This document shows positions 1 to 64,000 of a DNA stretch of 64,000 bases, piece by piece. The DNA is taken from NCBI GenBank assembly GCA_031254105.1, contig JAIRVB010000039.1, forward strand, positions 62,001 through 126,000. The letters are read 5' to 3'. This DNA comes from Chitinispirillales bacterium (GTDB lineage: Bacteria; Fibrobacterota; Chitinivibrionia; Chitinivibrionales; Chitinispirillaceae). The first letter of the stretch is position 1, and every line of letters starts with the position of its first letter. The translations under genes and the position numbers were made by a program. The notes under the pieces were generated by a model, which did no database searches, had not been told where the DNA came from, and saw nothing but the letters and a program-made list of their open reading frames with translations.

Positions 1-129
1 TTCGATTCCATACTTTTTACGAAGCTGATGAATTGCCTGACGTGTAATACCGAATTCTTCGCCTATACGCGCGTCTGTGCCAAATTTCTTTTGGAGGCGG
101 ATAAGTTCCTGCTTGCTGATCTTTGCCAT
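1..129 (-). CDS. Helix-turn-helix domain protein (partial, runs off left edge)
   Basis: An ATG at 129 opens 43 codons that run off the window. The peptide starts MAKISKQELIRLQKKFGTDA and continues with a helix-turn-helix (IGEEFGITRQAIHQLRKKYG), so it is probably a small DNA-binding protein. A good Shine-Dalgarno (AGAAAGGAG) lies just upstream. The 16-base leader ATGGCTCCTTTCTCAT (plus-strand reading) is identical to the leader of the dinD-like gene ending near 35300, which suggests shared ancestry of the two upstream regions. Its target is unknown and the rest of the gene is not visible. Confidence 0.65.
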   Translation of the reverse strand, partial: MAKISKQELIRLQKKFGTDARIGEEFGITRQAIHQLRKKYGIE

Positions 130-469
130 TATAGATGGCTCCTTTCTCATATGTTTATGTGACGTTTCGCACTTGTATTGTGTGCATATTTACGATAGTT
201 ATAATATAAATTAACATTTACCGTAACAAAAAGCAACAATAAATTAATAAATCAGTTCACAGTTACGATTGACATAAATATATAATAAATAATTTCAACA
301 GGTAGTGTAGTCGTAGATCAGGTGTCAATGCTGCGGCTATGATTTGGTATTCAAATTGCGCCATAATTGCTGTTAGTTATTGGTTGATCCATTACTCACT
401 TAGTTATATTTATCTATTTGCGCTCTTGTCTGCAAGGCAGGTACGCTAAACCTGAACTGAGCAAAGTTA
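130..469. other. Intergenic region
   Basis: About 340 bases of AT-rich DNA between two divergent genes. It must hold both promoters, but I see no confident -35/-10 pair. Apart from the leader of the HTH gene nothing is recognised. Confidence 0.4.
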
Positions 470-1435
470 ATGGCTAAGTATCTCTCTATACATTTGTTAT
501 GTCTGATTCTCCTGTTTTGTCCCGGCAGTTTATGGAGCAGAGGGCAGACAATCGCCCCTGCTGAAACTGATCCGTCAATAAGCCGCGCTTTGGAAGATCA
601 CTATGTGACTGTAAACCCCTGGGTTATGCAGCGCGATGTGCTCTTTCTATTCTTTCCCGGCACAAAATCACGTGCGACAAATTACACGTTCCTTTGCGAG
701 GCTGCCGCGGATCAGGGATTTCACGCAATCAGCCTGCAATATATGAATGATATATCTGTAAATTTTACATGTTCAAAATACCGTAATCTCGACTGCTATG
801 AAAACATGCGGCAGGAGATACTGTTTGGGTCCGATTTTTCACAGCATTTAAATGTAAACCGTTCAAACAGTGCCGAAAACAGACTTGTCAAGCTTCTGCG
901 CTACCTCTCAGAGCAGTATCCGCTTGATGGATGGGAACAGTATCTTACCTCAGGGGGGGTGCCCCGCTGGTCTAAAATTTTAGTCGCCGGGCATTCACAG
1001 GGCGGAGGACACGCCGCGCTGCTCGGAAAATACTACAGTACAGCGGGTGTGATTATGCTCGCGTCAATGGATTACAGTTTTAACCGCGACAACGCCGGCT
1101 CATGGATACATCAGGAGGGCAACACCGCTATTGAGAAATATTTTGCAGCCGCGCATATGGAAGACCGCACAATGCCTATCGCCGTAATGCGGCGATTCTG
1201 GAACTCAATGGGGTTCAGAAGGCTTGCCCCAATAATAAATATTGATCACGCAGGTTTTCCATATGGAAACTCCCATACCCTAATTACCTCAATAAAACCA
1301 TCAAATGTCGATAAGGATAAATCAAACTACCACAACGCCCTTTGTATGGACGCTGATACGCCCCTGTCAAAAGAGGGGAAGCCGTTGCTATTGCCGCTTT
1401 GGAATTATTTGTTAAACGCACCTTTTGATAAATAG
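470..1435 (+). CDS. Secreted alpha/beta-hydrolase-fold protein
   Basis: The 321-residue product has an N-terminal signal peptide (hydrophobic core LSIHLLCLILLFCP, residues 5-18). The nucleophile-elbow motif AGHSQGG near residue 174 (GxSxG, Ser as nucleophile) marks an alpha/beta hydrolase. The strand before it (WSKILVAGHS), a downstream Asp (MDADTPL) and a late His (IDHAGF or SHTL) fit a catalytic triad. It is probably an exported esterase or lipase; the substrate is not identifiable. It stands alone, with a weak ribosome-binding site and no operon partner. Confidence 0.7.
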   Translation: MAKYLSIHLLCLILLFCPGSLWSRGQTIAPAETDPSISRALEDHYVTVNPWVMQRDVLFLFFPGTKSRATNYTFLCEAAADQGFHAISLQYMNDISVNFTCSKYRNLDCYENMRQEILFGSDFSQHLNVNRSNSAENRLVKLLRYLSEQYPLDGWEQYLTSGGVPRWSKILVAGHSQGGGHAALLGKYYSTAGVIMLASMDYSFNRDNAGSWIHQEGNTAIEKYFAAAHMEDRTMPIAVMRRFWNSMGFRRLAPIINIDHAGFPYGNSHTLITSIKPSNVDKDKSNYHNALCMDADTPLSKEGKPLLLPLWNYLLNAPFDK

Positions 1436-1582
1436 CTTTAGTTGACTGCTTGACACCTAATTCCAAACAATCCAGGATATGACGAGAAGTGCTCAGATAA
1501 GGATGTTTTGCAATTTGGAGATAATATGATTGCTATACCAACTGCCAGTTTATGGAGAAAATGAGGGGGAAATCATTGATTA

Positions 1583-2233
1583 TTATTTACTTATGTCATG
1601 CTTCTTCATGTAATCCTCAAATAGAAAAAAACCAAGTCTTGCCTGTAAGGATGTACTTTGTTTCTCAGCTTCGGCACGCGTCATCAAAACAGTGGAGATA
1701 TGTTCGTTTTCGCTTGCGCAGCCTGTTTTACGGTTAGTAAATGATTGGAACTGAGCGTCATCAACCTCAATAATACACCCGAAGTAAAATACAGCTTCAT
1801 CGCTTGCTCCGGCGCTGCTGTAGAGCTTGGTTTCACAAAGAGGGAAGAGGTCGCCCTCTTTTACGGCCAGACCTGTTTCCTCATCCATCTCCCGAACAGC
1901 TGTACCTGCCGCGTCGCTGTTTTGATCCAGCATTCCGGCGGGAAACTCAAGACTCATCTGTCCATTGCCGATACGCCTCTGACGCACCATGAGGAAGCGT
2001 TCTTCACCGCTGTCCCGGTTGCGCAGCAGCGGCACGACAATACACGCGTCTCCGCGAACAAACAGTATGTTTGGCAGCTTATAACCTTCAGGAGCCACGA
2101 CACTTGTATGAAGAAGCGCGAATAAAAAAGCCCCGTTCTTGCGCCGTATTACCGCGATAGGCTCGCTTGATTCCACAGAACAACCTGCGGACTCGACTGT
2201 TTCTTTCCAGGAACGGATTTGGTATTCATCCAT
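1583..2233 (-). CDS. Nudix hydrolase (ADP-sugar pyrophosphatase-like)
   Basis: A Nudix-fold protein of about 216 residues that likely hydrolyses a nucleoside diphosphate linked to a moiety such as ADP-ribose. The Nudix box is visible as PAGMLDQN-S-DAAGTAV-REMDEETGL. It has the RE..EE..G core that binds Mg2+, but Ser replaces the first conserved Glu. The ATG at 2233 is preferred: an in-frame TTG five codons upstream has no Shine-Dalgarno. It follows the HEAT-repeat gene on the same strand after 88 bases that contain an AATTACAAATAAAA-type dispersed repeat. Confidence 0.85.
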   Translation of the reverse strand: MDEYQIRSWKETVESAGCSVESSEPIAVIRRKNGAFLFALLHTSVVAPEGYKLPNILFVRGDACIVVPLLRNRDSGEERFLMVRQRRIGNGQMSLEFPAGMLDQNSDAAGTAVREMDEETGLAVKEGDLFPLCETKLYSSAGASDEAVFYFGCIIEVDDAQFQSFTNRKTGCASENEHISTVLMTRAEAEKQSTSLQARLGFFLFEDYMKKHDISK

Positions 2234-2321
2234 AAAAACAAATTCCAATGTACAATGTGCAAATTACAAATAAAATCAAAACATTTCCGATCTCTTATCC
2301 GTCCTTGTTTTTATTTGTAAT

Positions 2322-3203
2322 CTATCCTTTTACAATTTCCCCCAAATACCTCAAATATCCTTTAGAGCGAGGAGTTGCCAGTATGTTTAGGGCTGATTTG
2401 GCGTTTTTGCGTACAACATTATCTGTGTATAGAAGGCACGCGCCGCAAGCGTCTTCTACTCTTTGGCTTTGAAACTTTATTTGTGAAATGACCCACAGAG
2501 CGGACGCTTTCTGAAGCGGTTCCGGGGCGTTTAGCATCTCGATAAGATCTTCCTCAATGTCTGTGTAGCCTAATTTGTAGAGCGCTTTGAGTACGTTGCC
2601 GCGTATGCGGTTGTTTGGTTCTTTGCGGTATCTGGTCAGGAGCGGTATGGAGCGCTGAAATCTCAGGTACTCAAGCGCTTCGACGGTATTTGCTCTTACG
2701 CGCGCGTCGGGATCGCTTAAGAGCGAGATCACCATCTGCTGATCGTTTGATCCCATCATCTTGCCCATAAGACTTATCGCGGTGGCTTTGATTTTGGGAT
2801 CCTTGTCCCTTAGAAGCTTTGTGAGAAACTCTTCGACCCGGGGGTGACGTTTAAGGATACCAAGCATCTGCAGCGCGGAGAGCCGCCGCGCGTCATCGCT
2901 GCAAAAAAGATCCTTGCCTATTTCGTCAATGATTTTCGGATCAAGAGTCTGCATTATAGCGGCAAGTTTCTGGCGCATCTCAGCCGTAAGGTCGCCAAAC
3001 CTTGTGATAAGGCTCTCTTTGATTATGGAGCAGATAGCGTCTATGGCGAGTTTTTTAATGATTTGATTATTGCCGGAAGCGTGCGGCATAAGCGTGGATA
3101 CATCTGAAACCGTGCCTGTTTTAGCCATAAAACGCATTGCGAGAAGAACGTTTTCGATGCTTTTTGGTTTTTTTATCTCCGCGAGAGCTGCTTCCCTGTT
3201 CAT
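2322..3203 (-). CDS. HEAT-repeat protein
   Basis: The 293 residues consist largely of helical HEAT/PBS-lyase-like repeats, for example DKDPKIKATAISLMGKM and DPDARVRANTVEALEYLR. The protein is probably a scaffold or protein-interaction partner rather than an enzyme. Its ATG overlaps the uvrB stop by four bases (ATGA at 3200-3203), so it is likely translationally coupled to uvrB. No signal peptide is seen. A link to DNA repair is inferred only from that coupling. Confidence 0.8.
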   Translation of the reverse strand: MNREAALAEIKKPKSIENVLLAMRFMAKTGTVSDVSTLMPHASGNNQIIKKLAIDAICSIIKESLITRFGDLTAEMRQKLAAIMQTLDPKIIDEIGKDLFCSDDARRLSALQMLGILKRHPRVEEFLTKLLRDKDPKIKATAISLMGKMMGSNDQQMVISLLSDPDARVRANTVEALEYLRFQRSIPLLTRYRKEPNNRIRGNVLKALYKLGYTDIEEDLIEMLNAPEPLQKASALWVISQIKFQSQRVEDACGACLLYTDNVVRKNAKSALNILATPRSKGYLRYLGEIVKG

Positions 3204-5200
3204 TTTTTACCACCCTTTTTCAGCTCTGCGATCTGGTCGCGAAGCTGTGCCGCCCTTTCAAAATCAAGATTTCTGGCAGCGTCGTTCATCTCAGCTTCAA
3301 GTCTTTTTAATTTAACCTTTGGGCTCTCTTTGGATGAAGAGGTTTTTTTACCGTAAGCGGGGGAGGCTCTCTCAGCGGCCTGAAGAATTTCCCCGGGCGC
3401 TTGCCGCTCATAGGGTGTGAGTAGATTATCAATGCGCCTTACCGCGCTGCGGGGGGTGATGTTATGCTCTTTGTTGTAGGCAAGCTGCTTGGTACGCCGC
3501 CGCCCGCTCTCATCTAAAGCCTTGTTGATGGAATCTGTCATAGTATCCGCGTATAATATTATCCTGCCGTTAATGTTTCTCGCGGCGCGTCCCGCTATCT
3601 GTACAATGGAACGCACGGAGCGTAAAAAGCCCTCTTTATCCGCGTCAAGTATTGTTACAAGAGTTACTTCCGGCAGGTCAAGACCCTCTCTTAACAGGTT
3701 TATCCCTATTAATATATCAAATTCCCCCTTGCGAAGGTCTCTTAGAATATCGGTTCTTTCAATCGTATCTATTTCAGAGTGCAGGTACCGCACACGAAAG
3801 TCAAGAGTTTCAAGATATTCGGTCAAGTCTTCAGACATCTTTTTAGTCAGAGTGGTTACAAGAGCGCGTTCGTTTCTTTGCGCCACACCTCTAAGCTCTT
3901 CAATAAGATCATCAACCTGATTAACAGCGGGACGAACCTCTATGGGAGGGTCAACCAGGTGGGTAGGCCGGATCACCTGCTCAACGATAAGCCCGCCGCT
4001 CTTTTTCATCTCATAATCACCGGGAGTGGCGGAGACAAACACTAACTTGTCCATAAGCCCCTCAAACTCAGGAAACTTAAGCGGCCTGTTATCAAGCGCG
4101 CTGGGGATGCGGAACCCGTGATCAACGAGAGTCTGTTTTCTCGCGCGGTCGCCGTTATACATCCCCTGAATCTGAGGTACGGTCACATGAGATTCATCAA
4201 TAAAAGTAAGAAACGGCTGCTTAAAAAAATCAATTAAAGTAAAGGGGCGGGTGCCCACGCCTCTGCCCTCAAGAATACGTGAATAATTTTCGATCCCATT
4301 TACAAAACCCACTTCCCGCAGCATCTCAATATCATAGCGCGTTCTCTGCTCAAGCCTCTGCGCCTCAACGAGTTTTCCCGATGAACGAAAGTTTTCAAGC
4401 TGCTCCTCAAGTTCCTTTTCGATCCCATTTATGGCTTCATCCATTGTGACATCAGTGGTCATGTAATGCTTTGCAGGAAAAAGAATTAGCTCCTCAAGCC
4501 GTTGTATAGTTTTGCCTGTAAGCGGGCTTATAAGAGTAAGCTCCTCAAGCCGATCACCAAATGTTGAGATACGCACCGCGTGCTCCTCATAAGCGGGCTG
4601 AATCTCGATTATATCCCCTTTAACCCTAAACATTGCGCGCTGAAGCGAAATATCGTTGCGGTTGTACTGCATCTCTGTGAGCGCGGTCAGAAATTCCCGT
4701 CTTGGCAGCTCCTGCCCGACACGCAGTTTTATAGCGGAGTCCTCATAAGCTTTCGGCGAGCCTATACCGTAGATGCAGGAAACGCTCGCCACGATAATCA
4801 CATCACGCCTTGAAAGAAGGGAGCTTGTGGCTTTGAGCCGCAAACGGTCAATATCATCATTGACCATCGATGATTTCGCTATATATGAGTCGGTACTCGG
4901 AATATAAGCTTCCGGTTGATAATAGTCGTAAAAACTGACAAAATACTCGACCGCGTTCTCAGGAAAGAACTCTTTAAACTCCTGAAAAAGCTGCGCCGCC
5001 AGAGTTTTATTGTGAGAGATGATAAGCGTAGGCATCTGCGTTTTTTCAATGACATTAGCCATTGTAAAAGTCTTGCCTGAACCCGTGACTCCAAGCAGTA
5101 CCTGGCTTGAGATGCCGCGCTGTATCCCTTCAGTCAGCTCTTCGATAGCCTGAGGCTGGTCGCCGGCGGGAGTGTAGTCGCTTTTTAGTTTGAATTTCAT
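3200..5200 (-). CDS. uvrB: Excinuclease ABC subunit B
   Basis: Full-length UvrB (666 residues), the damage-verification helicase-like subunit of nucleotide excision repair that loads UvrC after UvrA. Walker A GVTGSGKT is at residues 37-44, the damage-probing beta-hairpin region (YDYYQPEAYIP) near 92-102, the DESH Walker B near 337-340, and a C-terminal UVR domain that binds UvrC (LKRLEAEMNDAARNLDFERA) ends the protein. The start codon matches the usual N-terminus. It heads a two-gene unit with the HEAT-repeat gene. uvrA and uvrC are not in the window. Confidence 0.98.
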   Translation of the reverse strand: MKFKLKSDYTPAGDQPQAIEELTEGIQRGISSQVLLGVTGSGKTFTMANVIEKTQMPTLIISHNKTLAAQLFQEFKEFFPENAVEYFVSFYDYYQPEAYIPSTDSYIAKSSMVNDDIDRLRLKATSSLLSRRDVIIVASVSCIYGIGSPKAYEDSAIKLRVGQELPRREFLTALTEMQYNRNDISLQRAMFRVKGDIIEIQPAYEEHAVRISTFGDRLEELTLISPLTGKTIQRLEELILFPAKHYMTTDVTMDEAINGIEKELEEQLENFRSSGKLVEAQRLEQRTRYDIEMLREVGFVNGIENYSRILEGRGVGTRPFTLIDFFKQPFLTFIDESHVTVPQIQGMYNGDRARKQTLVDHGFRIPSALDNRPLKFPEFEGLMDKLVFVSATPGDYEMKKSGGLIVEQVIRPTHLVDPPIEVRPAVNQVDDLIEELRGVAQRNERALVTTLTKKMSEDLTEYLETLDFRVRYLHSEIDTIERTDILRDLRKGEFDILIGINLLREGLDLPEVTLVTILDADKEGFLRSVRSIVQIAGRAARNINGRIILYADTMTDSINKALDESGRRRTKQLAYNKEHNITPRSAVRRIDNLLTPYERQAPGEILQAAERASPAYGKKTSSSKESPKVKLKRLEAEMNDAARNLDFERAAQLRDQIAELKKGGKK

Positions 5201-5204
5201 TTAG

Positions 5205-5285
5205 TTACCAGTTTTCAGTTTCCAGTCACCAGAAAAAGAGGAAATTGTCTTTTAAGATTGGCAATTGGTAACTGAAAACTATTTC
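5205..5285. repeat. Small dispersed repeat (CAGTTTCCAGT / GGTAACTG type)
   Basis: The spacer upstream of uvrB reads AGTTACCAGTTTTCAGTTTC and later GGCAATTGGTAACTGAAAAC. It is an imperfect inverted repeat built from the words TTACCAG and CAGTTTCCAG. Closely related words recur at 47336-47385. It looks like a short non-coding repeat family of this genome. Confidence 0.5.
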
Positions 5286-5504
5286 CTAATTATTAAAAAA
5301 CATTCCCGCTGACAATACAGTCATAAACGTAAACCATGCGTATAGTAAAAAAGTATTCAATACGTATTCCGTTTTTGACTGTTCCGTTCTTTGTCCGGCG
5401 CTCTTTTTCGCCCGTTTGTCTTTTATGTGCTTGTAAATAGAACGCATGGTGAACGCAAAAAGCACGATTCCGGTAATTTTGATAAGTACTGCGGGTAGAT
5501 CCAT
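5286..5504 (-). CDS. Small membrane protein
   Basis: A 72-residue protein with two hydrophobic segments (LIKITGIVLFAFTMRSIY and FLLYAWFTFMTVLSAGMFF) around a highly charged central loop (KHIKDKRAKKSAGQRTEQSK). A helical-hairpin inner-membrane protein is likely. A GGGAG Shine-Dalgarno lies somewhat far upstream. I do not recognise the family. It sits between uvrB and a DUF6941-like gene on the same strand. Confidence 0.55.
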   Translation of the reverse strand: MDLPAVLIKITGIVLFAFTMRSIYKHIKDKRAKKSAGQRTEQSKTEYVLNTFLLYAWFTFMTVLSAGMFFNN

Positions 5505-5718
5505 CTGTAAATATGTCTCCCTTAAGATTTATTAAGTATCAAGCCTGTATTAAATCCATTGATAAGATTTTTTTATTGACACAATTTTCAACTTTCCGTA
5601 ATACCTTAACTCGTATTCCTGTTTCTAATTTCATTATAATATAATTCCGCGTGTTAATCCATACGATCATAATCATCACGCGGAATCGCGCCGGAAACCC
5701 CGGTTATCACATCTTCAA

Positions 5719-6186
5719 TCATAATTGATTAAAGTCTTCTGATGACGGATCAAAATCCTCCGGTGGTTCTTCATCTTCCGGCGGCGGCTGATTCTGCTCA
5801 TCACCCATTTTAGAAGCCCTTAGCCTTCTATGCGCGATTTCCATTCCATTCCACAAAAGTACGAATTCGTATTCTCCCTCTTCAGGCAGAGGCAGCCCGT
5901 TTATGTTGCCGCCTATCTCCACAACCGCCCGCCTGTTCTCAGGACTCTGCACACTCCAGGGAGGAAGCGACATGGAAAAACTTCCCATCTCCTGGCGGAA
6001 CACAAGCTGAGCTTCGCTGTTTGCGGCCACATCGGTCAGGGCTATATATATAGCGCAGTTGCCGTGCTTTGTGGGAAAACTTGCGCTGTTTATCGAGCTG
6101 AAAGTGCCGGATAAAATGCTCTTTCCCGTATGCGCGTCACGGTAATAATAATCGCATATAACCATAGCCAGAACTATCGGTTTCAT
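5719..6186 (-). CDS. DUF6941-like protein
   Basis: The 155-residue product has a beta-rich core (VLAMVICDYYYRDAHTGK; SGTFSSINSASFP; CAIYIALTD; GEYEFVLLWNG) typical of DUF6941 proteins, whose function is unknown. The last 30 residues are an acidic, proline-rich tail (PPPEDEEPPEDFDPSSEDF), longer than the core domain usually carries and probably disordered. No signal peptide is seen, so it should be cytoplasmic. Confidence 0.65.
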   Translation of the reverse strand: MKPIVLAMVICDYYYRDAHTGKSILSGTFSSINSASFPTKHGNCAIYIALTDVAANSEAQLVFRQEMGSFSMSLPPWSVQSPENRRAVVEIGGNINGLPLPEEGEYEFVLLWNGMEIAHRRLRASKMGDEQNQPPPEDEEPPEDFDPSSEDFNQL

Positions 6187-6237
6187 AAATTTAAGCCGTT
6201 CCTTGAAATGAAATATTTAAAACATTTTTATTTAATA

Positions 6238-6263
6238 TACAATTTGGGATTTATTATATTGCA
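6238..6263 (+). repeat. Direct repeat copy 1 flanking the broken YhcG gene
   Basis: The stretch ACAATTTGGGATTTATTATA then TTGC resembles ATAATTTGGGATTAATCTCA then TTGC at about 7157-7180, with roughly four mismatches. The two copies bracket the YhcG remnant and may be leftover boundaries of an insertion. Confidence 0.35.
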
Positions 6264-6369
6264 TAGCATAAAATTGTAATGACTTAATTTAAGCTTATTG
6301 CCTAATTTATTAATGCAGAGCTGATTCAAATATGGTTTTCGTCCAATTAAGCCGCCTGTTTTATGTAAT

Positions 6370-7127
6370 ATGCCTGCAAGTTCTTTTTCATTATACCAAA
6401 TACTTGCAAAAAAGTCCAACCGAAACAACACATTACGCAAAATCAACGAAGAACTTGTTTCACTTTATTGGAACATTGGAAAACATTTGAGCCGCGAGAC
6501 ACAAAAACACTCCTGGGGAGACAAATATATAGATAACGCCGCAAATTTCCTCAAACAAAATCATCCCGATTTAAAAGGGTTTAACAGGTGCGGGCTTTAT
6601 CGGATGAACGGTTCTATGAGATCTATATGGATGACCAAATTGTGTCAGCACTGCTGACACAATTAAGCTGGGCGAATCATCTGCTTATTATGAGCGCCGC
6701 AAAAAGCCCCAAAGAACGGCACTTTTATATCAAAAAAGCCATCGAAGAAAGATGGACTTACAGAGAATTGGACAGGCAGCTCGAAAGCGCGTATTTCCAG
6801 AGAGTTTCGTTGTCCGAAAACAAAGCGCTGCCCGCAAGTATGCCCAAAGATAATGTACATCAATTTTTAGGTACCTGCGTTTTAGAGTTTTTAAATCTGC
6901 CAAGCGGATACACGGAAAACGATTTGCAAAACGCTCTCATTGAAAACATGAAAAATTTTCTTTTGGAAATCGGCAGAGAATTTTCATTTCTCGGCAAAGA
7001 AATTAAGATACAGGTTGGAAGCAGCGATTTCTTTTTAGATTTGCTTTTCTTTCACAGAGGGTTGCAATGCCTTGTTGCGTTTGAGTTGAAAAGAGGAAGA
7101 TTTATTCCCGAATATATAAGTAACTGA
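6370..7127 (+). pseudogene. Broken YhcG/DUF1016-type PDDEXK nuclease gene
   Basis: Two overlapping frames together read as a YhcG-type (DUF1016) protein. The first (from 6370) carries the N-terminal domain (NEELVSLYWNIGKHLSRE ... DLKGFNRCGLYRM). The second (to 7127) carries FYEIYMDDQIVSALLTQLSW and the PDDEXK nuclease core (FFLDLLFFHRGLQCLVAFEL). One missing A near 6607 explains the frame change, because ATGAAACGGTTC would restore MKRFYE. The gene also stops early at RFIPEYISN, losing the conserved C-terminus, and its N-terminus looks shortened. It is a dead remnant at the left edge of the accessory island. Confidence 0.75.
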
Positions 7128-7155
7128 AGTTACACACTCTATGTTTACCAATTGA

Positions 7156-7181
7156 TATAATTTGGGATTAATCTCATTGCC
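7156..7181 (+). repeat. Direct repeat copy 2 flanking the broken YhcG gene
   Basis: Partner of the copy near 6238, located just upstream of the accessory cluster's first gene. It shares the core AATTTGGGATT and a following ATTGC. Confidence 0.35.
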
Positions 7182-7299
7182 TCTTTACATGGATTTTTGT
7201 AATAAGTGTTTAGTGCTGATAGGGAAAATTTTTGCGATGGTTGGTAACAGTCATTTTTATATATTATTTTAATATTAAACGATTAAGGAGGAGGTAATT

Positions 7300-8697
7300 A
7301 TGGAAAAGAATAACATTATCAATAGAGAACAACTTTTTCAGAAAATTCATGCTGCTGAAAGGCGCATTCGTATATTAGGAGCGGTTGCATTTGATTTACC
7401 ATATGACGAATTTAAAGAAGAATGGTTAAAAAAAATCAACGCGGGGGAATTAACAGTTGAAATAATTTGCGAATCGGAATCGTCACTTAGCTATGATGCG
7501 CTCATTGCTTCTGATCGCAAGGTAAGCGGAGAGAACCGCAGCTATGAAATAGGCGACTTTCGTAATATAGCAAAAGAAGCTTTAATGAACCTGAAGCATT
7601 TTCTCGAAAGAGAAAAATGTAAACATCTTGAACCAAATTCTGAAGGCGGACAAAATCTTTTTATCAGAACTTACTATTTGGCCCCAAAAATTCCCGTGAT
7701 AAATGTTGATGGTGATTATTACATCGGGCTTGCTTTGACAAAGTTTAATCATATAGAAAGATTTGAAAAAATTACTAAAGATCATATTTGGGCAACGGAA
7801 CTTTACAGATATTTTAACGCATTTTTGGACAGTGTAAATGGGGCAAGAAAATATTCAACAGAGGAAACTAAATCGGGAAATAAACTTGAAGTTATACAAA
7901 TGTTTAATAACGACAGGGTTCCTCAAGGCCAGCTTCCACGAGATTCATTTTTAGACTCTACACGAATAAAAGTGGTTGTTTGGGGACTGATTTTTACAAA
8001 AGATGGATATATGTTAATTCATCAACGCAGCAAAAACGCCAAAGATAATCAAGGCTTGTGGGATAAATCTATTGGCGGTCATGTTGATATTGAGAGAGAT
8101 ATTGACACTGTCAAAGCGGCATCAAGAGAACTTCTTGAGGAATTATACAAAAAAGAAGACGATGAACAGGGTGGGTACAATAAAGCTGATTTTTTTAAAG
8201 CAAATGAAGATAAACTTGTGTTTTTAGGAGAGTGGCGACCCAGTTACAGACTTGACAGTTTGTTTGAGGATACAAAATATAAACCGGATGAGAGTTATTT
8301 TTGGCGCATGAATTATAAATTTAGCAGGAAAGTTGTTAATTCACCGCGCATTTTACCTGATGGGAGTAAACAAACTGTAAAAGCTTTTGTAGATTTGTAC
8401 ATTTGCATTGCATCAGATGATTTTGCATCAAAAGTTGCAGATAATAAATTGAAAAACTCAAAATACAAACTGTTAAAACCGTATCAACTAAAAGATTGGT
8501 ATAGGGGTGTGGCTTATTTTGATGAAAAAGAAAACAGAGAAGCTGAGTATCGGGAGAAAGATGATAATACTAGAGAAATGGTCAATGCTGAATTCAAAGT
8601 TACGCCTGATTTGGAAACTATTATAAATTCAGATATCTTTGAAGATGATATAAGCTCTTTTGCTGCTTATCTTGAGACCAAAAATAAAAGCAAATAA
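7300..8697 (+). CDS. Nudix protein with extra N-terminal domain (island gene 1)
   Basis: 465 residues, preceded by a strong AAGGAGGAGG ribosome-binding site. Residues 1 to about 200 form an alpha/beta domain (AAERRIRILGAVAF; INAGELTVEIICESE) that faintly recalls a phospholipase D-like fold without visible HKD motifs; this is inference. Residues 224 to about 410 are a Nudix domain (VVVWGLIFTKDGYMLIHQ), with box GGHVDIERDID...SRELLEEL at 259-282. The box is about two residues longer than the standard 23. The domain resembles isopentenyl-diphosphate-isomerase-type Nudix proteins. It is the first gene of a same-strand AT-rich cluster with GK-like genes, suggesting it acts on a nucleotide or diphosphate made or sensed by its neighbours. 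Confidence 0.75.
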   Translation: MEKNNIINREQLFQKIHAAERRIRILGAVAFDLPYDEFKEEWLKKINAGELTVEIICESESSLSYDALIASDRKVSGENRSYEIGDFRNIAKEALMNLKHFLEREKCKHLEPNSEGGQNLFIRTYYLAPKIPVINVDGDYYIGLALTKFNHIERFEKITKDHIWATELYRYFNAFLDSVNGARKYSTEETKSGNKLEVIQMFNNDRVPQGQLPRDSFLDSTRIKVVVWGLIFTKDGYMLIHQRSKNAKDNQGLWDKSIGGHVDIERDIDTVKAASRELLEELYKKEDDEQGGYNKADFFKANEDKLVFLGEWRPSYRLDSLFEDTKYKPDESYFWRMNYKFSRKVVNSPRILPDGSKQTVKAFVDLYICIASDDFASKVADNKLKNSKYKLLKPYQLKDWYRGVAYFDEKENREAEYREKDDNTREMVNAEFKVTPDLETIINSDIFEDDISSFAAYLETKNKSK

Positions 8698-8722
8698 GAG
8701 ATGCAAGAATAGGATTTTGCGC

Positions 8723-9613
8723 ATGAAATATATAATCGCAATCATGGGACCATCTTTAAGCGGGAAATCTTTTGTGATACGAAGGATTATGGCCAATGTT
8801 TGTGTTGGGTTTACTCCAATACTCATTAGCAAACAAACAAATAGAGAACTGCGTAGAGAAGAAAAAGACGCAACTGAGCGGGGTGAACAGATAGACGTTA
8901 AACCGGTTCTTCAATTTACTGCGGATTTAATGTATCAAACGTATGGCAAACGAACCGGTACAACAATTTCCGAGTTGATTGACAAAACAAACGATGGGAA
9001 GACACCTGTAGTTATAATTAACGACATAATGGCGATGTCAAAGTTGAAGCGTGAGTGTGAATCTCGCGATCCTGATATATGTGTAATTTCTATTTTTTTG
9101 TTTCGGCGCATTCCCGTAAGAAATGATTTTTTTGAAGAATCAAGAAAACGTGGTAATGTACCTGATGAGGAAACAGAACAAAGGTATGATAAAGCCAAAA
9201 CGCTGTATAGAATTTACATAGAAAATATGCATGTTTTTGATTATGTGATATTAAACGCAATAACATATCCCGAAGAAGTGATTGAAGATGATGGAAAAAT
9301 CAGAAACTCAATTATTGATAACCAAATTAAAGCTATTCGGGATAACATAATCTTAAAAGGAATACGGCCATTTAAAAGGAATAATCATTATAAACCGCCT
9401 TTATATGTTATTACCGGAAATGCGGCGTCAGGCAAGGATGAACTTATAAGAGCTACCATTGATTTAGGAAAATTATACGCGGAAGCTGTGCCTAAATATA
9501 CTTCACGTAGTCAAGGTTCGGACGATGGGCCGGAAATGATATGTAAATATATTATTGATGAACAGGAAGTTTTAAATTTTAAAAAAAAGCTGAGCTGTTT
9601 AAACAAGAAATAG
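8723..9613 (+). CDS. Tandem guanylate-kinase-like P-loop protein, zero-frame part (island gene 2a)
   Basis: The ATG at 8723 has an AGGA 8 bases upstream; an in-frame TTG at 8660 would overlap gene 1 and lacks support. The product starts with Walker A GPSLSGKS (residues 9-16) and a GK-like core, then begins a second P-loop domain at about 232 (GNAASGKD, with Asp in place of Ser/Thr) followed by a GK-like lid region (PKYTSRSQGSDDGPEM). Translation stops at 9613, shortly after an A8 tract. The second GK domain is therefore cut off unless the ribosome shifts to the -1 frame. Probably a nucleotide kinase or sensor; the substrate is unknown. Confidence 0.7.
   Translation: MKYIIAIMGPSLSGKSFVIRRIMANVCVGFTPILISKQTNRELRREEKDATERGEQIDVKPVLQFTADLMYQTYGKRTGTTISELIDKTNDGKTPVVIINDIMAMSKLKRECESRDPDICVISIFLFRRIPVRNDFFEESRKRGNVPDEETEQRYDKAKTLYRIYIENMHVFDYVILNAITYPEEVIEDDGKIRNSIIDNQIKAIRDNIILKGIRPFKRNNHYKPPLYVITGNAASGKDELIRATIDLGKLYAEAVPKYTSRSQGSDDGPEMICKYIIDEQEVLNFKKKLSCLNKK
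9583..9589 (+). promoter_or_regulatory. Candidate -1 frameshift slippery site A AAA AAG
   Basis: The zero frame reads TTT AAA AAA AAG CTG; slipping back one base gives GCT GAG CTG in the open frame. An SD-like AGGAAG (9564-9569) ends 13 bases upstream, as in known -1 sites such as dnaX. No strong downstream stem is seen, only a TGTTTAAACA palindrome. A plain one-base loss in the A8 run (a mutation, a read error or transcript slippage) would look the same. Confidence 0.45.
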
Positions 9614-10314
9614 TAGCAAAATTAACAGATATTAACAAATTAAATGTTAAATATGAAGAATGGCTGAATTATGATGATACTGGCAACGAGAAAAATAAAA
9701 TAGGCAAAAATGAGCTTTATGATGTTGGTGTTAAAACATTTCTTTGGTGGGAGCTACTTGATAAGGCCCAAAAAAAAGTATCCGATATTCAGGAAATTTT
9801 TCCATGGGCGCATAAAACTGATATTAATCCTGTCGGATATATTGAAAATCCAAAATATATTGAGTTGCAAAATTTACTTAATACACTTAAAGCAGAAGAA
9901 ATTGAGTCAAGATTTATTTATTACAAAGCTCACAGCAACCAGTTTGAATATCATATTGATTTGGAAACTATACGAGAAGGTTTAAAAAGAAATAAGGCAC
10001 AGGTAATAGTACTCAGCGATTGGGATTCAATTGATAAATTAAGACAGGAATTTGGGGAACAGGTCATAGTTGTTTTTTGCCATTCTCAGATAGATGAAGT
10101 TGAGTATCGTAAAAAGGCTATGGGAACAGCTACTGAGGCAAAAACTCGAAAATTTCATCAGCAGTTGAATGATTATGTTGAACATTTTTGTGATTACAGG
10201 CATGTCATCATATATGCCGAAAAAGAACTTGGACTTGCTAGTTGTGGAAGGCAGGAGGAACTTATTGATCAGTTATTTAAACTATTTTGCGCATACGAAC
10301 AAAAATGGCTATAG
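9589..10314 (+). CDS. -1 frame continuation of the tandem GK-like protein (island gene 2b)
   Basis: From 9583 to 10314 the -1 frame is open. It continues the second GK domain with AELFKQEIVAKL, then residues typical of the GK C-terminal half (RFIYYKAHSN; IREGLKRNKAQVIVLSDWD; FGEQVIVVFCHSQIDEVEY). Joined to 8723-9589 the protein would have about 530 residues with two GK-like domains. The join is at A AAA AAG (9583-9589), the classic -1 slip heptamer. Independent initiation at the ATG/TTG near 9865 would lose half of the domain and has no good ribosome-binding site. Confidence 0.6.
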   Translation, partial: AELFKQEIVAKLTDINKLNVKYEEWLNYDDTGNEKNKIGKNELYDVGVKTFLWWELLDKAQKKVSDIQEIFPWAHKTDINPVGYIENPKYIELQNLLNTLKAEEIESRFIYYKAHSNQFEYHIDLETIREGLKRNKAQVIVLSDWDSIDKLRQEFGEQVIVVFCHSQIDEVEYRKKAMGTATEAKTRKFHQQLNDYVEHFCDYRHVIIYAEKELGLASCGRQEELIDQLFKLFCAYEQKWL

Positions 10315-10326
10315 GAGGGGATTATT

Positions 10327-11796
10327 ATGTTGTATATCTTATTTGGGAGAGATCATATCGGCAAAGGAACTGTACGTGATCATTTAGCAGAAACATATGG
10401 TTTGATTATTATCCCTAAATTTACTAATGATAAACATAAGGAATGGAAAATACGATGTTTGCGAAATGATTACGAATATGAAGATTCAGAATCATTTAAA
10501 TTGAACAACGAAAATAGCGAATTTAATCAATTTGCATATAATAAGAAACTCGAACATAGAATATCAAATAGTGGAGTACCTTTTAAATTGGACGACTGCT
10601 ACGATAAATTTGTAGATAAAAAGAAAAACGAATATAAGAGCATTTACAGTACACAAAATGCTTATGCTTGTGCTAAAAATGATGATTATCTATTATATCG
10701 CTTTGAAAAACCCAAAGGAGATGATTTAATATATGAGATTTCTAAGAGCTATAAAACAAGGCGGCCATATAGTGCGAAGTATTATATAAAACGCACTCAT
10801 GTTAAAAGTGCAATCGAAAATTTATCTAACAACTATATTTTGGTTTGTACTTCTGGAAAAGTCATTGATGAGATTGAAGTCATGTGTAAAGGTAAAGATG
10901 TGGTAAAATTGATTTTTGTTGATGGAACAGAGAAATCAAAAAGCGGGTATCAATCGCAATGGGTTGTAGAACCAAAGCTTGGCAGTAAAACTGAACAGCC
11001 TGCATATTACTTTATTAGAAATTCTTATAAATTTAAAAGAATTACAAATGATACCTATTTATCTGCGAACAACAAATTTGATCGCGATAAGTTTTCTATA
11101 GAGATAAATAAACAATGGGAATCCATCTGCAACACATTGCCATTAAAATTAAACGCTTTTTTAATAAGGCCATTTAAACCATCATATGAAGATTCTGTTT
11201 TAAAACATCTTGATACAGAAATCAATATTAACAATTTATTTCAAAATGCGTTGGAAAAGAAAGTGAATAATATTCTAGAAAATCGAGTTAAATTTGTCTA
11301 TCTATCAGATTTTAAAGAAGGTGATTTATTAAATCGCATTAAAAAAGCTATTGCTTATAGCCATATTGTTTTTGTAGATTTAAGATATCATCGTAATAAT
11401 TGTTATTATGAATATGGTTTTGCGAATGGAATTAGAGAAAAATATGGAAAAAGGGTATTTTGTTTAATCGGTATCAGAGATAGCGGTAACGAAACTACCG
11501 ATATTGAAGCCATTAATGATGGTATTAAAAATGTTTGGGCAGAATTAGAAGAAACTACAGAAGAAATAGCTTTTGATGTATCTAAATTTTCACATTATAA
11601 ATATTTACTTAGAAATATTACATCCAATGATGATGGATCACCTCAAATAGATCTACATTGGGTACCAAAAACAAATCAAGAAAAATCTCTCGAAATGGAA
11701 TTACGTGATTTTTATAGACCAATTACTGTAGATGTTGAGATGTTAGTGAAGGAGAATTTTAAATATGAATTTTCGGGAACGGCAAGAGCTTTATGA
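10327..11796 (+). CDS. GK-like / TIR-like fusion protein (island gene 3)
   Basis: 489 residues, initiated from a strong AGGAGGGG site 12 bases after gene 2b. The N-terminus has a P-loop GRDHIGKG (residues 7-14) and a degenerate GK-like domain ([32 protein letters not shown]). From about residue 275 the C-terminus is a Rossmann-like domain with the signature [31 protein letters not shown] and KRVFCLIG. This is the pattern of nucleoside 2-deoxyribosyltransferase/TIR-like domains, in which the Glu of YEYG is catalytic. Such domains in immune systems cleave NAD+ or nucleotides; that role here is inference. Confidence 0.7.
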
Positions 11797-12382
11797 ATAC
11801 AAAAAAGGAAATAAAAAATTATTCAAAGTTTACGAAAGAATAATATTATGGTTTGCAATTAAAAGATATTCCAGTATATCTCAAGGCAGCGAAAAATGGC
11901 ATATTTGGCAGGAAAAATTATCATACACACCCGATGTGGGAATTTTTGCTAAAAAACGTGCATTGTTTTATTATTTAACAATGACCTGCGGCGATCTCTT
12001 TTATCCGCATACAGGTTTAATAATTTATTATCCACAGAATGTTGAGATAGGTGACCGGGTTTCAATTAACCGCAATACTATTATAAGCGCTAAAGAAAAG
12101 ATAAAAATTGGGAACGATGTATTAATTGGACAAAATGTATTAATTAATTCAGGCAATCATAATTTTAACAGGCGGGATATACCGATTAATAAACAAGGCC
12201 ACACATTAAAACCAATAACTATTCACAATGATGTTTGGATAGGCGGTGGGGTCATTATTCTTGCTGGTGTTACAATAGGACAAGGCGCCATTATAGCTGC
12301 TGGCGCAGTGGTGACTAAGAATGTTGAGCCATATACAATAGTAGGCGGAGTACCTGCAAAAAAAATTAATAATCGCATCTAA
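11765..12382 (+). CDS. Hexapeptide-repeat O-acetyltransferase (island gene 4)
   Basis: The 205 residues end in a left-handed beta-helix of hexapeptide repeats ([48 protein letters not shown]) and the common closing motif [10 protein letters not shown]. The likely catalytic His is in NSGNHNF. Relatives such as Maa/NodL/WcaF transfer acetyl groups from acetyl-CoA to sugars. The ATG lies 32 bases inside gene 3, and an AAGGAG about nine bases upstream supports it. Its place between two GK/TIR-like genes is unusual; it may be a passenger or may modify a signal molecule. Confidence 0.8.
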
Positions 12383-12415
12383 TATATTCCTGTTTTAACG
12401 TTAAGAAAGATACTT

Positions 12416-13513
12416 ATGAAAAAGTTATTTATAGTTGATGGAGCAATGCGTCCGGCTAAAAATGAATTGGTACGGCATTTAACTAAACTCGAAAAAAATT
12501 TATCAGGCGGACATTTTTCAAATGTATGTTTAGCGAGAAAATACTCTACTAAAGATGGAGGTATTGATCAAGACTATGAGCAAAAAGAAAATTTGGAGAC
12601 AATTATTGACAATGATAAAAGGCAATATATATCCTATACGTATGAAAACTCGACTTATGGTTTGGAGAAAAAATATTTAGATGACCTAATTGAACGGCAT
12701 GAAAATGTTTTTCTTCTTATTGGAAGTACTGAGTTAGTTTTTGAATTAAAACAAAAATATAGTAAGCATAATTTCCCTGTAAAAGTTGTGACTGTTTATG
12801 TTTATAGTGATAAAAAAACCATTGAAGATTCGTATAAGTGCCAAGAATCAAATCAACCCTCAGTTCCTTTGCCAGAACGTCAAAAACGTCTTGAAAAAGC
12901 GGATAACGATTATGAAAATGCTATGGCAATGCTTGATCAATACGATGAAACTATCATTTATAATAAAAAGGATGGGTGCGGTTCCGGCTCTTTGGCGATA
13001 AAAATTAATGCTTTAATTGCAAAGTATAGAAACACCATAAAGCCTTATAGCATATTTTTAATTCATTCATTTTGCAATGAAGTGAATAACGCTGGGGAAA
13101 TATACAGGCAATTGCAAAAAGCAGCCGAGGGTGCATTTGGTGATGAATGTTCCACCGTGTGCACTAGCTTAATAAATGGTAAAGGGAGCTATAAAATAGG
13201 TGATACAATTTGGGACGCATTAGAGACTAACGATTATATTATCTGTGATATTACACCCGATAGACGCTTAGGTTGCGATGCGTCAATTGGTACCTCACCT
13301 AATATTTGGATTGAACTCGGTTATGCGCTTTGCGTAATGCGTTCCCGTAACATTAAAATAGGCCAAAGGCTTATTATTACATGTAAAACAAATGAAAGCG
13401 TTAAAATCAAAAAGCCAACAGATATTAATGATTTAAATATAGTTTACTATAAAGATTATGATGAGTTTTCAATAAAAATAGCAGAACATCTGAAAAAACT
13501 CAAAGATAATTGA
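12416..13513 (+). CDS. GK-like / TIR-like fusion protein with degenerate P-loop (island gene 5)
   Basis: 365 residues. The N-terminal half follows guanylate-kinase topology (LARKYSTKDGGIDQDYE as the lid; NSTYGLEKKYLDDL; VVTVYVYSDKKTIEDSY), but the P-loop is degenerate: GAMRPAKN at 9-16 lacks the second Gly and the Ser/Thr. It probably binds rather than phosphorylates. The C-terminal half repeats the TIR/deoxyribosyltransferase-like signature (IWDALETNDYIICDIT; SPNIWIELGYALCVM; RLIITCK), with the acidic residue in IELGYA. It resembles gene 3 in domain order and closes the cluster. Confidence 0.7.
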   Translation: MKKLFIVDGAMRPAKNELVRHLTKLEKNLSGGHFSNVCLARKYSTKDGGIDQDYEQKENLETIIDNDKRQYISYTYENSTYGLEKKYLDDLIERHENVFLLIGSTELVFELKQKYSKHNFPVKVVTVYVYSDKKTIEDSYKCQESNQPSVPLPERQKRLEKADNDYENAMAMLDQYDETIIYNKKDGCGSGSLAIKINALIAKYRNTIKPYSIFLIHSFCNEVNNAGEIYRQLQKAAEGAFGDECSTVCTSLINGKGSYKIGDTIWDALETNDYIICDITPDRRLGCDASIGTSPNIWIELGYALCVMRSRNIKIGQRLIITCKTNESVKIKKPTDINDLNIVYYKDYDEFSIKIAEHLKKLKDN

Positions 13514-13558
13514 CACAAAAACAAACGGCAAAAATGATTTTGCGCAAAAATATTGACA

Positions 13559-14107
13559 CTACCTTACCGATAAAAGGAAAGCTAACATAAAAAGTATCTT
13601 ACTACTTTTAGACAGAGGCGCTAAAAATGCGACAAATGCAACAAACGCGAAAGTAAAAAGCTGAAGATACCCTACATCCCCCATCAAATAAAAAGGTATG
13701 GTGATAAAATTCATAACAGGTAGCGGAGATGCGGCCTGTCCCAGATGCGTACGCGCCAAGTAAGGATATTTTCCTTCAAAAAGATAACTGATAAATCCAT
13801 GCAATGCCGACCATCTGTCAACATCAATCGAGTATGGATCAATCTTAAAAAGCAAGATAACCGCAGAAAATACAAAAAATATCAGTATACCAAAATATAA
13901 AATTACAAAATGCGTATTTTTCAAAGTTTCGATTTTTGCGCTCAAAAATTTCAAATAGAACGGCAGCGCGGTTATCAGAAATACAGTATACAAAAGAACC
14001 GAACCGTAAAAACCGAGCTGAATTCTTGCTCCATATTTGTAAACAAACAGCGCGTTTGCGGAAAAATATAATAGCAGCAGGGGCGCAAATTTTTTGAGAT
14101 TATTCAT
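13559..14107 (-). pseudogene. Truncated polytopic membrane protein
   Basis: 182 residues with about five hydrophobic segments (LLLLYFSANALFVY; GSVLLYTVFLITALPFYL; FVILYFGILIFFVFSAVILL) and a periplasmic-like stretch (DPYSIDVDRWSALHGFISY) that recalls glycosyltransferase-like integral membrane proteins. It ends abruptly at LLSVR, right where the AT-rich cluster begins, and is much shorter than such proteins normally are. It is read as the 5' part of a gene cut by the island's right boundary. An intact small membrane protein is possible. Confidence 0.55.
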
Positions 14108-14391
14108 TTTGTTTTTACCATGCTATTATAGGTGTTTTTAATGTTAAAAAGTTTGACCCAAAACATTTAACCGAGGATTTTATATTAAACCAGCTAAACA
14201 TAAAAAAACATTATTAAAGAAGGTAATGGAAACTTTTTGCGTATTTAGTTGATTTTTGACAGCCTTACCAACTCTATATTAAATCTTTTTATGACTTAAA
14301 GCTACAGGACAACCAATTTTAGTTTGCCTGATTGTATTTTTTTAGTTGTGATTATCGTTGCGCGTATTTTCATCCCTTCACTGCAAAATAG

Positions 14392-14769
14392 TATGCAAGT
14401 GAGAGGAATGAATATGCTGTTTCGTCCATAATAAATAAAGCGAACAAAAAATGCCTGGATTATTTGGATATAGCGATCAAAATGATCTATCCCGCAATGG
14501 CTTTGTCCAAAAAAATGCGGGAGCTGATGATTTACAGGAAAGAGTACAGATCTGAAACTTTCTTCCATAAAGAGAACGTTCACGCTGGGTATTGCGCTCC
14601 GGATTTTGAAACTTTAGATGAGGCCGCAACCGAAAAATTCGGCGTAACATGGCGGTTCGGTATTCTTTGTGAAGACAGAACCTGGTTTAACGGCGTGCAT
14701 CTGCTTAATCCCGCCGAGGTTTTGACGTATGATATTGAATCCGGCTCAATCGAAACTGAAAAATACTGA
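14392..14769 (+). pseudogene. Unrecognised ORF remnant
   Basis: The frame is open from after a stop at 14391 to 14769 without a convincing start codon or ribosome-binding site. The first ATG-like starts are internal. The encoded text (NKANKKCLDYLDIAIKMIYP; TWRFGILCEDRTWFNGVHLL) looks like real protein of moderate composition, but I do not know the family. It is probably the 3' part of a truncated gene between the island and the tRNA. Confidence 0.4.
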
Positions 14770-14965
14770 TCTTGCGATGAGATTATACTTTAGCGGAGCG
14801 GCTTTGCCACAGTAAGCGCGGCGCTTGAACGGACAGCAGCCGCTCCATACGATTCAGAGCGTTTAGAATTGGGAATTGAGGAGGAAAGAGGAAAAAATAC
14901 TACACGCACGCTATTTTCCGCTTGATTTTCATCTTGTAATAACTCATTTTATAAATCTGCTAAGC

Positions 14966-15051
14966 GCCCGGGTGGTGGAATAGGTAGACACTGGGGACTT
15001 AAAATCCCCTGGCTTGAAAAGGCCGTGCCGGTTCGATTCCGGCCTCGGGCA
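14966..15051 (+). tRNA. tRNA-Leu(UAA)
   Basis: An 86-base class II tRNA. The acceptor stem GCCCGGG pairs with CTCGGGC, the D-arm contains GTGGTGGAATAGGTAGACAC, the anticodon stem-loop GGGGACTTAAAATCCCC carries TAA, and a variable arm precedes the T-arm GCCGGTTCGATTCCGGC. The 3' CCA is not encoded. Leucine tRNA genes are common integration sites; the accessory island ends about 0.2 kb upstream. Confidence 0.96.
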
Positions 15052-15189
15052 ATAAAACTCTTCTCAAACTATATTTACAAAAAATCAAGTACATAAGCGT
15101 CATAGCGGTTAAATTGTGGAATGTGGTTTGCTGTTTGTTCTCTTCTTCACATAGATCTCACTCAAAATGGATTGAACAGAGGGGGGCTC

Positions 15190-16947
15190 ATGGATAAAGC
15201 TTTCGTGCCGGCGGCGCTTATCCGGTTTCTGGCAGTTGTTGGCGCGGTCTGTTTACTTTTGGTTCTGCTTGCGTTTTCGGCTGGCTTTTATCTGCGCTCA
15301 AGCCAAAACAGAATCTCATCCAAAACTATTTTGGAGATGGATTTAAGAGATGGTGTGGGGCAGAATTACCCTTCCGGCGCCGGTAGTTTATTTTTAAAAA
15401 AACAACCTGCCGTAATTGCGATAACTCAGGCGATTGACGCGGCTTGCCGTGATAAGCGGGTAGTGGGTCTTATAGGCCGTATTGGCGGTTCACAGATCGC
15501 GTTTGCGGATGTTCAGGAGATCAGGGACGCGGTTAAGCGGTTTCGCGAATCCGGAAAAACAGCGGTCGCTTTTGCGGAAAGTTTTAGCGAAACAGGGTCA
15601 GGCAACAGTTCTTATTACCTGGCAGCTTCTTTTGATTCTGTTTTCATGCAGCCATCGGGCACTCTTGGGCTCACGGGTATTATCTCCGAAGCCGCGTTTT
15701 ACAGAAAAGCCCTTGATAAACTTGGTGTAATTGCCAGATTAGGCGCGCGTAAAGATTACAAAACTTACCGTAATCAATTTTTAGATACCGCTTTTACCCC
15801 TCAGCATAAAGAGTCAAGCCTGTCAATTATAGAATCGGTCAGTAAAGTTATGTCAGCGGATATAGCTAAAGACAGAGATATGGATGAAAGTAAATTTAAT
15901 GAACTGGTAAGTTCAGCTCCTTATACCGGCCCCGCCGCCTTTGAAGCCGGACTTGTTGACGGACTTGCGTACAGGGATCAGGTTTTTGAGCGTATGCGCC
16001 GGGATGCGGGGAAAGGAAGCGGCTTTCTTTACTTAAACCATTACATGCGGAAGATAAAAAGGCCAAAAGAACGCGGTAAATCAATCGCGCTTGTTTATGG
16101 AGAGGGGGCAATTGTCAGCGGTAAAACAACCGTTAATCCTATAAGCTCAAGTATCTCTATGGGCAGTGAGAGTGTGTCTGCGGCGCTTAGAGCTGCGGTT
16201 AAGGACAAGAGTGTGGGCGCGGTAATTTTTCGTGTCAATAGTCCCGGAGGATCGTACAACGCTTCCGATGAGATCTGGCGTGAGGTAAAGCAAGCGCGAA
16301 GCTCCGGAAAACCGGTAGTGGTTTCGATGGGAGCGGTGGCTGGTTCCGGCGGATATTTTGTATCTATGGACGCAGACCGGATAATTGCGCATCCATCAAC
16401 AATAACCGGATCTATTGGTGTAGTAAGCGGTAAATTTGTTGCAACCGGGCTTTTTAACATGCTTGGAATTACATTCGACGATGTGCTCACAAGCCCAAAT
16501 GCGGATATCTGGTCTCCGCTGCATGATTACAGCGAAGAACAGTGGAGTATGATGCAAAGTTGGCTTGATACAATGTATAATGATTTTGTTACACGTGTCA
16601 GTCAAGCCAGAAAAATAGATATGGAAGAGATGCTTTCGCTCGCTCAGGGAAAGATCTACACAGGCGCTCAAGCGGTCGAAAACGGTCTTGTTGACACATT
16701 AGGCGGCTTTTATGACGCGGTCGCTTCAGCCAAACATCTTATGGGCGTAGGGGAAGAGAAAGTTCTGCCCATAAAGGTTTTCCCGCGCAGAAAATCACTC
16801 TTGGAGCGCCTTTTTGGGAACAGGGCCAGAAGCAGCGAAGATGTGGCCGAAGTATCAGCGATGAGCGCATATCCGCGGTTAAAAATGGATAATATATTTA
16901 ATCCGGTTGGGGATATTTTAATGATGGATGTCCCAAATGTCAGGTAG
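15190..16947 (+). CDS. sppA: Signal peptide peptidase SppA (long form)
   Basis: About 585 residues of the duplicated, long SppA type, a membrane-bound Ser/Lys protease that degrades cleaved signal peptides. The ATG at 15190 is chosen because AGAGGGGGG precedes it and the product then begins with a single transmembrane anchor (LIRFLAVVGAVCLLLVLLAF). The catalytic Lys is likely in GARKDYKTYRN of the N-terminal repeat. The nucleophilic Ser is in GAVAGSGGYFVSMDADRI of the C-terminal repeat. It stands alone after tRNA-Leu. Confidence 0.93.
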   Translation: MDKAFVPAALIRFLAVVGAVCLLLVLLAFSAGFYLRSSQNRISSKTILEMDLRDGVGQNYPSGAGSLFLKKQPAVIAITQAIDAACRDKRVVGLIGRIGGSQIAFADVQEIRDAVKRFRESGKTAVAFAESFSETGSGNSSYYLAASFDSVFMQPSGTLGLTGIISEAAFYRKALDKLGVIARLGARKDYKTYRNQFLDTAFTPQHKESSLSIIESVSKVMSADIAKDRDMDESKFNELVSSAPYTGPAAFEAGLVDGLAYRDQVFERMRRDAGKGSGFLYLNHYMRKIKRPKERGKSIALVYGEGAIVSGKTTVNPISSSISMGSESVSAALRAAVKDKSVGAVIFRVNSPGGSYNASDEIWREVKQARSSGKPVVVSMGAVAGSGGYFVSMDADRIIAHPSTITGSIGVVSGKFVATGLFNMLGITFDDVLTSPNADIWSPLHDYSEEQWSMMQSWLDTMYNDFVTRVSQARKIDMEEMLSLAQGKIYTGAQAVENGLVDTLGGFYDAVASAKHLMGVGEEKVLPIKVFPRRKSLLERLFGNRARSSEDVAEVSAMSAYPRLKMDNIFNPVGDILMMDVPNVR

Positions 16948-17189
16948 GGTAGGGGCGGATCCTGTGTGATTGCCCATTGTCACGTATCCGCATATTGTAT
17001 TTATTTGGCATGATATACGGATCCATTTTTTCATATGTTTAAATATACTTGTGCGGTATGATAGAGCGAACTCGCAGGTTCGCCCTTAAAACAGATATTT
17101 TATTTGTCCATATGTATTTAGCGCGAATAAATAGGGCTGGCCGCGAGTGCCGCCTGTAGTAGGAAGGATACATTGACGGATCCGCTTGC

Positions 17190-17546
17190 CTAAAGTCCCA
17201 ATTTTTCTTTAAGGGCCTCAGGAGTAAACGGCTTAATAATATAATTATTCGCGCCTGATTTCAAAGCTTCAACAACTCTGCTTTTTTCCGATTCGGATGT
17301 ACACATAATAATCTTGACATCTTTGAAAGCGGCGTCGGCGCGAGCAGTCTTCAGGAAAGTTATCCCATCCATAACAGGCATATTCCAGTCAAGCAGCACC
17401 AGATCAACAGGCATGTTGGCCTTGAGTTTCTCCAGAGCTTCCTGGCCGTCCCCTGCCTCTAAGATATCTGTTATCCCCAGAGTGCCTATCTGCGTCTTCT
17501 GGATTCGGCGCATTGTTACCGAATCGTCAACCAATAGTACCTTCAT
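17190..17546 (-). CDS. cheY: CheY-like single-domain response regulator
   Basis: 118 residues forming one receiver domain. The acidic pair is DD in LLVDDS (8-9), the phosphoacceptor Asp is in LVLLDWNMP (about 54), the conserved Thr/Ser in MCTSES (about 83) and Lys in YIIKPF (about 105). There is no output domain, so it signals by protein contact, classically to the flagellar switch. It lies 15 bases downstream of a cheX-type phosphatase gene on the same strand, a natural kinase-target/phosphatase pair. Confidence 0.92.
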   Translation of the reverse strand: MKVLLVDDSVTMRRIQKTQIGTLGITDILEAGDGQEALEKLKANMPVDLVLLDWNMPVMDGITFLKTARADAAFKDVKIIMCTSESEKSRVVEALKSGANNYIIKPFTPEALKEKLGL

Positions 17547-17561
17547 ATCGTCTCTCCTGTA

Positions 17562-18017
17562 TTAATTTGTTTTCAAAGATACTTCCATAGCAAAACTACC
17601 CAGAGGGCACGTAAACGGGACCACAATTGTAGGCGCGCCGCTCAGACCGGCAAGTATATGATTACTAAGTATAACATTGGGGAGCGAAATAGACAAGTTT
17701 AAGTGTGTAAGATCCCGCTTGGCAAATCCGGCCACAATGTTTACTATCTCACCGATTGCGTCAATGAGATCCGCGTCATCCTCTTTTATTGGCGCCTGTA
17801 TCATTTTAGATACAATAGCGACAGCGGATTGCATAGGAAATCCAAAAGAGATTGATCCGGCCGCGCCGCCCGATAATCCGATAACTCCGGAGATATCGTA
17901 GTGGGGGAAAGGCGGCCTTTTCAGTTGCGGCGCCAGTGTTTTAGCTTCAACACCAACCATGTTTTTAACCCAGGTCAGTGTCGCGTTAATGAAAGGATTA
18001 ACGTAGGATACATCCAT
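17562..18017 (-). CDS. cheX: CheX-type CheY-P phosphatase
   Basis: The 151 residues match the CheX/CheC family, which dephosphorylates CheY-P. The signature ExxN appears in AIGEIVNIVAGFAK (Glu and Asn are the catalytic pair), and an N-terminal motif VNPFINATLTWVKNM is typical of CheX. It has a single ExxN helix, as expected for CheX rather than CheC. It is adjacent to cheY and downstream of an HDOD gene, all on the minus strand. Confidence 0.9.
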   Translation of the reverse strand: MDVSYVNPFINATLTWVKNMVGVEAKTLAPQLKRPPFPHYDISGVIGLSGGAAGSISFGFPMQSAVAIVSKMIQAPIKEDDADLIDAIGEIVNIVAGFAKRDLTHLNLSISLPNVILSNHILAGLSGAPTIVVPFTCPLGSFAMEVSLKTN

Positions 18018-18195
18018 TTTTAAGGCAGCTCCTTCTATAGGAAACTTTTTTAGTAATGTTTATATCAGTACTGATGCGTATAGGCAATAAAGAACTTAAC
18101 CGGGCGTCTGCCTGTTGCGTACAACATACATTTCTTAAATAACGTGTTTGGACGGAAGTAATGGCGAATAATTATCCGCCCTTCAATAGCCCCTG

Positions 18196-19083
18196 TCAGA
18201 CAGATCTAAGCAGCTGATTCGGTTCAGCTTTTCCTATCGCCAGAATCAGATCCGATTTTTCTACCTCTTTTTTCGCCGCATTCAAATATGCCGGCAAACT
18301 TTCCACGCTGATTTTCATCCCATCGAGAATGTTGCCGCTATTATGAATCATAAGGCCTTCAAAAGAACCAAGTCCTGAATTACATAAAATATATTCTGAA
18401 AGATGCACCGCGTAAGGAATTGCTTTAAAATTTGAAGGCGCCTTTTCCGGAACATGGTGAAAACGCACGCCGCTTATTATTGTACTGTCAAGTTTCCAGA
18501 TCTCAAGCAGCGCCGCTCCTATAGCCGCGTGTGTCTCTTTCGGGGCTACGGCGTTTTCAGCTTCAATATAGGATAATTCATTTTTAATCGCGTAGTCAAT
18601 AATAAAATTAAACTCTTCGTGAAAAAACTGGTCATATATCAGTATGCCGATATCATGCAGCAATCCTGATAAGTAAAGCGACTGGCGCTGCTCCGCGTTA
18701 AAGGCGTCCGCGTTCATTTTTGCGGCAATATCGGTAATGTACGCGGCAGTGAGCGCATGTCTCCAAAACTGTGTATAGTCTAATATTTTGGATTTTTTTG
18801 ATAACTTTTTTATGAGACTGGTCGCTATGATGATCTGGCCTATCTCATTAAATCCCAAACGTGTAATCGCAATGGGAATAGATAAGATGCGGTTTGCCGC
18901 ACTGTAAAAGCCCGAATTGGCCACCTGCAGGATCTTAGCGCTCAGGGAAGGATCCTGCTGGATAAGTTTTGCCAGTCTGGCCGCGTCACCCTCATCAGAA
19001 TATATAAGCTGCTGGACTTTTATCGCGATTTCAGGCAAAGTCGGCAGATCTGTAATACCGTTAAGACGCTTTAATATACTCAT
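18196..19083 (-). CDS. HDOD domain protein
   Basis: 295 residues, nearly all one HDOD domain (a degenerate HD-like helical fold). Diagnostic stretches are LPTLPEIAIKVQQLI, DPSLSAKILQVANSGFY, ILSIPIAITRLGFNEI and SGLLHDIGILI, which retains an HD pair. HDOD proteins act in signalling linked to chemotaxis, c-di-GMP and stress without known enzymatic activity. The gene precedes cheX and cheY by about 180 bases on the same strand, so a functional link is plausible. Confidence 0.88.
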   Translation of the reverse strand: MSILKRLNGITDLPTLPEIAIKVQQLIYSDEGDAARLAKLIQQDPSLSAKILQVANSGFYSAANRILSIPIAITRLGFNEIGQIIIATSLIKKLSKKSKILDYTQFWRHALTAAYITDIAAKMNADAFNAEQRQSLYLSGLLHDIGILIYDQFFHEEFNFIIDYAIKNELSYIEAENAVAPKETHAAIGAALLEIWKLDSTIISGVRFHHVPEKAPSNFKAIPYAVHLSEYILCNSGLGSFEGLMIHNSGNILDGMKISVESLPAYLNAAKKEVEKSDLILAIGKAEPNQLLRSV

Positions 19084-19245
19084 ATTTTTCTAACTGTGAT
19101 CATTGCCGCGCGTGAGTTTATTACTCAATGCGGTTCTGTCCCCTCTTCAACCCCTAAATATAAAATCCTGAGTTTTGAATTGTACAAAAGTTTTAATCAT
19201 CCTTTATTTAAGTATATAATATAGGTCGTTTCAGGTCAATAACAT

Positions 19246-20400
19246 TTATTTAAAGAGCTTGAACGCTTTTAAAAGAAGCGTTGGCTTAGTCGCGAAAGTT
19301 CTGGTAAATACCCTGAGATAACTGATTTTTTCAGGATTCTCTCTTGCTAATGAATTTGCTATTCTGTCTAAAAATCCATCTCCGACATTCATAATGAACT
19401 CTTTAAGCGCAAATGAGCGGTCTTGCTGTTTACCAAAGTTTTTTGCCCACTGTTTTTGATATTTTAACAATATTTTGTGGTTAATGGTACCTTTATTTAA
19501 AGCTTTGGCCGCTGTTTCTCCCGCAAGCTTACCCGCGTAGAGTGAGTACGCTATACCGGCTCCGTTTATCGCGTTGACCTGTCTGGCGGCATCGCCCGCG
19601 AGCATAACCCCCTCTTTTACAAGCGGTCTTATCCAGCGTCCTACAGGGACGCCTCCGCAGTGAAGGTGTGATACTTCTGAGTTGGGGAACCGGAGCTCAA
19701 TAAAGCGCGTCAGCAATTCTTTAGGGAGGCCCGCCTTACATTTTGAGCCTATGACCCCAAGCCCGACATTGGCTTGCGCGCCGCCTCTTGGAAAGATCCA
19801 GGCGTAGCCGCCGGGGGCTACTTGTCCGCCGGTGTAAAAGCTGCAGCACTCCTGATCAATAAGCGGGGATGTTACACGCGCGAAAGCGCATGTTTCTATA
19901 TCGCTTAGTTTGAGGGCGGTATCCCATCCAAAGCATCTGGCAATACGGCTTTCCACCCCATCAGCCAGAATCAGACAGTTTGCGGTGAACTCTTTATCTT
20001 GACCTATGCAATGATACAAACCGTTAGTTTTTTTTTGAGCCGATACGATAGTGGTTGAGGGGAAAAAATCGGCCCCTGCCTTTACAGCCTGTTTTACCAG
20101 ATCAAAATCCATTGTTTGCCTGTCAAGTATCCAGCTTTGATCAACGTTGCCGATCTCTACCTTTATTCCTGACGGCGATATCATGCGGGCGCGGGTAATA
20201 CCGCTTTTGATCCACTGTTTTTGCGGCTCAAGCGTTGTGGCAAGTCCTTTTCGTCCAATGCCCTCGCCGCAGCGTACAGGCATTGAGGGCTTTTCGTTAC
20301 GCTCTATAAGCGCTGTTTTTTTTCCGGCCGCCGCCGCCGCTTGCGCGGCCATGCTTCCGGCAGGACCCGCTCCAATAATTACGATCTCGTAGTTTTTCAT
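19246..20400 (-). CDS. Geranylgeranyl reductase family FAD oxidoreductase
   Basis: 384 residues with an N-terminal FAD-binding Rossmann motif (VIIGAGPAGSMAA), the family motif PVRCGEGIGRKG near residue 40, YAWIFPRGGAQANVGLGV near 195-210 and the second FAD motif GVMLAGDAARQVNAINGAG near 265. This family reduces double bonds of geranylgeranyl chains in archaeal ether lipids, chlorophyll and quinones. Its start overlaps the stop of a small ferredoxin gene (20397-20400), the likely electron donor. Two UbiA prenyltransferase genes lie 4 kb away. Confidence 0.9.
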   Translation of the reverse strand: MKNYEIVIIGAGPAGSMAAQAAAAAGKKTALIERNEKPSMPVRCGEGIGRKGLATTLEPQKQWIKSGITRARMISPSGIKVEIGNVDQSWILDRQTMDFDLVKQAVKAGADFFPSTTIVSAQKKTNGLYHCIGQDKEFTANCLILADGVESRIARCFGWDTALKLSDIETCAFARVTSPLIDQECCSFYTGGQVAPGGYAWIFPRGGAQANVGLGVIGSKCKAGLPKELLTRFIELRFPNSEVSHLHCGGVPVGRWIRPLVKEGVMLAGDAARQVNAINGAGIAYSLYAGKLAGETAAKALNKGTINHKILLKYQKQWAKNFGKQQDRSFALKEFIMNVGDGFLDRIANSLARENPEKISYLRVFTRTFATKPTLLLKAFKLFK

Positions 20401-20627
20401 ATAAATTCCTCCTCAACCGCCGCAAGCGCCCCGAAAGGACAGACGGTAACGCATTTTTGGCATAATACGCACTTTTTATTGTCAATATGAAGCTGCGCCG
20501 CGAGCGTAATTACATCCGCGCCGCACACGCTTACGCATGTACCGCACCTGTCGCAGTTGGAGAAGTCTATTTTTATCCGTTGATTTTTTTTCGTCAAATT
20601 TTTCCTTTTATTCTTTAAGAGATTCAT
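20397..20627 (-). CDS. 2[4Fe-4S] ferredoxin
   Basis: 76 residues with two CxxCxxCxxxC-type cluster motifs (CDRCGTCVSVC and CVLCQKCVTVCPFGAL) and a basic N-terminal extension (LLKNKRKNLTKKNQRIKID). It overlaps both neighbours by four bases, downstream of the TPR gene and upstream of the geranylgeranyl reductase. It is therefore very likely the dedicated electron donor of that reductase. Confidence 0.92.
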   Translation of the reverse strand: MNLLKNKRKNLTKKNQRIKIDFSNCDRCGTCVSVCGADVITLAAQLHIDNKKCVLCQKCVTVCPFGALAAVEEEFI

Positions 20628-21823
20628 TTTTTCTCCGCTTTTTCTAATAGTTTTTGAGTATCTTTAACTATTGAACGGGCGCGTTTATCATTTCCGCGTT
20701 CAAGTATACGTTTACACGCGTTAATTGCCGGTTCCGCTTCTCCCGCTTTACTGTGAAGATGCGCCTGTTTGTTGCGTGTTACGATGCTGTTGTATGTTCC
20801 GTGAGGCTCCTTTTCGTAAGAATCGGCAAGTTTACCATAAGTTAAAGCTGCCTGATTGTGCATGTTCTGATCTTCAAAATATTTCGCTTGCGCCCACAGT
20901 ACAAAGCGGCTGTTCGGCAGCGTTTTTTTTAGTTCATCGATGATAACTCGTGATTTTTCCGGCTGTTTTTGTTCAAGGTAGATATCGGAGAGCGCAAGCT
21001 GAGAGGCTATTTTTGTAAGCGTTGCGCTTTTTGCCCCCTCCTCAAGCTGACGTATTCCGCTTTGTTTATTCCCCGGAAACCAGAAAAGCACCCACCAGAG
21101 TTTCTTTTTAATATCAGCTCTTGCGTAGTCGTAAAGTCCCAAGAAAAAATTTACATCAGTGTTTGCAGGATCAAGCCCGCGCGCGTTTTTCATAAGCGAA
21201 AGAGCGTCAAGGCCGGTTCCTGCCGCCGCAAAGTAAGATTTATTATTGAGGTGAAATGACGCGTGAATCCCAAGAGTAAACCCTTTTAATGTTGACGAAT
21301 AGGAGCTTACGCCATTTTGTTTCTCATATTCATCAACAACGGTTTTTGCCCGTTCAAAAGAACGAAGAAACGCCAATGTGTCTATTGTGCTGTCAAAATC
21401 TATATCCCGCATCCCAAGGGCCACAAGGTGAAGTACAGGGCCGATAGGGTTTTTGTTGTCTGCGGCGTATGCGAATTCAGCGGTTTGCATGGCGTTTTCA
21501 AACCGGCATTCGAGGATCTCCTTTATTGTGAGCTCGGCGATTTTGCGGTGGTTGTCGGGGATTTGGAGGGCGGGCGCGGAGATGGTAATGGTAAATATCA
21601 TTATGAAAAATAATACTATGGATAGGGATAATGGATTATGGGTATGATTTTCCCTGTTGGGACGAACCGCGTCCGCCCGTACTTCGCGTGTCTCTGTTAT
21701 ATGCGTGTGCCTAGTGTGTGCGGGCTGCCGCAGGCTGCCGCTACGGGGGATTTTGTGTGTTTTTGTTTTGTGTGGGTTTCGCGTATGCGCCGCGTTGCAA
21801 TGATCATTATCTGAAAAAAACAT
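20624..21823 (-). CDS. Exported TPR-like protein
   Basis: Up to 399 residues, mainly helical repeats (FLGLYDYARADIKKKLWWVL; ALSDIYLEQKQPEKSRVIIDEL; LTYGKLADSYEKEPHG). A hydrophobic stretch (SIVLFFIMIFTITISAPALQ) looks like a signal peptide but sits about 70 residues from the ATG at 21823. The preceding part is low-complexity, His/Thr-rich and probably not translated. The true start may be ATG 21601 or a nearby upstream codon; no clear Shine-Dalgarno decides it. It is translationally coupled to the ferredoxin and reductase genes. Confidence 0.7.
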   Translation of the reverse strand: MFFSDNDHCNAAHTRNPHKTKTHKIPRSGSLRQPAHTRHTHITETREVRADAVRPNRENHTHNPLSLSIVLFFIMIFTITISAPALQIPDNHRKIAELTIKEILECRFENAMQTAEFAYAADNKNPIGPVLHLVALGMRDIDFDSTIDTLAFLRSFERAKTVVDEYEKQNGVSSYSSTLKGFTLGIHASFHLNNKSYFAAAGTGLDALSLMKNARGLDPANTDVNFFLGLYDYARADIKKKLWWVLFWFPGNKQSGIRQLEEGAKSATLTKIASQLALSDIYLEQKQPEKSRVIIDELKKTLPNSRFVLWAQAKYFEDQNMHNQAALTYGKLADSYEKEPHGTYNSIVTRNKQAHLHSKAGEAEPAINACKRILERGNDKRARSIVKDTQKLLEKAEKK

Positions 21824-21975
21824 TATGGTGATATATTCCCGTCTTACTTACTTTTTATTACAGTTTTAGTCATTGATATAATAATTCAACTTCAAAATAA
21901 ATGTCCGAATGCAGAAACAAAAGATCAGATCACCTCATTTCTGCATTCTGCCATCTATTTCCGCATTAATAAAAT

Positions 21976-22000
21976 TCTTTTTCAAGTTGAATGACTATAT
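21976..22000 (+). repeat. 25-bp inverted repeat, left copy
   Basis: The reverse complement of this 25-base word (core TTTTTCAAGTTGAATGACTA) occurs exactly at 23801-23825. The two copies enclose the LRR gene and its terminator, 1.8 kb apart. Confidence 0.8.
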
Positions 22001-22083
22001 ACTAAAATACTACATGGTACTGCCGTAATTGCAGTGAATGTGTATTAGCTGCTTTGTAAACGCAGGGTTTATCTTGGGTATTG

Positions 22084-22127
22084 TAAAAAGCTGCCCCTCC
22101 TAAGATAAAAAATTTGGAAAGGCAGCT
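22084..22127 (-). terminator. Rho-independent terminator after the LRR gene
   Basis: On the minus strand an AGCTGCC...GGCAGCT stem, extended by TTTCC/GGAGG, is followed by TTTTT. It lies about 30 bases past the stop codon of the leucine-rich-repeat gene. Confidence 0.75.
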
Positions 22128-22157
22128 ATTTCTGCGAGGGTAGTAAGCTTTCTGAAA

Positions 22158-23657
22158 CTACCGTAACATTACCGGCGTACTGCTCATACGCTTTCCTGTG
22201 TTTCTAACTTCAACGATGTAACGTCCCGCGGGAATTTTTGTTAGCGAAAATGAGTTATCAGTACCGTTGACTGTGTTGAAATTAGACACTGTTCTGCCGC
22301 GCATGTCAACCACGCGTATTTGCAGAGTGGCTGATTGTAGGGAGGACGGTAATTTTACACTCAATGTGCGTCCTCTTACCGAAACAGCGGGCAAAGATGA
22401 ATTCGCGCGTGTAAGGGGAGAAGTGAGTACAGATACGGACTGTGTCCACTTCGCGAAAAGAGTTATATCCGATGTTACGATGTCGGTATCAAAATCCCAA
22501 AGAGGGTTATCTTGGGCACAGGGAAGCACGTATCCATTATTACACGGGGCGGTTCTGTGCCAGCCGAAAGTGTAGCCGTCAAGCAATCCCAAGTCTGCTG
22601 GTTTTGTCACTCGATTGCCTTCTCCCACTATCTGCGAACTCACAACGCTGCCCTCTTGCGAATCAAGAAATGTTACGGTGAAAGCAGATTTGATATATAC
22701 AAATTGACCCCATTCATCAGCTGCCCTATAAGCATCGACGCTACCATTCGGGACATACAGAGTACAGGCAGCTTTATCTACGCCATTGAAATAATATCCT
22801 CCATGATATGCGTATAATAAGGGAGGTACAGGATTTAAACTGATTATGGACGTTAGGTTGCTGCAGCCGTTAAATATCATATCCCCGATAGAGTCCACAC
22901 TGCTGGGAATGGTTATGGATGTCAGACTGTTATTATTGGAAAACACCACGGGGCCAATGGCAGTTACGCTGTTGGGAATCGTTATAGATGTCAGGCTGCT
23001 GCAACCGTAAAATATAGCGGGTTGAATAAAAGTTACACTTTCAGGAATTGTTATGGATGTCATTGCGCGGCAATCGGAAAACGCATAGGTTCCGATAGAG
23101 GTTACGCTGTTGGGAAGGTTTATGTCCGTCAGTTTGTAGCAATTGGAAAAAGCAGCGTCTCCGATAGAAGTCAGCCCGTATGGAATGGTTACGGATGTAA
23201 GGTTTTTGCAATCCATAAAAGCCCTCATTCCGATAGAAGTCACACCATTGCCAATGGTTACGGATGTCAGGCTGGAACATGCATAAAACGCCTCATATCC
23301 AATACTATCAATACTTTCCGGCATTGTTACGGAGGTTAGAGCGCCAAGGCCGTAGAACACCCGGTTTCCGATAGAAGTCACTCCGCTTTCAATTACCACG
23401 CTGGTAATAGTATTTCTGACGGTACTATCGCTAACCCAAGGAGCGCCGGAGTGAGAATTGTAATGCTTCATAACCCCGGTTCCGCTAATGGTAAGCGTCC
23501 CGCCGTCTAAAGAGGCTGTGACATGGCTGTGGTTGCCGATCTCCCACGGCCCTTGCGCTGCCGTCCCCTGAGCCAACCCGAACAACGCGATTCCTAAAAC
23601 CGCCGCGCATCTTTTTGACATTACCGTTTTTCCGGTCAACAGCTTTACTCTGATCAT
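22158..23657 (-). CDS. BspA-type leucine-rich-repeat surface protein with sorting-like C-terminus
   Basis: 499 residues. The ATG at 23657 follows GAGGGG and gives a signal peptide (RCAAVLGIALFGLAQGTAAQ). About nine 23-residue LRR_5 (TpLRR) repeats follow (for example LTSVTIGNGVTSIGMRAF), then an InlB-type B-repeat (VTFLDSQEGSVV ... ITLFAKWTQ) and a C-terminal domain (IRVVDMRGRTV ... IPAGRYIVEVRN) like the Por-secretion tail that directs export and surface anchoring. Likely role: adhesion or surface binding. It is a paralogue of the gene at 57175 and is enclosed by a 25-bp inverted repeat. Confidence 0.88.
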   Translation of the reverse strand: MIRVKLLTGKTVMSKRCAAVLGIALFGLAQGTAAQGPWEIGNHSHVTASLDGGTLTISGTGVMKHYNSHSGAPWVSDSTVRNTITSVVIESGVTSIGNRVFYGLGALTSVTMPESIDSIGYEAFYACSSLTSVTIGNGVTSIGMRAFMDCKNLTSVTIPYGLTSIGDAAFSNCYKLTDINLPNSVTSIGTYAFSDCRAMTSITIPESVTFIQPAIFYGCSSLTSITIPNSVTAIGPVVFSNNNSLTSITIPSSVDSIGDMIFNGCSNLTSIISLNPVPPLLYAYHGGYYFNGVDKAACTLYVPNGSVDAYRAADEWGQFVYIKSAFTVTFLDSQEGSVVSSQIVGEGNRVTKPADLGLLDGYTFGWHRTAPCNNGYVLPCAQDNPLWDFDTDIVTSDITLFAKWTQSVSVLTSPLTRANSSLPAVSVRGRTLSVKLPSSLQSATLQIRVVDMRGRTVSNFNTVNGTDNSFSLTKIPAGRYIVEVRNTGKRMSSTPVMLR

Positions 23658-23766
23658 AGATCCCCTCTTTTTGTTATAATTAATTAATAATAAATATGTT
23701 TTCATCGGACGCATGCGGTTGTAAGATAGTAAATTAATCTCTATATGGCAACAACATGTGTAAAAT

Positions 23767-23788
23767 AGTGTGGGCATATTGACCATAT
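23767..23788 (+). repeat. Direct repeat copy 1 (GTGTGGG..ATTGACCATAT type)
   Basis: TAGTGTGGGCATATTGACCA followed by TAT matches 24317-24338 with few mismatches. It marks the left end of a gene-poor stretch that contains a protein remnant. Confidence 0.5.
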
Positions 23789-23800
23789 CAACTTCAAATA

Positions 23801-23825
23801 ATATAGTCATTCAACTTGAAAAAGA
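23801..23825 (-). repeat. 25-bp inverted repeat, right copy
   Basis: Exact reverse complement of 21976-22000 (core TAGTCATTCAACTTGAAAAA), upstream of the LRR gene's start. Confidence 0.8.
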
Positions 23826-23880
23826 GTTGTAATCACAATACCGGTAGATATCTATATGGTTTTTTATCGGCATGGTTTTA

Positions 23881-24081
23881 CTACTTTAAATGTTCAAATT
23901 CGGTAGTAAGAACATATCCGTAATTTAAGTTTTCCGCTGTCGTGAACGCGGTTTCCGTTAAAGTAACGGTATTCACTATATGGGGCTCCCAAATACCTGT
24001 CTCCCAGTTTGTATAATAAAGCGAATTTTCGTTTTTGTCAACCCATCTCCACTGGCGCAGATACGTGAGTGTTTCCCCAAC
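23881..24081 (-). pseudogene. Protein remnant without start codon
   Basis: A 66-codon open stretch reads GETLTYLRQWRWVDKNENSL and continues with YYTNWETGIWEPHIVN to a stop at 23881. It follows an in-frame stop, and a shifted frame upstream reads SAQNKPAKLG. The text looks like the C-terminus of a decayed protein gene. I do not recognise it. The remaining DNA between 24085 and 24346 shows nothing. Confidence 0.35.
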
Positions 24082-24316
24082 TTAGCCGGTTTGTTTTGCG
24101 CGGACAGGTTCATACGTATTTTCTTTTCATTTTGATATTTTTGGATACTGCGGGACCTGGTTATGTACCTTTGCAGAACTAAATATAATTGTTACACGGC
24201 TGCTTATTATCCCAAATTGTCCATTAGACAGCAAATGTCCCGTAATCCTTGTATTCGCAATTGATACCTTACAAGATAGCGCATCCGGATCTGAAAGTCA
24301 AGAATCTATAAAAAAA

Positions 24317-24338
24317 AGTGTGGGTAATTTGACCATAT
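24317..24338 (+). repeat. Direct repeat copy 2
   Basis: AGTGTGGGTAATTTGACCAT then AT, the partner of 23767-23788, next to the 3' end of the downstream UbiA gene. Confidence 0.5.
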
Positions 24339-24346
24339 GCTGCCTT

Positions 24347-25282
24347 TTAACTATCCGGTACTAAAGATGGGTAAGAGACGTTGTGGCGTTTGCGGAAATA
24401 TAGCCATGTAAAGAAAAATATTAAAAGTCCAGCGGGGACAATTAATGGAGCGGCAAGGGCAGCGGCCATCATGGTAAGAGTTCCGCCGGCTTTGTAGGTG
24501 AGTTCCATTGTGAGGGCGGTTGTATGAATCAGATACAGTATGTAAATCGGCAGAACAAGCAGTGCGCACCACAACGCTAAAGGGTCGGAGTTTAATGCCG
24601 CCGCGCACGCGGCTGTTACAAGAGCCGCTGTCGCGATGCAGTGTGCGGGTTTTGCCCCAAAACGCACGGCGGTTGTGATTTTATTATGTTTATGGTCTCC
24701 TGGCATATCAGGCAGAGTGGAGCTTATGGAACCTGAGCACATCAGCAAAAAGTAAGGGGCTGCCGATTTGAGAAGTAAGGGGTCGGTTATATTACCGCCA
24801 ATAATGCACCAACCTGCGGCAAACGCAAGAAACGCCTCAAAACCGTTTGTCAGAAAATCAAAAAACGGCCGTCCTGAAAGCGAAAAGGGCTTGCAGCTGT
24901 AAATATACCCTGCCGTTATTGCTAAAAGCGAGAGAAACGCCACAGAGGCGTTTTTCATAGCAAGCGGCCCTGTAATTGATAAAAAAGCGCAAACCGCGGC
25001 AAAAACACCCGCTGTTTTAGTAGAAATGCCGCTGCGGGCGAAAAGGGGGAACCCGCCGTTACTTTTGTCTACTTCACAATCGGCTATCTGATTTATGATA
25101 TATACAGATGCTACTGATAATGAATAGAATGTCATGAGAAGATAGCGCGAAAGACCAAGGTTTAAAAAAAGCTCTCCCTTAAAGCGATAGATTCCAAACG
25201 CGCTGAACCCCCACACAGGTACAAGCACCACGGGGCGCGTGAGAAAAAACAGGTCAAGCATCAAAACAACAGCTTTCTTCAT
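24347..25282 (-). CDS. UbiA-superfamily prenyltransferase (downstream copy)
   Basis: 311 residues with about eight membrane helices. Both aspartate-rich motifs that bind the Mg-polyprenyl diphosphate are present: NQIADCEVDKSNGG near residues 63-76 and DMPGDHKHNK near 190. UbiA enzymes attach a polyprenyl chain to an acceptor (quinone rings, haem, chlorophyll, or glyceryl phosphate in DGGGP synthase). It lies 5 bases after a paralogous UbiA gene. With the nearby geranylgeranyl reductase, a lipid or quinone substrate is likely; which one cannot be decided here. Confidence 0.88.
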   Translation of the reverse strand: MKKAVVLMLDLFFLTRPVVLVPVWGFSAFGIYRFKGELFLNLGLSRYLLMTFYSLSVASVYIINQIADCEVDKSNGGFPLFARSGISTKTAGVFAAVCAFLSITGPLAMKNASVAFLSLLAITAGYIYSCKPFSLSGRPFFDFLTNGFEAFLAFAAGWCIIGGNITDPLLLKSAAPYFLLMCSGSISSTLPDMPGDHKHNKITTAVRFGAKPAHCIATAALVTAACAAALNSDPLALWCALLVLPIYILYLIHTTALTMELTYKAGGTLTMMAAALAAPLIVPAGLLIFFFTWLYFRKRHNVSYPSLVPDS

Positions 25283-25287
25283 ACCTT

Positions 25288-26247
25288 CTACTTGGCGCTG
25301 AATGTTGGATATGTTATGTTAAACCGCCACTTGTAGTACATCCTGCTTGCCACTAATATAAAAATTATGAGCAGACCGTAAACCGGAACAAAAAGCGTTA
25401 CAAAAGTTGAGAGGAGAACAACCGGCCATTTAAAGGAGTGAAAAGCGGCTTCTCTTTTAATAGTCACGGCAAATTTTATAAATATTCCAAGCGAGAGAGC
25501 GGAGGGCAGAGCCATTACCCAGAAGTGATTTTCCATAAAGAAAGAGAAGCCAAGAGCTGCCGCGCAAAGCAGCGTTGCGGTAAATGCGGTGACCCTCGCT
25601 CCGTATGTTACGCAAAACGTTTTTTTACCGGCCTGACTGTCTCCCGGAGCATCGGGTATTGTGGACGCGAGAAAGACCGCTCCATTTGCGAATCCAGGAG
25701 CAATGGAGGAGAGCAGCCCCCCGTAAAACAGATCGGCGGACATATTTTGACCGCTTTTCGCGGCAAGCCATCCTACTAAAAATGTTATAATACCATGTCC
25801 GGCAATGTTTGCCGAAACTCCTCCTACAGCGCGGTTTTTTAAAACAGCGGGCGGTAAATTATACAGTACGCCTACAATAAATCCACACAGAAAAACAGCG
25901 AACATCCAGATAGATTGGGTGTACGCTATGGCAAGGCCCGCCGCGGTACACAGAGCCGCTAATGTCCAGGCAGCCGGAATCGAAACGTGTTTTTGAGGCA
26001 GGATAAAAAGCTTGCCGTTTATCCTGTCGCTTTCCACATCCTGTATCTGATTTACAACATATATTGACGCGACAAGAAGGGAAAAACCTAAGATGCTGAT
26101 CCACAGTGTTTTACTGCCGGCAAGCTCGCCTACGCGTGCCTGAGGGCTGCCTGTTATCCATCCCAAAATGAGAACAGTCCACACCGGAACTAACAGCGGC
26201 ACTCTAAGCAGGAAAACAGTATCGAGAATTTTTTTTATGATAAACAT
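25288..26247 (-). CDS. UbiA-superfamily prenyltransferase (upstream copy)
   Basis: 319 residues, polytopic, paralogous to the following gene in length and layout. The aspartate-rich motifs are NQIQDVESDRINGKLF near 66-81 and DAPGDSQAGKK near 197. The first (N-Q-x-x-D-x-x-x-D-x-x-N-G) is canonical. It starts directly with a membrane segment (FLLRVPLLVPVWTVLILGW). The tandem suggests two successive prenylations or two acceptors. Substrate not identifiable from sequence alone. Confidence 0.88.
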   Translation of the reverse strand: MFIIKKILDTVFLLRVPLLVPVWTVLILGWITGSPQARVGELAGSKTLWISILGFSLLVASIYVVNQIQDVESDRINGKLFILPQKHVSIPAAWTLAALCTAAGLAIAYTQSIWMFAVFLCGFIVGVLYNLPPAVLKNRAVGGVSANIAGHGIITFLVGWLAAKSGQNMSADLFYGGLLSSIAPGFANGAVFLASTIPDAPGDSQAGKKTFCVTYGARVTAFTATLLCAAALGFSFFMENHFWVMALPSALSLGIFIKFAVTIKREAAFHSFKWPVVLLSTFVTLFVPVYGLLIIFILVASRMYYKWRFNITYPTFSAK

Positions 26248-26319
26248 AATAAAAGCAAATTATAAATTACAATGTATAATGTACAAATAAAAAATCAAAG
26301 TCAAAATCTTTATGTGAGA

Positions 26320-26364
26320 GCCGGCCTTTACGGGGGACATTTCCCTCCCCGTAATATCCCCGGC
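26320..26364. other. GC-rich hairpin upstream of the UbiA pair
   Basis: A two-part inverted repeat (GCCGG...CCGGC around ACGGGG...CCCCGT) in an otherwise AT-rich spacer. No T-run follows on either strand, so it is not a clear terminator. It could be a regulatory leader element for the UbiA operon or a dispersed palindrome. AATTACAATGTATAATGTAC-type repeat words flank it. Confidence 0.35.
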
Positions 26365-26451
26365 AAAAACATCTAATAAAGATACACTATGCGAAGATAA
26401 AATAGGCAAATTACAATATACAATGTATAAATTTTAAATAAAGTCAAAAGC

Positions 26452-26492
26452 GGATAAAACCTCTACGTGCCCTGTTTTATGATGAGAGGTTT
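26452..26492 (-). terminator. Hairpin after the PHP gene (possible terminator)
   Basis: A 12-base stem, GATAAAACCTCT...AGAGGTTTTATC, begins about 35 bases after the PHP stop. On the minus strand it is followed by a T-rich but interrupted run (GCTTTTGACTTTATTT), so termination is plausible, not certain. Confidence 0.4.
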
Positions 26493-26528
26493 TATCTCCC
26501 TCTTTTATTTGTAATCTGTACAATTGCT

Positions 26529-27581
26529 TTAAATCGGGTATTTCCCAACCGGAAATGGATTTGAATAGATCCACGCGCTTGAGCGTTTGTAAACTTCTAT
26601 TCTGTATACCCCGGGTTTGGCAATGGGCCATTGAGCTTTATTTGTAAATATTTCCTGTATGGTGCTGCCGTTGCGCAGCAGACGGATTTTTGCTTTGTGC
26701 GGCAGATTTACGTTGATAGTTGACGGTGGGTTTATGGCAGCGGACGGATATCCCGGATATTCTAACCTGCCATTTTCGTTTTGCAGAAAAATTTGAGTTC
26801 CGCGGGCATCTCCCAGACGAAAATTGCTGATGAACCCTTTTCCGTCCTTAAGAGCGCGCAATACCGCTTCACGCATCTTTGTCTCATCACCGCAGGCCGG
26901 TTTCTCAACAAAAAGATGAGTACGTATCCCTTTGAGTTCTACTTTGATGGGAAATACACGGTAGCAGAAAGGGCCGATGGAAAACAGCTTACGGCTGTGA
27001 GCGTCAACCCCGCCTATTCCGCTTATAAAGCCGACGCGGTTCAGCTCATCCCATCTGTTAAGAAGCTCCTGATCCACATTGCCAAGAAAACGCCTCGGGT
27101 AAAACAGCCTCGTAACGCTTTGCCAACCGCGCAGCTGCTCCATCCAGTCCGACATCTGATTCCACAATTCTATACCGTCAAACCCTTTAACATCCCACCG
27201 TGTCCAAGGGTAGGGGGGCAGTTTTCTTATATAGTCGCGCTTTTCTGCCGGATGAGCCAAAAAACCTATTCCGCCCATTTTTTTTATCTGATTAATATAC
27301 TTTTGGGGGTCTGTCATATTTTTAGCTGTCTCATTTGTCCCAAACGCCAGATAATGGTTAAGGTTGCGCTCGTCATTGTGTTCATACCCGACAATCACAA
27401 AAACGCCCTCACGCAGTCCCTGATAACCCTCGCTGAGTCCTTTGAGGTTCATATGGTCTGTCACGCAAACATAGTCAAGCCCCGCCTCCGCGGCAGTCTT
27501 TATTAGCGTGGGATAATCACAATCACCATCAGAAAAAGTGGTGTGAAGATGTATGCACCCGCATATCTCTTTGAGCGCCAT
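26529..27581 (-). CDS. PHP-domain metal-dependent phosphoesterase
   Basis: 350 residues. The PHP signature residues are clear: IHLHTTFSDG (HxH) near residue 10, CVTDHMNL near 40, GYEHN near 65, FLAHPAE near 104 and GGVDAHS near 215. These coordinate a trinuclear metal site for phosphate-ester hydrolysis. Unlike short PHP phosphatases it has about 110 extra C-terminal residues of beta character (INVNLPHKAKIRLLRNG), probably a separate small domain. Last gene of a long minus-strand set starting at glyS. Confidence 0.85.
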   Translation of the reverse strand: MALKEICGCIHLHTTFSDGDCDYPTLIKTAAEAGLDYVCVTDHMNLKGLSEGYQGLREGVFVIVGYEHNDERNLNHYLAFGTNETAKNMTDPQKYINQIKKMGGIGFLAHPAEKRDYIRKLPPYPWTRWDVKGFDGIELWNQMSDWMEQLRGWQSVTRLFYPRRFLGNVDQELLNRWDELNRVGFISGIGGVDAHSRKLFSIGPFCYRVFPIKVELKGIRTHLFVEKPACGDETKMREAVLRALKDGKGFISNFRLGDARGTQIFLQNENGRLEYPGYPSAAINPPSTINVNLPHKAKIRLLRNGSTIQEIFTNKAQWPIAKPGVYRIEVYKRSSAWIYSNPFPVGKYPI

Positions 27582-27652
27582 GTTTAGTAAGCTTTCATTT
27601 TTGCGTGAGCGTTAACGGTTTTAGATCAGCGGAATCGTAATAATATAGTAAA

Positions 27653-28357
27653 TTAAGATTTTTGTCTTTTGGGTTTCAAGTTTTTTGGAGGTTTAACGGT
27701 TGGTACGTTGTTCCATAAAAAAGCGCAATACCCGCTTACCCTGCATTCACTGCACTTAGGCTTTACAGGCAAACACGTATGCTGCCCATAGGAAACAAAA
27801 TATGAATTAAACGTGATCCAGAACTTTACCGGTAAAGTACGCCTCAGTTCCATCTCCGTTTCAAATGGGGTGCTTGTCTTTAAATAGCCAAGGCGGTTGA
27901 AAATCCTGTGTACATGTATGTCAACGCAAACGGCTGGTTTTTTGAAAGCTACGGCAACGACAAGGTTTGCTGTTTTGCGCCCGACTCCGGGGAGTTTGGT
28001 CAGTTCATCGACGTCAGCCGGAATCTTTCCGCCAAAATGTTTTTCAAGTACAAGCGGCAATTCTTTTAAATGACGCGCTTTCATCCTGTAAAATCCAACT
28101 GGAAAAATTAACTTTTGCAATTTATCTTCAGAAATATTTTTTAGGTCTCGCGGATTTTTCACACTCTCAAAAAGTCTTTTTGCGGCGGCGGCGGTAGTTT
28201 CATCTTTCGTACGTGCGCTCAGGATTGTGGTTATAAGTACCTTAAAGGGATCTTTTGTTTGAATTTCTATAAGGTCAACCACAGGGGTACGGTTAATTTT
28301 AAATTCCTGCGCAAAAACTTTGTAGACGAGCTCTATCTGCGGACTTCCAATCTCCAC
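27653..28357 (-). CDS. nth: Endonuclease III (DNA glycosylase/AP lyase)
   Basis: 234 residues. It removes oxidised pyrimidines and cleaves AP sites in base excision repair. The helix-hairpin-helix LPGVGRKTANLVV carries the catalytic Lys, VDIHVHRIFNRLG the catalytic Asp, and the C-terminal Cys pattern CLPVKPKCSECRVSGYC (C-x6-C-x2-C-x5-C) binds the [4Fe-4S] cluster. The start lies 25 bases after the outer-membrane protein gene, in the same operon. Confidence 0.96.
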   Translation of the reverse strand: MEIGSPQIELVYKVFAQEFKINRTPVVDLIEIQTKDPFKVLITTILSARTKDETTAAAAKRLFESVKNPRDLKNISEDKLQKLIFPVGFYRMKARHLKELPLVLEKHFGGKIPADVDELTKLPGVGRKTANLVVAVAFKKPAVCVDIHVHRIFNRLGYLKTSTPFETEMELRRTLPVKFWITFNSYFVSYGQHTCLPVKPKCSECRVSGYCAFLWNNVPTVKPPKNLKPKRQKS

Positions 28358-28382
28358 TGCTTAACTCCTGTACACTTGTCTT

Positions 28383-29531
28383 TTATTCTGTCCGGTCTTC
28401 TATTTTCGAATTATGCGTTATTATTTCCGCGCCGGTATTTCTTATTGATCTGAGTAAAGTCACTCTTAGTTCAATTTTACTTTGAAGAAATGATAAATTC
28501 TTATCACTTTCATTTTCAGCTGTAAAAATTTTACTTTTAGCTATTCGTGAACCTTTATTATAAAAGAGCGCGTTGTACGAACCGCCGTAAAAAAGTCCCG
28601 TCTCAAGCCCTCCTTTGTCGGAGTAGCGTTTGAGAGTTGTAAACCCCAACCGCCATGAAAGCGAGCTTCCGTTTGCTGATATATATGAAAACTTTTCCCT
28701 TACGCTGTCTGCGACAGAGTGTATTCTCTCATCATTTTTTGGGACAGATGTTTTAACGCTCCCGTTTCGTTTAAAGAAGTTTAACGGGCTTGCGGCAAGA
28801 TATAAAGAAAAAAGTGTTTTTTGCGACCCATCGATACTGAAAAAAGCGGGTGAGATTGCTTTTTGATAACCGGCTTCAAGCGAGAGAGAGTAAAAATGCA
28901 GTTTTTCATCTATGTTGACTCTGCGGTTAAGAGTGTCGAGATAAGGGAAAATCATAGATTGAAACTGTTTGCTTGTGTAGAAAAATGAGAGTCCCAGAGT
29001 AGCGATGCGGTCATTTTTAATATTATAGACGCTCAGGTTTACAGGCAGAATAACGTTAAACTCCTCAGGAGAGTTGGTAATGGTGTATCTTAGCGCCGCG
29101 GTATCGCCTGTAAGCTCATTTTTGCCGAAATCTATCGGTATTCCCATATGTACTATGGAGTCAGGCAGAGAATTTTTCCACATTGTGAACAGCGGAATGC
29201 TTCCGATTGACATACCCGCTCCAACTCCCAGAAGCGTTTCGCTTCCCTTAAATTTACTTTCCCGGGTTCTGAGTTCTGAGTTCTGAGTCATATTTAAAAG
29301 CGCATTGTCTGCCGGCGGTATAATAAGCGCCGCGCAAGTATCATTATCTTCAGATTCATTGAGAGCGCTTTGCCGCTCATCGAGTTCATCATCAGGTATC
29401 GAACCATCTGAGTTTGAGTGCGCGCCCCAAGCTTCATTTGTTACCGCTGAGGCTTTTGTATCGCTATTTTCAGCAAAAACAATTGTACAAAGAATAAGCA
29501 GAATGCCAGTAAAAAAAATATGATTTTTCAT
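28383..29531 (-). CDS. Probable outer-membrane protein of unknown function
   Basis: 382 residues with a signal peptide (IFFTGILLILCTIVFAENSD). The body has alternating amphipathic strands (ILPVNLSVYNIKNDRIATLG; FYSLSLEAGYQKAIS; GGLETGLFYGGSYNALFY), like a beta-barrel. A short insert TQNSELRTRESK near residue 83 is encoded by the CTCAGAA-type DNA repeat that also forms the tails of two other proteins in this window. It overlaps the phosphatase gene by four bases (29528-29531). No family recognised. Confidence 0.7.
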   Translation of the reverse strand: MKNHIFFTGILLILCTIVFAENSDTKASAVTNEAWGAHSNSDGSIPDDELDERQSALNESEDNDTCAALIIPPADNALLNMTQNSELRTRESKFKGSETLLGVGAGMSIGSIPLFTMWKNSLPDSIVHMGIPIDFGKNELTGDTAALRYTITNSPEEFNVILPVNLSVYNIKNDRIATLGLSFFYTSKQFQSMIFPYLDTLNRRVNIDEKLHFYSLSLEAGYQKAISPAFFSIDGSQKTLFSLYLAASPLNFFKRNGSVKTSVPKNDERIHSVADSVREKFSYISANGSSLSWRLGFTTLKRYSDKGGLETGLFYGGSYNALFYNKGSRIAKSKIFTAENESDKNLSFLQSKIELRVTLLRSIRNTGAEIITHNSKIEDRTE

Positions 29532-30874
29532 GATGAAATTTCTTCCGCGCTGTCTGTGTTTTGTACAGTGACAGCGGTAGATTTACACTCACTATGTCCG
29601 CATATCTCAGTTATGATAAGCGTGTAATCGTCTTCATGTTTAAAATTAGTCAGTTTTTTCTTAATAGTTTGGATCTGCTCCTCAAACGGTTCGTCTGAGG
29701 TTTGCCGGATGAACAGCATAAACTGTTCATAGTCAAGAATTGCGTTTCCTTCATTCCTATTTTCGCGTACTGCGTCATAAATACCATCTGTGAACAGGAA
29801 AAAACGATCGCCGGATTCGAATTCAAACACTTTTTGTTCAAAGTCTACGTTTTCCATAATTCCAAGAAGAGTACCTTCAGCGTCTAATTTGTGAAGAGTC
29901 CCATCTTTACGCAGTACAAGTTGTATCGGATGTCCTGCCTTACTGTAGGTAAATTTGCCCTCTTCAAAATCAAAAATGCCCCAGAAACAGGTAAGATAAT
30001 TACTGGAGTGAATGTTTGCGGTAAGATCTTGATTCATGCGTACCATAAGTTCGGAAGTTGAACAGGTATTGTTAGTGTGGTGATACAGCGACATTTTAGA
30101 GAGTGTGGCAATAAGCGCCGCGGAAAAACCGTGTCCTGAAGCGTCTCCGATAAAAATACCTAATTTGTTGCCGTTTATCTGGAAAAAATCATAAATATCA
30201 CCGCCAACCTCTGTAATAGGCTGATAAGTTACATCAAGCCGCATCTCTTTGATTTGCGGTATCTGGGAGGGGAGTAATCCAAGCTGAATCTGGCGAGCGA
30301 TCTTTAGATCGGCCACAGTGTTCCGCCTCATTGTTCTGAGCTTGCCGACTATGGCGTTTAGAAACCTGTTTTTGTGCTCCAAATTGTTTTTGAGATTTTC
30401 AAGCATGGTAATGTCGCGGATATGTTCAATAATACAGACTTCCGTAGAGTTGCAGTAAGGCATTTCGTAGGGGGAAAATGTGATGGAAATGTTTCCCGCG
30501 CCGTCTGGATGCGGTGAGAAATCTATACGCTGGACAATGGCAAGTTTTATCGTATTATTAAGTTTGCAGTCATCACATGGTGAGGTGCGGTTTCTTAGCA
30601 AAGCGTAACAAAAAGCTCCTATGGATGCTTTAAAAGTGCGGCCTGTCATAGCGGTATAAGCTTTATTTACGCGTTTTACTCTGAAATCTTCGGAGATAAC
30701 AGCGAGAGGTTCATCCACTGCGTCAAGCATGGACTGCAGGTTAATTTTGCTTTTGTAAATAAGATGCATCGGAAATCTGCGGTATACCAGAAGAATTACT
30801 ATCATGGTAACAGCCGCGATAATAAGCAGCACATAAATAGACATGCTTGGCTCAAAGGAGAAACCTAAACGCAT
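29528..30874 (-). CDS. PAS-SpoIIE (PP2C) serine phosphatase
   Basis: 448 residues. An N-terminal transmembrane helix (YVLLIIAAVTMIVILLVY) is followed by a PAS domain (MLDAVDEPLAVISEDFRVKR) containing a CDDC pair, a coiled-coil linker, and a SpoIIE/RsbU-type PP2C domain with GGDIYDFF, IGDASGHG, LFTDGIYDA and HEDDYTLI as metal ligands. Such enzymes dephosphorylate STAS-domain proteins in partner-switching regulation; a STAS gene lies at 43892. The ATG at 30874 follows AGGAG inside the end of tsaB, a 10-base overlap. Confidence 0.9.
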   Translation of the reverse strand: MRLGFSFEPSMSIYVLLIIAAVTMIVILLVYRRFPMHLIYKSKINLQSMLDAVDEPLAVISEDFRVKRVNKAYTAMTGRTFKASIGAFCYALLRNRTSPCDDCKLNNTIKLAIVQRIDFSPHPDGAGNISITFSPYEMPYCNSTEVCIIEHIRDITMLENLKNNLEHKNRFLNAIVGKLRTMRRNTVADLKIARQIQLGLLPSQIPQIKEMRLDVTYQPITEVGGDIYDFFQINGNKLGIFIGDASGHGFSAALIATLSKMSLYHHTNNTCSTSELMVRMNQDLTANIHSSNYLTCFWGIFDFEEGKFTYSKAGHPIQLVLRKDGTLHKLDAEGTLLGIMENVDFEQKVFEFESGDRFFLFTDGIYDAVRENRNEGNAILDYEQFMLFIRQTSDEPFEEQIQTIKKKLTNFKHEDDYTLIITEICGHSECKSTAVTVQNTDSAEEISS

Positions 30875-31557
30875 AGTTTCTCCTGAGCTGCCGACATTTG
30901 TAAGTAATTCGGAACCACCTCGCTGCCTCTCTTCCAGAGAGATTTTTCATCAAGTCTGTAAAAACCCAGAACCGCGCATGATACAGCCCGCTGAAGAGAG
31001 TTTTTTGATACATCAATAATTTCCGTTTTACCATCGAACCGGCCGAATACTGTACTTCGTGTATATCCCATTGTGTCGGTTACAAGAAGATCATCACCTT
31101 TCAGTTCGTTTATAAGCTCTTCGGGGGCGGAGAGCCTGTCCTCAGTGAGGCGGCTGATAATTCCTTTACTGCAGATAAAACTGCTCCAGTGTATCCGGCC
31201 TTGTCTGGCGTCAAGAGCGGTGAAAACTCTTCTTTGGGTATGGCAGTTAACCGCGTGAGCCAGTACCATAAGTGAGGAGAGTGGCAATACTTTAACATCG
31301 CTATTTAGGGATAAGCCTTTAACGAATGATAATCCGATGCGAAGTCCTGTAAATGACCCCGGACCCGCGGATACCGCTATGCGGTTGATTTGGGAGATGT
31401 TTACGCCAGCCAGGTCAAGCGTGGTTTTAACAGCTTGAGTTATATGCTCCGCGTGGGAATTAGCTACATAACGGCATACGGATGAGAGGGGAGAGCCGTA
31501 TGCGGCCACACTTACTCCCAAATCTGCGGATGAAGTGTCTATCCCCATAATAATCAC
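30865..31557 (-). CDS. tsaB: tRNA threonylcarbamoyladenosine biosynthesis protein TsaB
   Basis: 230 residues of the ASKHA-like TsaB family, the non-catalytic partner of TsaD in making t6A37 on ANN-decoding tRNAs. The N-terminus (IMGIDTSSADLGVSV) and AVSAGPGSFTGLRIGLSFVKGL near residues 63-84 are diagnostic. The C-terminal half is variable, as usual. It sits between ddl and the PP2C gene in the minus-strand operon; tsaD is not in the window. Confidence 0.94.
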   Translation of the reverse strand: MIIMGIDTSSADLGVSVAAYGSPLSSVCRYVANSHAEHITQAVKTTLDLAGVNISQINRIAVSAGPGSFTGLRIGLSFVKGLSLNSDVKVLPLSSLMVLAHAVNCHTQRRVFTALDARQGRIHWSSFICSKGIISRLTEDRLSAPEELINELKGDDLLVTDTMGYTRSTVFGRFDGKTEIIDVSKNSLQRAVSCAVLGFYRLDEKSLWKRGSEVVPNYLQMSAAQEKLCV

Positions 31558-31571
31558 TATAATGCGCCTCC

Positions 31572-32606
31572 TCAGCGGTTGCTTTTCAGTGCGGCTGAGA
31601 TAAGAATGTCAAGAAGTTCCGGGTATGTTCCGCCGATAGCTTTAAAAGCTTTTGGCAGAAGGGAAGTAGCGGTCATTCCCGGAAGCGTATTTGTTTCTAA
31701 AATGTAGAGTTTTGAATCGCTGTAAATCATGTCGGTTCTTGAGACTCCGGAACATCCAAGGATCTGATGAGCTTCTTTTGCGGCCAGCTCAACCTTTTTT
31801 AAAAGTTCTTCAGATTGAGGAGCGGGCACAAGCTCAGTTGAGGCGCCTTTTGTATATTTGGCGTCGTAATCGAAAAATTCCGAACTGACAGGACGTATTT
31901 CTACCGGCGGCAACGGCTTTAGCGTCCCATCAGTCATCTCTATCACTCCGCAGGAAAACTCTATCCCCTTAACTTCCGTTTCAATTAAAATATCAGCTGC
32001 TTCACGCTGAAGCTCCACAAGCAACGCTTCAAGTTCACTCCTGTTTTTAGCTCTTCCCATCAGGCGGCTTGAGCCTGATTGAGGGCATTTTACAAAGCAG
32101 GGAAAACCGTGTTTTTCTATGACGCTGTCAACTGTTACCTTGGGATTGTTTACTCCAAAAATAGAATAAGGAGGAACATCTAATCCATGAAGAGCGTAAA
32201 GAAATTTGGAGGTGATCTTGTTCATCGCCACAGCGCTTGAGTAGACTCCTGATCCATAATAGGGGATAGAAAGCGTTTCAAGATATCCTTGAATAATACC
32301 GTCTTCCCCAAACTCACCGTGCAGGGCCAGAAACGCAACGTCGCAATCATCCCACACCTGCGCACAGTTAGCCGGAGCAAACGGCCCATTAAACGATCCA
32401 TGCGGATTAGCTATTGTTTGAGCGTCGGGCAAGGTCTCTTTTACGTCCATATAGTAGAACTTTTTATCCTTAGTGACTACTACTGCGCGTAAATCATATT
32501 TATTTTGATCAAGATTAGAAAGCGCCTGCAGACCGGAGTTGAGTGAAACCTCATACTCCGCTGATGGCCCGCCCATACATACGTTTACTCTCATTTTGCC
32601 ACTCAT
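31572..32606 (-). CDS. ddl: D-alanine--D-alanine ligase
   Basis: 344 residues. An ATP-grasp enzyme that joins two D-alanines for peptidoglycan synthesis. Visible motifs: [17 protein letters not shown] (substrate/ATP loop), [50 protein letters not shown], and the metal-binding end [11 protein letters not shown]...[19 protein letters not shown]. Its start overlaps the glyS stop by four bases. Confidence 0.96.
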
Positions 32607-33931
32607 TTCATGGAATCTTTCATTTTCTTAGTAATCAATTCCACAATACTGCCGGCGCTGACTCGGTACTGCTCGCGGCTGTCGCGTTCTCTTACAGTTA
32701 CGGTTTGATCCTCAATGCTCTGACCGTCAACAGTAATACAGTAAGGTGTTCCGGCCTCATCCTGACGCGCGTAACGGCGGCCGATTGACGCGGTGTGGTC
32801 GTAGAATGATTTTATAGAGTTGCCAAGCAGGTCTCTGTAAATCTTCTCGCCCATTTCAGGCATTCCGTCACGTTTTACAAGAGGAAGCACCGCCGCCTTG
32901 ATAGGCGCAATTGCCGGATGAAAACGCAGCACCGTGCGCTCCTCCTTGCCTTCACCCTCAACATTGTAAGCGTCTACTAAAAACGCGAGAGTGGCTCTAT
33001 CCGCCCCAGCCGCGGGCTCTATGACATACGGGTAATAGTGCTGCTTTGTTTCTTCGTCAAAGTAGGCAAGACTCTTACCGCTGAACTGAGTATGCTGCTT
33101 CAAATCATAATCGGTACGGTTAGCTATACCTTCAAGTTCGCTCCAGCCAAAGGGGAAGAGATATTCCACATCCACGCAAGCTTTGGCGTAGTGAGCGAGC
33201 TCATCGTCAGTATGATCTCTGAGCCGCAGTTTCTCCTTCTTGATTCCATAGTCGCTGTACCATTTTAACCGCGCGTCGCGCCAGTATTCGTACCACCGCA
33301 CATCTTGATCGGGAGGTACGAAAAACTCCATTTCCATCTGCTCAAACTCACGGGTACGGTAGGTAAAGTTTCCGGGAGTGATCTCGTTACGAAATGACTT
33401 GCCAACCTGCGCGATGCCAAATGGCGGCTTGAGGCGGGAAGCCTGCTGAACATTAAGAAAGTTGACAAATATACCCTGAGCGGTTTCCGGGCGCATATAT
33501 ACAGTCGCGGATTGGTCTTCAATAGGTCCCATGAAAGTTTTGAACATCAGGTTAAACTTGCGGATATCCGTAAGCTGGCCGCCGCATTTAGGACATTTTT
33601 CCAAATTATCCAGATGATCCGCTCTGAACCGCTCGTTACATTTTTTACAGTCAACCAATGGGTCGCTGAACCCGCTTAAGTGTCCTGAGGCTTCCCAGAC
33701 TTTTGGGTGCATGAGAATAGAGGCGTCTATACCGACAATATCGCGGCGGTTTGTGACCATTGAACGCCACCAAGCTTCTTTAACATTTCTTTTAAGTTCA
33801 ACGCCAAGGGGGCCGTAGTCCCAGCAGCTATTCAGCCCGCCGTAGATTTCGCTCGACTGGAAGACAAAGCCTCTACGCTTGCTCAGGCTAACGATTGTAC
33901 TCATGAGATCTGGGGTAGCAGCCGCCATCAT
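32603..33931 (-). CDS. glyS: Glycyl-tRNA synthetase (homodimeric type)
   Basis: 442 residues of the class II alpha2 type (as in Thermus and eukaryotes), not the alpha/beta E. coli type. Seen: [21 protein letters not shown] at the start, zinc ligands CKKC...CPKCGG, motif 2 [19 protein letters not shown], motif 3 around [10 protein letters not shown], and a C-terminal anticodon-binding domain ([16 protein letters not shown]). GGAGGAG precedes ATG 33931. It heads the operon glyS-ddl-tsaB-PP2C-OMP-nth-PHP. Confidence 0.96.
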
Positions 33932-33984
33932 TAACTCCTCCGGAAGTTTCTTTAAATATTTATCAGCTATTTTAAGATTCTTAT

Positions 33985-34168
33985 TTTAATATAAGATACT
34001 AAAAATACGTTCAGGATTGCAGCCTGGGCAAATTGGACTTTTTTTTGAATGAAATATGGCTGCGAAAAGCTTATAAATTTTGTTTACGGTATAAATAAGC
34101 GGTTGAACGAAAAATACCTCTTTTACAGCTGCACGGGCCGATACTATGACAATAGTTTTGCCGCCTGT
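33985..34168 (+). pseudogene. Relict fragment of queA
   Basis: This segment carries pieces of the queA locus at 35727-36835 in the same order. First the leader (TTCAGGATTGCAGCCTGGGC versus TTCAGGATTGCGGCTTGGGC), then a piece like queA near 36165 (GCGAAAAGCTTATAA versus ACGAAAGGCTTATAA), then the queA 3' end (CTTTTACAGCTGCACGGGCC versus CTTTTACAGCTACGGCGATG). Large internal parts are missing. It is read as a degenerate queA copy with internal deletions, left on the other side of the dinD gene. The open frame inside it is not a real gene. Confidence 0.6.
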
Positions 34169-34252
34169 TAATAAGTCAAAATATGGCACTCGTAAATATT
34201 TATTACATAGTATTCTGTTTATTCACAGTAATACAAATTTTATCATATGTCT

Positions 34253-34280
34253 ATCATTTCCGTGACCTCGCGAAAATGAT
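34253..34280. repeat. 28-bp dinD-type palindrome, copy A
   Basis: ATCATTTCCGTGACCTCGCG then AAAATGAT: an imperfect palindrome with a CC centre, in non-coding DNA downstream of dinD. It is followed by ACATTGATTTTAAAAGAGTT, a tail shared with copies D and E. Confidence 0.75.
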
Positions 34281-34378
34281 CAGACACATTGATTTTAAAA
34301 GAGTTATCAATGTTGATAGTTTGACATGTAATTATTTGAAATATTCTTGTAGCGCAATAACTTTTTTATTATATGTCT

Positions 34379-34406
34379 ATCATTTCCGCGACCTCACGAA
34401 AATGAT
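34379..34406. repeat. 28-bp dinD-type palindrome, copy B
   Basis: ATCATTTCCGCGACCTCACG then AAAATGAT, preceded by ATATGTCT like copy A, located about 25 bases past the dinD stop codon. It may also act as the dinD 3' hairpin. Confidence 0.75.
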
Positions 34407-34430
34407 CATGTGTATAGATAATCTCCTGCA

Positions 34431-35300
34431 TTACATAATCTCTTTAGGTAATCGTTGGGTCGTTTTTTCAATAGATTCTATATCGTTTACCACGCGCCGC
34501 TCTAACTTTTTAATGTCTTGTGCCGCAGGAAGCTCTTCAGGTTTTATTCCCCGCTTTCCCAGCGTCTCACGAACGATCTTATTATTTTGTACATGTTCCT
34601 CAGTAATGGGGCGCTCACCGGATAAATCTTTTTCATTTACATTGTAGTTGGTCATTTCAGTTGCCAGGTTTTTGGCGGCAATGGTCAGCGTGGGTAAAAA
34701 ATCAGCTAACGGACGGTTCTGTTTGATACCTAAACGCTTCTTCATATCATCAGTAGTGTAGCCTCCAAACAATGCCGTATCACCCTTTGAACGAATACGC
34801 CCAAAACCCTTATCGTCAACGCCTCGTTCATAAATATTTTGAGAAAGTTGTTTCTCAGCGATTCGCAGCTTTTCTCTGGTCTCCATACGGGATAACAGTT
34901 TAATACGCTCCTCTATAAGCTCGGTTTTGCGCGTCTGAATGGCAAAATAACTCTGCGCAAAAGCGATCTCTTCTTTTTTGGGATCACCGTTTTGCGCTAT
35001 CAGATAACAGGCATATCGGGTGAGCATAATGTCAAATATTTCACGCTTCGCGCTTTTTCCTATGTCTATCATTTTCGTGACCTCACGAAAATGGTCGTTG
35101 ACGCTAATATTCTGCGTTTTGCAGGAATCTACCGCACGGTTAACGGCAATAATGAAGTTCTCCCAGCGGGTATATCCCAATAAAGTTTGAAGATCGCGCG
35201 CAAACCACACTTCGATTTTCTCACCGCTCTTTTTGGCATTAATGAGTTGCACAGTTTTATCAAAAGCGGACTGGTATTGTATAATACGCTGTTTATCCAT
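34431..35300 (-). CDS. dinD: DNA-damage-inducible protein D (DinD) family
   Basis: 289 residues. The ATG at 35300 is chosen because AGAAAGGAG lies 8 bases upstream. The family is recognised from EVWFARDLQTLLGYTRWENF, a Bro-N-like domain, and from NDHFREVTKMIDIGKSAKRE, ITRYACYLIAQNGDPKK-type text and QSYFAIQTRK. In E. coli DinD is LexA-controlled and inhibits RecA-mediated strand exchange. The codons for DHFREVTKMID themselves form one copy of a 28-bp palindrome (35068-35095) repeated around the gene. No obvious LexA box is seen. Flanked by queA-derived DNA, it looks like an inserted module. Confidence 0.88.
   Translation of the reverse strand: MDKQRIIQYQSAFDKTVQLINAKKSGEKIEVWFARDLQTLLGYTRWENFIIAVNRAVDSCKTQNISVNDHFREVTKMIDIGKSAKREIFDIMLTRYACYLIAQNGDPKKEEIAFAQSYFAIQTRKTELIEERIKLLSRMETREKLRIAEKQLSQNIYERGVDDKGFGRIRSKGDTALFGGYTTDDMKKRLGIKQNRPLADFLPTLTIAAKNLATEMTNYNVNEKDLSGERPITEEHVQNNKIVRETLGKRGIKPEELPAAQDIKKLERRVVNDIESIEKTTQRLPKEIM
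35068..35095. repeat. 28-bp palindrome, copy C, inside dinD
   Basis: ATCATTTTCGTGACCTCACG then AAAATGGT, a nearly perfect palindrome (one mismatch in 13 base pairs). On the minus strand it encodes the conserved DinD motif DHFREVTKMID. Confidence 0.8.
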
Positions 35301-35327
35301 ATTGTATGGCTCCTTTCTCATGTGTCT

Positions 35328-35355
35328 ATCAATTTCGTAAACTCACGAAAATGAT
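35328..35355. repeat. 28-bp palindrome, copy D, dinD leader
   Basis: ATCAATTTCGTAAACTCACG then AAAATGAT, about 28 bases upstream of the dinD start. One arm carries the A-for-T change that copy E has on both arms. The tail CAATGTATTGATTTTAAACA follows. Confidence 0.75.
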
Positions 35356-35487
35356 CAATGTATTGATTTTAAACAAATTATAAGAATGTATAATTGCGAA
35401 AAGGTACTAACAAAAAACACCTTATGTCAACTATATTGTATAACGCGCCGCTTGCTTGCGTTGTAATTATTCCTTTCTTACATGTCT

Positions 35488-35515
35488 ATCAATTTCGTAA
35501 ACTCACGAAATTGAT
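35488..35515. repeat. 28-bp palindrome, copy E, upstream of dinD
   Basis: ATCAATTTCGT-AAACTC-ACGAAATTGAT: 11 perfect base pairs around a six-base centre, with compensating changes in both arms relative to copies A-C. The surrounding 120 bases duplicate those of copy D (tail CAATGTGTTGATTTTAAGCA; further on ATGTCAACTAT). Confidence 0.78.
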
Positions 35516-35785
35516 CAATGTGTTGATTTTAAGCAAGTTATGGAAATACGACATTGCGAAATGGCACTAAGCAAAAAAACCTCATGTCAACTATTGACTT
35601 AAAAGACGGTATCTTCAGTAAATGAGAAATGAGAGCAAAAAATCAGAAAATAGCGGGAAAGCGCATCTGTAGTGTATCATAATAATATGTTATAACGAAT
35701 ATTTATATATTTTGCATAACATCTGATAAGATGATAAAAATACATTCAGGATTGCGGCTTGGGCAATCTTGACTTATTTTTAAAT

Positions 35786-36835
35786 ATGCGCATCAACGAC
35801 TTCGACTACGATCTTCCTCCCGAACTCATTGCTCAAAAGCCGCTTTTAGAGCGTGATCAATGCCGCCTTTTATACATGAAACGCGAGACGGCGGAAGCAG
35901 TTCAACATCTAAAATTTAGAAACTTGGCTGATATTTTAAAACCGAAAGACAGGCTTGTTTTCAACAATACACGGGTTATCCCCGCACGGGTTTTCTGCCG
36001 CAAGATTACAGGGGCGTCTCTTGAATTCTTTTTTACTGAGCGGGTGGATGATACTCACTGGAAAGCGTTAATAAAGCCGGCAAAACGCGCGGCGGCCGGG
36101 AGTGAGGTTTACATAGACAATTTTCCGCAAGTTAAACTTTCTGTTGAAAAGGTCATGGAAGATGGTTACGAAAGGCTTATAACTCTTATCTCCGGCGCTG
36201 AAAGTCTTGAACAGGTGATTGAAGCCTACGGCCATATCCCTCTGCCTCACTATATACGCAGAAGTGATGAGGACGATGAGAGTATTGACAAAGAGCTTTA
36301 TCAGACTGTTTACGCGGGCGTTCCAGGAGCCGTCGCCGCACCTACGGCAGGCTTGCACTTTACAAATGAGTTTATCGATGAACTTAGCATTCGCGGAATT
36401 GACAAAAGTTTTGTTACTTTGCATGTTGGGGCAGGCACTTTTAGACCTGTTCAGGTTGATGATCCACGTAAACACGATATCCACGAAGAACGCTTTGAGT
36501 TAAGTCCGCAAAGCGCCCGGGAGATCAATTCAACATGGGAGCGGGGGGGTAGGGTAATCGCAGTGGGCACTACGGTTGTACGGGTATTGGAAGCTTGCGC
36601 GGTATCAAAACACAAGGTAGCTTCAAACAGTTCCAGAACAAAGCTTATGATCCTGCCGCCATATGAATTTAAAGCTGTAGACGGCCTTGTAACAAATTTC
36701 CATCTTCCCCGTTCGACACTTTTGATGCTTGTTTCCGCTTTTTCCGCAAGAGAGCGCATACTTGAGGCTTACAGGGAAGCTGTGGAAGAGAGATACCGCT
36801 TTTACAGCTACGGCGATGCGATGGTGATAGTTTAA
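35786..36835 (+). CDS. queA: S-adenosylmethionine:tRNA ribosyltransferase-isomerase
   Basis: About 349 residues. QueA transfers the ribosyl part of SAM to 7-aminomethyl-7-deazaguanine in tRNA, forming epoxyqueuosine. The start MRINDFDYDLPPELIAQKPL is the usual N-terminus; the upstream TTG at 35759 belongs to the leader. Family motifs include RLLYMKR, NNTRVIPAR, GHIPLPHYIRR, YAGVPGAVAAPTAGLHFT, TLHVGAGTFRPV, HEERFELS and TNFHLPRSTLLMLVSAF. The gene is intact; a relict copy lies at 33985-34168. No other queuosine gene is in the window. Confidence 0.96.
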   Translation: MRINDFDYDLPPELIAQKPLLERDQCRLLYMKRETAEAVQHLKFRNLADILKPKDRLVFNNTRVIPARVFCRKITGASLEFFFTERVDDTHWKALIKPAKRAAAGSEVYIDNFPQVKLSVEKVMEDGYERLITLISGAESLEQVIEAYGHIPLPHYIRRSDEDDESIDKELYQTVYAGVPGAVAAPTAGLHFTNEFIDELSIRGIDKSFVTLHVGAGTFRPVQVDDPRKHDIHEERFELSPQSAREINSTWERGGRVIAVGTTVVRVLEACAVSKHKVASNSSRTKLMILPPYEFKAVDGLVTNFHLPRSTLLMLVSAFSARERILEAYREAVEERYRFYSYGDAMVIV

Positions 36836-36837
36836 CA

Positions 36838-36872
36838 ATGCGGAAATAATAATGCAGAATGCAGAAATAAAA
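36838..36872. repeat. GCGGAAATAA-type dispersed repeat
   Basis: AATGCGGAAATAATAATGCA then GAATGCAGAAATAAAA. Related words (AATGCGGAAATAA, TTATTTCCGCAT) occur at 21905-21965, 37919-37937, 45770-45785 and 56697-56730, always between genes. Confidence 0.55.
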
Positions 36873-36962
36873 CAACGGATACATGGAATAGGTTTCTCTT
36901 TGTTTTAATGTTTCTGTATTTATTACGACTCGATAAATACACTTTTCATTATTATTTCAGCA

Positions 36963-37826
36963 TTAATACTTTTTAGTTGAATGTTTATTACCAATATATT
37001 TATTATTTGGATGTCCGACATTAAAGAATTTTGGAAATCCGGCTCCCAACGCCCGGCATAAATTCTCGGCAGTCGCAGGTTCCGCAAACAGTTCTTTAGC
37101 TAATGAACTTTTTACAAAGAACGCGTTAACCCCGTTTATGTTAGTTCCAACCAATCTGTAACCTAATTTAGCGCCGAGCAGCTCAAGAGATTTTAAGGAA
37201 GTGCCGAAATTATCGGTTCTATCCCATATATGGCCGGGATTATATTCCATGATCCATTCGCAGTCCGGAGGAAATTTCGCGTTATACTCTATTACAACAA
37301 CTCTGGGATCAACGCATTTTATCGCTTGCCATACCCAGTAATCGTTTCCGTCAATATCTATACTCAGTAAATCAATTTCGCCGTTAAAACCGTTTTTTCC
37401 AATTAAATCATTAATATTCTCAGCTGTTACCATAGCGTTGACAGCAGTCAGCTGTTTAGTGGATAAAGGCTGAGGGAATTTTTTCTCTATTTTCTTAATG
37501 TTTTTCTTACTGCCATCAATCCACAACCCGCGCCATCCGCTGAATAATAAGAAATGACCATTGCTTTCAAGACCATCCTGAACGCCGAATTCAACGAAAG
37601 TTTTGTTAGTTGTTCCTATTCTTTTAAAAATTTCATTTATGATACCGTCTTCGTCATTTTGCGAATATACATTATAACCAAACCCGTCTAAATATGGCGG
37701 GGGGAGAGGAGCGGTTGTTTGCGAACGGATCATTAAAACAAATTTTACGATATATCTGCGGTAAAGTATTCGTAAGTACGCACTCATCCAGAAGTTTTTA
37801 TTTTTTCCTAAAAGTTTGCTTATCAT
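36963..37826 (-). CDS. FkbM-like SAM-dependent methyltransferase
   Basis: 287 residues. The central part reads SQNDEDGIINEIFKRIG, KTFVEFGVQDGLESN (SAM-binding glycine loop), GWRGLWIDGSKKN (acidic strand-2 end) and LLSIDIDGNDYWVWQAI, a pattern of FkbM-related methyltransferases found with surface polysaccharide genes. The N-terminus is basic with a hydrophobic patch (IVKFVLMIRS), possibly peripheral membrane. It stands alone, without a clear Shine-Dalgarno. The acceptor is unknown. Confidence 0.65.
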   Translation of the reverse strand: MISKLLGKNKNFWMSAYLRILYRRYIVKFVLMIRSQTTAPLPPPYLDGFGYNVYSQNDEDGIINEIFKRIGTTNKTFVEFGVQDGLESNGHFLLFSGWRGLWIDGSKKNIKKIEKKFPQPLSTKQLTAVNAMVTAENINDLIGKNGFNGEIDLLSIDIDGNDYWVWQAIKCVDPRVVVIEYNAKFPPDCEWIMEYNPGHIWDRTDNFGTSLKSLELLGAKLGYRLVGTNINGVNAFFVKSSLAKELFAEPATAENLCRALGAGFPKFFNVGHPNNKYIGNKHSTKKY

Positions 37827-37872
37827 AATACGCTCAATAAATTTATAAAAGGGGTGGCGCTGGCTGATTAAT

Positions 37873-38046
37873 CTATAGATAATAATTTATTCCAAGATAA
37901 AAATGCAATAGAAAATTAATGCGGAAATAATAACGCGGATCAGAAGCATTGCTGCCGCCCCAGTTATCTACCATCTTTGTTATTACCGGTTCGATCTTGG
38001 CCCATTGGCCGACTGTTAAATCATGCCGGTTTTGTAATGTTTTCAT
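37873..38046 (-). pseudogene. Transposase N-terminal fragment (IS5-like)
   Basis: A 57-codon frame with a good AAGGAGATATTACCT leader encodes MKTLQNRHDLTVGQWAKIEP and then a short stretch before a stop. LTxxQWAKIEP is the typical start of IS4/IS5-family transposases (DUF4096). The rest of the transposase is missing, and a GCGGAAATAA-type repeat sits inside the frame. Nothing else is seen between 38047 and 38303; no cobalamin riboswitch could be recognised there. Confidence 0.5.
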
Positions 38047-38303
38047 AGGTAATATCTCCTTACATATGAAATTATAACATCAAAAATCAAACTGGCGATA
38101 TCTTGCGCAGATACTGTTTAGTATAAAACCGTCTATTGTCTTGATCAAAACGTACTTGTTGAAAATCAGGCACATATTTAAAATTGCTCAACCCACAAGT
38201 CTTTAAATCTATTTAATTGGTTTTACAGTCCGGTTTATTGTAGTTTCTATATTGATACAAAAAGCGGAAGTATTGATGATTGAAAGTATGAGGCTATTTG
38301 ATT

Positions 38304-39230
38304 ATGAAATACCGCAGCTGCAATTTTTTCTTAATCAGTTGTTTTTTGCTTATTTCGTGCGGACAAAAATCGTCTTTATTTAACGGTGATTCATCCCTGC
38401 GCATCATCTCTTTTGCTCCAAGCGTTACAGAGATATTGTATGAGCTTGGGCTTGGAGAAAATGTGTGCGGGGTCACGCAATTTTGTAAATATCCGGAAAC
38501 CGCTGCTCAAAAAAGTAAAGTTGGCGGATATACCGATCCTAACTATGAAGCAGTTTTAAGATTGCGGCCTAATTTGGTTATTCTTCTTAAAGGTAATCCG
38601 GTTTTACCGCAATTTCTTGACAAACATTTAATACCTCATATCAGCGTAGGAAATGATTCCGTTGATGAAATTATTGAATCTGTATTGACAATTGCAAGTA
38701 AGTGCGATGCGGCTGAAAAAGGTGCTTCTCTTGCGTCACGCTTGCGGTTGCAGCTGGAATCGGAACCCGCAAACAATCGTAAACCACAGGTTTTGCTTTG
38801 TGTTGGCAGGGATAATATCGCAAGCGGTTCTGTGAACAAATGTTTTGCGGCAGGAACCGCAAGCTTTTACAATCAGATTATTGAAGCCGCAGGAGGTGTA
38901 AACGTGATAAGCGGCATTTCTCAGTCGTACCCATCAATCGGCGCGGAAGCAATACTGCGGTTTAATCCCGATATAGTGATTGACATTTCAGCCGCTTATA
39001 TTAATAATGCCGCTCTTGAAGAAAATTCTATTTGTAAAGATTGGGAGGTGTACAAAACCGTTTTGGCTGTAAAGAGCGGGGAAGTACACTGTCTTTTTGG
39101 TGATTATCTTACGGTTCCGGGTCCCCGTGTAGCCTTGATCGCGGAGCGCTTCAGAAGTATTTTTTCTGCGTGGAGTGAAAAGCGGATATCAGAAACCGGT
39201 AAAAATGGGTTTGACAATCTCTCTTTATGA
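38304..39230 (+). CDS. btuF: Periplasmic binding lipoprotein, vitamin B12 type
   Basis: 308 residues. Lipoprotein signal with lipobox LLISC near residue 17-21. The body is a class III (BtuF/FhuD-like) binding protein: RIISFAPSVTEILYELGLG, VGGYTDPNYEAVLRLRPNLVI, GGVNVISGISQSYPSIGAEAIL and FNPDIVID. It captures the ligand for the ABC transporter encoded at 40311-42079. B12 rather than haem or siderophore is inferred from cobO next door. ATG 38304 is preferred over TTG 38298. Confidence 0.85.
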   Translation: MKYRSCNFFLISCFLLISCGQKSSLFNGDSSLRIISFAPSVTEILYELGLGENVCGVTQFCKYPETAAQKSKVGGYTDPNYEAVLRLRPNLVILLKGNPVLPQFLDKHLIPHISVGNDSVDEIIESVLTIASKCDAAEKGASLASRLRLQLESEPANNRKPQVLLCVGRDNIASGSVNKCFAAGTASFYNQIIEAAGGVNVISGISQSYPSIGAEAILRFNPDIVIDISAAYINNAALEENSICKDWEVYKTVLAVKSGEVHCLFGDYLTVPGPRVALIAERFRSIFSAWSEKRISETGKNGFDNLSL

Positions 39231-40114
39231 AAAAACGCATAGTTCGGGGCCGAAGATCGGTTGTTTACAAATACGGCGGTATCATAATCAAAAAAGCGCG
39301 CGGCAAGCCCGGTACAAACGATTATGACAACTACATAAAACATCAGGTCAGCGGATACGAGGTGATAAAGCGGCTCTTAGAGTCAGGGGAGCCCCTTGGC
39401 GTAGGGTTACCTGAACTTGTGTCCATAAATGCCGATACGCGCGAGATAAGGGAACGCTTGCTTCCTGGCGTCAAGTTCACCGGAAAACTTTACAATTCGC
39501 TTAGCAGGAGGTCTAAGGAAAAGGCGGCGCAGGATATGGCCGAATTTCTTAACGCCATGCACCAGCTTCAGGAACCCCAACGCGCCGGCATTACGTTAAG
39601 AAAATATTTCAATCGTTTCAAGACCGTTGAAAACCCGAATCTTGACGCGGAAATCATATCGGAATTCATCGGCAAACTCTCTCCAAGTTCCCTGCGCCTT
39701 ATAAACGCTGCCGAAACATATTTCTGTGATTGCGCGTATAGCAGCCGCGATGAAGCGGCTGCCATCACTCATCATGACCTGAGGGAAGACAATCTGATTT
39801 ACGACAAACGGTCTCGAAAACTTTTTGTTATAGATTTCGAGGGCGCGAGTCTACTTAACATTTACTGGAATTTCATTCCCCGTTCTCCAACGAGCGTATT
39901 TATAGGTGATTTTGCACGCAGTGTGATCGAACGCTATAACGCTTTAAATAAAAAATACCCTGTTCTTATTGATAATAACAAGATAAAACACGCGTCTGTA
40001 TATTCTATGACAATCGAGTTTTTCCGGCTGTTGTGTCGGGATAATATTGCAGGCCGCAGCCCCAGCCTCAGCTTTCGGGCAGTTCAGTTTGATTCGCTGC
40101 TTGAACGGTTTTGA
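39227..40114 (+). CDS. APH/choline-kinase-like phosphotransferase
   Basis: 295 residues of protein-kinase-like fold. The Brenner-type catalytic loop is clear (ITHHDLREDNLIYD near residues 180-193), followed by the metal-binding FVIDFEGAS. A weak nucleotide-binding Lys region is near the N-terminus (GGIIIKKARGK). Relatives phosphorylate small molecules or sugars. It overlaps btuF by four bases (ATGA) and precedes the transporter ATPase, so it is probably co-expressed with B12 uptake; its substrate is unknown. Confidence 0.75.
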   Translation: MKKRIVRGRRSVVYKYGGIIIKKARGKPGTNDYDNYIKHQVSGYEVIKRLLESGEPLGVGLPELVSINADTREIRERLLPGVKFTGKLYNSLSRRSKEKAAQDMAEFLNAMHQLQEPQRAGITLRKYFNRFKTVENPNLDAEIISEFIGKLSPSSLRLINAAETYFCDCAYSSRDEAAAITHHDLREDNLIYDKRSRKLFVIDFEGASLLNIYWNFIPRSPTSVFIGDFARSVIERYNALNKKYPVLIDNNKIKHASVYSMTIEFFRLLCRDNIAGRSPSLSFRAVQFDSLLERF

Positions 40115-40152
40115 TATATATTATTTTTGAGTTTTCAGGAGAAGTATCTTCA

Positions 40153-40254
40153 TGCCGTCACCCGGCGAAGGCTGGAATCCATTGTTTCTGTTCTTTATTC
40201 TAAAATTCACAGAGAAGAACAGTAGCCCCCGCCGGCGCGGGGGGGGGGTGGCGG
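40153..40254. repeat. MITE-like palindromic element, copy 1
   Basis: Begins GCCGTCACCCGGCGAAGGC and ends in GCCCCCGCCGGCGCGG...GGTGGCGG, with GTTCTTTATTC and GAAGAACAG inside. Its length and end words match the element at 42108-42207, but the arms are more diverged. Confidence 0.5.
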
Positions 40255-40310
40255 AAGCGCTGATTTTTTTAAGAGGATCAACAATATAATAATCAGGTAT
40301 AAAAGCAGAC

Positions 40311-41102
40311 ATGCAGGCAATCACAACAAAAGAACTTACATTTTCGTATCAGGGCAAAACTATCCTTGAAAATATCTCATTTTCTGTCAAGCGGGGAGAA
40401 ACATGGGCGGTCATAGGGCGTAATGGCGCTGGTAAATCAACGCTGCTCAAATGTCTTTGCGGACTTCTTAAACCCTCCTCCGGTAATGTTTTTATTGATG
40501 GAAATTCTGTAAGTAAACTGAAAACAAGAGATATTGCAAAGAGCACCGCTTATGTACCGCAGGGCAGCGGCAGGCTTGCTCCGCCGTTTACAGTGCGGGA
40601 ATATGTGTTGATGGCCCGTTTCCCTTATAGAATTTTTGGATCATTGCCCGATGAAAATGATAAAAAGCGCGTTGATGAAGCGCTTATCCTGACAGGCACC
40701 GGACATCTTAGTGAACGCATAATGGGTACTCTGAGCGCCGGAGAGTTTCAGGCTGCGCTTTTAGCGGGCGCTGTAGCTCAAGATACGCCTTTTCTTCTTC
40801 TTGACGAACCGACCACATACCTTGATCCTTGCCATCAGGAAAATGTGCGGCTTGTAATTGAGCGGATACACGCTTGTCGGCACACGGCGGTTATTACCGT
40901 GACTCATGATATAAATTTCGCTCTCTCCTGTCATAACAACGTACTTTCGCTAATCGATGGAAAAACCGGATTTTGCGGTAGTAAGGAGTCGTTTTGTGAT
41001 CACGCCGCGGAGCATCTTTCAAAAGTGTTTTCTGTAAAATTCGGCAGCGCCGCGCTCAGCGAAGATAAAATTTTATACTTCACGCGGGGTGTTGGCTTAT
41101 GA
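40311..41102 (+). CDS. btuD: ABC transporter ATP-binding protein, B12 type
   Basis: 263 residues. Walker A GRNGAGKST near 37-45, Q-loop AYVPQGSG, signature LSAGEFQAALLAGAVAQ, Walker B FLLLDEPTTYLD and switch HD in VTHDINFAL. It is of the FecE/BtuD/FhuC importer type and powers the permease encoded next, whose start it overlaps by four bases (41099-41102). Confidence 0.93.
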   Translation: MQAITTKELTFSYQGKTILENISFSVKRGETWAVIGRNGAGKSTLLKCLCGLLKPSSGNVFIDGNSVSKLKTRDIAKSTAYVPQGSGRLAPPFTVREYVLMARFPYRIFGSLPDENDKKRVDEALILTGTGHLSERIMGTLSAGEFQAALLAGAVAQDTPFLLLDEPTTYLDPCHQENVRLVIERIHACRHTAVITVTHDINFALSCHNNVLSLIDGKTGFCGSKESFCDHAAEHLSKVFSVKFGSAALSEDKILYFTRGVGL

Positions 41103-42079
41103 GAGCGGGAGTAGCCGGCCTTTTTCCGCTGTTTATCTGCTCCGTAGCCGCGGTCGCGTTTTTGCCGTTTGCCGGTATGGAGATGATAAGCGTATCGCAG
41201 GTTTCGGGAGACGAGTTTCAGCGGAGCATATTTTTTACGCTTCGGCTTCCGCGTGTAATCACCGCTTTTACAGCTGGAGGAGGACTTGCTGTATGCGGAC
41301 TGATTTTTCAGGGAGTGTTCAGAAATCCCTTAGCGGATCCTTTTACTTTAGGTATAGCAAGCGGAGCTTCCTGCGGCGCGGCGCTCACGATTCTTACGGG
41401 CTTAAGCGGTACGCTGTCTGGTTTTCCCACAGTCGCGCTTGGGGCTCTGTGCGGCGCGTTTCTATCGTTTTTGCTTGTAATTATCTTTTCCGGCGCGGTT
41501 CGCGGCGGTACTTCGTACACAGTACTTTTAGCCGGAATAGCCGTAAGTTTCTTCTTTTCAAGTTTACTTATGCTCTCTCAATACCTAAGCAGTATGCGGG
41601 ATTCCTTCCAAATTGTACGCTGGCTCATGGGCGGAGTTGAGGTTTTTGGTTATGGGCCGCTTATCTCCATGCTCCCCTTTGTCACTATTGGCATTTGTTT
41701 GGCAATTGTTAATACATCCGCTTTGGATCATTTTCTCACAGGTGAAGATATTGCTCAGAGCCGGGGCGTAAGAATCGGTTTTTCACGCAATCTGCTTCTT
41801 GGAGCCGCTTCTATAATGGTGGGTGGAATAGTTTCTGTCTGCGGCCCGATAGGTTTTGTGGGGATGATGGTTCCTCACTTCTGCCGCTCTTTCTTTGGAG
41901 CTGCGCACATGCTGCTTCTTCCAGCCTCTTTTCTGGCGGGAGGTATTTTTTTGACTCTTTGCGATACATTCGCACGGGTAGTTATCGCCCCCGCGGAAGT
42001 TCCTGTGGGAGTAATCTGCGCGCTTCTTGGCGGGCCGTTTCTGATTTATGTTTTGCGCAGACGGTCAAAATTATTTTAG
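41099..42079 (+). CDS. btuC: ABC transporter permease, FecCD/BtuC type
   Basis: 326 residues with about ten membrane helices. FecCD family motifs: RLPRVITAFTAGGGLAVCG, FQGVFRNPLADPFTLGIASGA (cut here to its core NPLADPF), GIAVSFFFSSLL, GPIGFVGMMVPHF and the closing EVPVGVICALLGGPFLIYVL. It forms the channel of the importer with the ATPase at 40311 and the binding protein at 38304. Confidence 0.93.
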   Translation: MRAGVAGLFPLFICSVAAVAFLPFAGMEMISVSQVSGDEFQRSIFFTLRLPRVITAFTAGGGLAVCGLIFQGVFRNPLADPFTLGIASGASCGAALTILTGLSGTLSGFPTVALGALCGAFLSFLLVIIFSGAVRGGTSYTVLLAGIAVSFFFSSLLMLSQYLSSMRDSFQIVRWLMGGVEVFGYGPLISMLPFVTIGICLAIVNTSALDHFLTGEDIAQSRGVRIGFSRNLLLGAASIMVGGIVSVCGPIGFVGMMVPHFCRSFFGAAHMLLLPASFLAGGIFLTLCDTFARVVIAPAEVPVGVICALLGGPFLIYVLRRRSKLF

Positions 42080-42107
42080 TAGCGTTAACATCGCGGGTAC
42101 TGTAAGC

Positions 42108-42207
42108 GCCGTCACCTCCGCGAAGGCGGGGATTCTTTGTTCCGCTTTTCTCTTAAACTGATTACGTAATTAAGAACAGCAGCCGTCAGCCTTCGCGGAG
42201 GTGACGG
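42108..42207. repeat. MITE-like palindromic element, copy 2
   Basis: A 19-base perfect inverted repeat, CCGTCACCTCCGCGAAGGC at 42109-42127 and its complement at 42189-42207, encloses about 60 bases with no coding potential. It lies between the permease and cobO genes and could also fold in the mRNA. Confidence 0.7.
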
Positions 42208-42234
42208 AAACAAATTAAACAGGAAGATGAAAAA

Positions 42235-42741
42235 ATGCTTCAAGTATACACAGGAAACGGCAAGGGAAAAACAACTGCCGCTCTTGGCCTTACGCTCAGA
42301 GCTGCCGGAGCAGGGTTAAAAGTTTTTTTCTGCCAGTTCATGAAAAATATTGAAACTTCAGAATCAAAGACGCTTAAGTTACTTGGCGAAAATGTAGTCT
42401 TCAAACAGTTTGGCAGCGGTTCCTATATTATTGATACCCCAACAGAAAAAGATTTTGAGTGCGCTTTGGCTGGATTTACGGAAATTAATCACGCGGCGCA
42501 AAGCGGTCAATTCGATATGGTAATAGCAGATGAGATATGCACCGCGCTGCGCTATAAGCTGCTTTGTATTAAAAATGTTATGAAATTTGTGCGCAATTGT
42601 CCAAAACAAACAGAGCTTGTGTTTACAGGGCGTTGCGCGTGTGACATCCTTATTAAAACAGCTGATCTTGTAACTGAGATGATCGAGATAAAGCATTTTT
42701 TCTCTGATGGCGTCTCCGCCCGCAGGGGTATAGAGTTTTGA
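42235..42741 (+). CDS. cobO: Cob(I)yrinic acid a,c-diamide adenosyltransferase
   Basis: 168 residues of the CobA/CobO/BtuR P-loop family. LQVYTGNGKGKTTAALGL carries the family's P-loop (GNGKGKTT), FFCQFMK and MVIADEICTAL follow, and LVFTGRCACDILIKTADLVTEM matches the C-terminal part. It adenosylates the cobalt of corrinoids, making the coenzyme form. Its position after a btuFDC-like transporter supports corrinoid salvage. Confidence 0.93.
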   Translation: MLQVYTGNGKGKTTAALGLTLRAAGAGLKVFFCQFMKNIETSESKTLKLLGENVVFKQFGSGSYIIDTPTEKDFECALAGFTEINHAAQSGQFDMVIADEICTALRYKLLCIKNVMKFVRNCPKQTELVFTGRCACDILIKTADLVTEMIEIKHFFSDGVSARRGIEF

Positions 42742-42887
42742 TGCGTCATATATATATGTTTATTTTATCTCCGCAAATTTGATATTTCTGTAAAAAGATG
42801 TGTATTTTATTATATGCGGTATACTTTAAATTACGTCTGACCGGCTGTGGAACACAATACTTTTCACTTTTGGAAACCTGACTAAAA

Positions 42888-43547
42888 ATGTTCGTGAAAA
42901 GCAAAGCTGCGCGTTTTGTGACTTTTTTCTGCGTATTGCCGCTCATTACTATTATGGGCTTTGCAGCTTGCGCTCCCAGGGTTTCCTATACTGTGAAGAC
43001 GCTTTACACAGATCCTCAGTTTACAGGACGTATGTTAAGCGGTTTTCACGTTGCGTTGCTGCCTCTTTTAAACGCAGGCTGGCCGGTAGAATTAGATGAA
43101 CTTGAAGAGCTGGAGTTATTTGAGATGTTTCAGACAGTGCGTCCTGATATAAAATTCGTATCAACTTACGAGTTTGAAACCGATTTCACATTTAAGGCGG
43201 GGGAAGCGTCTCTGTTTAATTTCTACAAATTGCTTTTCAATGAGGAGATGCTTGCTCTTAAAAACGCCGATTCATTGTGGAACTCTGTGCGTCAGCATTA
43301 TTTACTTGTGTACAGCATAAGGAACGGCATGTCGGTTCGCAATATAGATACAAGTGTTTATAAGAAATTTATTGTCGAATGTGAATTATGGAGCGTTGAG
43401 CATAGAGCGGTTGTGTGGAGGGCTCAGTGCGGAGGGGTATCTGAAGACAAACGCAGTAGAGACAAACAGATGCTCGCTGAAAGCATGAAATATCTTGCGC
43501 AGATGGTACCCGCGGTTCAGCCGGGCTACGGCCCTGAGAGTTGGTAA
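42888..43547 (+). CDS. Lipoprotein of unknown function
   Basis: 219 residues. Signal peptide with lipobox GFAAC near residue 27, so probably anchored in the outer membrane. The body has no recognised domain; it contains ELDELEELELFEMFQTVRPD and an apparent beta-rich half (YLLVYSIRNG; KFIVECELWSVEHRAVVWRA) that resembles proteins with a DUF4136-like layout only in outline. No strong ribosome-binding site. A small cytoplasmic protein gene follows 2 bases later. Confidence 0.65.
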   Translation: MFVKSKAARFVTFFCVLPLITIMGFAACAPRVSYTVKTLYTDPQFTGRMLSGFHVALLPLLNAGWPVELDELEELELFEMFQTVRPDIKFVSTYEFETDFTFKAGEASLFNFYKLLFNEEMLALKNADSLWNSVRQHYLLVYSIRNGMSVRNIDTSVYKKFIVECELWSVEHRAVVWRAQCGGVSEDKRSRDKQMLAESMKYLAQMVPAVQPGYGPESW

Positions 43548-43549
43548 GA

Positions 43550-43747
43550 ATGAAAGAATCCGCCGAAAAGTTAATAAAAGTGGGTTTCAGAAAAAGCTCC
43601 AAAAAAATTTTTGACGAGATAGAACAAATTACCGCGGATATGATCCGCGCAGGTTGGTCTTTGAGCGGTTCTCTGATGGAAGATGGGTTGGGGTATGCGC
43701 ATCTTTTTTTTGAGAGAGAGATAAATACAGAGCTCAGGCATAAATAG
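43550..43747 (+). CDS. Small conserved-looking protein
   Basis: 65 residues from the ATG at 43550, starting two bases after the preceding lipoprotein gene. It is charged and helical at first (KLIKVGFRKSSKKIFDEIEQ), then WSLSGSLMEDGLGYAHLFFE. No signal peptide and no family recognised. The tight spacing suggests co-translation. Confidence 0.5.
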   Translation: MKESAEKLIKVGFRKSSKKIFDEIEQITADMIRAGWSLSGSLMEDGLGYAHLFFEREINTELRHK

Positions 43748-43891
43748 GAATACCTTTTGGGAATGTTATAATTGATACACAATAGTACGGGCGCGGTTTA
43801 TCTCACCCTGAATTATAATGAATATCATATTAATACAATCATTTTTTTGATTTTTCTGAATTCTGAGTTCTATTTTTGAAGGACAAAGCCT

Positions 43892-44239
43892 ATGCGATAT
43901 GAGATCGAAACAGTTAAAACATTCAAACTCATATGCATTGACGGCGAAGTAGAAAATGAAGAGGATGTGAAGCTTCTTAATGATGAAATTTCAACTTTGA
44001 CAGAGCGGGGGAGCCGCCGCTTTGTTTTTGAACTTAAGGATACGCGGTATTTGAACAGCGCCGCAGTAAGCGTAATTTTACAGTGTCTCTGCAGTGTGGA
44101 GAGGAAAGACGGTTCTGTGTTTGTCATTGCGCAGGATGAGCGTATGCGCGCAGTATTGGAGATGGTTGGCCTAAACCGTGTAATTAAAGTATTCAACTCT
44201 AAAAATGAGTTTTGGAAAGAGCAGGGGGTAATGTGTTGA
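43892..44239 (+). CDS. STAS-domain anti-sigma-factor antagonist-like protein
   Basis: 115 residues, one STAS domain: KLICIDGEVENEEDVKLLND, RRFVFELKDTRYLNSAAVSV (the phosphorylatable Ser is in LNSAA) and FVIAQDERMRAVLEMVGLNRVI. Such proteins switch partners with anti-sigma kinases and are dephosphorylated by PP2C enzymes like the one at 29528. It precedes a lipoprotein and a TPR gene with overlapping ends. Confidence 0.9.
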   Translation: MRYEIETVKTFKLICIDGEVENEEDVKLLNDEISTLTERGSRRFVFELKDTRYLNSAAVSVILQCLCSVERKDGSVFVIAQDERMRAVLEMVGLNRVIKVFNSKNEFWKEQGVMC

Positions 44240-44655
44240 GACGTTATTTGAGTTTCGCATTTTTTTGCGCTGGTTTACTGCTCATGATATCCGGCTGCGC
44301 GTCTAGGGCGAGAGTTGTGGATATCAGCGGCTATTCTTTCGATGTATCTCCGGTTTATTTTTCAAAGAGCCCAAACATCAAAGTAGACTGCGGCGGGTCG
44401 AGGATGGAATTTCCGCTCTCTGCGCTCAGGAACGTAAAAATTGACCGTACACGAATAACTTCGATAGATGGCCGGTTATATTTTGGCGCTGAGATTGAGC
44501 TTAAAGATGGTAATATCTATGGTAAGTCACAGGATAAAGGACGCTGTTTTGTCTGCGCGGATAACGGAATCGCGGGAAGAAGTTCGAAGAGCGACTACTT
44601 CGTATCTTTTGACAAACTGAACGGTTTTACAGTTTTGGACAAAGATGATAAATGA
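44233..44655 (+). CDS. Small lipoprotein
   Basis: About 140 residues. It starts at GTG 44233 or TTG 44236, both served by GGGGG five to eight bases upstream and overlapping the end of the STAS gene. The signal peptide (LSFAFFCAGLLLMISGC) has lipobox ISGC. The body is beta-rich (YFGAEIELKDGNIYGKSQDK), unrecognised. Its stop overlaps the next start (44652-44655). Confidence 0.65.
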   Translation: MLRRYLSFAFFCAGLLLMISGCASRARVVDISGYSFDVSPVYFSKSPNIKVDCGGSRMEFPLSALRNVKIDRTRITSIDGRLYFGAEIELKDGNIYGKSQDKGRCFVCADNGIAGRSSKSDYFVSFDKLNGFTVLDKDDK

Positions 44656-45503
44656 AAATAAAACGCGTAAAAACTAAAAAAAAAGGATTATCGTTTACGG
44701 TCATCCTTATAAGCGGTATTTTTGCCTCAGTGCTGATCTTTGCTTCCGTTGTAACTCTTCGTTACATTCACGACAGCTTTACCCCAACAGTAAGCAGCTC
44801 CGAGCGCCTCTTGAGAAGGGGCAAGCCGCGGGAGGCTATGAGGGTTTTAAACAAATCAACTGCCGCAAAGCAAAATGACAGCAGGACACTTTTGCTTAGG
44901 GGTAAGATTCTGTTTTCTATTCTTATCGAGCAGCTGAAACAGGAGAAGTGGGGCAGTTATGGGGTTAATCCAAACAATTGGATCTCCCATCCGATGGCTG
45001 AGGAAGCGGAGAAATGTTTTCTTGAAGCAATGGAAAAATTACCCGATAACATAGAAGTCAGACAGGTGCTGGGAAATCTCTACAGAGAACAGGGACGGTT
45101 CGGCGAAGCGGAACTCGTGTTAAGGTCTGCCCTTAATCTTGACGAAAATGATGCCGAAACATATTTTGCCCTCGGACTCCTCTACGCCGAATCTGAGCGC
45201 TTTACAACAGCGGAAAAAACACTGCTAAAAGCCTGGGAGCTTGATAAAAACAGTTCAAAAATCGCCAAAAACATCGCTTATTTCTACCGCTACTACAAAG
45301 AAATCCCGGAATCGTCCATAGTATGGTTCAACCGCTACTTTGATTTAAACCCCAGAAGGGATACAGATATAAATCTTGCAAGAGCGGAACTTAATAACCT
45401 TCTCGAACGTTATTCTGAATTTGACAACCGTGATCCGCAGAGTACGCAGAGCGGGCTTAACCGAGGGGCTAACAGGAAGTTTTCTCCGAGGTTTAGCAGG
45501 TGA
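44652..45503 (+). CDS. Membrane-anchored TPR protein
   Basis: 283 residues with one N-terminal membrane helix (FTVILISGIFASVLIFASVV). TPR units follow near residues 60-215 (ALNLDENDAETYFALGLLYA; ESERFTTAEKTLLKAWELDK). The last 30 residues are basic and probably disordered. Likely a scaffold. It is translationally coupled to the lipoprotein before it, so STAS, lipoprotein and TPR form one unit. Confidence 0.78.
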   Translation: MKIKRVKTKKKGLSFTVILISGIFASVLIFASVVTLRYIHDSFTPTVSSSERLLRRGKPREAMRVLNKSTAAKQNDSRTLLLRGKILFSILIEQLKQEKWGSYGVNPNNWISHPMAEEAEKCFLEAMEKLPDNIEVRQVLGNLYREQGRFGEAELVLRSALNLDENDAETYFALGLLYAESERFTTAEKTLLKAWELDKNSSKIAKNIAYFYRYYKEIPESSIVWFNRYFDLNPRRDTDINLARAELNNLLERYSEFDNRDPQSTQSGLNRGANRKFSPRFSR

Positions 45504-45990
45504 GGCGGAGCATTGCCAGAGGAGGGGGGTTTATGGATTCCCGCCTTCACAGGAATGGCGGCGCAGGAGATACCATCCTGCGCATAACATCAGTTAATAA
45601 TTAATGAATTACGAAAAATAATCGTTTTCATAAATATAATTGCCTCAGAGTTTGATAATGATAAAACTATGGGATTGATAGCCATAATTCAGCCAAATGG
45701 GCAATTGTGGATAAAAATACCATGGGCTTTTTGTTGTATTACTGAGTACTTTTCATTTATGTATTAAGCCATCTATTTCCGCATCGCTTTTTGGTTGATG
45801 AGAGATAAATTTACAGATAGACTTTGCGGATCCTCATAAGTATCTTAAAATTCTCTCATATACTCCGCCAATAAGCGCCCCTCTCTGGCCCGCGATTTGC
45901 AAATCTTCCATTGTGGGATTTTCGAACCTGTTTATTTCGGCCAAGCCTGCAAGTTTATTATGGCGAAGCCAAAAGGGAGCATGTCCGTTT
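45504..45990. other. Intergenic region with small repeats
   Basis: About 490 bases without a supported gene. At 45530-45560 there is a TGGATTCCCGCCTTCACAGG-type inverted-repeat word, and at 45770-45785 a TATTTCCGCAT word of the GCGGAAATAA family. The leader of the following gene lies at its end. Nothing else is recognised. Confidence 0.45.
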
Positions 45991-47313
45991 ATGAAACACT
46001 ACGACCTCTTTGTTATTGGCAGCGGTTCCGGCGGTTGTGTGGCTGCCAATATCTGCCGCCGTGCGGGTTTTCGGGTGGGGATTGCGGAGAAGCGCAGCAT
46101 CGGGGGGATTGGCGCTGTAGCTCACAATAGTCCTCAAAAGAATTTGGTTGCCGCCGCGGAGATTGCGTACAGAGTTGGTTTGATGAATGGCAAAGGAATA
46201 AAGGGTGAGATTTCCGTTGACTGGGAACGGCTTAAGGGAGAGCGTTCCGAACAATCCGGTCTTGAGGAGGAATTACGCTCCTCAGGTATAGAAATTTACC
46301 GTGGATTCTGCCGTTTTAATGCCATGAATGTGCTTGAGGTGGCGGGAGAAAAGATTTACAGCCGCTTTATCCTTATCGCTGCGGGAGCCCGTCCGGTAAA
46401 GTTTTCTTTTGTCGGCAGCGAGCATCTTATTTCAAGTTGGCAGTTTATGAACATGCCCTCACTTCCCTCATCTATTGTATTTGTCGGCGGGGGGTATATC
46501 TCTTTTGAATTTGCTCATATTGCCGCGCGCGCAGGTTCCAAAGTCACTATTATTGAAGCGGCGCCGCGTCCGCTGCGCACGTTTGATGACCAGCTTGTGG
46601 ACATTCTTGTGCAGGAGAGCCGCGCTGCCGGTATAGAAGTTTTTACCGGCGCCCCGCTCACTTCCATTGAAAAGCAGGGTTCGCGTTTCAGAGTTCATGC
46701 CGGAGCGAACCGAATAGAGGCGGATCTTATTGTGCATGGGGCCGGCAGGGTGCCTGATATAGAGGAGTTGAATCTGGGCGCCGGCTATGTCAGTACAAAT
46801 GAACAGGGGATAGCGGTGAACCGCTACCTTCAGAGCGTAAGCAACCCGGCTGTATATATTGCGGGCGATGTTAATTCGACAGGAATACAGCTAAAGCCGG
46901 TGGCTGAGATGGAATCTGCCGCCGCAGCCAGCAACATGCTTTTAAGCAATAACGAAATGCCCGATTACAGCGCTGCCGCAAGAGCGCTTTTAACATCTCC
47001 GCCGCTTTGCGCTGTGGGAATGGGGGAGAAAGACGCGGCGCTTGAAAACATTCCGTTTGATATCAGTTTCTTTGATAATTTTTCAGACAGCAAAGCGGCT
47101 TGCGGAACCGAGTGCTCCCGTTTCGCCTTCAAGATAATTTCCGAAAAAGGCACGGGCAGAATTTTGGGGGCTCACATTTTGGGACATAACGCTCAGGAGG
47201 CGGTTAATGGATTTAGCATTGCCATCAGGGGAGGCTGTACGATAAAGGAGCTGAAAACATCCGCGCTGGCGTTTCCGTCCGTACTTTACAATGTGGTGAA
47301 CAGTATTAAATGA
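45991..47313 (+). CDS. Pyridine nucleotide-disulfide oxidoreductase homologue lacking redox cysteines
   Basis: About 440 residues from ATG 45991 (AAGGGAG upstream); the in-frame 26 residues before it look non-coding. FAD motif LFVIGSGSGGCVAANICRRA, NAD(P) motif SSIVFVGGGYISFEFAHIAA and second FAD motif AVYIAGDVNSTG are all kept, plus the dimerisation domain. But where the family has GGTCxNxGCxPSK this protein has GGIGAVAHNSPQK: both redox-active cysteines are absent, and the C-terminal HPT motif reads AFPSVLYN. It may be an NAD(P)H-dependent flavoprotein with another acceptor. Confidence 0.85.
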   Translation: MKHYDLFVIGSGSGGCVAANICRRAGFRVGIAEKRSIGGIGAVAHNSPQKNLVAAAEIAYRVGLMNGKGIKGEISVDWERLKGERSEQSGLEEELRSSGIEIYRGFCRFNAMNVLEVAGEKIYSRFILIAAGARPVKFSFVGSEHLISSWQFMNMPSLPSSIVFVGGGYISFEFAHIAARAGSKVTIIEAAPRPLRTFDDQLVDILVQESRAAGIEVFTGAPLTSIEKQGSRFRVHAGANRIEADLIVHGAGRVPDIEELNLGAGYVSTNEQGIAVNRYLQSVSNPAVYIAGDVNSTGIQLKPVAEMESAAAASNMLLSNNEMPDYSAAARALLTSPPLCAVGMGEKDAALENIPFDISFFDNFSDSKAACGTECSRFAFKIISEKGTGRILGAHILGHNAQEAVNGFSIAIRGGCTIKELKTSALAFPSVLYNVVNSIK

Positions 47314-47535
47314 TAGTTGGCGGTGACTAGAGAACAATTGAAAACAAGTTACTAATTGTCAGTTTCCAGTAATCAGCAAAACAAAAGAGAATGGTTTTTT
47401 ATGACGCCTTACAACTGGCAGCAGGAAAGATATAAAGTAGTAACCCAATATAACATTGTTTTTTATATAGATGTTTGCATTTTCGGCTGATACGTTTTTT
47501 AACTTTACTTTTAACTTTTTAAGAGGAGTGGCAGT

Positions 47536-48075
47536 ATGAAGAAGTTACTATGTGCTGCGGTTATGGTTGCTTGCGTGAGTTTTACGGCTGTGAGGGCGGA
47601 TATCAGTTCTAACGCTCTTGGATTACGTGGTATTTTGGGAGATGGTTACGGCGGCGAGCTTAACTATCAGAGAGCGATGGATCTTTACGGAGCGAAACGT
47701 CTTGAGGTTGGAGCAAGTTGGTTTGCGGATGATTTTGCTTTTAATGTTGTAGCTGCCGCAGCCCCTCAGTGGCACTGGAATATCAGCTCTGCTTTTGCCA
47801 GAGGCGGATTTAACTGGTATACCGGCCCCGCTGTTGCAATGGGCCTTTATGGTCTCAAAGAACAGAAAGCCGGTGGTGAAGTCACTGTAAAAGGGAAAAA
47901 TGAGATGTATCTGGGTGTTGGCGCTCAGCTTGGGGTAGAATACGATTTCAAAACTCTTGGCGTTCCCCTTAATCTGTCGCTTGATACACGTCCCATAATC
48001 GATTTCTTTCATCTTAAAGGTATGGGTGTGGGAGATATTCTTTACGGTTCCCTTTCTCTAAGGTATACTTTCTAA
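47536..48075 (+). CDS. Small outer-membrane beta-barrel protein
   Basis: 179 residues after AGAGGAGTGGCAGT. Signal peptide KKLLCAAVMVACVSFTAVRA. The mature part alternates as in an eight-stranded barrel (GYGGELNYQRAMDLYG; RLEVGASWFADDFAFNVVAA; MYLGVGAQLGVEYDFK) and ends in a typical outer-membrane insertion signal (YGSLSLRYTF, aromatic last residue). Function unknown; a terminator follows. Confidence 0.8.
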   Translation: MKKLLCAAVMVACVSFTAVRADISSNALGLRGILGDGYGGELNYQRAMDLYGAKRLEVGASWFADDFAFNVVAAAAPQWHWNISSAFARGGFNWYTGPAVAMGLYGLKEQKAGGEVTVKGKNEMYLGVGAQLGVEYDFKTLGVPLNLSLDTRPIIDFFHLKGMGVGDILYGSLSLRYTF

Positions 48076-48119
48076 ACTCTCCTACTATTAGTTTTGTACC
48101 GCAGTCCGTTTCTCTCTTG

Positions 48120-48152
48120 CCTTCCTGAGGAGTTGCCCCGGGAAGGTTTTTT
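48120..48152 (+). terminator. Rho-independent terminator after the barrel gene
   Basis: CCTTCC and GGAAGG arms around a 15-base loop, followed by TTTTTT, 45 bases past the stop codon. Confidence 0.75.
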
Positions 48153-48416
48153 ATTGTAAAAACTCATTCATAAACTGTATGACCCATTTTCATTTATTCC
48201 GCCGCCTGATAAACGCGCCCAATGTTCAATGTGATCGTCCGCGCGCTGCCCTGAGGTAAAACAGGTAACCGAAGGTTCTTGAATTTTTATACTTGCCTCC
48301 GCGGTACGCTAATTTTTCTTTGACTCCAATAAGTACAATAATTTATGTTATATAACATATTACTCTGTTTCTCAATGTTTCTCAATTAAAAACCTTGTAC
48401 TCTTGGAGGGTATCTC

Positions 48417-48860
48417 ATGAATGTCAGGAAGTTTGTTTGTACTGCGGTGTTGGCGGCGTTTACCTGCGTCAGCTTAAGCGGTTGTTACGGCAGCAATCAG
48501 TTGTTTAACAAAGTGCATACATGGAACGGTTCTTTGGGGGATAAGTTTATTAACTCCTTGGTTCATTTTGTTTTTTGGATTATTCCTGTTTACGAAATCT
48601 GTTTATTTGCCGATATCGTCATTTTAAACGTCATTGAATTTTGGACGGGTTCAAACCCTGTTGCGATGGGCGATACCTATGAGGAAACCGATGTGAACGG
48701 AAATAAAATATTTGCTGTAAGGAACGAAGATGGTACGCTTTCTGTAAACATGCTGGATGTTAATGGCAATAAGGCTGATTTTATATTGGAACGTGATGGA
48801 GATCTGATCCGCGCTGTTAATACTGAAGGTGTTGTTATAGCTTCACAAATAGTAAAATAA
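48417..48860 (+). CDS. DUF3332 family lipoprotein
   Basis: 147 residues after TTGGAGGG. Lipobox LSGC near residue 22. DUF3332 text: CYGSNQLFNKVHTWNGSLGD, FINSLVHFVFWIIPVYEICLF (a hydrophobic segment) and VILNVIEFWTGSNP. The rest is a small beta-sheet part (GNKIFAVRNEDGTLSVNM). Function of the family is unknown. Confidence 0.88.
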   Translation: MNVRKFVCTAVLAAFTCVSLSGCYGSNQLFNKVHTWNGSLGDKFINSLVHFVFWIIPVYEICLFADIVILNVIEFWTGSNPVAMGDTYEETDVNGNKIFAVRNEDGTLSVNMLDVNGNKADFILERDGDLIRAVNTEGVVIASQIVK

Positions 48861-48923
48861 ACGAATAAGGCAGCGGCCAAGGGCTGCCCTTCAAGTCAAC
48901 ATCATAAATCATGATTTTTTATT

Positions 48924-48958
48924 GTGGGACATGGCTCAATTCCGTGTTCCACTTTTTT
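48924..48958 (+). terminator. Rho-independent terminator after the DUF3332 gene
   Basis: An 11-base stem with two G-T pairs (GTGGGACATGG with CCGTGTTCCAC) followed by TTTTTT. A smaller GGCAGC/GCTGCC hairpin without T-run lies just before it at about 48869-48890. Confidence 0.82.
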
Positions 48959-49215
48959 AAACCATCGTGTGTTTTTATTTTGTAATAAATTTAATCTCCA
49001 GGGTCAAATTCCCCGAAGCTCTTGCTTCAGCTTTATTATTTTGTGATAAGATACAATATATTGCGCAAATTATTTATTGCCGTATTCTTTGTGTTTGACA
49101 GTTTTTCAGTGTCTTTTTCAGCGCTGGTTTTGCTGAAAGTAATATTCTTTTTTCTATAAATTATAGCAACAAATCCTGTCCGCATTTCAAATTTTGGTTC
49201 CGGTAGAACGAGATC
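48959..49215. other. Intergenic region between convergent genes
   Basis: AT-rich DNA between the terminator and the 3' end of nifU. No gene, RNA or repeat recognised. Confidence 0.4.
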
Positions 49216-50067
49216 TCAATTCTCGCCCACAAGTTTTACCATCAACTGATCGGAAACTTTCTCTTTAAGATTTTTCTCGACTACTGAAATAAGCGTCATA
49301 GATGAGAACGCGCACCCTGAGCAGCTTCCCTTGAACCGGATATAAACATCATTTCCATCAATATCTTCAAACTCACAGTCTCCGCCGTCGCGGGCTAAAA
49401 CCGGACGTACATCCTTTTCAATAACTTTGCGTATAAGGTCTATTTTCTGCAAAGTGGTGAGTTTTGCGGGTTTCCCCTGTTTTTTCTCACCGTTTTCTTT
49501 TTGCGAGATGTCTGTGATAATCAGCTGAATCTTTTCGTGGCAATGACCGCACGCTCCGCCCGCTTTGGTAAAGTTTGTCACATCTTCAAGTGTGTCCAAG
49601 CCGTTTTCTTTTACCGCTTTTTCTATCTCAAGGTCTGTGATATTGAAACATGTACATATAATCTGTCCCTCTTTTACTTCAGGAATCCGCTTCTTTCCCC
49701 CAGACTCATAATATGAAATAGCAGCCTGCAGGGCTTCCTGACCCATGACGCTGCAATGCATCTTTTCTCTTGGCAGTCCGCCAAGCGCGTCTGCGATCTC
49801 CTGATTGGTTATTTTTTTGGCTTCGTCAATGTTTTTACCCATGCACATTTCGGTGAGTACGCTCGCTGAGGCGATAGCGCTCCCGCATCCGAAAGTTTTA
49901 AACTTAATATCAGTTATATTTTTCTGTTCATCAAGCTTAAAGGTAAGGCGTAACGCGTCTCCGCAGCTTATGTTGCCAATCTCGCCGAGCCCATCCGGGT
50001 TGGTTATTTCACCGGTATTGCGGGGATTAAGATAGTGGTCTCTGACTTTGTCCGTATACTCCCACAT
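49216..50067 (-). CDS. nifU: NifU-type Fe-S cluster scaffold protein
   Basis: 283 residues in the full three-domain NifU order: IscU-like scaffold (residues 1-125) with ligand cysteines in ISCGD, FGCGS and HCSVM; a central BFD-like [2Fe-2S] domain (ICTCFNITDLEIEKAV...GGACGHC, about 138-180); and a C-terminal Nfu domain with CSGCAFSS (about 254-261). It assembles and transfers clusters. No nifS/iscS cysteine desulfurase gene is adjacent. It starts 11 bases after a DHH phosphoesterase gene. Confidence 0.95.
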   Translation of the reverse strand: MWEYTDKVRDHYLNPRNTGEITNPDGLGEIGNISCGDALRLTFKLDEQKNITDIKFKTFGCGSAIASASVLTEMCMGKNIDEAKKITNQEIADALGGLPREKMHCSVMGQEALQAAISYYESGGKKRIPEVKEGQIICTCFNITDLEIEKAVKENGLDTLEDVTNFTKAGGACGHCHEKIQLIITDISQKENGEKKQGKPAKLTTLQKIDLIRKVIEKDVRPVLARDGGDCEFEDIDGNDVYIRFKGSCSGCAFSSMTLISVVEKNLKEKVSDQLMVKLVGEN

Positions 50068-50078
50068 GTTTGCTTCCT

Positions 50079-51092
50079 TTACAGTAAAGATTCCTTGGGT
50101 GCGTCTTTTATATTAAAAATCTCTCTTATCGAGAGTTCGAGTTTCGCCAGAAGAATATTTATCTCTGTTTTGATGGGCAGCTGCCCTGCTGCCGCTCTTA
50201 AACGTCCGCCTCCGTTTCCTCCCATCGCGGCCGCGAGCCTTTGAGCCATAACCCCGGCTGAGTTACTTTTAGACCGTATCGAAAAGTACAGTTGATTTTT
50301 AAAAATTCCTGTACACACAGTCCATTCAAGTTTTTCAAGGCTGTGAATGAGGTCTGCCATTTCACTGATGTAATCAGGAGCTGTTACATTTCCAAGATGA
50401 GTGTATCCTACATTATCATAAGTTACAGCCGCGCCGGTTGCTCTGTTTAGCATGCGGAAGAATTCTACTTCACGGTCGGGATTCTGTATTTCGGATAAGA
50501 GCCTGTAATCCATAATGTCAAACATTAACCTGTAACACTCGATATCCCTGTCGCTTACGTTACGGCGCATGCCTCCTGTGTCGGCGTTTATGCCGTAAAA
50601 AAGCGCGGTGGCGAGTTTGGGCGGTACCGGGCATTTCGCTTCAATCAGATAACTGGTTACTATGGTGGTAGCAGCGCCGTAATTTTCGCGGATATCATAA
50701 AAAAACGGAGCGTCCGGGGGAGGAACATTATGGTGGTGATCGATAACCGCGTGAATGGCTATGTCCGGCGGCAAAGAGACGTTGCCCTGACCCGGATAGC
50801 AGTCAACAAGGACTATTTTGTCAAACTCAGTGATCTCGGTAAGTACAAACGGTATAATGTTGATATTCAGTAAACGGATCATCGCCCTGTTTTCCGCTCT
50901 GCCGATAAACCCCCCAAAAGAGATCACTGAAGAGGTTACCCCCCAAAACGAAAGCAGCTCGGAAATGCCGCACGCGGAAGCTAAACAGTCCGGATCAGGA
51001 TAATCATGAGTCAAAATAAGAACCGATGAGGCTGGCATAACAGCCTCACGGAACCCCCGCAGCTTATGGTTGTAACCGTATTTATCCCGCAT
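50079..51092 (-). CDS. DHH-family phosphoesterase (NrnA-like)
   Basis: 337 residues. DHH motifs: ILTHDYPDPDCLASACGI near residue 27, KIVLVDC near 95, VIDHHHNVPP near 120 and a DHHA1 C-terminus (WTVCTGIFKNQLYFSIRSKS). The glycine-rich substrate motif reads GGNGGGRLRAAAG instead of the common GGGGHxxAxG, so its His is missing. NrnA-type enzymes degrade nanoRNA and dephosphorylate pAp. Which activity remains is uncertain. Confidence 0.85.
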   Translation of the reverse strand: MRDKYGYNHKLRGFREAVMPASSVLILTHDYPDPDCLASACGISELLSFWGVTSSVISFGGFIGRAENRAMIRLLNINIIPFVLTEITEFDKIVLVDCYPGQGNVSLPPDIAIHAVIDHHHNVPPPDAPFFYDIRENYGAATTIVTSYLIEAKCPVPPKLATALFYGINADTGGMRRNVSDRDIECYRLMFDIMDYRLLSEIQNPDREVEFFRMLNRATGAAVTYDNVGYTHLGNVTAPDYISEMADLIHSLEKLEWTVCTGIFKNQLYFSIRSKSNSAGVMAQRLAAAMGGNGGGRLRAAAGQLPIKTEINILLAKLELSIREIFNIKDAPKESLL

Positions 51093-51429
51093 CAGTTCTC
51101 TGCCCTCTCCGTGCCCTGAAGGAACACCATATCTTTGCCCCGCCTGTTAGGTGCGGGGGTGGGAGGTATATATACATTAAAAATATGTAACTCCAGAGTA
51201 ACACCCGCGTCCCCTCTCCGAAATATACGAGCGGCTCGAAGTGTCAATGGTGGTTTTTCCCCGCCGTCTGAATATATTTTAAAAGATTCGATTCGGTAAT
51301 AGTTAATAATATAATTAATGATAAACTGGGTACTTACACAATTATCAGCTGACTTTGCCGTCCGCTTTTTGTTTTGGGTGACGCGGCTTTTGGCGCGTCT
51401 GCCTTATGTAAGAGATTGAGAAGATGTAG
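51093..51429. other. Divergent intergenic region
   Basis: About 340 bases between divergent genes. Contains a small CCCCGCCTGTTAGGTGCGGGG hairpin-like word at 51138-51160 and no gene. Promoters for both sides must be here but are not clear. Confidence 0.4.
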
Positions 51430-52161
51430 ATGAAATATGCTGTTATCTCCGATATACATGGTAATTTTGAAGCTCTTAATGCTGTACTCAAGGATATAAA
51501 AAAGCGCCGCGCCGATATTATTATCTGTTTGGGAGATGTTGTAGGCTATTACTCCGATCCAAAGTCCTGCATCGAATTAGTCAAGACCCACGCGGCTCAC
51601 TGTGTGGCCGGAAACCATGACTGCGCCGCTATAGGGATGACCGATACGAGCTGTTTTACCTACTACGCTTTTGCCGCAATAGAGTGGACGAGACAGCAAT
51701 TGGCGCAAAACGAAAAAGAATACCTGTTGTCGCTGCCTTTGACTTTTGAGCGGGATGACATGTTTTTCACTCACGCCTCACCGGCCGATCCGCGAAAATT
51801 CACCTATGTTTTTCCGGACAATGAAGATTCAATATCCGAAGTATTTAAAAATCTGACACACCATATAAGCTTTATCGGTCACACACACTGGCCGTTTATT
51901 TTGTTAAAGGAAGCGGACAAGGTAGTTCTTCACAGCGGATCAACTATAGAAATACGTGAGGAGTGCTCATATCTGATAAATGTCGGCAGCGTGGGCCAGC
52001 CGCGCGATTATGACCATCGATCCTGCTACGCTCTCTACGATACCAATAAAAGAACGTTGACGCTTCGCAGGGTCAAATATAATTACAGGGTAACGCAGAA
52101 GAAGGTACGGGAGAATAATTTGCCTGTGTTTCTTGCCGAACGGTTAGAAAAAGGGAGATGA
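51430..52161 (+). CDS. Calcineurin-like metallophosphoesterase
   Basis: 243 residues. The five metal-binding blocks are intact: AVISDIHGNFEAL, CLGDVVGYYSDP, VAGNHDCAA, FFTHASP and FIGHTHWP. This short class includes phosphodiesterases such as YfcE and diadenosine tetraphosphatase relatives. It likely cleaves a small phosphoester in the cytoplasm; the substrate is not determined. The start is the only good one and the protein is full length. Confidence 0.92.
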   Translation: MKYAVISDIHGNFEALNAVLKDIKKRRADIIICLGDVVGYYSDPKSCIELVKTHAAHCVAGNHDCAAIGMTDTSCFTYYAFAAIEWTRQQLAQNEKEYLLSLPLTFERDDMFFTHASPADPRKFTYVFPDNEDSISEVFKNLTHHISFIGHTHWPFILLKEADKVVLHSGSTIEIREECSYLINVGSVGQPRDYDHRSCYALYDTNKRTLTLRRVKYNYRVTQKKVRENNLPVFLAERLEKGR

Positions 52162-52164
52162 TGG

Positions 52165-52330
52165 TCAAATTACAAATCACAGATCACAAATTACAAATAA
52201 AACAGGGAGACCGAATTGCGGGGGCGGTCTGTGACGCCCGCACATCATGCGTCCGTACCTATAAGTATGGACACATCCGTGTAAGGACGGCGGGCAGTCT
52301 GCCGCTCGCAATTACAATAAAAACACAACC
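52165..52330. repeat. AATTACAAATAAAA-type dispersed repeat
   Basis: CAAATTACAAATCACAGATC then ACAAATTACAAATAAAA, and CAATTACAATAAAA before the next gene. Similar words occur at 2250-2280, 26262-26290, 26405-26445 and 26505-26530. It is a recurrent intergenic repeat of this genome. Confidence 0.5.
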
Positions 52331-54928
52331 ATGACAAATCTCTTCGAACGTATACAAAAACAGTTCCTTCCAAATGTCTCGAAGCCCCTGCGTTATACGG
52401 GGAGCGAACTGAACGTGGTTCGTAAAAATTTATCTGAAATCTCGGTTCACGGCTGCTGCTGTTTCCCCGATCTTTACGACATAGGCATGTCTCATCACGG
52501 GTTGCAGATTTTATACCATATTGTAAACGCTAATCCCGCCTGGGCGCTTTCAAGGTGCTTTACGCCATGGACTGACGCCGAGCGCGTTATGCGTGAGGCG
52601 GGTTTGCCGCTCTTTACTCTTGAGTATTGTACTCCTGTCAAGACTGCCGACTGGATAGGCTTTTCAGTGCAGTATGAGCTCCAGTACTCAAATCTTGTCA
52701 ATATGCTTGATCTGGCCGGACTTTCCGTTTTGTCATCACAGAGAAAAGAAGATGATCCTCCCGTAATAGCGGGGGGGCCATGTATGGCAAACCCGGAACC
52801 GCTTGCTCCCTTTGTGGACGCGTTTCTTATCGGGGATGGCGAAGAGGCGGTTTCGCGGTTTTGTACAGTAATTGAAAAGTACAAAGGAGAAGGACGAAGC
52901 AGGATACTGGAACAGGCTGCCCGCATTCCCGGCTTTTATGTTCCGTCAAACTACGCATTTTCGTCTAAGGGAAAATTTGTTGTACCTGAGATTTCCGGGG
53001 ATGGGCTCGCGGCGCACACCCGTGCGGATTCAAATTGCGCGTCAAATTCAAATTGTGTACCTGTAAAGCCTGCCAGGATAGCTGAATTTAAGGCCGAATA
53101 TCTGCCTTCGGCGCCCTTAGTTCCGCTTATGGATGTGGTTCACCACAGGCTTGCGGTAGAGGTGATGCGCGGTTGTACGCGGGGGTGCCGTTTCTGCGGA
53201 GCGGGGATGTATTATCGTCCGGTAAGAGAAAAAGAGATAATGCTTATCAGAAAGCAGACTGAGCAGGGGGTGCAGGCAACGGGTTGGAGAGACGTCGGCT
53301 TATTAAGTTTATCAACAGCCGATTATTCTCAGTTTACCCCGCTTCTCGGTTCAATGCGCGCTCTGAAAGAATTATCACATCTAAAAATGTCGATCCCTTC
53401 AACCCGTATAGACGCTCTTACCTGCGGGCAGCTTGACGCGCTTAATTCGGTCTCTCCTGTCACATCGTTTACAATAGCGCCGGAAGCGGGAAGCCAGCGT
53501 TTGCGTAGAGTAATCAACAAAGACTTTACCGATGAGACTATATTCGATACTGTCCGGCTGCTTCTGAACCGTAATGTCCATACTCTCAAACTTTACTTTA
53601 TGGTTGGCCTCCCTACCGAAAAGCGGGAGGATATTCAGGCCGTTATCGATATGGTAAAAACTATCTCCTCTATGATGAGAGCAGCCTTGCCGGGGTCAAA
53701 TCTGCATGTGGCGATTTCACCGTTTTCTCCTAAAGCAAATACGCCTTTCCAGTGGGAAGGTATGGAAAATATGGAGACAGTTGAGGAGAAGGGGCGGTTT
53801 ATAAAGCGCTGTTTACGCGATAAAAAAAATGTAAAAGTCTCATACCGCGGAAGCTCAATGGCATTTTTGGAAACAGTCATGGCAAGAGGAGACCGCAGGG
53901 TAGGGGAACTTATACTCGAAGCGTGGAAAGCCGGAGCGCGTTTTGACGGTTGGGACGAACTTTTTAAGTTAGAATTATGGGTATGCGCGGCGCAGCGTCT
54001 TGGGATAGATCTGAATCTTTATACAGAATGTATCGACGCAAATGAGAATTTGCCGTGGCGCGCGGTTTCAGCGGGGGTAGATGTTGAGTTTTTGCTCAGA
54101 GAGCGCGCGCTCGCGTTGGAAGAAAAATCAACGCCCGATTGCAAAAGAGGGCCTTGCGGCAATTGCGGCGCGTGCGGCGGACCGGTTTCGACGCGGCTTT
54201 GCGCTCACCAGGAGAGAGAGCAGCCGCAAGCGGCCGATACCGCTGTAACTTATGGAAGACGTCACGCCTCTGTTTCTCAAAAGCAGCCGACATCTTATTA
54301 CCGGTTTATCTACGAGAAAAAAGAGCAGGTGCGGTTTTTAGGACATCTTGACATGGTTGAGGTTTTTCGCCGCGCCATGACAGCCGCTAATTTCCCGCTT
54401 GTGTTTTCTCATGGGTTTAATCCTCACCCTCGTATATCTTTTGGGCCGCCTCTGCCTTTTTCCGCCACCGGTCTTGCGGAAGCTTTTGATATTGAAACAA
54501 GCGTCCCCCTGCAGGGAGATCCTCTTGAACTGAACCGCTGGCTGCCTGAGGGGCTTGAGGTAAAGGGTTGTCTCAAAATGGACAGGCCGCGGGCAAGCCT
54601 CAATTCCGTAATCAGAGCGTGTCATTACAGAATATATCCTCCCCGTAAGTTTTCGCCGCAGCAGATGCTCAATATGCTGGATACGGTTAACGCTCAGAGT
54701 GAGATCATTATACAGCGTGAGAAAAAAGGTGTTATTACTTACAAAAATATACGCCCCGCAATCATAAGTACCGATTTGGGTGATACGGACGGAACCGCGT
54801 ATTGGGCCGCCGTACTTTCACTTGCTCCGGGCGCCTCATGTAAACCATCGGAATTTATCTCCGCGCTTTGTCCGGGCGAAGATTTTAGCGGCTTTTTAGT
54901 GTGCCGTGAGAAATTTTTTATAGAATAA
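52331..54928 (+). CDS. Fused radical-SAM (TIGR03960) / DUF2344 (TIGR03936) protein
   Basis: 865 residues. An N-terminal B12-binding-like region (residues 30-210), then a radical-SAM core with the [4Fe-4S] motif CTRGCRFC near residue 281, joined to a C-terminal DUF2344 domain beginning near YRFIYEKKEQVRFLGHLDM (about 657). The linker contains a Cys-rich CGNCGACGG motif. In many bacteria these are separate neighbouring genes near rng; the fusion form is also known. The reaction is not established. Confidence 0.92.
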   Translation: MTNLFERIQKQFLPNVSKPLRYTGSELNVVRKNLSEISVHGCCCFPDLYDIGMSHHGLQILYHIVNANPAWALSRCFTPWTDAERVMREAGLPLFTLEYCTPVKTADWIGFSVQYELQYSNLVNMLDLAGLSVLSSQRKEDDPPVIAGGPCMANPEPLAPFVDAFLIGDGEEAVSRFCTVIEKYKGEGRSRILEQAARIPGFYVPSNYAFSSKGKFVVPEISGDGLAAHTRADSNCASNSNCVPVKPARIAEFKAEYLPSAPLVPLMDVVHHRLAVEVMRGCTRGCRFCGAGMYYRPVREKEIMLIRKQTEQGVQATGWRDVGLLSLSTADYSQFTPLLGSMRALKELSHLKMSIPSTRIDALTCGQLDALNSVSPVTSFTIAPEAGSQRLRRVINKDFTDETIFDTVRLLLNRNVHTLKLYFMVGLPTEKREDIQAVIDMVKTISSMMRAALPGSNLHVAISPFSPKANTPFQWEGMENMETVEEKGRFIKRCLRDKKNVKVSYRGSSMAFLETVMARGDRRVGELILEAWKAGARFDGWDELFKLELWVCAAQRLGIDLNLYTECIDANENLPWRAVSAGVDVEFLLRERALALEEKSTPDCKRGPCGNCGACGGPVSTRLCAHQEREQPQAADTAVTYGRRHASVSQKQPTSYYRFIYEKKEQVRFLGHLDMVEVFRRAMTAANFPLVFSHGFNPHPRISFGPPLPFSATGLAEAFDIETSVPLQGDPLELNRWLPEGLEVKGCLKMDRPRASLNSVIRACHYRIYPPRKFSPQQMLNMLDTVNAQSEIIIQREKKGVITYKNIRPAIISTDLGDTDGTAYWAAVLSLAPGASCKPSEFISALCPGEDFSGFLVCREKFFIE

Positions 54929-55009
54929 TAATGGGAGGGCGTTCTTTGCCCTGTTTTATTTTGGTCGTAACCGGGGGGAGGCTTCCGCCTTTTATTATAT
55001 TAGTTTTAT

Positions 55010-55420
55010 ATGAAAAATAAATTCGCCATAGTATTTATCTCTTTATGCGTGGCGTTCTTCTCCTGCTGTTGCTGCGGTGGCTTTTGCTGCGGAGAGGAGA
55101 TAACGTACAGGGTTGATGGTATGTCGTCAACCTCGGCGGTTAGCGTTGAGTTCAATAATGACTTTGGCGACACTGAACGTTTCAGCAGTGTCAAGCTTCC
55201 CTGGGTATACCGTTTTAACGTAAAAGAACGCGCCTCAGATTATTACGGGGGAAAGTACCATAATAATAAGTATCCCGCGTACCTTAAGGCGATAACAAAT
55301 GACAAACGCGCCGGTTCGGTTTCCGTCGCTATCTTTGTCAATGGGAAAAAGGTCAGGACAGCGACAAATACCGAAAGCAGCCCGACAACGGCCACGGCCA
55401 GCTATGATGTAGATCTTTAA
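55010..55420 (+). CDS. Cys-rich MmpS-like lipoprotein
   Basis: 136 residues. The signal peptide ends in an unusual cysteine cluster (FFSCCCCGGFCCGEE), so acylation probably occurs at one of these cysteines. The mature part (ITYRVDGMSSTSAVSVEFNN; VKLPWVYRFNV; SVSVAIFVNGKKVRTATN) resembles the MmpS-like beta-sandwich in its order of strands. Function unknown; a ribosome-binding site is not evident. Confidence 0.65.
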   Translation: MKNKFAIVFISLCVAFFSCCCCGGFCCGEEITYRVDGMSSTSAVSVEFNNDFGDTERFSSVKLPWVYRFNVKERASDYYGGKYHNNKYPAYLKAITNDKRAGSVSVAIFVNGKKVRTATNTESSPTTATASYDVDL

Positions 55421-55490
55421 TCAACAGCATGTGGCCTTGCACCCCTAAAGGGCGCGGAAAAGGGATAACGGGAGATTCGGAAATTATTTG

Positions 55491-55820
55491 TTAAGCCAGC
55501 TGGTTGAACGTTTCATCAAGAGTTTCGATAATTTTACGGGCGGCGATAATGTTGCGCGGCTCCGCTCCCTCGAGCAGATAGTAGCAGCAGGCGTAGAGCT
55601 CAGCAAGCACTTTTGAGTTCTCATCTGTTTTGTCAAGAGCAAGTTCAAGCTGAAATATTAGATTCTGCGCTTTTTCAAGATCGCGTTTAGATCCCTCCTC
55701 AATGCCGCTTTTGATCAGGCTGTATGCTTTACGGTGCATAAAGCAGATAAGCCGTTTGAGCGGAGAGGTCAGTATCTGCATGCTGCTGTAGCGCGAGGCA
55801 GCTTTTGACATTATTGACAC
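55491..55820 (-). CDS. fliS: FliS-like flagellar export chaperone
   Basis: 109 residues, all-helical. It matches the FliS pattern: SSMQILTSPLKRLICFMHRK (tyrosine/threonine start of helix 1), SLIKSGIEEGSKRDLEKAQN, LIFQLELALDKTDENSKVLA and LYACCYYLLEGAEPRN. FliS caps flagellin before export. Similarity is clear in outline but weak. It follows a companion gene on the same strand by 12 bases. fliD and flagellin genes are not in the window. Confidence 0.6.
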   Translation of the reverse strand: MSIMSKAASRYSSMQILTSPLKRLICFMHRKAYSLIKSGIEEGSKRDLEKAQNLIFQLELALDKTDENSKVLAELYACCYYLLEGAEPRNIIAARKIIETLDETFNQLA

Positions 55821-55832
55821 CGGCTGCCTCCG

Positions 55833-56567
55833 CTATCTTAACAGTCCGATAATATTTGCGCGGTCTATCTCCTGAAACCTGCCGAAGGTTTTTTGAGCTC
55901 CCTCGCTCAGGAGCAGCTCTTTTATCTGGTTTGAGGCGTCAAGCGCGGTTTCGTGATTTGGGGAGGAGTGGCTGCTTTCATTACCGGGTTTGGAATTACC
56001 GCTTTGGTTTGCTCCAAGTTCAAATATCTTTACAATCATCTCTTCAATATTAAGAAATGTGCTGACCGCCTGAGCTGAAGAGGCCACAGAAACATCCTCT
56101 TTTTGCGGCTGTTCGCTGCCGCTTTGCAAATACATGAGTGTCTCATGGCAATTTTCATTGAGCTCCTTGACAATCGTCTCAAGACGCGTCATGCAGGCTT
56201 TACGCTCAGCTGCCGGCATTTTGGTTTGTGACGCGTCCGCGGCAAGGCTTCTGGCTTCTTTAAGAAGACTTAGAGTTCTGGTCTGCTCACCGCTGAAATT
56301 GAGTGTAAAAGGAAGAGGTATCTCGGCGGCCTCATCTTTTGCCGAAAACAGTTTGAAACTTCGTGCGGCGCTTCCGCCGCGGGGGGTATCAAGAGTATCC
56401 TGATCCTGCCGGCTATCGTGTCCGCCGCTGTTGTTTTTTGGGGTTTTCTGTATGGCTTCAGAGAGCGCGTTAAGGAAAACGCCTAACCCTTTAGCGGTTT
56501 TCCGTAAAGGATTAACCTCTTTATTGCTGCGCTGCGGCAGTTGCTTATCAATTTCATTAATCATCAT
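55833..56567 (-). CDS. Uncharacterised protein, companion of the FliS-like gene
   Basis: 244 residues. A polar N-terminal third (KTPKNNSGGHDSRQDQDTLD), a coiled helical middle (LSLLKEARSLAADASQTKMP; RLETIVKELNENCHETLMYL) that recalls a flagellin-type D1 helix pattern, and a second polar stretch before a helical end. No signal peptide. Adjacent to the FliS-like gene, it may be its client; this is inference. Confidence 0.5.
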   Translation of the reverse strand: MMINEIDKQLPQRSNKEVNPLRKTAKGLGVFLNALSEAIQKTPKNNSGGHDSRQDQDTLDTPRGGSAARSFKLFSAKDEAAEIPLPFTLNFSGEQTRTLSLLKEARSLAADASQTKMPAAERKACMTRLETIVKELNENCHETLMYLQSGSEQPQKEDVSVASSAQAVSTFLNIEEMIVKIFELGANQSGNSKPGNESSHSSPNHETALDASNQIKELLLSEGAQKTFGRFQEIDRANIIGLLR

Positions 56568-57174
56568 CTTTTAAATCCGAAGCAAAAACCTTAGGTTGAT
56601 CACAGTTTAGATAATTCTGGATAAACCATCCCCTTAATAATATCGGTCAAAACCGCAAAATACTTTAGTACTTTTTTTAAAAAAATGTAGATAACAACGC
56701 GGAAATAAAATGGCGGAATGCGGAAATAAAATAAAAATGTATGAATATATAAACCTCTTTTGTAATTTTGCTGATCAGCGCAAAAATAAACCAGAAAAAC
56801 AGGGTATGCCATGTTTGTACTTTTGATCTATTTCACGCTGCCAAAATAAAAATGCAGCCGAGGGTTAACTCAGGTTTAGTCATTGTTTTTATTGCTGAAT
56901 AGTTGAATAGTTAATAAGTGATATTATTTACAGTATTATATTGTAGTTTGTGTACCGTTTTTGAGTACACTTTCTGATGATTAATCAGGGCAGTATTGTA
57001 AAATAGACGATTGTTTCGTGAAAAAAATATATATATTTTGAGAGTTGAGAGTTAACAGCTAATAATCAGACTGATATATAAAACGCGGTGAAAGGATGGC
57101 AGCTGTCAACTGCTTTGGTTATGACGCGCTGTTTTGATGGAATAATCATAAAAGCCATGTGAAAGGATTGAAAA
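56568..57174. other. Gene-free region upstream of LRR gene 2
   Basis: About 600 AT-rich bases. At 56697-56732 there is a GCGGAAATAA-type repeat (CGCGGAAATAAAATGGCGGA then ATGCGGAAATAAAA). The rest shows no gene or structured RNA that I can support. Confidence 0.45.
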
Positions 57175-58734
57175 ATGAGGCTTATTAAAACAAAAATTAT
57201 AACCGCTGTAACTGCGGTTGCGGCAATCATGATGATGGCTTCACCGGTGAATGCGGATATTTGGGATTGTGGGGAAATTCCGGGAACGGTTACCGCTAGA
57301 GTAAATAACCAAACGCTTACTATTAGTGGAATTGGAAACATGAAGAATTATTTGAATGATATGGTTGATTTCCCCCCCTGGGGTCTTAGTACCTATTATT
57401 ATTCCTACGTTACTGATGTAATTATTGAGGATGGCGTAACTTCTATCGGTAACTTCGCGTTTGTCAATTGCCCTCACCTTGTTTCCGTCACCATAGGTAA
57501 CAGCGTGGTTTCTATTGGAGATTATGCATTTTCCGGTCTTTATGGACAATCCAACCTTACTTCCGTTATCATCGGTAACAGTGTGGCCTCTATTGGAGAC
57601 GAGGCATTTAACATGTGTTCCAACCTTACTTCCATCATCCTCCCCAACAGCGTGACTTCTATTGGAAACGGTGCGTTTGAGCGTACCGGCATAACTTCCA
57701 TTGTCATACCCAACAGCGTGACTTTTATTGGAAATTGGGCGTTTTTGGGTACCGGCATCACTTCCGTCATTATCCCCAACAGCGTAACTTCAATCGGAAT
57801 CGCTGCGTTTATTGGAGTGACTTCAATAGAGGTATCATCAGATAATGCCAGTTACACTTCTGAAGATGGTGTACTGTTCAATAAAGATAAAACTATCTTG
57901 GTGCAGTGTCCGCCAAACAAACAGGGCGCGTACTATATTCCAGGCAGTGTGACATCTATTGGAGATTATGCATTTTATAATCGTGCCGGTCTGACATCCA
58001 TTACCATTCCTGACAATGTGACTTCCATCGGAAATGGCGCGTTTTCATATTGCAGTAGCCTTACTTCCATTACCATCCCTGACAATGTGACTTCCATCGG
58101 ATATAGCGCGTTTTCATATTGCATTAGCCTTACTTCTATTACCATTCCTGACAATGTGACTTCCATCGGATATCGGACGTTTGAAAGTTGCACCGCCCTT
58201 ACTTCTGTAACCATAGGCAGCGGTGTGACTTCTATCGGGCATAATGTGTTTTCCGGTTGTACCGGCCTGACTTCCATAATCAGTTTAAACGCTAATCCTC
58301 CCGCAACCGTATCGGGTACATTCGCGGGTACATTCGACAACATAGATAAATCGGCCGTTTGCCTGTACGTTCCGCAAGCCGGCGTTCAAAATTACAGCTC
58401 TGCCCCCGGTTGGAATGAATTCAACTGTATTAATGATTACTCTTCCGTACAACTCACTGCCCGGCCGCGCACGCAGTCATCTTTTGGTATGAGAATATCA
58501 TCCGCGGGCGGCGGAGTATCCGCCATATCCTATACGCTCGCCTCCGACGCTTCTTTGAAATTATCAGTTTATGATCTTAAAGGGGCGCGTGTAGCTTTCG
58601 CCCCGGAGCGGTTCATAAGGGCAGGCGCTCATAATTTCAGGTTCAGGGCTTCCAAGGGCTTTTATATAGTTGAGGCCAGGGTTCGGAATAATTCAGGTGA
58701 AACAAAAACTACTCAACGAATCGTGATTCGGTAG
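57175..58734 (+). CDS. BspA-type leucine-rich-repeat surface protein 2
   Basis: 519 residues after AAAGGATTGAAAA. Signal peptide IITAVTAVAAIMMMASPVNA. About eleven LRR_5 repeats of 23 residues (LTSITIPDNVTSIG type) are interrupted near 220 by a small beta insert (YTSEDGVLFNKDKTILVQCP). It ends in a sorting-like domain (LKLSVYDLKGARVAF; GFYIVEARVRNNSG). Paralogue of the protein at 22158, without its InlB-type B-repeat. The repeats at 57993-58200 are nearly identical in DNA, a sign of recent expansion. Confidence 0.88.
   Translation: MRLIKTKIITAVTAVAAIMMMASPVNADIWDCGEIPGTVTARVNNQTLTISGIGNMKNYLNDMVDFPPWGLSTYYYSYVTDVIIEDGVTSIGNFAFVNCPHLVSVTIGNSVVSIGDYAFSGLYGQSNLTSVIIGNSVASIGDEAFNMCSNLTSIILPNSVTSIGNGAFERTGITSIVIPNSVTFIGNWAFLGTGITSVIIPNSVTSIGIAAFIGVTSIEVSSDNASYTSEDGVLFNKDKTILVQCPPNKQGAYYIPGSVTSIGDYAFYNRAGLTSITIPDNVTSIGNGAFSYCSSLTSITIPDNVTSIGYSAFSYCISLTSITIPDNVTSIGYRTFESCTALTSVTIGSGVTSIGHNVFSGCTGLTSIISLNANPPATVSGTFAGTFDNIDKSAVCLYVPQAGVQNYSSAPGWNEFNCINDYSSVQLTARPRTQSSFGMRISSAGGGVSAISYTLASDASLKLSVYDLKGARVAFAPERFIRAGAHNFRFRASKGFYIVEARVRNNSGETKTTQRIVIR
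57993..58200 (+). repeat. Three near-identical 69-bp coding repeats
   Basis: The words ATTCCTGACAATGTGACTTC and GCGTTTTCATATTGCA recur at a 69-base period within the LRR gene, with only a few changes between units. Such tandem identity favours gain or loss of repeats. Confidence 0.75.
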
Positions 58735-58842
58735 ACCTCTGAAGCCACTTTTTTGTGAGGGCGGGGCGGTTTGCGCGTTTTTCCGTTTTATTTTCGCGTT
58801 GTATTTCCAATTCCCCTTTACCTTTTTATATTTTTATATATT

Positions 58843-59886
58843 ATGGATCAAACCGGAAAAATAAATACCGCCGTATCTGTTTTGCTGCTCTGTTTAGCGC
58901 AGTTTGCCTTTGCCTCCGGCAGCTACAGCGTTTACGGCGATATGGCGGGTGAGGTTCTTGTGTCTCCGCGCTCCTCAGCTCTTTCATCCGCGGACCTGGC
59001 GGTGAATCCTGCCGGGCCTCTTGTTTCTAACCCCTCGCTTGCCGCCGCCGCCGGGGCGCTTCCAGCTCTAACTCTGAGTTATTCATCTTATTATGGCGAT
59101 GTTTTCAGCGCTTCCATGCTTAATTATACGGGGGCGGTTAGTAATACAAGCGGAATCAGTGTAACTGCCGCTTACCTTTTGATACCCGGTATAGAGGATA
59201 CGCGCAATGTTGATACCGCAGCTGTTGATACCGATAATATCGATGTGTTCACCGCGTCCGATGTCTGGACGCGCCTCTCTTATGGCCACCGTTTTGAGAC
59301 GGATATCGCTGATTTGCATCTGGGAGCCGCGATTACCGCCAGGCGCCGCAGACTTGAGACTGTAGGGGCTTATGGTTTAGGGGCTGATCTTGGGGCTATG
59401 GCGCATTTTAAGAAACAGTCGTTTTATGCCGCGCTTTTGTGGGAAAATGTCAGGCATAGCGTTGTTCGCTGGCAGTCGTCTGATTATAACGAAAAGGTGC
59501 CTCAGCATCTCAGGTTAAGTTTCGCTTTTGAGAGGGAGAATCCCTATTTTTACGGGAAATTAGCTCTGTATTATACAACGCCCGATCTCCTTTTTAATGA
59601 GGGGATTAACCATCAGGGGCAGGGCGGGGGAATGCGGGAAGAGGACAGAGTTCCGGAAACGCTCACATTTTCAGATGGGTTGTCGCCTCTTTTTTCCGCC
59701 GCCCGTTTTGGGGTAGAATATACTATAATGAATACTCTTGCTTTGCGGGCCGGGTTTAACAATCACAGCTATTCAATGGGAGCCGGGTTAAATCTGTTTA
59801 ACAGCCGCGCGGGCGTCGATTTTTCTTATGTTAATCATGAGCTTGCGGGTACGGTAAAAATGAGCGTTGTGTACAGATGGTTATAG
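58843..59886 (+). CDS. PorV/UPF0164-like outer-membrane protein
   Basis: About 347 residues from ATG 58843. The signal peptide (VSVLLLCLAQFAFA) is followed by VYGDMAGEVLVSPRSSALSS and VNPAGPLVSNPSLAA, the start typical of PorV/PorQ/UPF0164 barrels (type IX secretion or FadL-like). Strands such as GAAITARRRRLETVGAYGLG and TLALRAGFNNHSYSMGAGLN continue to a final aromatic-ended strand (SVVYRWL). A TTG 72 bases upstream with GAGGGCGGGG is an alternative start. Adjacent to the sorting-domain LRR gene. Confidence 0.72.
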   Translation: MDQTGKINTAVSVLLLCLAQFAFASGSYSVYGDMAGEVLVSPRSSALSSADLAVNPAGPLVSNPSLAAAAGALPALTLSYSSYYGDVFSASMLNYTGAVSNTSGISVTAAYLLIPGIEDTRNVDTAAVDTDNIDVFTASDVWTRLSYGHRFETDIADLHLGAAITARRRRLETVGAYGLGADLGAMAHFKKQSFYAALLWENVRHSVVRWQSSDYNEKVPQHLRLSFAFERENPYFYGKLALYYTTPDLLFNEGINHQGQGGGMREEDRVPETLTFSDGLSPLFSAARFGVEYTIMNTLALRAGFNNHSYSMGAGLNLFNSRAGVDFSYVNHELAGTVKMSVVYRWL

Positions 59887-60166
59887 CGGCGGCAGCGCCG
59901 CGGTTGTTTTTCACTTGCGGAGAAGCTGTCCCAGATATTTATTTTATCTTTAGGTAAATAATCATTAGCCCATACTTCCTGTGCTTCGAGGTGACGGGGT
60001 TTGGGGGTTGGTCATGCCTTTTTTGTGCCGTTAATTGTTGGGGCAAGTCATTATTTAACTTTACTCTCGACCGCAAGGATTATAAGGTTCGCCGTTACTT
60101 TCCGTTTGGGTATTAATTGCCTGGGCGGATAAAAGTTCACACAGATATTTTAGTCAAAAAGAGATA

Positions 60167-62200
60167 ATGAACAATCCGCAAACTAATATAGTACTGCTTG
60201 TTGAGGATGAGGAGGAACTTCGTTCATCCGTTACTGCCTTTTTGAGCGGTGTTGGGTTTAAGGTCATCAGCGCGGTTGATGGTCTTGAGGCTCTGCGTGT
60301 ACTTGAACAGGTAACTCCTCATGTGATTGTCAGCGACCTTAAAATGCCCAATATGGACGGCATTGAGTTTCTTGACGAGCTAAGGCGGAGTAAAAGCGGC
60401 ATCCCGGTAATTGTAACGACAGGATACCCTGACATCGATACCTCTATAAAGGCGATTCAGGCTGGGGCGTGCGATTATATAGTCAAGCCGTACCATTTTG
60501 AAGCCCTCAATCAGAAAATACATCTTGTAATAAAATCAAGTAATCTTAAAAGAGAGAAAGTAGTGCTCTCGGAGCTGGTTTCGCTTCATGAGATTATCTC
60601 CATGCTTACCTCCACGCATAATCTTGAGGAGCTTCTTGACGTTACCATTGAGCAGTGTTTGCGCACAGCCGGAGCTCAGAGCGGTTCTATTCAGCTTTAC
60701 GACAAAGAGAACAACGATCTTGTAATAGTGAGAGAGCGGGGGATTAAGGTCAGCAAACACCGTTCATCTCTTGATAATACTGCTGAGTGGGTCATATCAA
60801 AAAAGGTTTTTAACAGCGGCACCCCTATTCTTCTCGGCAATGAGGCTGATATTCCCGAAGCGGATGTAGAGCTGCGGCGCGATGATATCGGTTCCGCGAT
60901 ATCGGTTCCTCTTAGAAAAACCAATGAAGTGATCGGAGTTGTAAACCTCAACCGCGATAAGGGTCAGGATCCCTTCTCCGCCGTTGACCTCAACGTAGTA
61001 GGCGTACTTGCGTCTCAGGCGGGAATTGCGATAAATAACGCCAACCTTTACACCTCTATAAATCAGAAACTTTACGAACTCTCATTCATAGGCACCTATT
61101 CCGAATCGCTTATGGGGCTTGTTGACACAACCGCCATAATTAAATGCCTCTTTGATACGGTGCAGAAAAATTTCCCGATAGATTTCATAGGATTTTTCAG
61201 AGCGAATAAGCGTAATTTTGAGTTTTTACACTGGTCGCGCGGCGCGTTGGCGGAAAACTCTCTGCTTGATATCGTCGGGCGGGTAACAGCGGAGTACGCT
61301 AAAACCGCGAATATTAATATACCGCTCAAAAAGGTGATAAACAAACATCTTGACCTCAAAAGCCATTCACACAACAATGCTGCGTACCCGTTTATTTTTG
61401 AACACTTGATGCAGATCTCCTTAGGGGACACAAATTTCGGAAGCATTGTGTTTGGAGCGGCAAGGGAGCTTCCCGATTCCCACGAAAAAATATCGCTTTT
61501 GTCAAGTCTTGTCAGTCAGACCAGAATCGCGCTCACAAACTCAAAGCTTTACAATGACATGAAGGAAAACTACATTCGCACAATTAAGGCGCTTGCCATT
61601 GCGGTTGACGCCAAAGACAGGTACACTCACGGCCACTCCGAAAATGTGCAGCACTACGCAGAAGAACTCGCGCAGGAGATGAATTTAGACGAAAAGCTTG
61701 TTGGGGTTATCAGGGACGGCGCTCTGCTTCATGACATAGGCAAAATCGGAATTCCGGGTCATATCCTTAATAAGCCGGGACCTCTCACTCATGAGGAATT
61801 TAACGGCATCATGAAGGATCACAGCGCTCTTGGCGCTAACATTGTAAAAGATGTGCCATTTTTAAAAGATCTGTACAAGTTAATTCTTCACCACCACGAG
61901 CATTATGACGGCAAAGGTTATCCGCTTGGGCTTTCGGGAGATGAGATCCCGATAGGCGCCCGCGTTATCCACCTGGCCGACGCTTTTGAAGCGATGACCT
62001 CAACAAGACCCTACCGCTCAAGCCTTGGCGCGGAAGAAGCTATCAGGCGTATTGTAAAAGACAGGGGCAAGCAATTTGACCCGCAGATTGTTGATGCGTT
62101 TATGGCTGTCGCGAACCGCAAAGGGTGGATCTCCGAAAAATTCGGTTCTGAGCTTAGAATTCAAAGCTCAGAGCTCAGAACTCACAACTCAGAAAAATAA
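60167..62200 (+). CDS. Response regulator with GAF domains and HD-GYP c-di-GMP phosphodiesterase
   Basis: 677 residues. Receiver domain 1-120 (VEDEEEL; phosphoacceptor Asp in VIVSDLKMPN, about 63; Lys in YIVKPY), a GAF domain about 135-300, a second GAF-like part 305-460, then HD-GYP 470-650 with HGHSENVQHYAEEL, LLHDIGKIGIPG, HHHEHYDGKGYPLGLSGDEI and RVIHLADAFEAM. It likely degrades c-di-GMP in response to phosphorylation and ligand. The C-terminal tail (SELRIQSSELRTHNSEK) is encoded by a CTCAGAA-type DNA repeat. Confidence 0.94.
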   Translation: MNNPQTNIVLLVEDEEELRSSVTAFLSGVGFKVISAVDGLEALRVLEQVTPHVIVSDLKMPNMDGIEFLDELRRSKSGIPVIVTTGYPDIDTSIKAIQAGACDYIVKPYHFEALNQKIHLVIKSSNLKREKVVLSELVSLHEIISMLTSTHNLEELLDVTIEQCLRTAGAQSGSIQLYDKENNDLVIVRERGIKVSKHRSSLDNTAEWVISKKVFNSGTPILLGNEADIPEADVELRRDDIGSAISVPLRKTNEVIGVVNLNRDKGQDPFSAVDLNVVGVLASQAGIAINNANLYTSINQKLYELSFIGTYSESLMGLVDTTAIIKCLFDTVQKNFPIDFIGFFRANKRNFEFLHWSRGALAENSLLDIVGRVTAEYAKTANINIPLKKVINKHLDLKSHSHNNAAYPFIFEHLMQISLGDTNFGSIVFGAARELPDSHEKISLLSSLVSQTRIALTNSKLYNDMKENYIRTIKALAIAVDAKDRYTHGHSENVQHYAEELAQEMNLDEKLVGVIRDGALLHDIGKIGIPGHILNKPGPLTHEEFNGIMKDHSALGANIVKDVPFLKDLYKLILHHHEHYDGKGYPLGLSGDEIPIGARVIHLADAFEAMTSTRPYRSSLGAEEAIRRIVKDRGKQFDPQIVDAFMAVANRKGWISEKFGSELRIQSSELRTHNSEK

Positions 62201-62310
62201 CCGGAATACCCGCATACATTTTTTATTGCCGGTTTTATGGCGTTCCGCTCTATCCGGCGTAAAGAGAGCCTCTGTTCTGACTGAGCTCTGAGTTCTGAGC
62301 TTTGAGCTCT
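62150..62310. repeat. CTCAGAA-type repeat between converging genes
   Basis: GTTCTGAGCTTAGAATTCAA, GCTCAGAGCTCAGAACTCAC and, on the far side, GAGCTCTGAGTTCTGAGCTT. These are multiple copies of CTCAGAACTCAGAG-like words in both orientations that overlap both C-terminal coding ends. Related words at 29270-29290 and 43859-43880. Confidence 0.65.
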
Positions 62311-64000
62311 CCATTATCAAGCTTCTCCTGCATCTGCTTAAAAAAGTCGTCAAGATAATCCATTCTCTCCTTATCCTGCCGCTGTCCTATTTTGCCGTCA
62401 AGAAACTCTTCGGGGATTTCGCTTAGAAACGGGCAGGGGGTAACCGCTTTCATGTTACCTCTAAATACTTTTTGACCGGGGTATGTTAAGTAAAGCTGCT
62501 TTCTCGCGCGTGTCATTCCTACGTAAAACAGCCGCCGTTCCTCTTCTATGCTGCCTTGAGCGGCAGCTCTTGGCGAGGGCATATACTCACTGTCAAGTCC
62601 GGCCAGAAAAACAACCGGAAACTCAAGCCCCTTTGACTTGTGCAAAGTCATCAGAACAGCGCCGTTTTTCTTCTTGCCGTCATTTTTCTCATCCTCCTCA
62701 GAAGATACAAGGGCAAGCTCATGAAGATATCCGCTAAGCGTCGGCTTTTTACGTATAAACTTATGCTCGTAGATCTCAAGGCCGTGAACCATCTCCTCAA
62801 CGTTTTCTATACGCCTCCGCGCTTCTTCCTCCTCTTTGTAAGCGCGCTTGAGCAGTTCAACGTAGCCGCATTCCGAAAGTAAAGCTCTCATGGCGGATGA
62901 AAGCAGCCCGCTTTCAAATTTTCCGGTATACCGTTTGTGAAAATCAATAAACTCGTCAAGCTTTCCGCTTTGTTCACCCGCTATACCCTCAATTTCGTGA
63001 TGGCGCAGCATAGCGTCCCATATGCTTATTTTTCGTAAAGACGCCAGATCATCAAGTTTCTCCATTGTAACGCTCCCCAGGCCCCTTGACGGAACTTTGA
63101 GAACCCGCTCCAAACTCAGTTCGTCATGAGGGTTTGCGAAAAAACGCATGTACGAGATTATATCCTTAATCTCCTTGCGTTCGTAAAAACTTGTCGCGCC
63201 TACTACCACGCACGGAATTTTCTTGCGCCGCAGCTCCTCTTCATACCTCCTCATCATCGAATTAGTGCGAAGGAGAATAGCGTGGCTTGTGTAATCATAT
63301 GAAGTGTGCTCATTATTATCAAATATCTTCTGCGCTATCCACTCCGCCTCGTCAACTTCATCATCTCCCTTATAATGAAATATCGGATCGCCCTCTCCGG
63401 CTGCCGCCGTGATCTCCTTGTTTTTGCGGACTCTGTTTTTAGACACTACCGCGAGAGCCCCGTTTAGTATCTGGCTGGTCGAGCGGTAATTTTTGTCAAG
63501 TACAACCGTTTTACACCCTTTATAACCGCTCGAAAACGAGATAATATTCTCAATCTGCGCCCCGCGCCACGAATAAATCCCCTGATCATCATCCCCAACC
63601 ACCATTATATTATTTGCGGGCGCGCATAAAAGAGAAGCAAGCTTCATCTGAACCGCGTTCGTATCCTGAAACTCATCTATAGATATAAACCTGTACCGCT
63701 TGCGGTACTCAGCTAAAACGGATGGACTGCTGTTTAATATTTGAAGAGGCATAAGAAGCAGGTCGTCAAAATCAACCGTTTGACGCTTAAGCAAAATCTT
63801 ATTATACGAATTGTAAACACGAAAGAGTTTGCGCTCTTCGGGATTGTCTTTGTAGTACTCATCAGGATTCAGGGACGCGTTTTTTGCCAGGCTTATACGC
63901 TGGCCGAACTCATCCGGGTCTTCACTTTTTAGCCCCCTTACACCCTCCCCCCGCATAATTCCTTTCAGCACAGCGCCGCGTTCATGTTCATCAATAATCG
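62250..64000 (-). CDS. PcrA/UvrD-family DNA helicase (partial, N-terminus off right edge)
   Basis: At least 583 residues of an SF1A helicase. The reading frame continues open to the window edge (IIDEHERGAV before the GTG at 63971), so the Walker A region is outside. Motifs seen: II in FISIDEFQDTN, III in VGDDDQGIYSWRGAQ, IV in LDKNYRSTSQIL, V in VLMTLHKSKGLEFPVVFLAG and VI in RRLFYVGMTRARKQLYL. These unwind DNA in repair and replication restart. The last residues (GELKAQNSELSQNRG) derive from a CTCAGAA-type repeat and replace the usual PcrA C-terminal tail. Confidence 0.93.
   Translation of the reverse strand, partial: IIDEHERGAVLKGIMRGEGVRGLKSEDPDEFGQRISLAKNASLNPDEYYKDNPEERKLFRVYNSYNKILLKRQTVDFDDLLLMPLQILNSSPSVLAEYRKRYRFISIDEFQDTNAVQMKLASLLCAPANNIMVVGDDDQGIYSWRGAQIENIISFSSGYKGCKTVVLDKNYRSTSQILNGALAVVSKNRVRKNKEITAAAGEGDPIFHYKGDDEVDEAEWIAQKIFDNNEHTSYDYTSHAILLRTNSMMRRYEEELRRKKIPCVVVGATSFYERKEIKDIISYMRFFANPHDELSLERVLKVPSRGLGSVTMEKLDDLASLRKISIWDAMLRHHEIEGIAGEQSGKLDEFIDFHKRYTGKFESGLLSSAMRALLSECGYVELLKRAYKEEEEARRRIENVEEMVHGLEIYEHKFIRKKPTLSGYLHELALVSSEEDEKNDGKKKNGAVLMTLHKSKGLEFPVVFLAGLDSEYMPSPRAAAQGSIEEERRLFYVGMTRARKQLYLTYPGQKVFRGNMKAVTPCPFLSEIPEEFLDGKIGQRQDKERMDYLDDFFKQMQEKLDNGELKAQNSELSQNRGSLYAG

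Follow-up and report, generated by a model that had tools for sequence, protein, structure and literature searches.

A rare, patchily distributed operon with a Nudix and tandem guanylate-kinase core and exchangeable effectors, a probable conflict system, in a Chitinispirillales bacterium, with related loci in distant hosts

In CBASS, Thoeris, and Pycsar, a constant nucleotide-handling core is combined with exchangeable effectors, among which are TIR and SIR2 as well as transmembrane proteins. Clover consists of the dNTPase CloA and the nucleotidyltransferase (NTase) CloB, and is governed by activating and inhibiting nucleotides (PMC12265719). The ternary and STAND conflict systems described by the Aravind group employ GT4-conflict, TIR, SIR2, and DrHyd effectors, and are characterized by an adaptor domain common to different effectors and by a patchy distribution (PMC7159879, PMC8195603). 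GT4 is recognised as an effector directed at invaders (PMC8195603), and TIR, SIR2, and DrHyd act in immunity as NADase or signal domains (PMC9503650).

Here, we describe an operon of related design, found in a stretch of 64,000 nucleotides (hereafter “the window”) from the genome of a Chitinispirillales bacterium, in which a sequence-only reading had proposed an undescribed system of five genes. The operon resembles CBASS, Thoeris, and Pycsar in joining a constant nucleotide-handling core to exchangeable effectors, but its core consists of a Nudix protein and a tandem guanylate-kinase-like (GK) protein. Neither PADLOC nor Pfam gave a CD-NTase match in the window cluster, and no cyclase or ThsA/ThsB component was detected there (for Thoeris, by the PADLOC scan). 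Like Clover, the operon is centred on the nucleotide pool, and one of its relatives carries an HD-type effector; unlike Clover, it has GK and Nudix proteins instead of a Pol-beta nucleotidyltransferase, as well as several effector classes, and neither member of an HD dNTPase/Pol-beta NTase pair was found in the window cluster by Pfam or PADLOC. The effector repertoire overlaps that of the Aravind-group systems, whereas most of the operon loci lack a STAND, MoxR-vWA, or GTPase core, and term searches of PMC7159879 and PMC8195603 found no Nudix-GK core. The sequence-only reading knew of no defence system with this layout, and we likewise found no description of the core or the layout in the part of the literature searched or in the 2023 version of PADLOC. 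The core is new relative to these sources, and in its overall logic the operon follows known conflict systems.

Open reading frame calls place the five genes in a single same-strand run of low GC content (0.29-0.35, compared with 0.47 for the flanking genes, uvrB and sppA), in agreement with the initial description. The low-GC block is bounded on the left by the remnant of a YhcG/DUF1016 PDDEXK gene (6370..7127, + strand; PADLOC PDC-S02), which is broken, 3'-truncated, and outside the system, and on the right by a tRNA-Leu (TAA) gene (14966..15051, + strand). The strong ribosome-binding sites that had been reported are found 5' of the Nudix gene, the first GK fusion, and the acetyltransferase gene. 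No convincing direct or inverted repeats mark the island edges. In a comparison aimed at the empty site, the genes flanking the island lie on separate contigs in a same-genus genome and in genomes of the family, and these contigs hold no tRNA. No other genome among the 168 of the phylum examined, one of them from the same genus, has a full-length homologue of the Nudix protein or of the first GK fusion.

The first core gene (7300..8697, + strand) encodes an N-terminal domain (about residues 1-190) followed by a Nudix hydrolase domain (about residues 195-400). The protein matches PF00293 (E 7e-5, above the Pfam cut-off), and the Nudix residues GGH (259-261) and RE..EE (276-281) are invariant in an alignment of 22 homologues. 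In the AlphaFold2 model built from this alignment (pLDDT 83.5, pTM 0.78), Foldseek relates the C-terminal part to the Nudix folds of IPP isomerase and NudI (1e-6), and the N-terminal part to the phospholipase D (PLD) fold (7e0m, 2e-4; also PssA, FAM83, and TrmBL2), so that the proposed architecture, a Nudix domain on a PLD-like N-terminus, is confirmed. The same alignment contains no invariant columns corresponding to the HxKxxxxD catalytic motif of PLD; because the fold is present but the motif is not conserved, the N-terminal domain is designated “pseudo-PLD”.

The second core gene (about 8723-10314, + strand) encodes the tandem GK protein, which is distinct from the housekeeping gmk of this genome. 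Guanylate kinase profiles match GK-A and a portion of GK-B (phrog_1815, 2e-9; TIGR03263, 7e-7). In the window, GK-A has an intact P-loop (GPSLSGKS) and NMP-site (T-N-R-x-x-R), and its P-loop and NMP-binding arginines (TxRxxR) are kept in all the relatives aligned; in most relatives, the P-loop of GK-B reads GxxxxGKD (GNAASGKDE in the window) and its second NMP-binding arginine is lost. Judged by these motifs, GK-A keeps those of a kinase and GK-B is a variant. The likeness of GK-A, a candidate GMP kinase, to Gmk lies in the P-loop and the arginines; the operon GKs differ from Gmk in being tandem and effector-fused, in the GKD P-loop of GK-B, and in the degeneracy of several copies.

It should be mentioned that the tandem GK gene of the window is not one open frame, a fact overlooked in the sequence-only reading. 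The zero frame (8723..9613, + strand) covers GK-A and the start of GK-B and stops at 9613, within GK-B, and the rest of GK-B is encoded in the -1 frame (about 9589 to 10314, + strand; PF00625, 0.008). The junction is AAAAAAAAG (9581-9589), eight A residues followed by G, and the end of the A-run forms an A_AAA_AAG heptamer (9583..9589, + strand) with AGGAAG upstream; no stable RNA structure stands out downstream of the heptamer (z -0.74). The homologue in a related locus, L090, is intact, with a single frame of 431 amino acids, to which the window protein is 66% identical before the junction and 44% identical after it. The break is possibly an assembly error, a disabling indel, or a programmed frameshift via A_AAA_AAG. 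Because the frame is broken at the 8-A run, the window copy of the gene may be inactive or recoded, and the window's own copy of the operon may be inactive for the same reason.

Two further genes encode the putative effectors, in which a GK-like domain is fused to a C-terminal domain resembling nucleoside deoxyribosyltransferase (NDT) and DNPH1. GK-NDT-I (10327..11796, + strand; 489 amino acids) has the sequence GRDHIGKGT in its GK-like N-terminus, and five residues of its C-terminal domain (D351, N358, C359, E362, and G364) are invariant among homologues. It has an orthologue in L090/L023 (33% over 464 amino acids) and no Pfam match, and its family profile matches NDT structures (0.002). The Foldseek matches of its model, with DNPH1 and NDT at the top and TIR also among them (E 0.006 or worse), are consistent with this assignment rather than proof of it because the model confidence is low (pLDDT 49.5). 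GK-NDT-II (12416..13513, + strand; 365 amino acids) combines a degenerate P-loop, GAMRPAKNE, with an NDT-like domain containing SPNIWIELGYA; its family profile matches guanylate kinases (3e-7) and a CMP N-glycosidase (4jen, 0.008), and its homologues in L095, L096, and L101 stand at the corresponding place in their operons.

The YEYGFA and IELGYA motifs are both present in the window fusions. The window proteins match the NDT/DNPH1 family through family profiles only, not singly, and their homologues lie above the PF05014 cut-off or close to it (best 7e-8, in L098). No Pfam TIR match was obtained for the window proteins, and the PADLOC TIR effector reached just 0.013. Within the TIR-DrHyd-SLOG clade, the C-terminal domains belong with NDT and DNPH1 rather than with TIR proper. 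They share the catalytic Glu motif and, in both effectors, profile matches with the family of NDT, DNPH1 (Rcl), and the CMP N-glycosidase MilB, and differ from it in their fusion to GK-like domains. Profile and structure searches recovered the GK and NDT/TIR-clade folds on which the sequence-only reading depended: its GK-like domains in the fusions and its degenerate P-loops, present in several effector copies including GK-NDT-II, hold, and its TIR-like C-termini hold as a Rossmann fold with the motifs of the NDT/TIR clade, but not as TIR domains. A hexapeptide-repeat acetyltransferase gene (11765..12382, + strand; PF00132, 5e-14), which had been counted as a member of the system, was rejected as such, having no homologue in any related locus and occurring only in the window copy; it is local cargo outside the conserved system.

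Relatives were located by a hand-made Nudix motif scan of GTDB, which selects WDKS-containing Nudix genes, so that the locus counts are not a census. The scan gave 54 loci, 29 of them with the full-length Nudix family; these 29, including the near-identical L088 and L089, were extended and their genes classified with profiles built in this analysis. A GK gene lies directly downstream of the Nudix gene, on the same strand, in 25 of the 29 loci, all outside the window. The other four comprise three archaeal loci (L078-L080), which have no GK gene, and L026, which stops at a contig edge. The window order of Nudix, GK-A, GK-B, GK-NDT-I, and GK-NDT-II is repeated exactly in L095, L096, and L101, from Clostridia-type genomes, and a random Bacteroidota sample yielded one locus independently of the motif, in the order GK-NDT, transmembrane-like protein, Nudix, tandem GK. 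The adjacency of Nudix and GK genes, with 25 of 29 loci and one out-of-sample case, is beyond chance. The same gene order was found in other genomes, where the sequence-only reading had suggested looking for it, and the two outcomes that it named as refuting, absence of the GK and TIR-like folds and a survey with the genes apart in housekeeping contexts, did not arise.

The hosts of the relatives belong to the Clostridia, Erysipelotrichales, Bacteroidota, Spirochaetota, Planctomycetota, Chloroflexota, Myxococcales, and Gammaproteobacteria. One relative, L089, is found in Merdimonas faecis BR31, a strain recorded without a metagenome-assembled genome label. Sampling around known hosts gave no further genome with the operon among about 398 Bacillota (the phylum of Merdimonas and genome G196), about 298 from the family of G196, or about 295 Spirochaetota (the phylum of G174), one further genome among about 296 Bacteroidota (the phylum of G173), and one, already among the known loci, among about 303 Planctomycetota (the phylum of G189). 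The distribution is rare and patchy, and the statistics are small because so few genomes have the operon (zero to one extra per roughly 300 sampled in each phylum). No relatives came out of scans of viral and genome collections with single sequences or steered patterns, tblastn against plasmids found nothing, and tblastn against phages gave only a marginal match, to the C-terminal domain of GK-NDT-II (E 0.03).

Around this core, the accompanying proteins change from locus to locus. GK-NDT proteins are present in 12 loci and proteins with a second shared domain, designated A8, in 10; only L076 has both, and the loci with neither are mostly cut by contig ends. A8 is fused to SIR2 (2e-20) in L089 and its near-identical counterpart L088, to TIR (1e-6) in L097 and weakly in L076, to HD-CE (3.5e-27) in L091, to GT4-conflict (2e-69) in L085 and L026, and to N-terminal hydrophobic, apparently transmembrane, segments in L087, L100, and L077. 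In L083, a cytidine deaminase (dCMP deaminase match, 1e-13) is added to GK-NDT. Homology of A8 to the pseudo-PLD N-terminus is not claimed (hhalign P 1e-4 but probability 30%). By these domain assignments, the effectors swap around the core and are almost mutually exclusive, following the logic of conflict systems. The enzymes exchanged here recur in counter-invader systems (PMC8195603, PMC7159879, PMC9503650), and nothing argues more strongly for an immune role than their near-exclusive swap.

Restriction or Schlafen genes neighbour several of the loci. PADLOC matches among 65 flanking proteins include methyltransferases of types I and III, PDC-S41, and PD-Lambda-2, and those among 65 controls taken from these genomes are mostly of generic ATPase, HTH, and polymerase types; this is a small sample with a crude control (contig ends), in which the counts per family run high where one protein matches many models. 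A type I methyltransferase adjoins L083 (9e-179), McrBC adjoins L075 (4e-20), Schlafen AlbA_2 adjoins L095, and a bDLD1-nSTAND1 gene neighbours one locus, L102.

On balance, we consider it rather probable that the operon is a rare, mobile, modular conflict system, most likely anti-phage, with a Nudix and tandem-GK core and exchangeable, probably toxic effectors; its immune role, signal, and direction of control are what we infer from these comparisons. We speculate that the core GK would bind or phosphorylate a nucleotide cue altered during infection, and that the GK domains on the effectors would bind either this cue or the core itself, with GK or A8 domains connecting the effectors to the core. 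The N-glycosidase domains would then destroy nucleotides or NAD+, halting phage growth, and the Nudix enzyme would clear the cue, holding the system off. It is an even question whether this amounts to a new class of immunity, in which the GK fold would sense a nucleotide or make the signal and would also be the adaptor that joins a Nudix-controlled core to swappable nucleotide- or NAD-destroying effectors.

Against this view stand the rarity of the operon, the small neighbour comparison with its crude control, the three archaeal Nudix homologues that have no GK, the broken tandem GK frame of the window, and, for GK-NDT-I, the missing Pfam match and the low-confidence model. The Nudix, GK, DNPH1-like, deaminase, and HD families all act on nucleotides, and the closest structures are DNPH1 (a 5hmdUMP hydrolase), NDT, and a CMP N-glycosidase. 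The genes might then form an operon for sanitation or salvage of the nucleotide pool with no immune role, in which the Nudix enzyme makes NMPs from unusual (d)NTPs, the GK re-phosphorylates the good ones, and the DNPH1-like, deaminase, and HD enzymes destroy the bad ones. We regard this as unlikely, since SIR2, TIR, GT4-conflict, and membrane proteins take the same slot, the effector P-loops are often degenerate, and the spread is patchy and the GC content low. The 4jen match and the adjacent acetyltransferase could also be read as tailoring enzymes of a cluster for the biosynthesis of, or self-resistance to, a nucleoside natural product, which is highly improbable given that the acetyltransferase is missing from the other loci, that no other biosynthetic genes are present, and that the effectors swap with NADases.

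In Firmicutes, (p)ppGpp binds Gmk, and the Nudix enzyme NahA hydrolyses (p)ppGpp. The GK domains might accordingly sense (p)ppGpp and the Nudix protein hydrolyse it, the effectors firing on starvation instead of infection. The established links among (p)ppGpp, Gmk, and Nudix enzymes, to which PMC7584652 points, favour such growth control, but no RelA/SpoT-type gene was recognised among the operon genes scanned, the effectors are typical of conflict systems, and the operon is very rare, which leaves the idea more doubtful than that of sanitation. A question of another kind, compatible with a conflict system for the family as a whole, is whether the window copy is a decaying remnant in a degraded island while its relatives function. 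The zero-frame stop inside GK-B, the intact single-frame homologues elsewhere, and the broken yhcG gene alongside suggest decay; on the other hand, all the other genes are open, both halves of the tandem GK are still conserved, and a single-base change of frame at an A-run could reflect an assembly error or frameshifting at A_AAA_AAG. We hold decay of this copy to be possible, with some doubt.

Outside metabolism, the guanylate kinase fold is best known as the scaffold domain of the MAGUK proteins. If the operon is indeed a conflict system, nucleotide-centred immunity would gain this fold as a new receptor and adaptor as well as a new core, the Nudix protein being a probable built-in off-switch. 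Since the effectors swap across phyla, what the core does can be tested directly.

The frame change of the tandem guanylate-kinase (GK) gene coincides exactly with an A_AAA_AAG slippery heptamer (9581-9589), upstream of which lies AGGAAG. At the left edge of the island, the YhcG/DUF1016 PDDEXK gene (PADLOC PDC-S02; 6370-7127) runs in two frames and is truncated at 7127, where the inverted repeat GTAACTGAAGTTAC is located (7120-7133); it is a remnant of another defence-type gene. Elsewhere in the window, CCCCCGCC...GGGGGGGGGG (40227-40250) forms a hairpin-like element with a 10-G tract, which is covered by no long open frame and is terminator-like or assembly-sensitive.

Among the related loci, that of an Erysipelotrichaceae MAG (L094:1526-2950; L057) has a break in its Nudix gene between 2479 and 2561, and the adjoining GK-B gene appears truncated; this is possibly another decayed copy. 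In a Bacteroidota genome, the gene at L123:1620-2549, which lies between GK-NDT (the fusion of GK-like and NDT/DNPH1-like domains) and Nudix, encodes 309 aa that match no Pfam family; the product is apparently a membrane protein and may be a further effector. Pseudo-PLD-Nudix homologues also occur in Methanosarcina-type archaea (L078, L079, and L080), without GK neighbours and in another gene context. In an Anaerolineae genome (L102:2559-10433), an AAA-TPR module precedes the Nudix domain in a single fusion, itself preceded by a bDLD1 (bacterial death-like domain) and nSTAND1 gene, and this arrangement ties the operon's core to death-domain-type systems.
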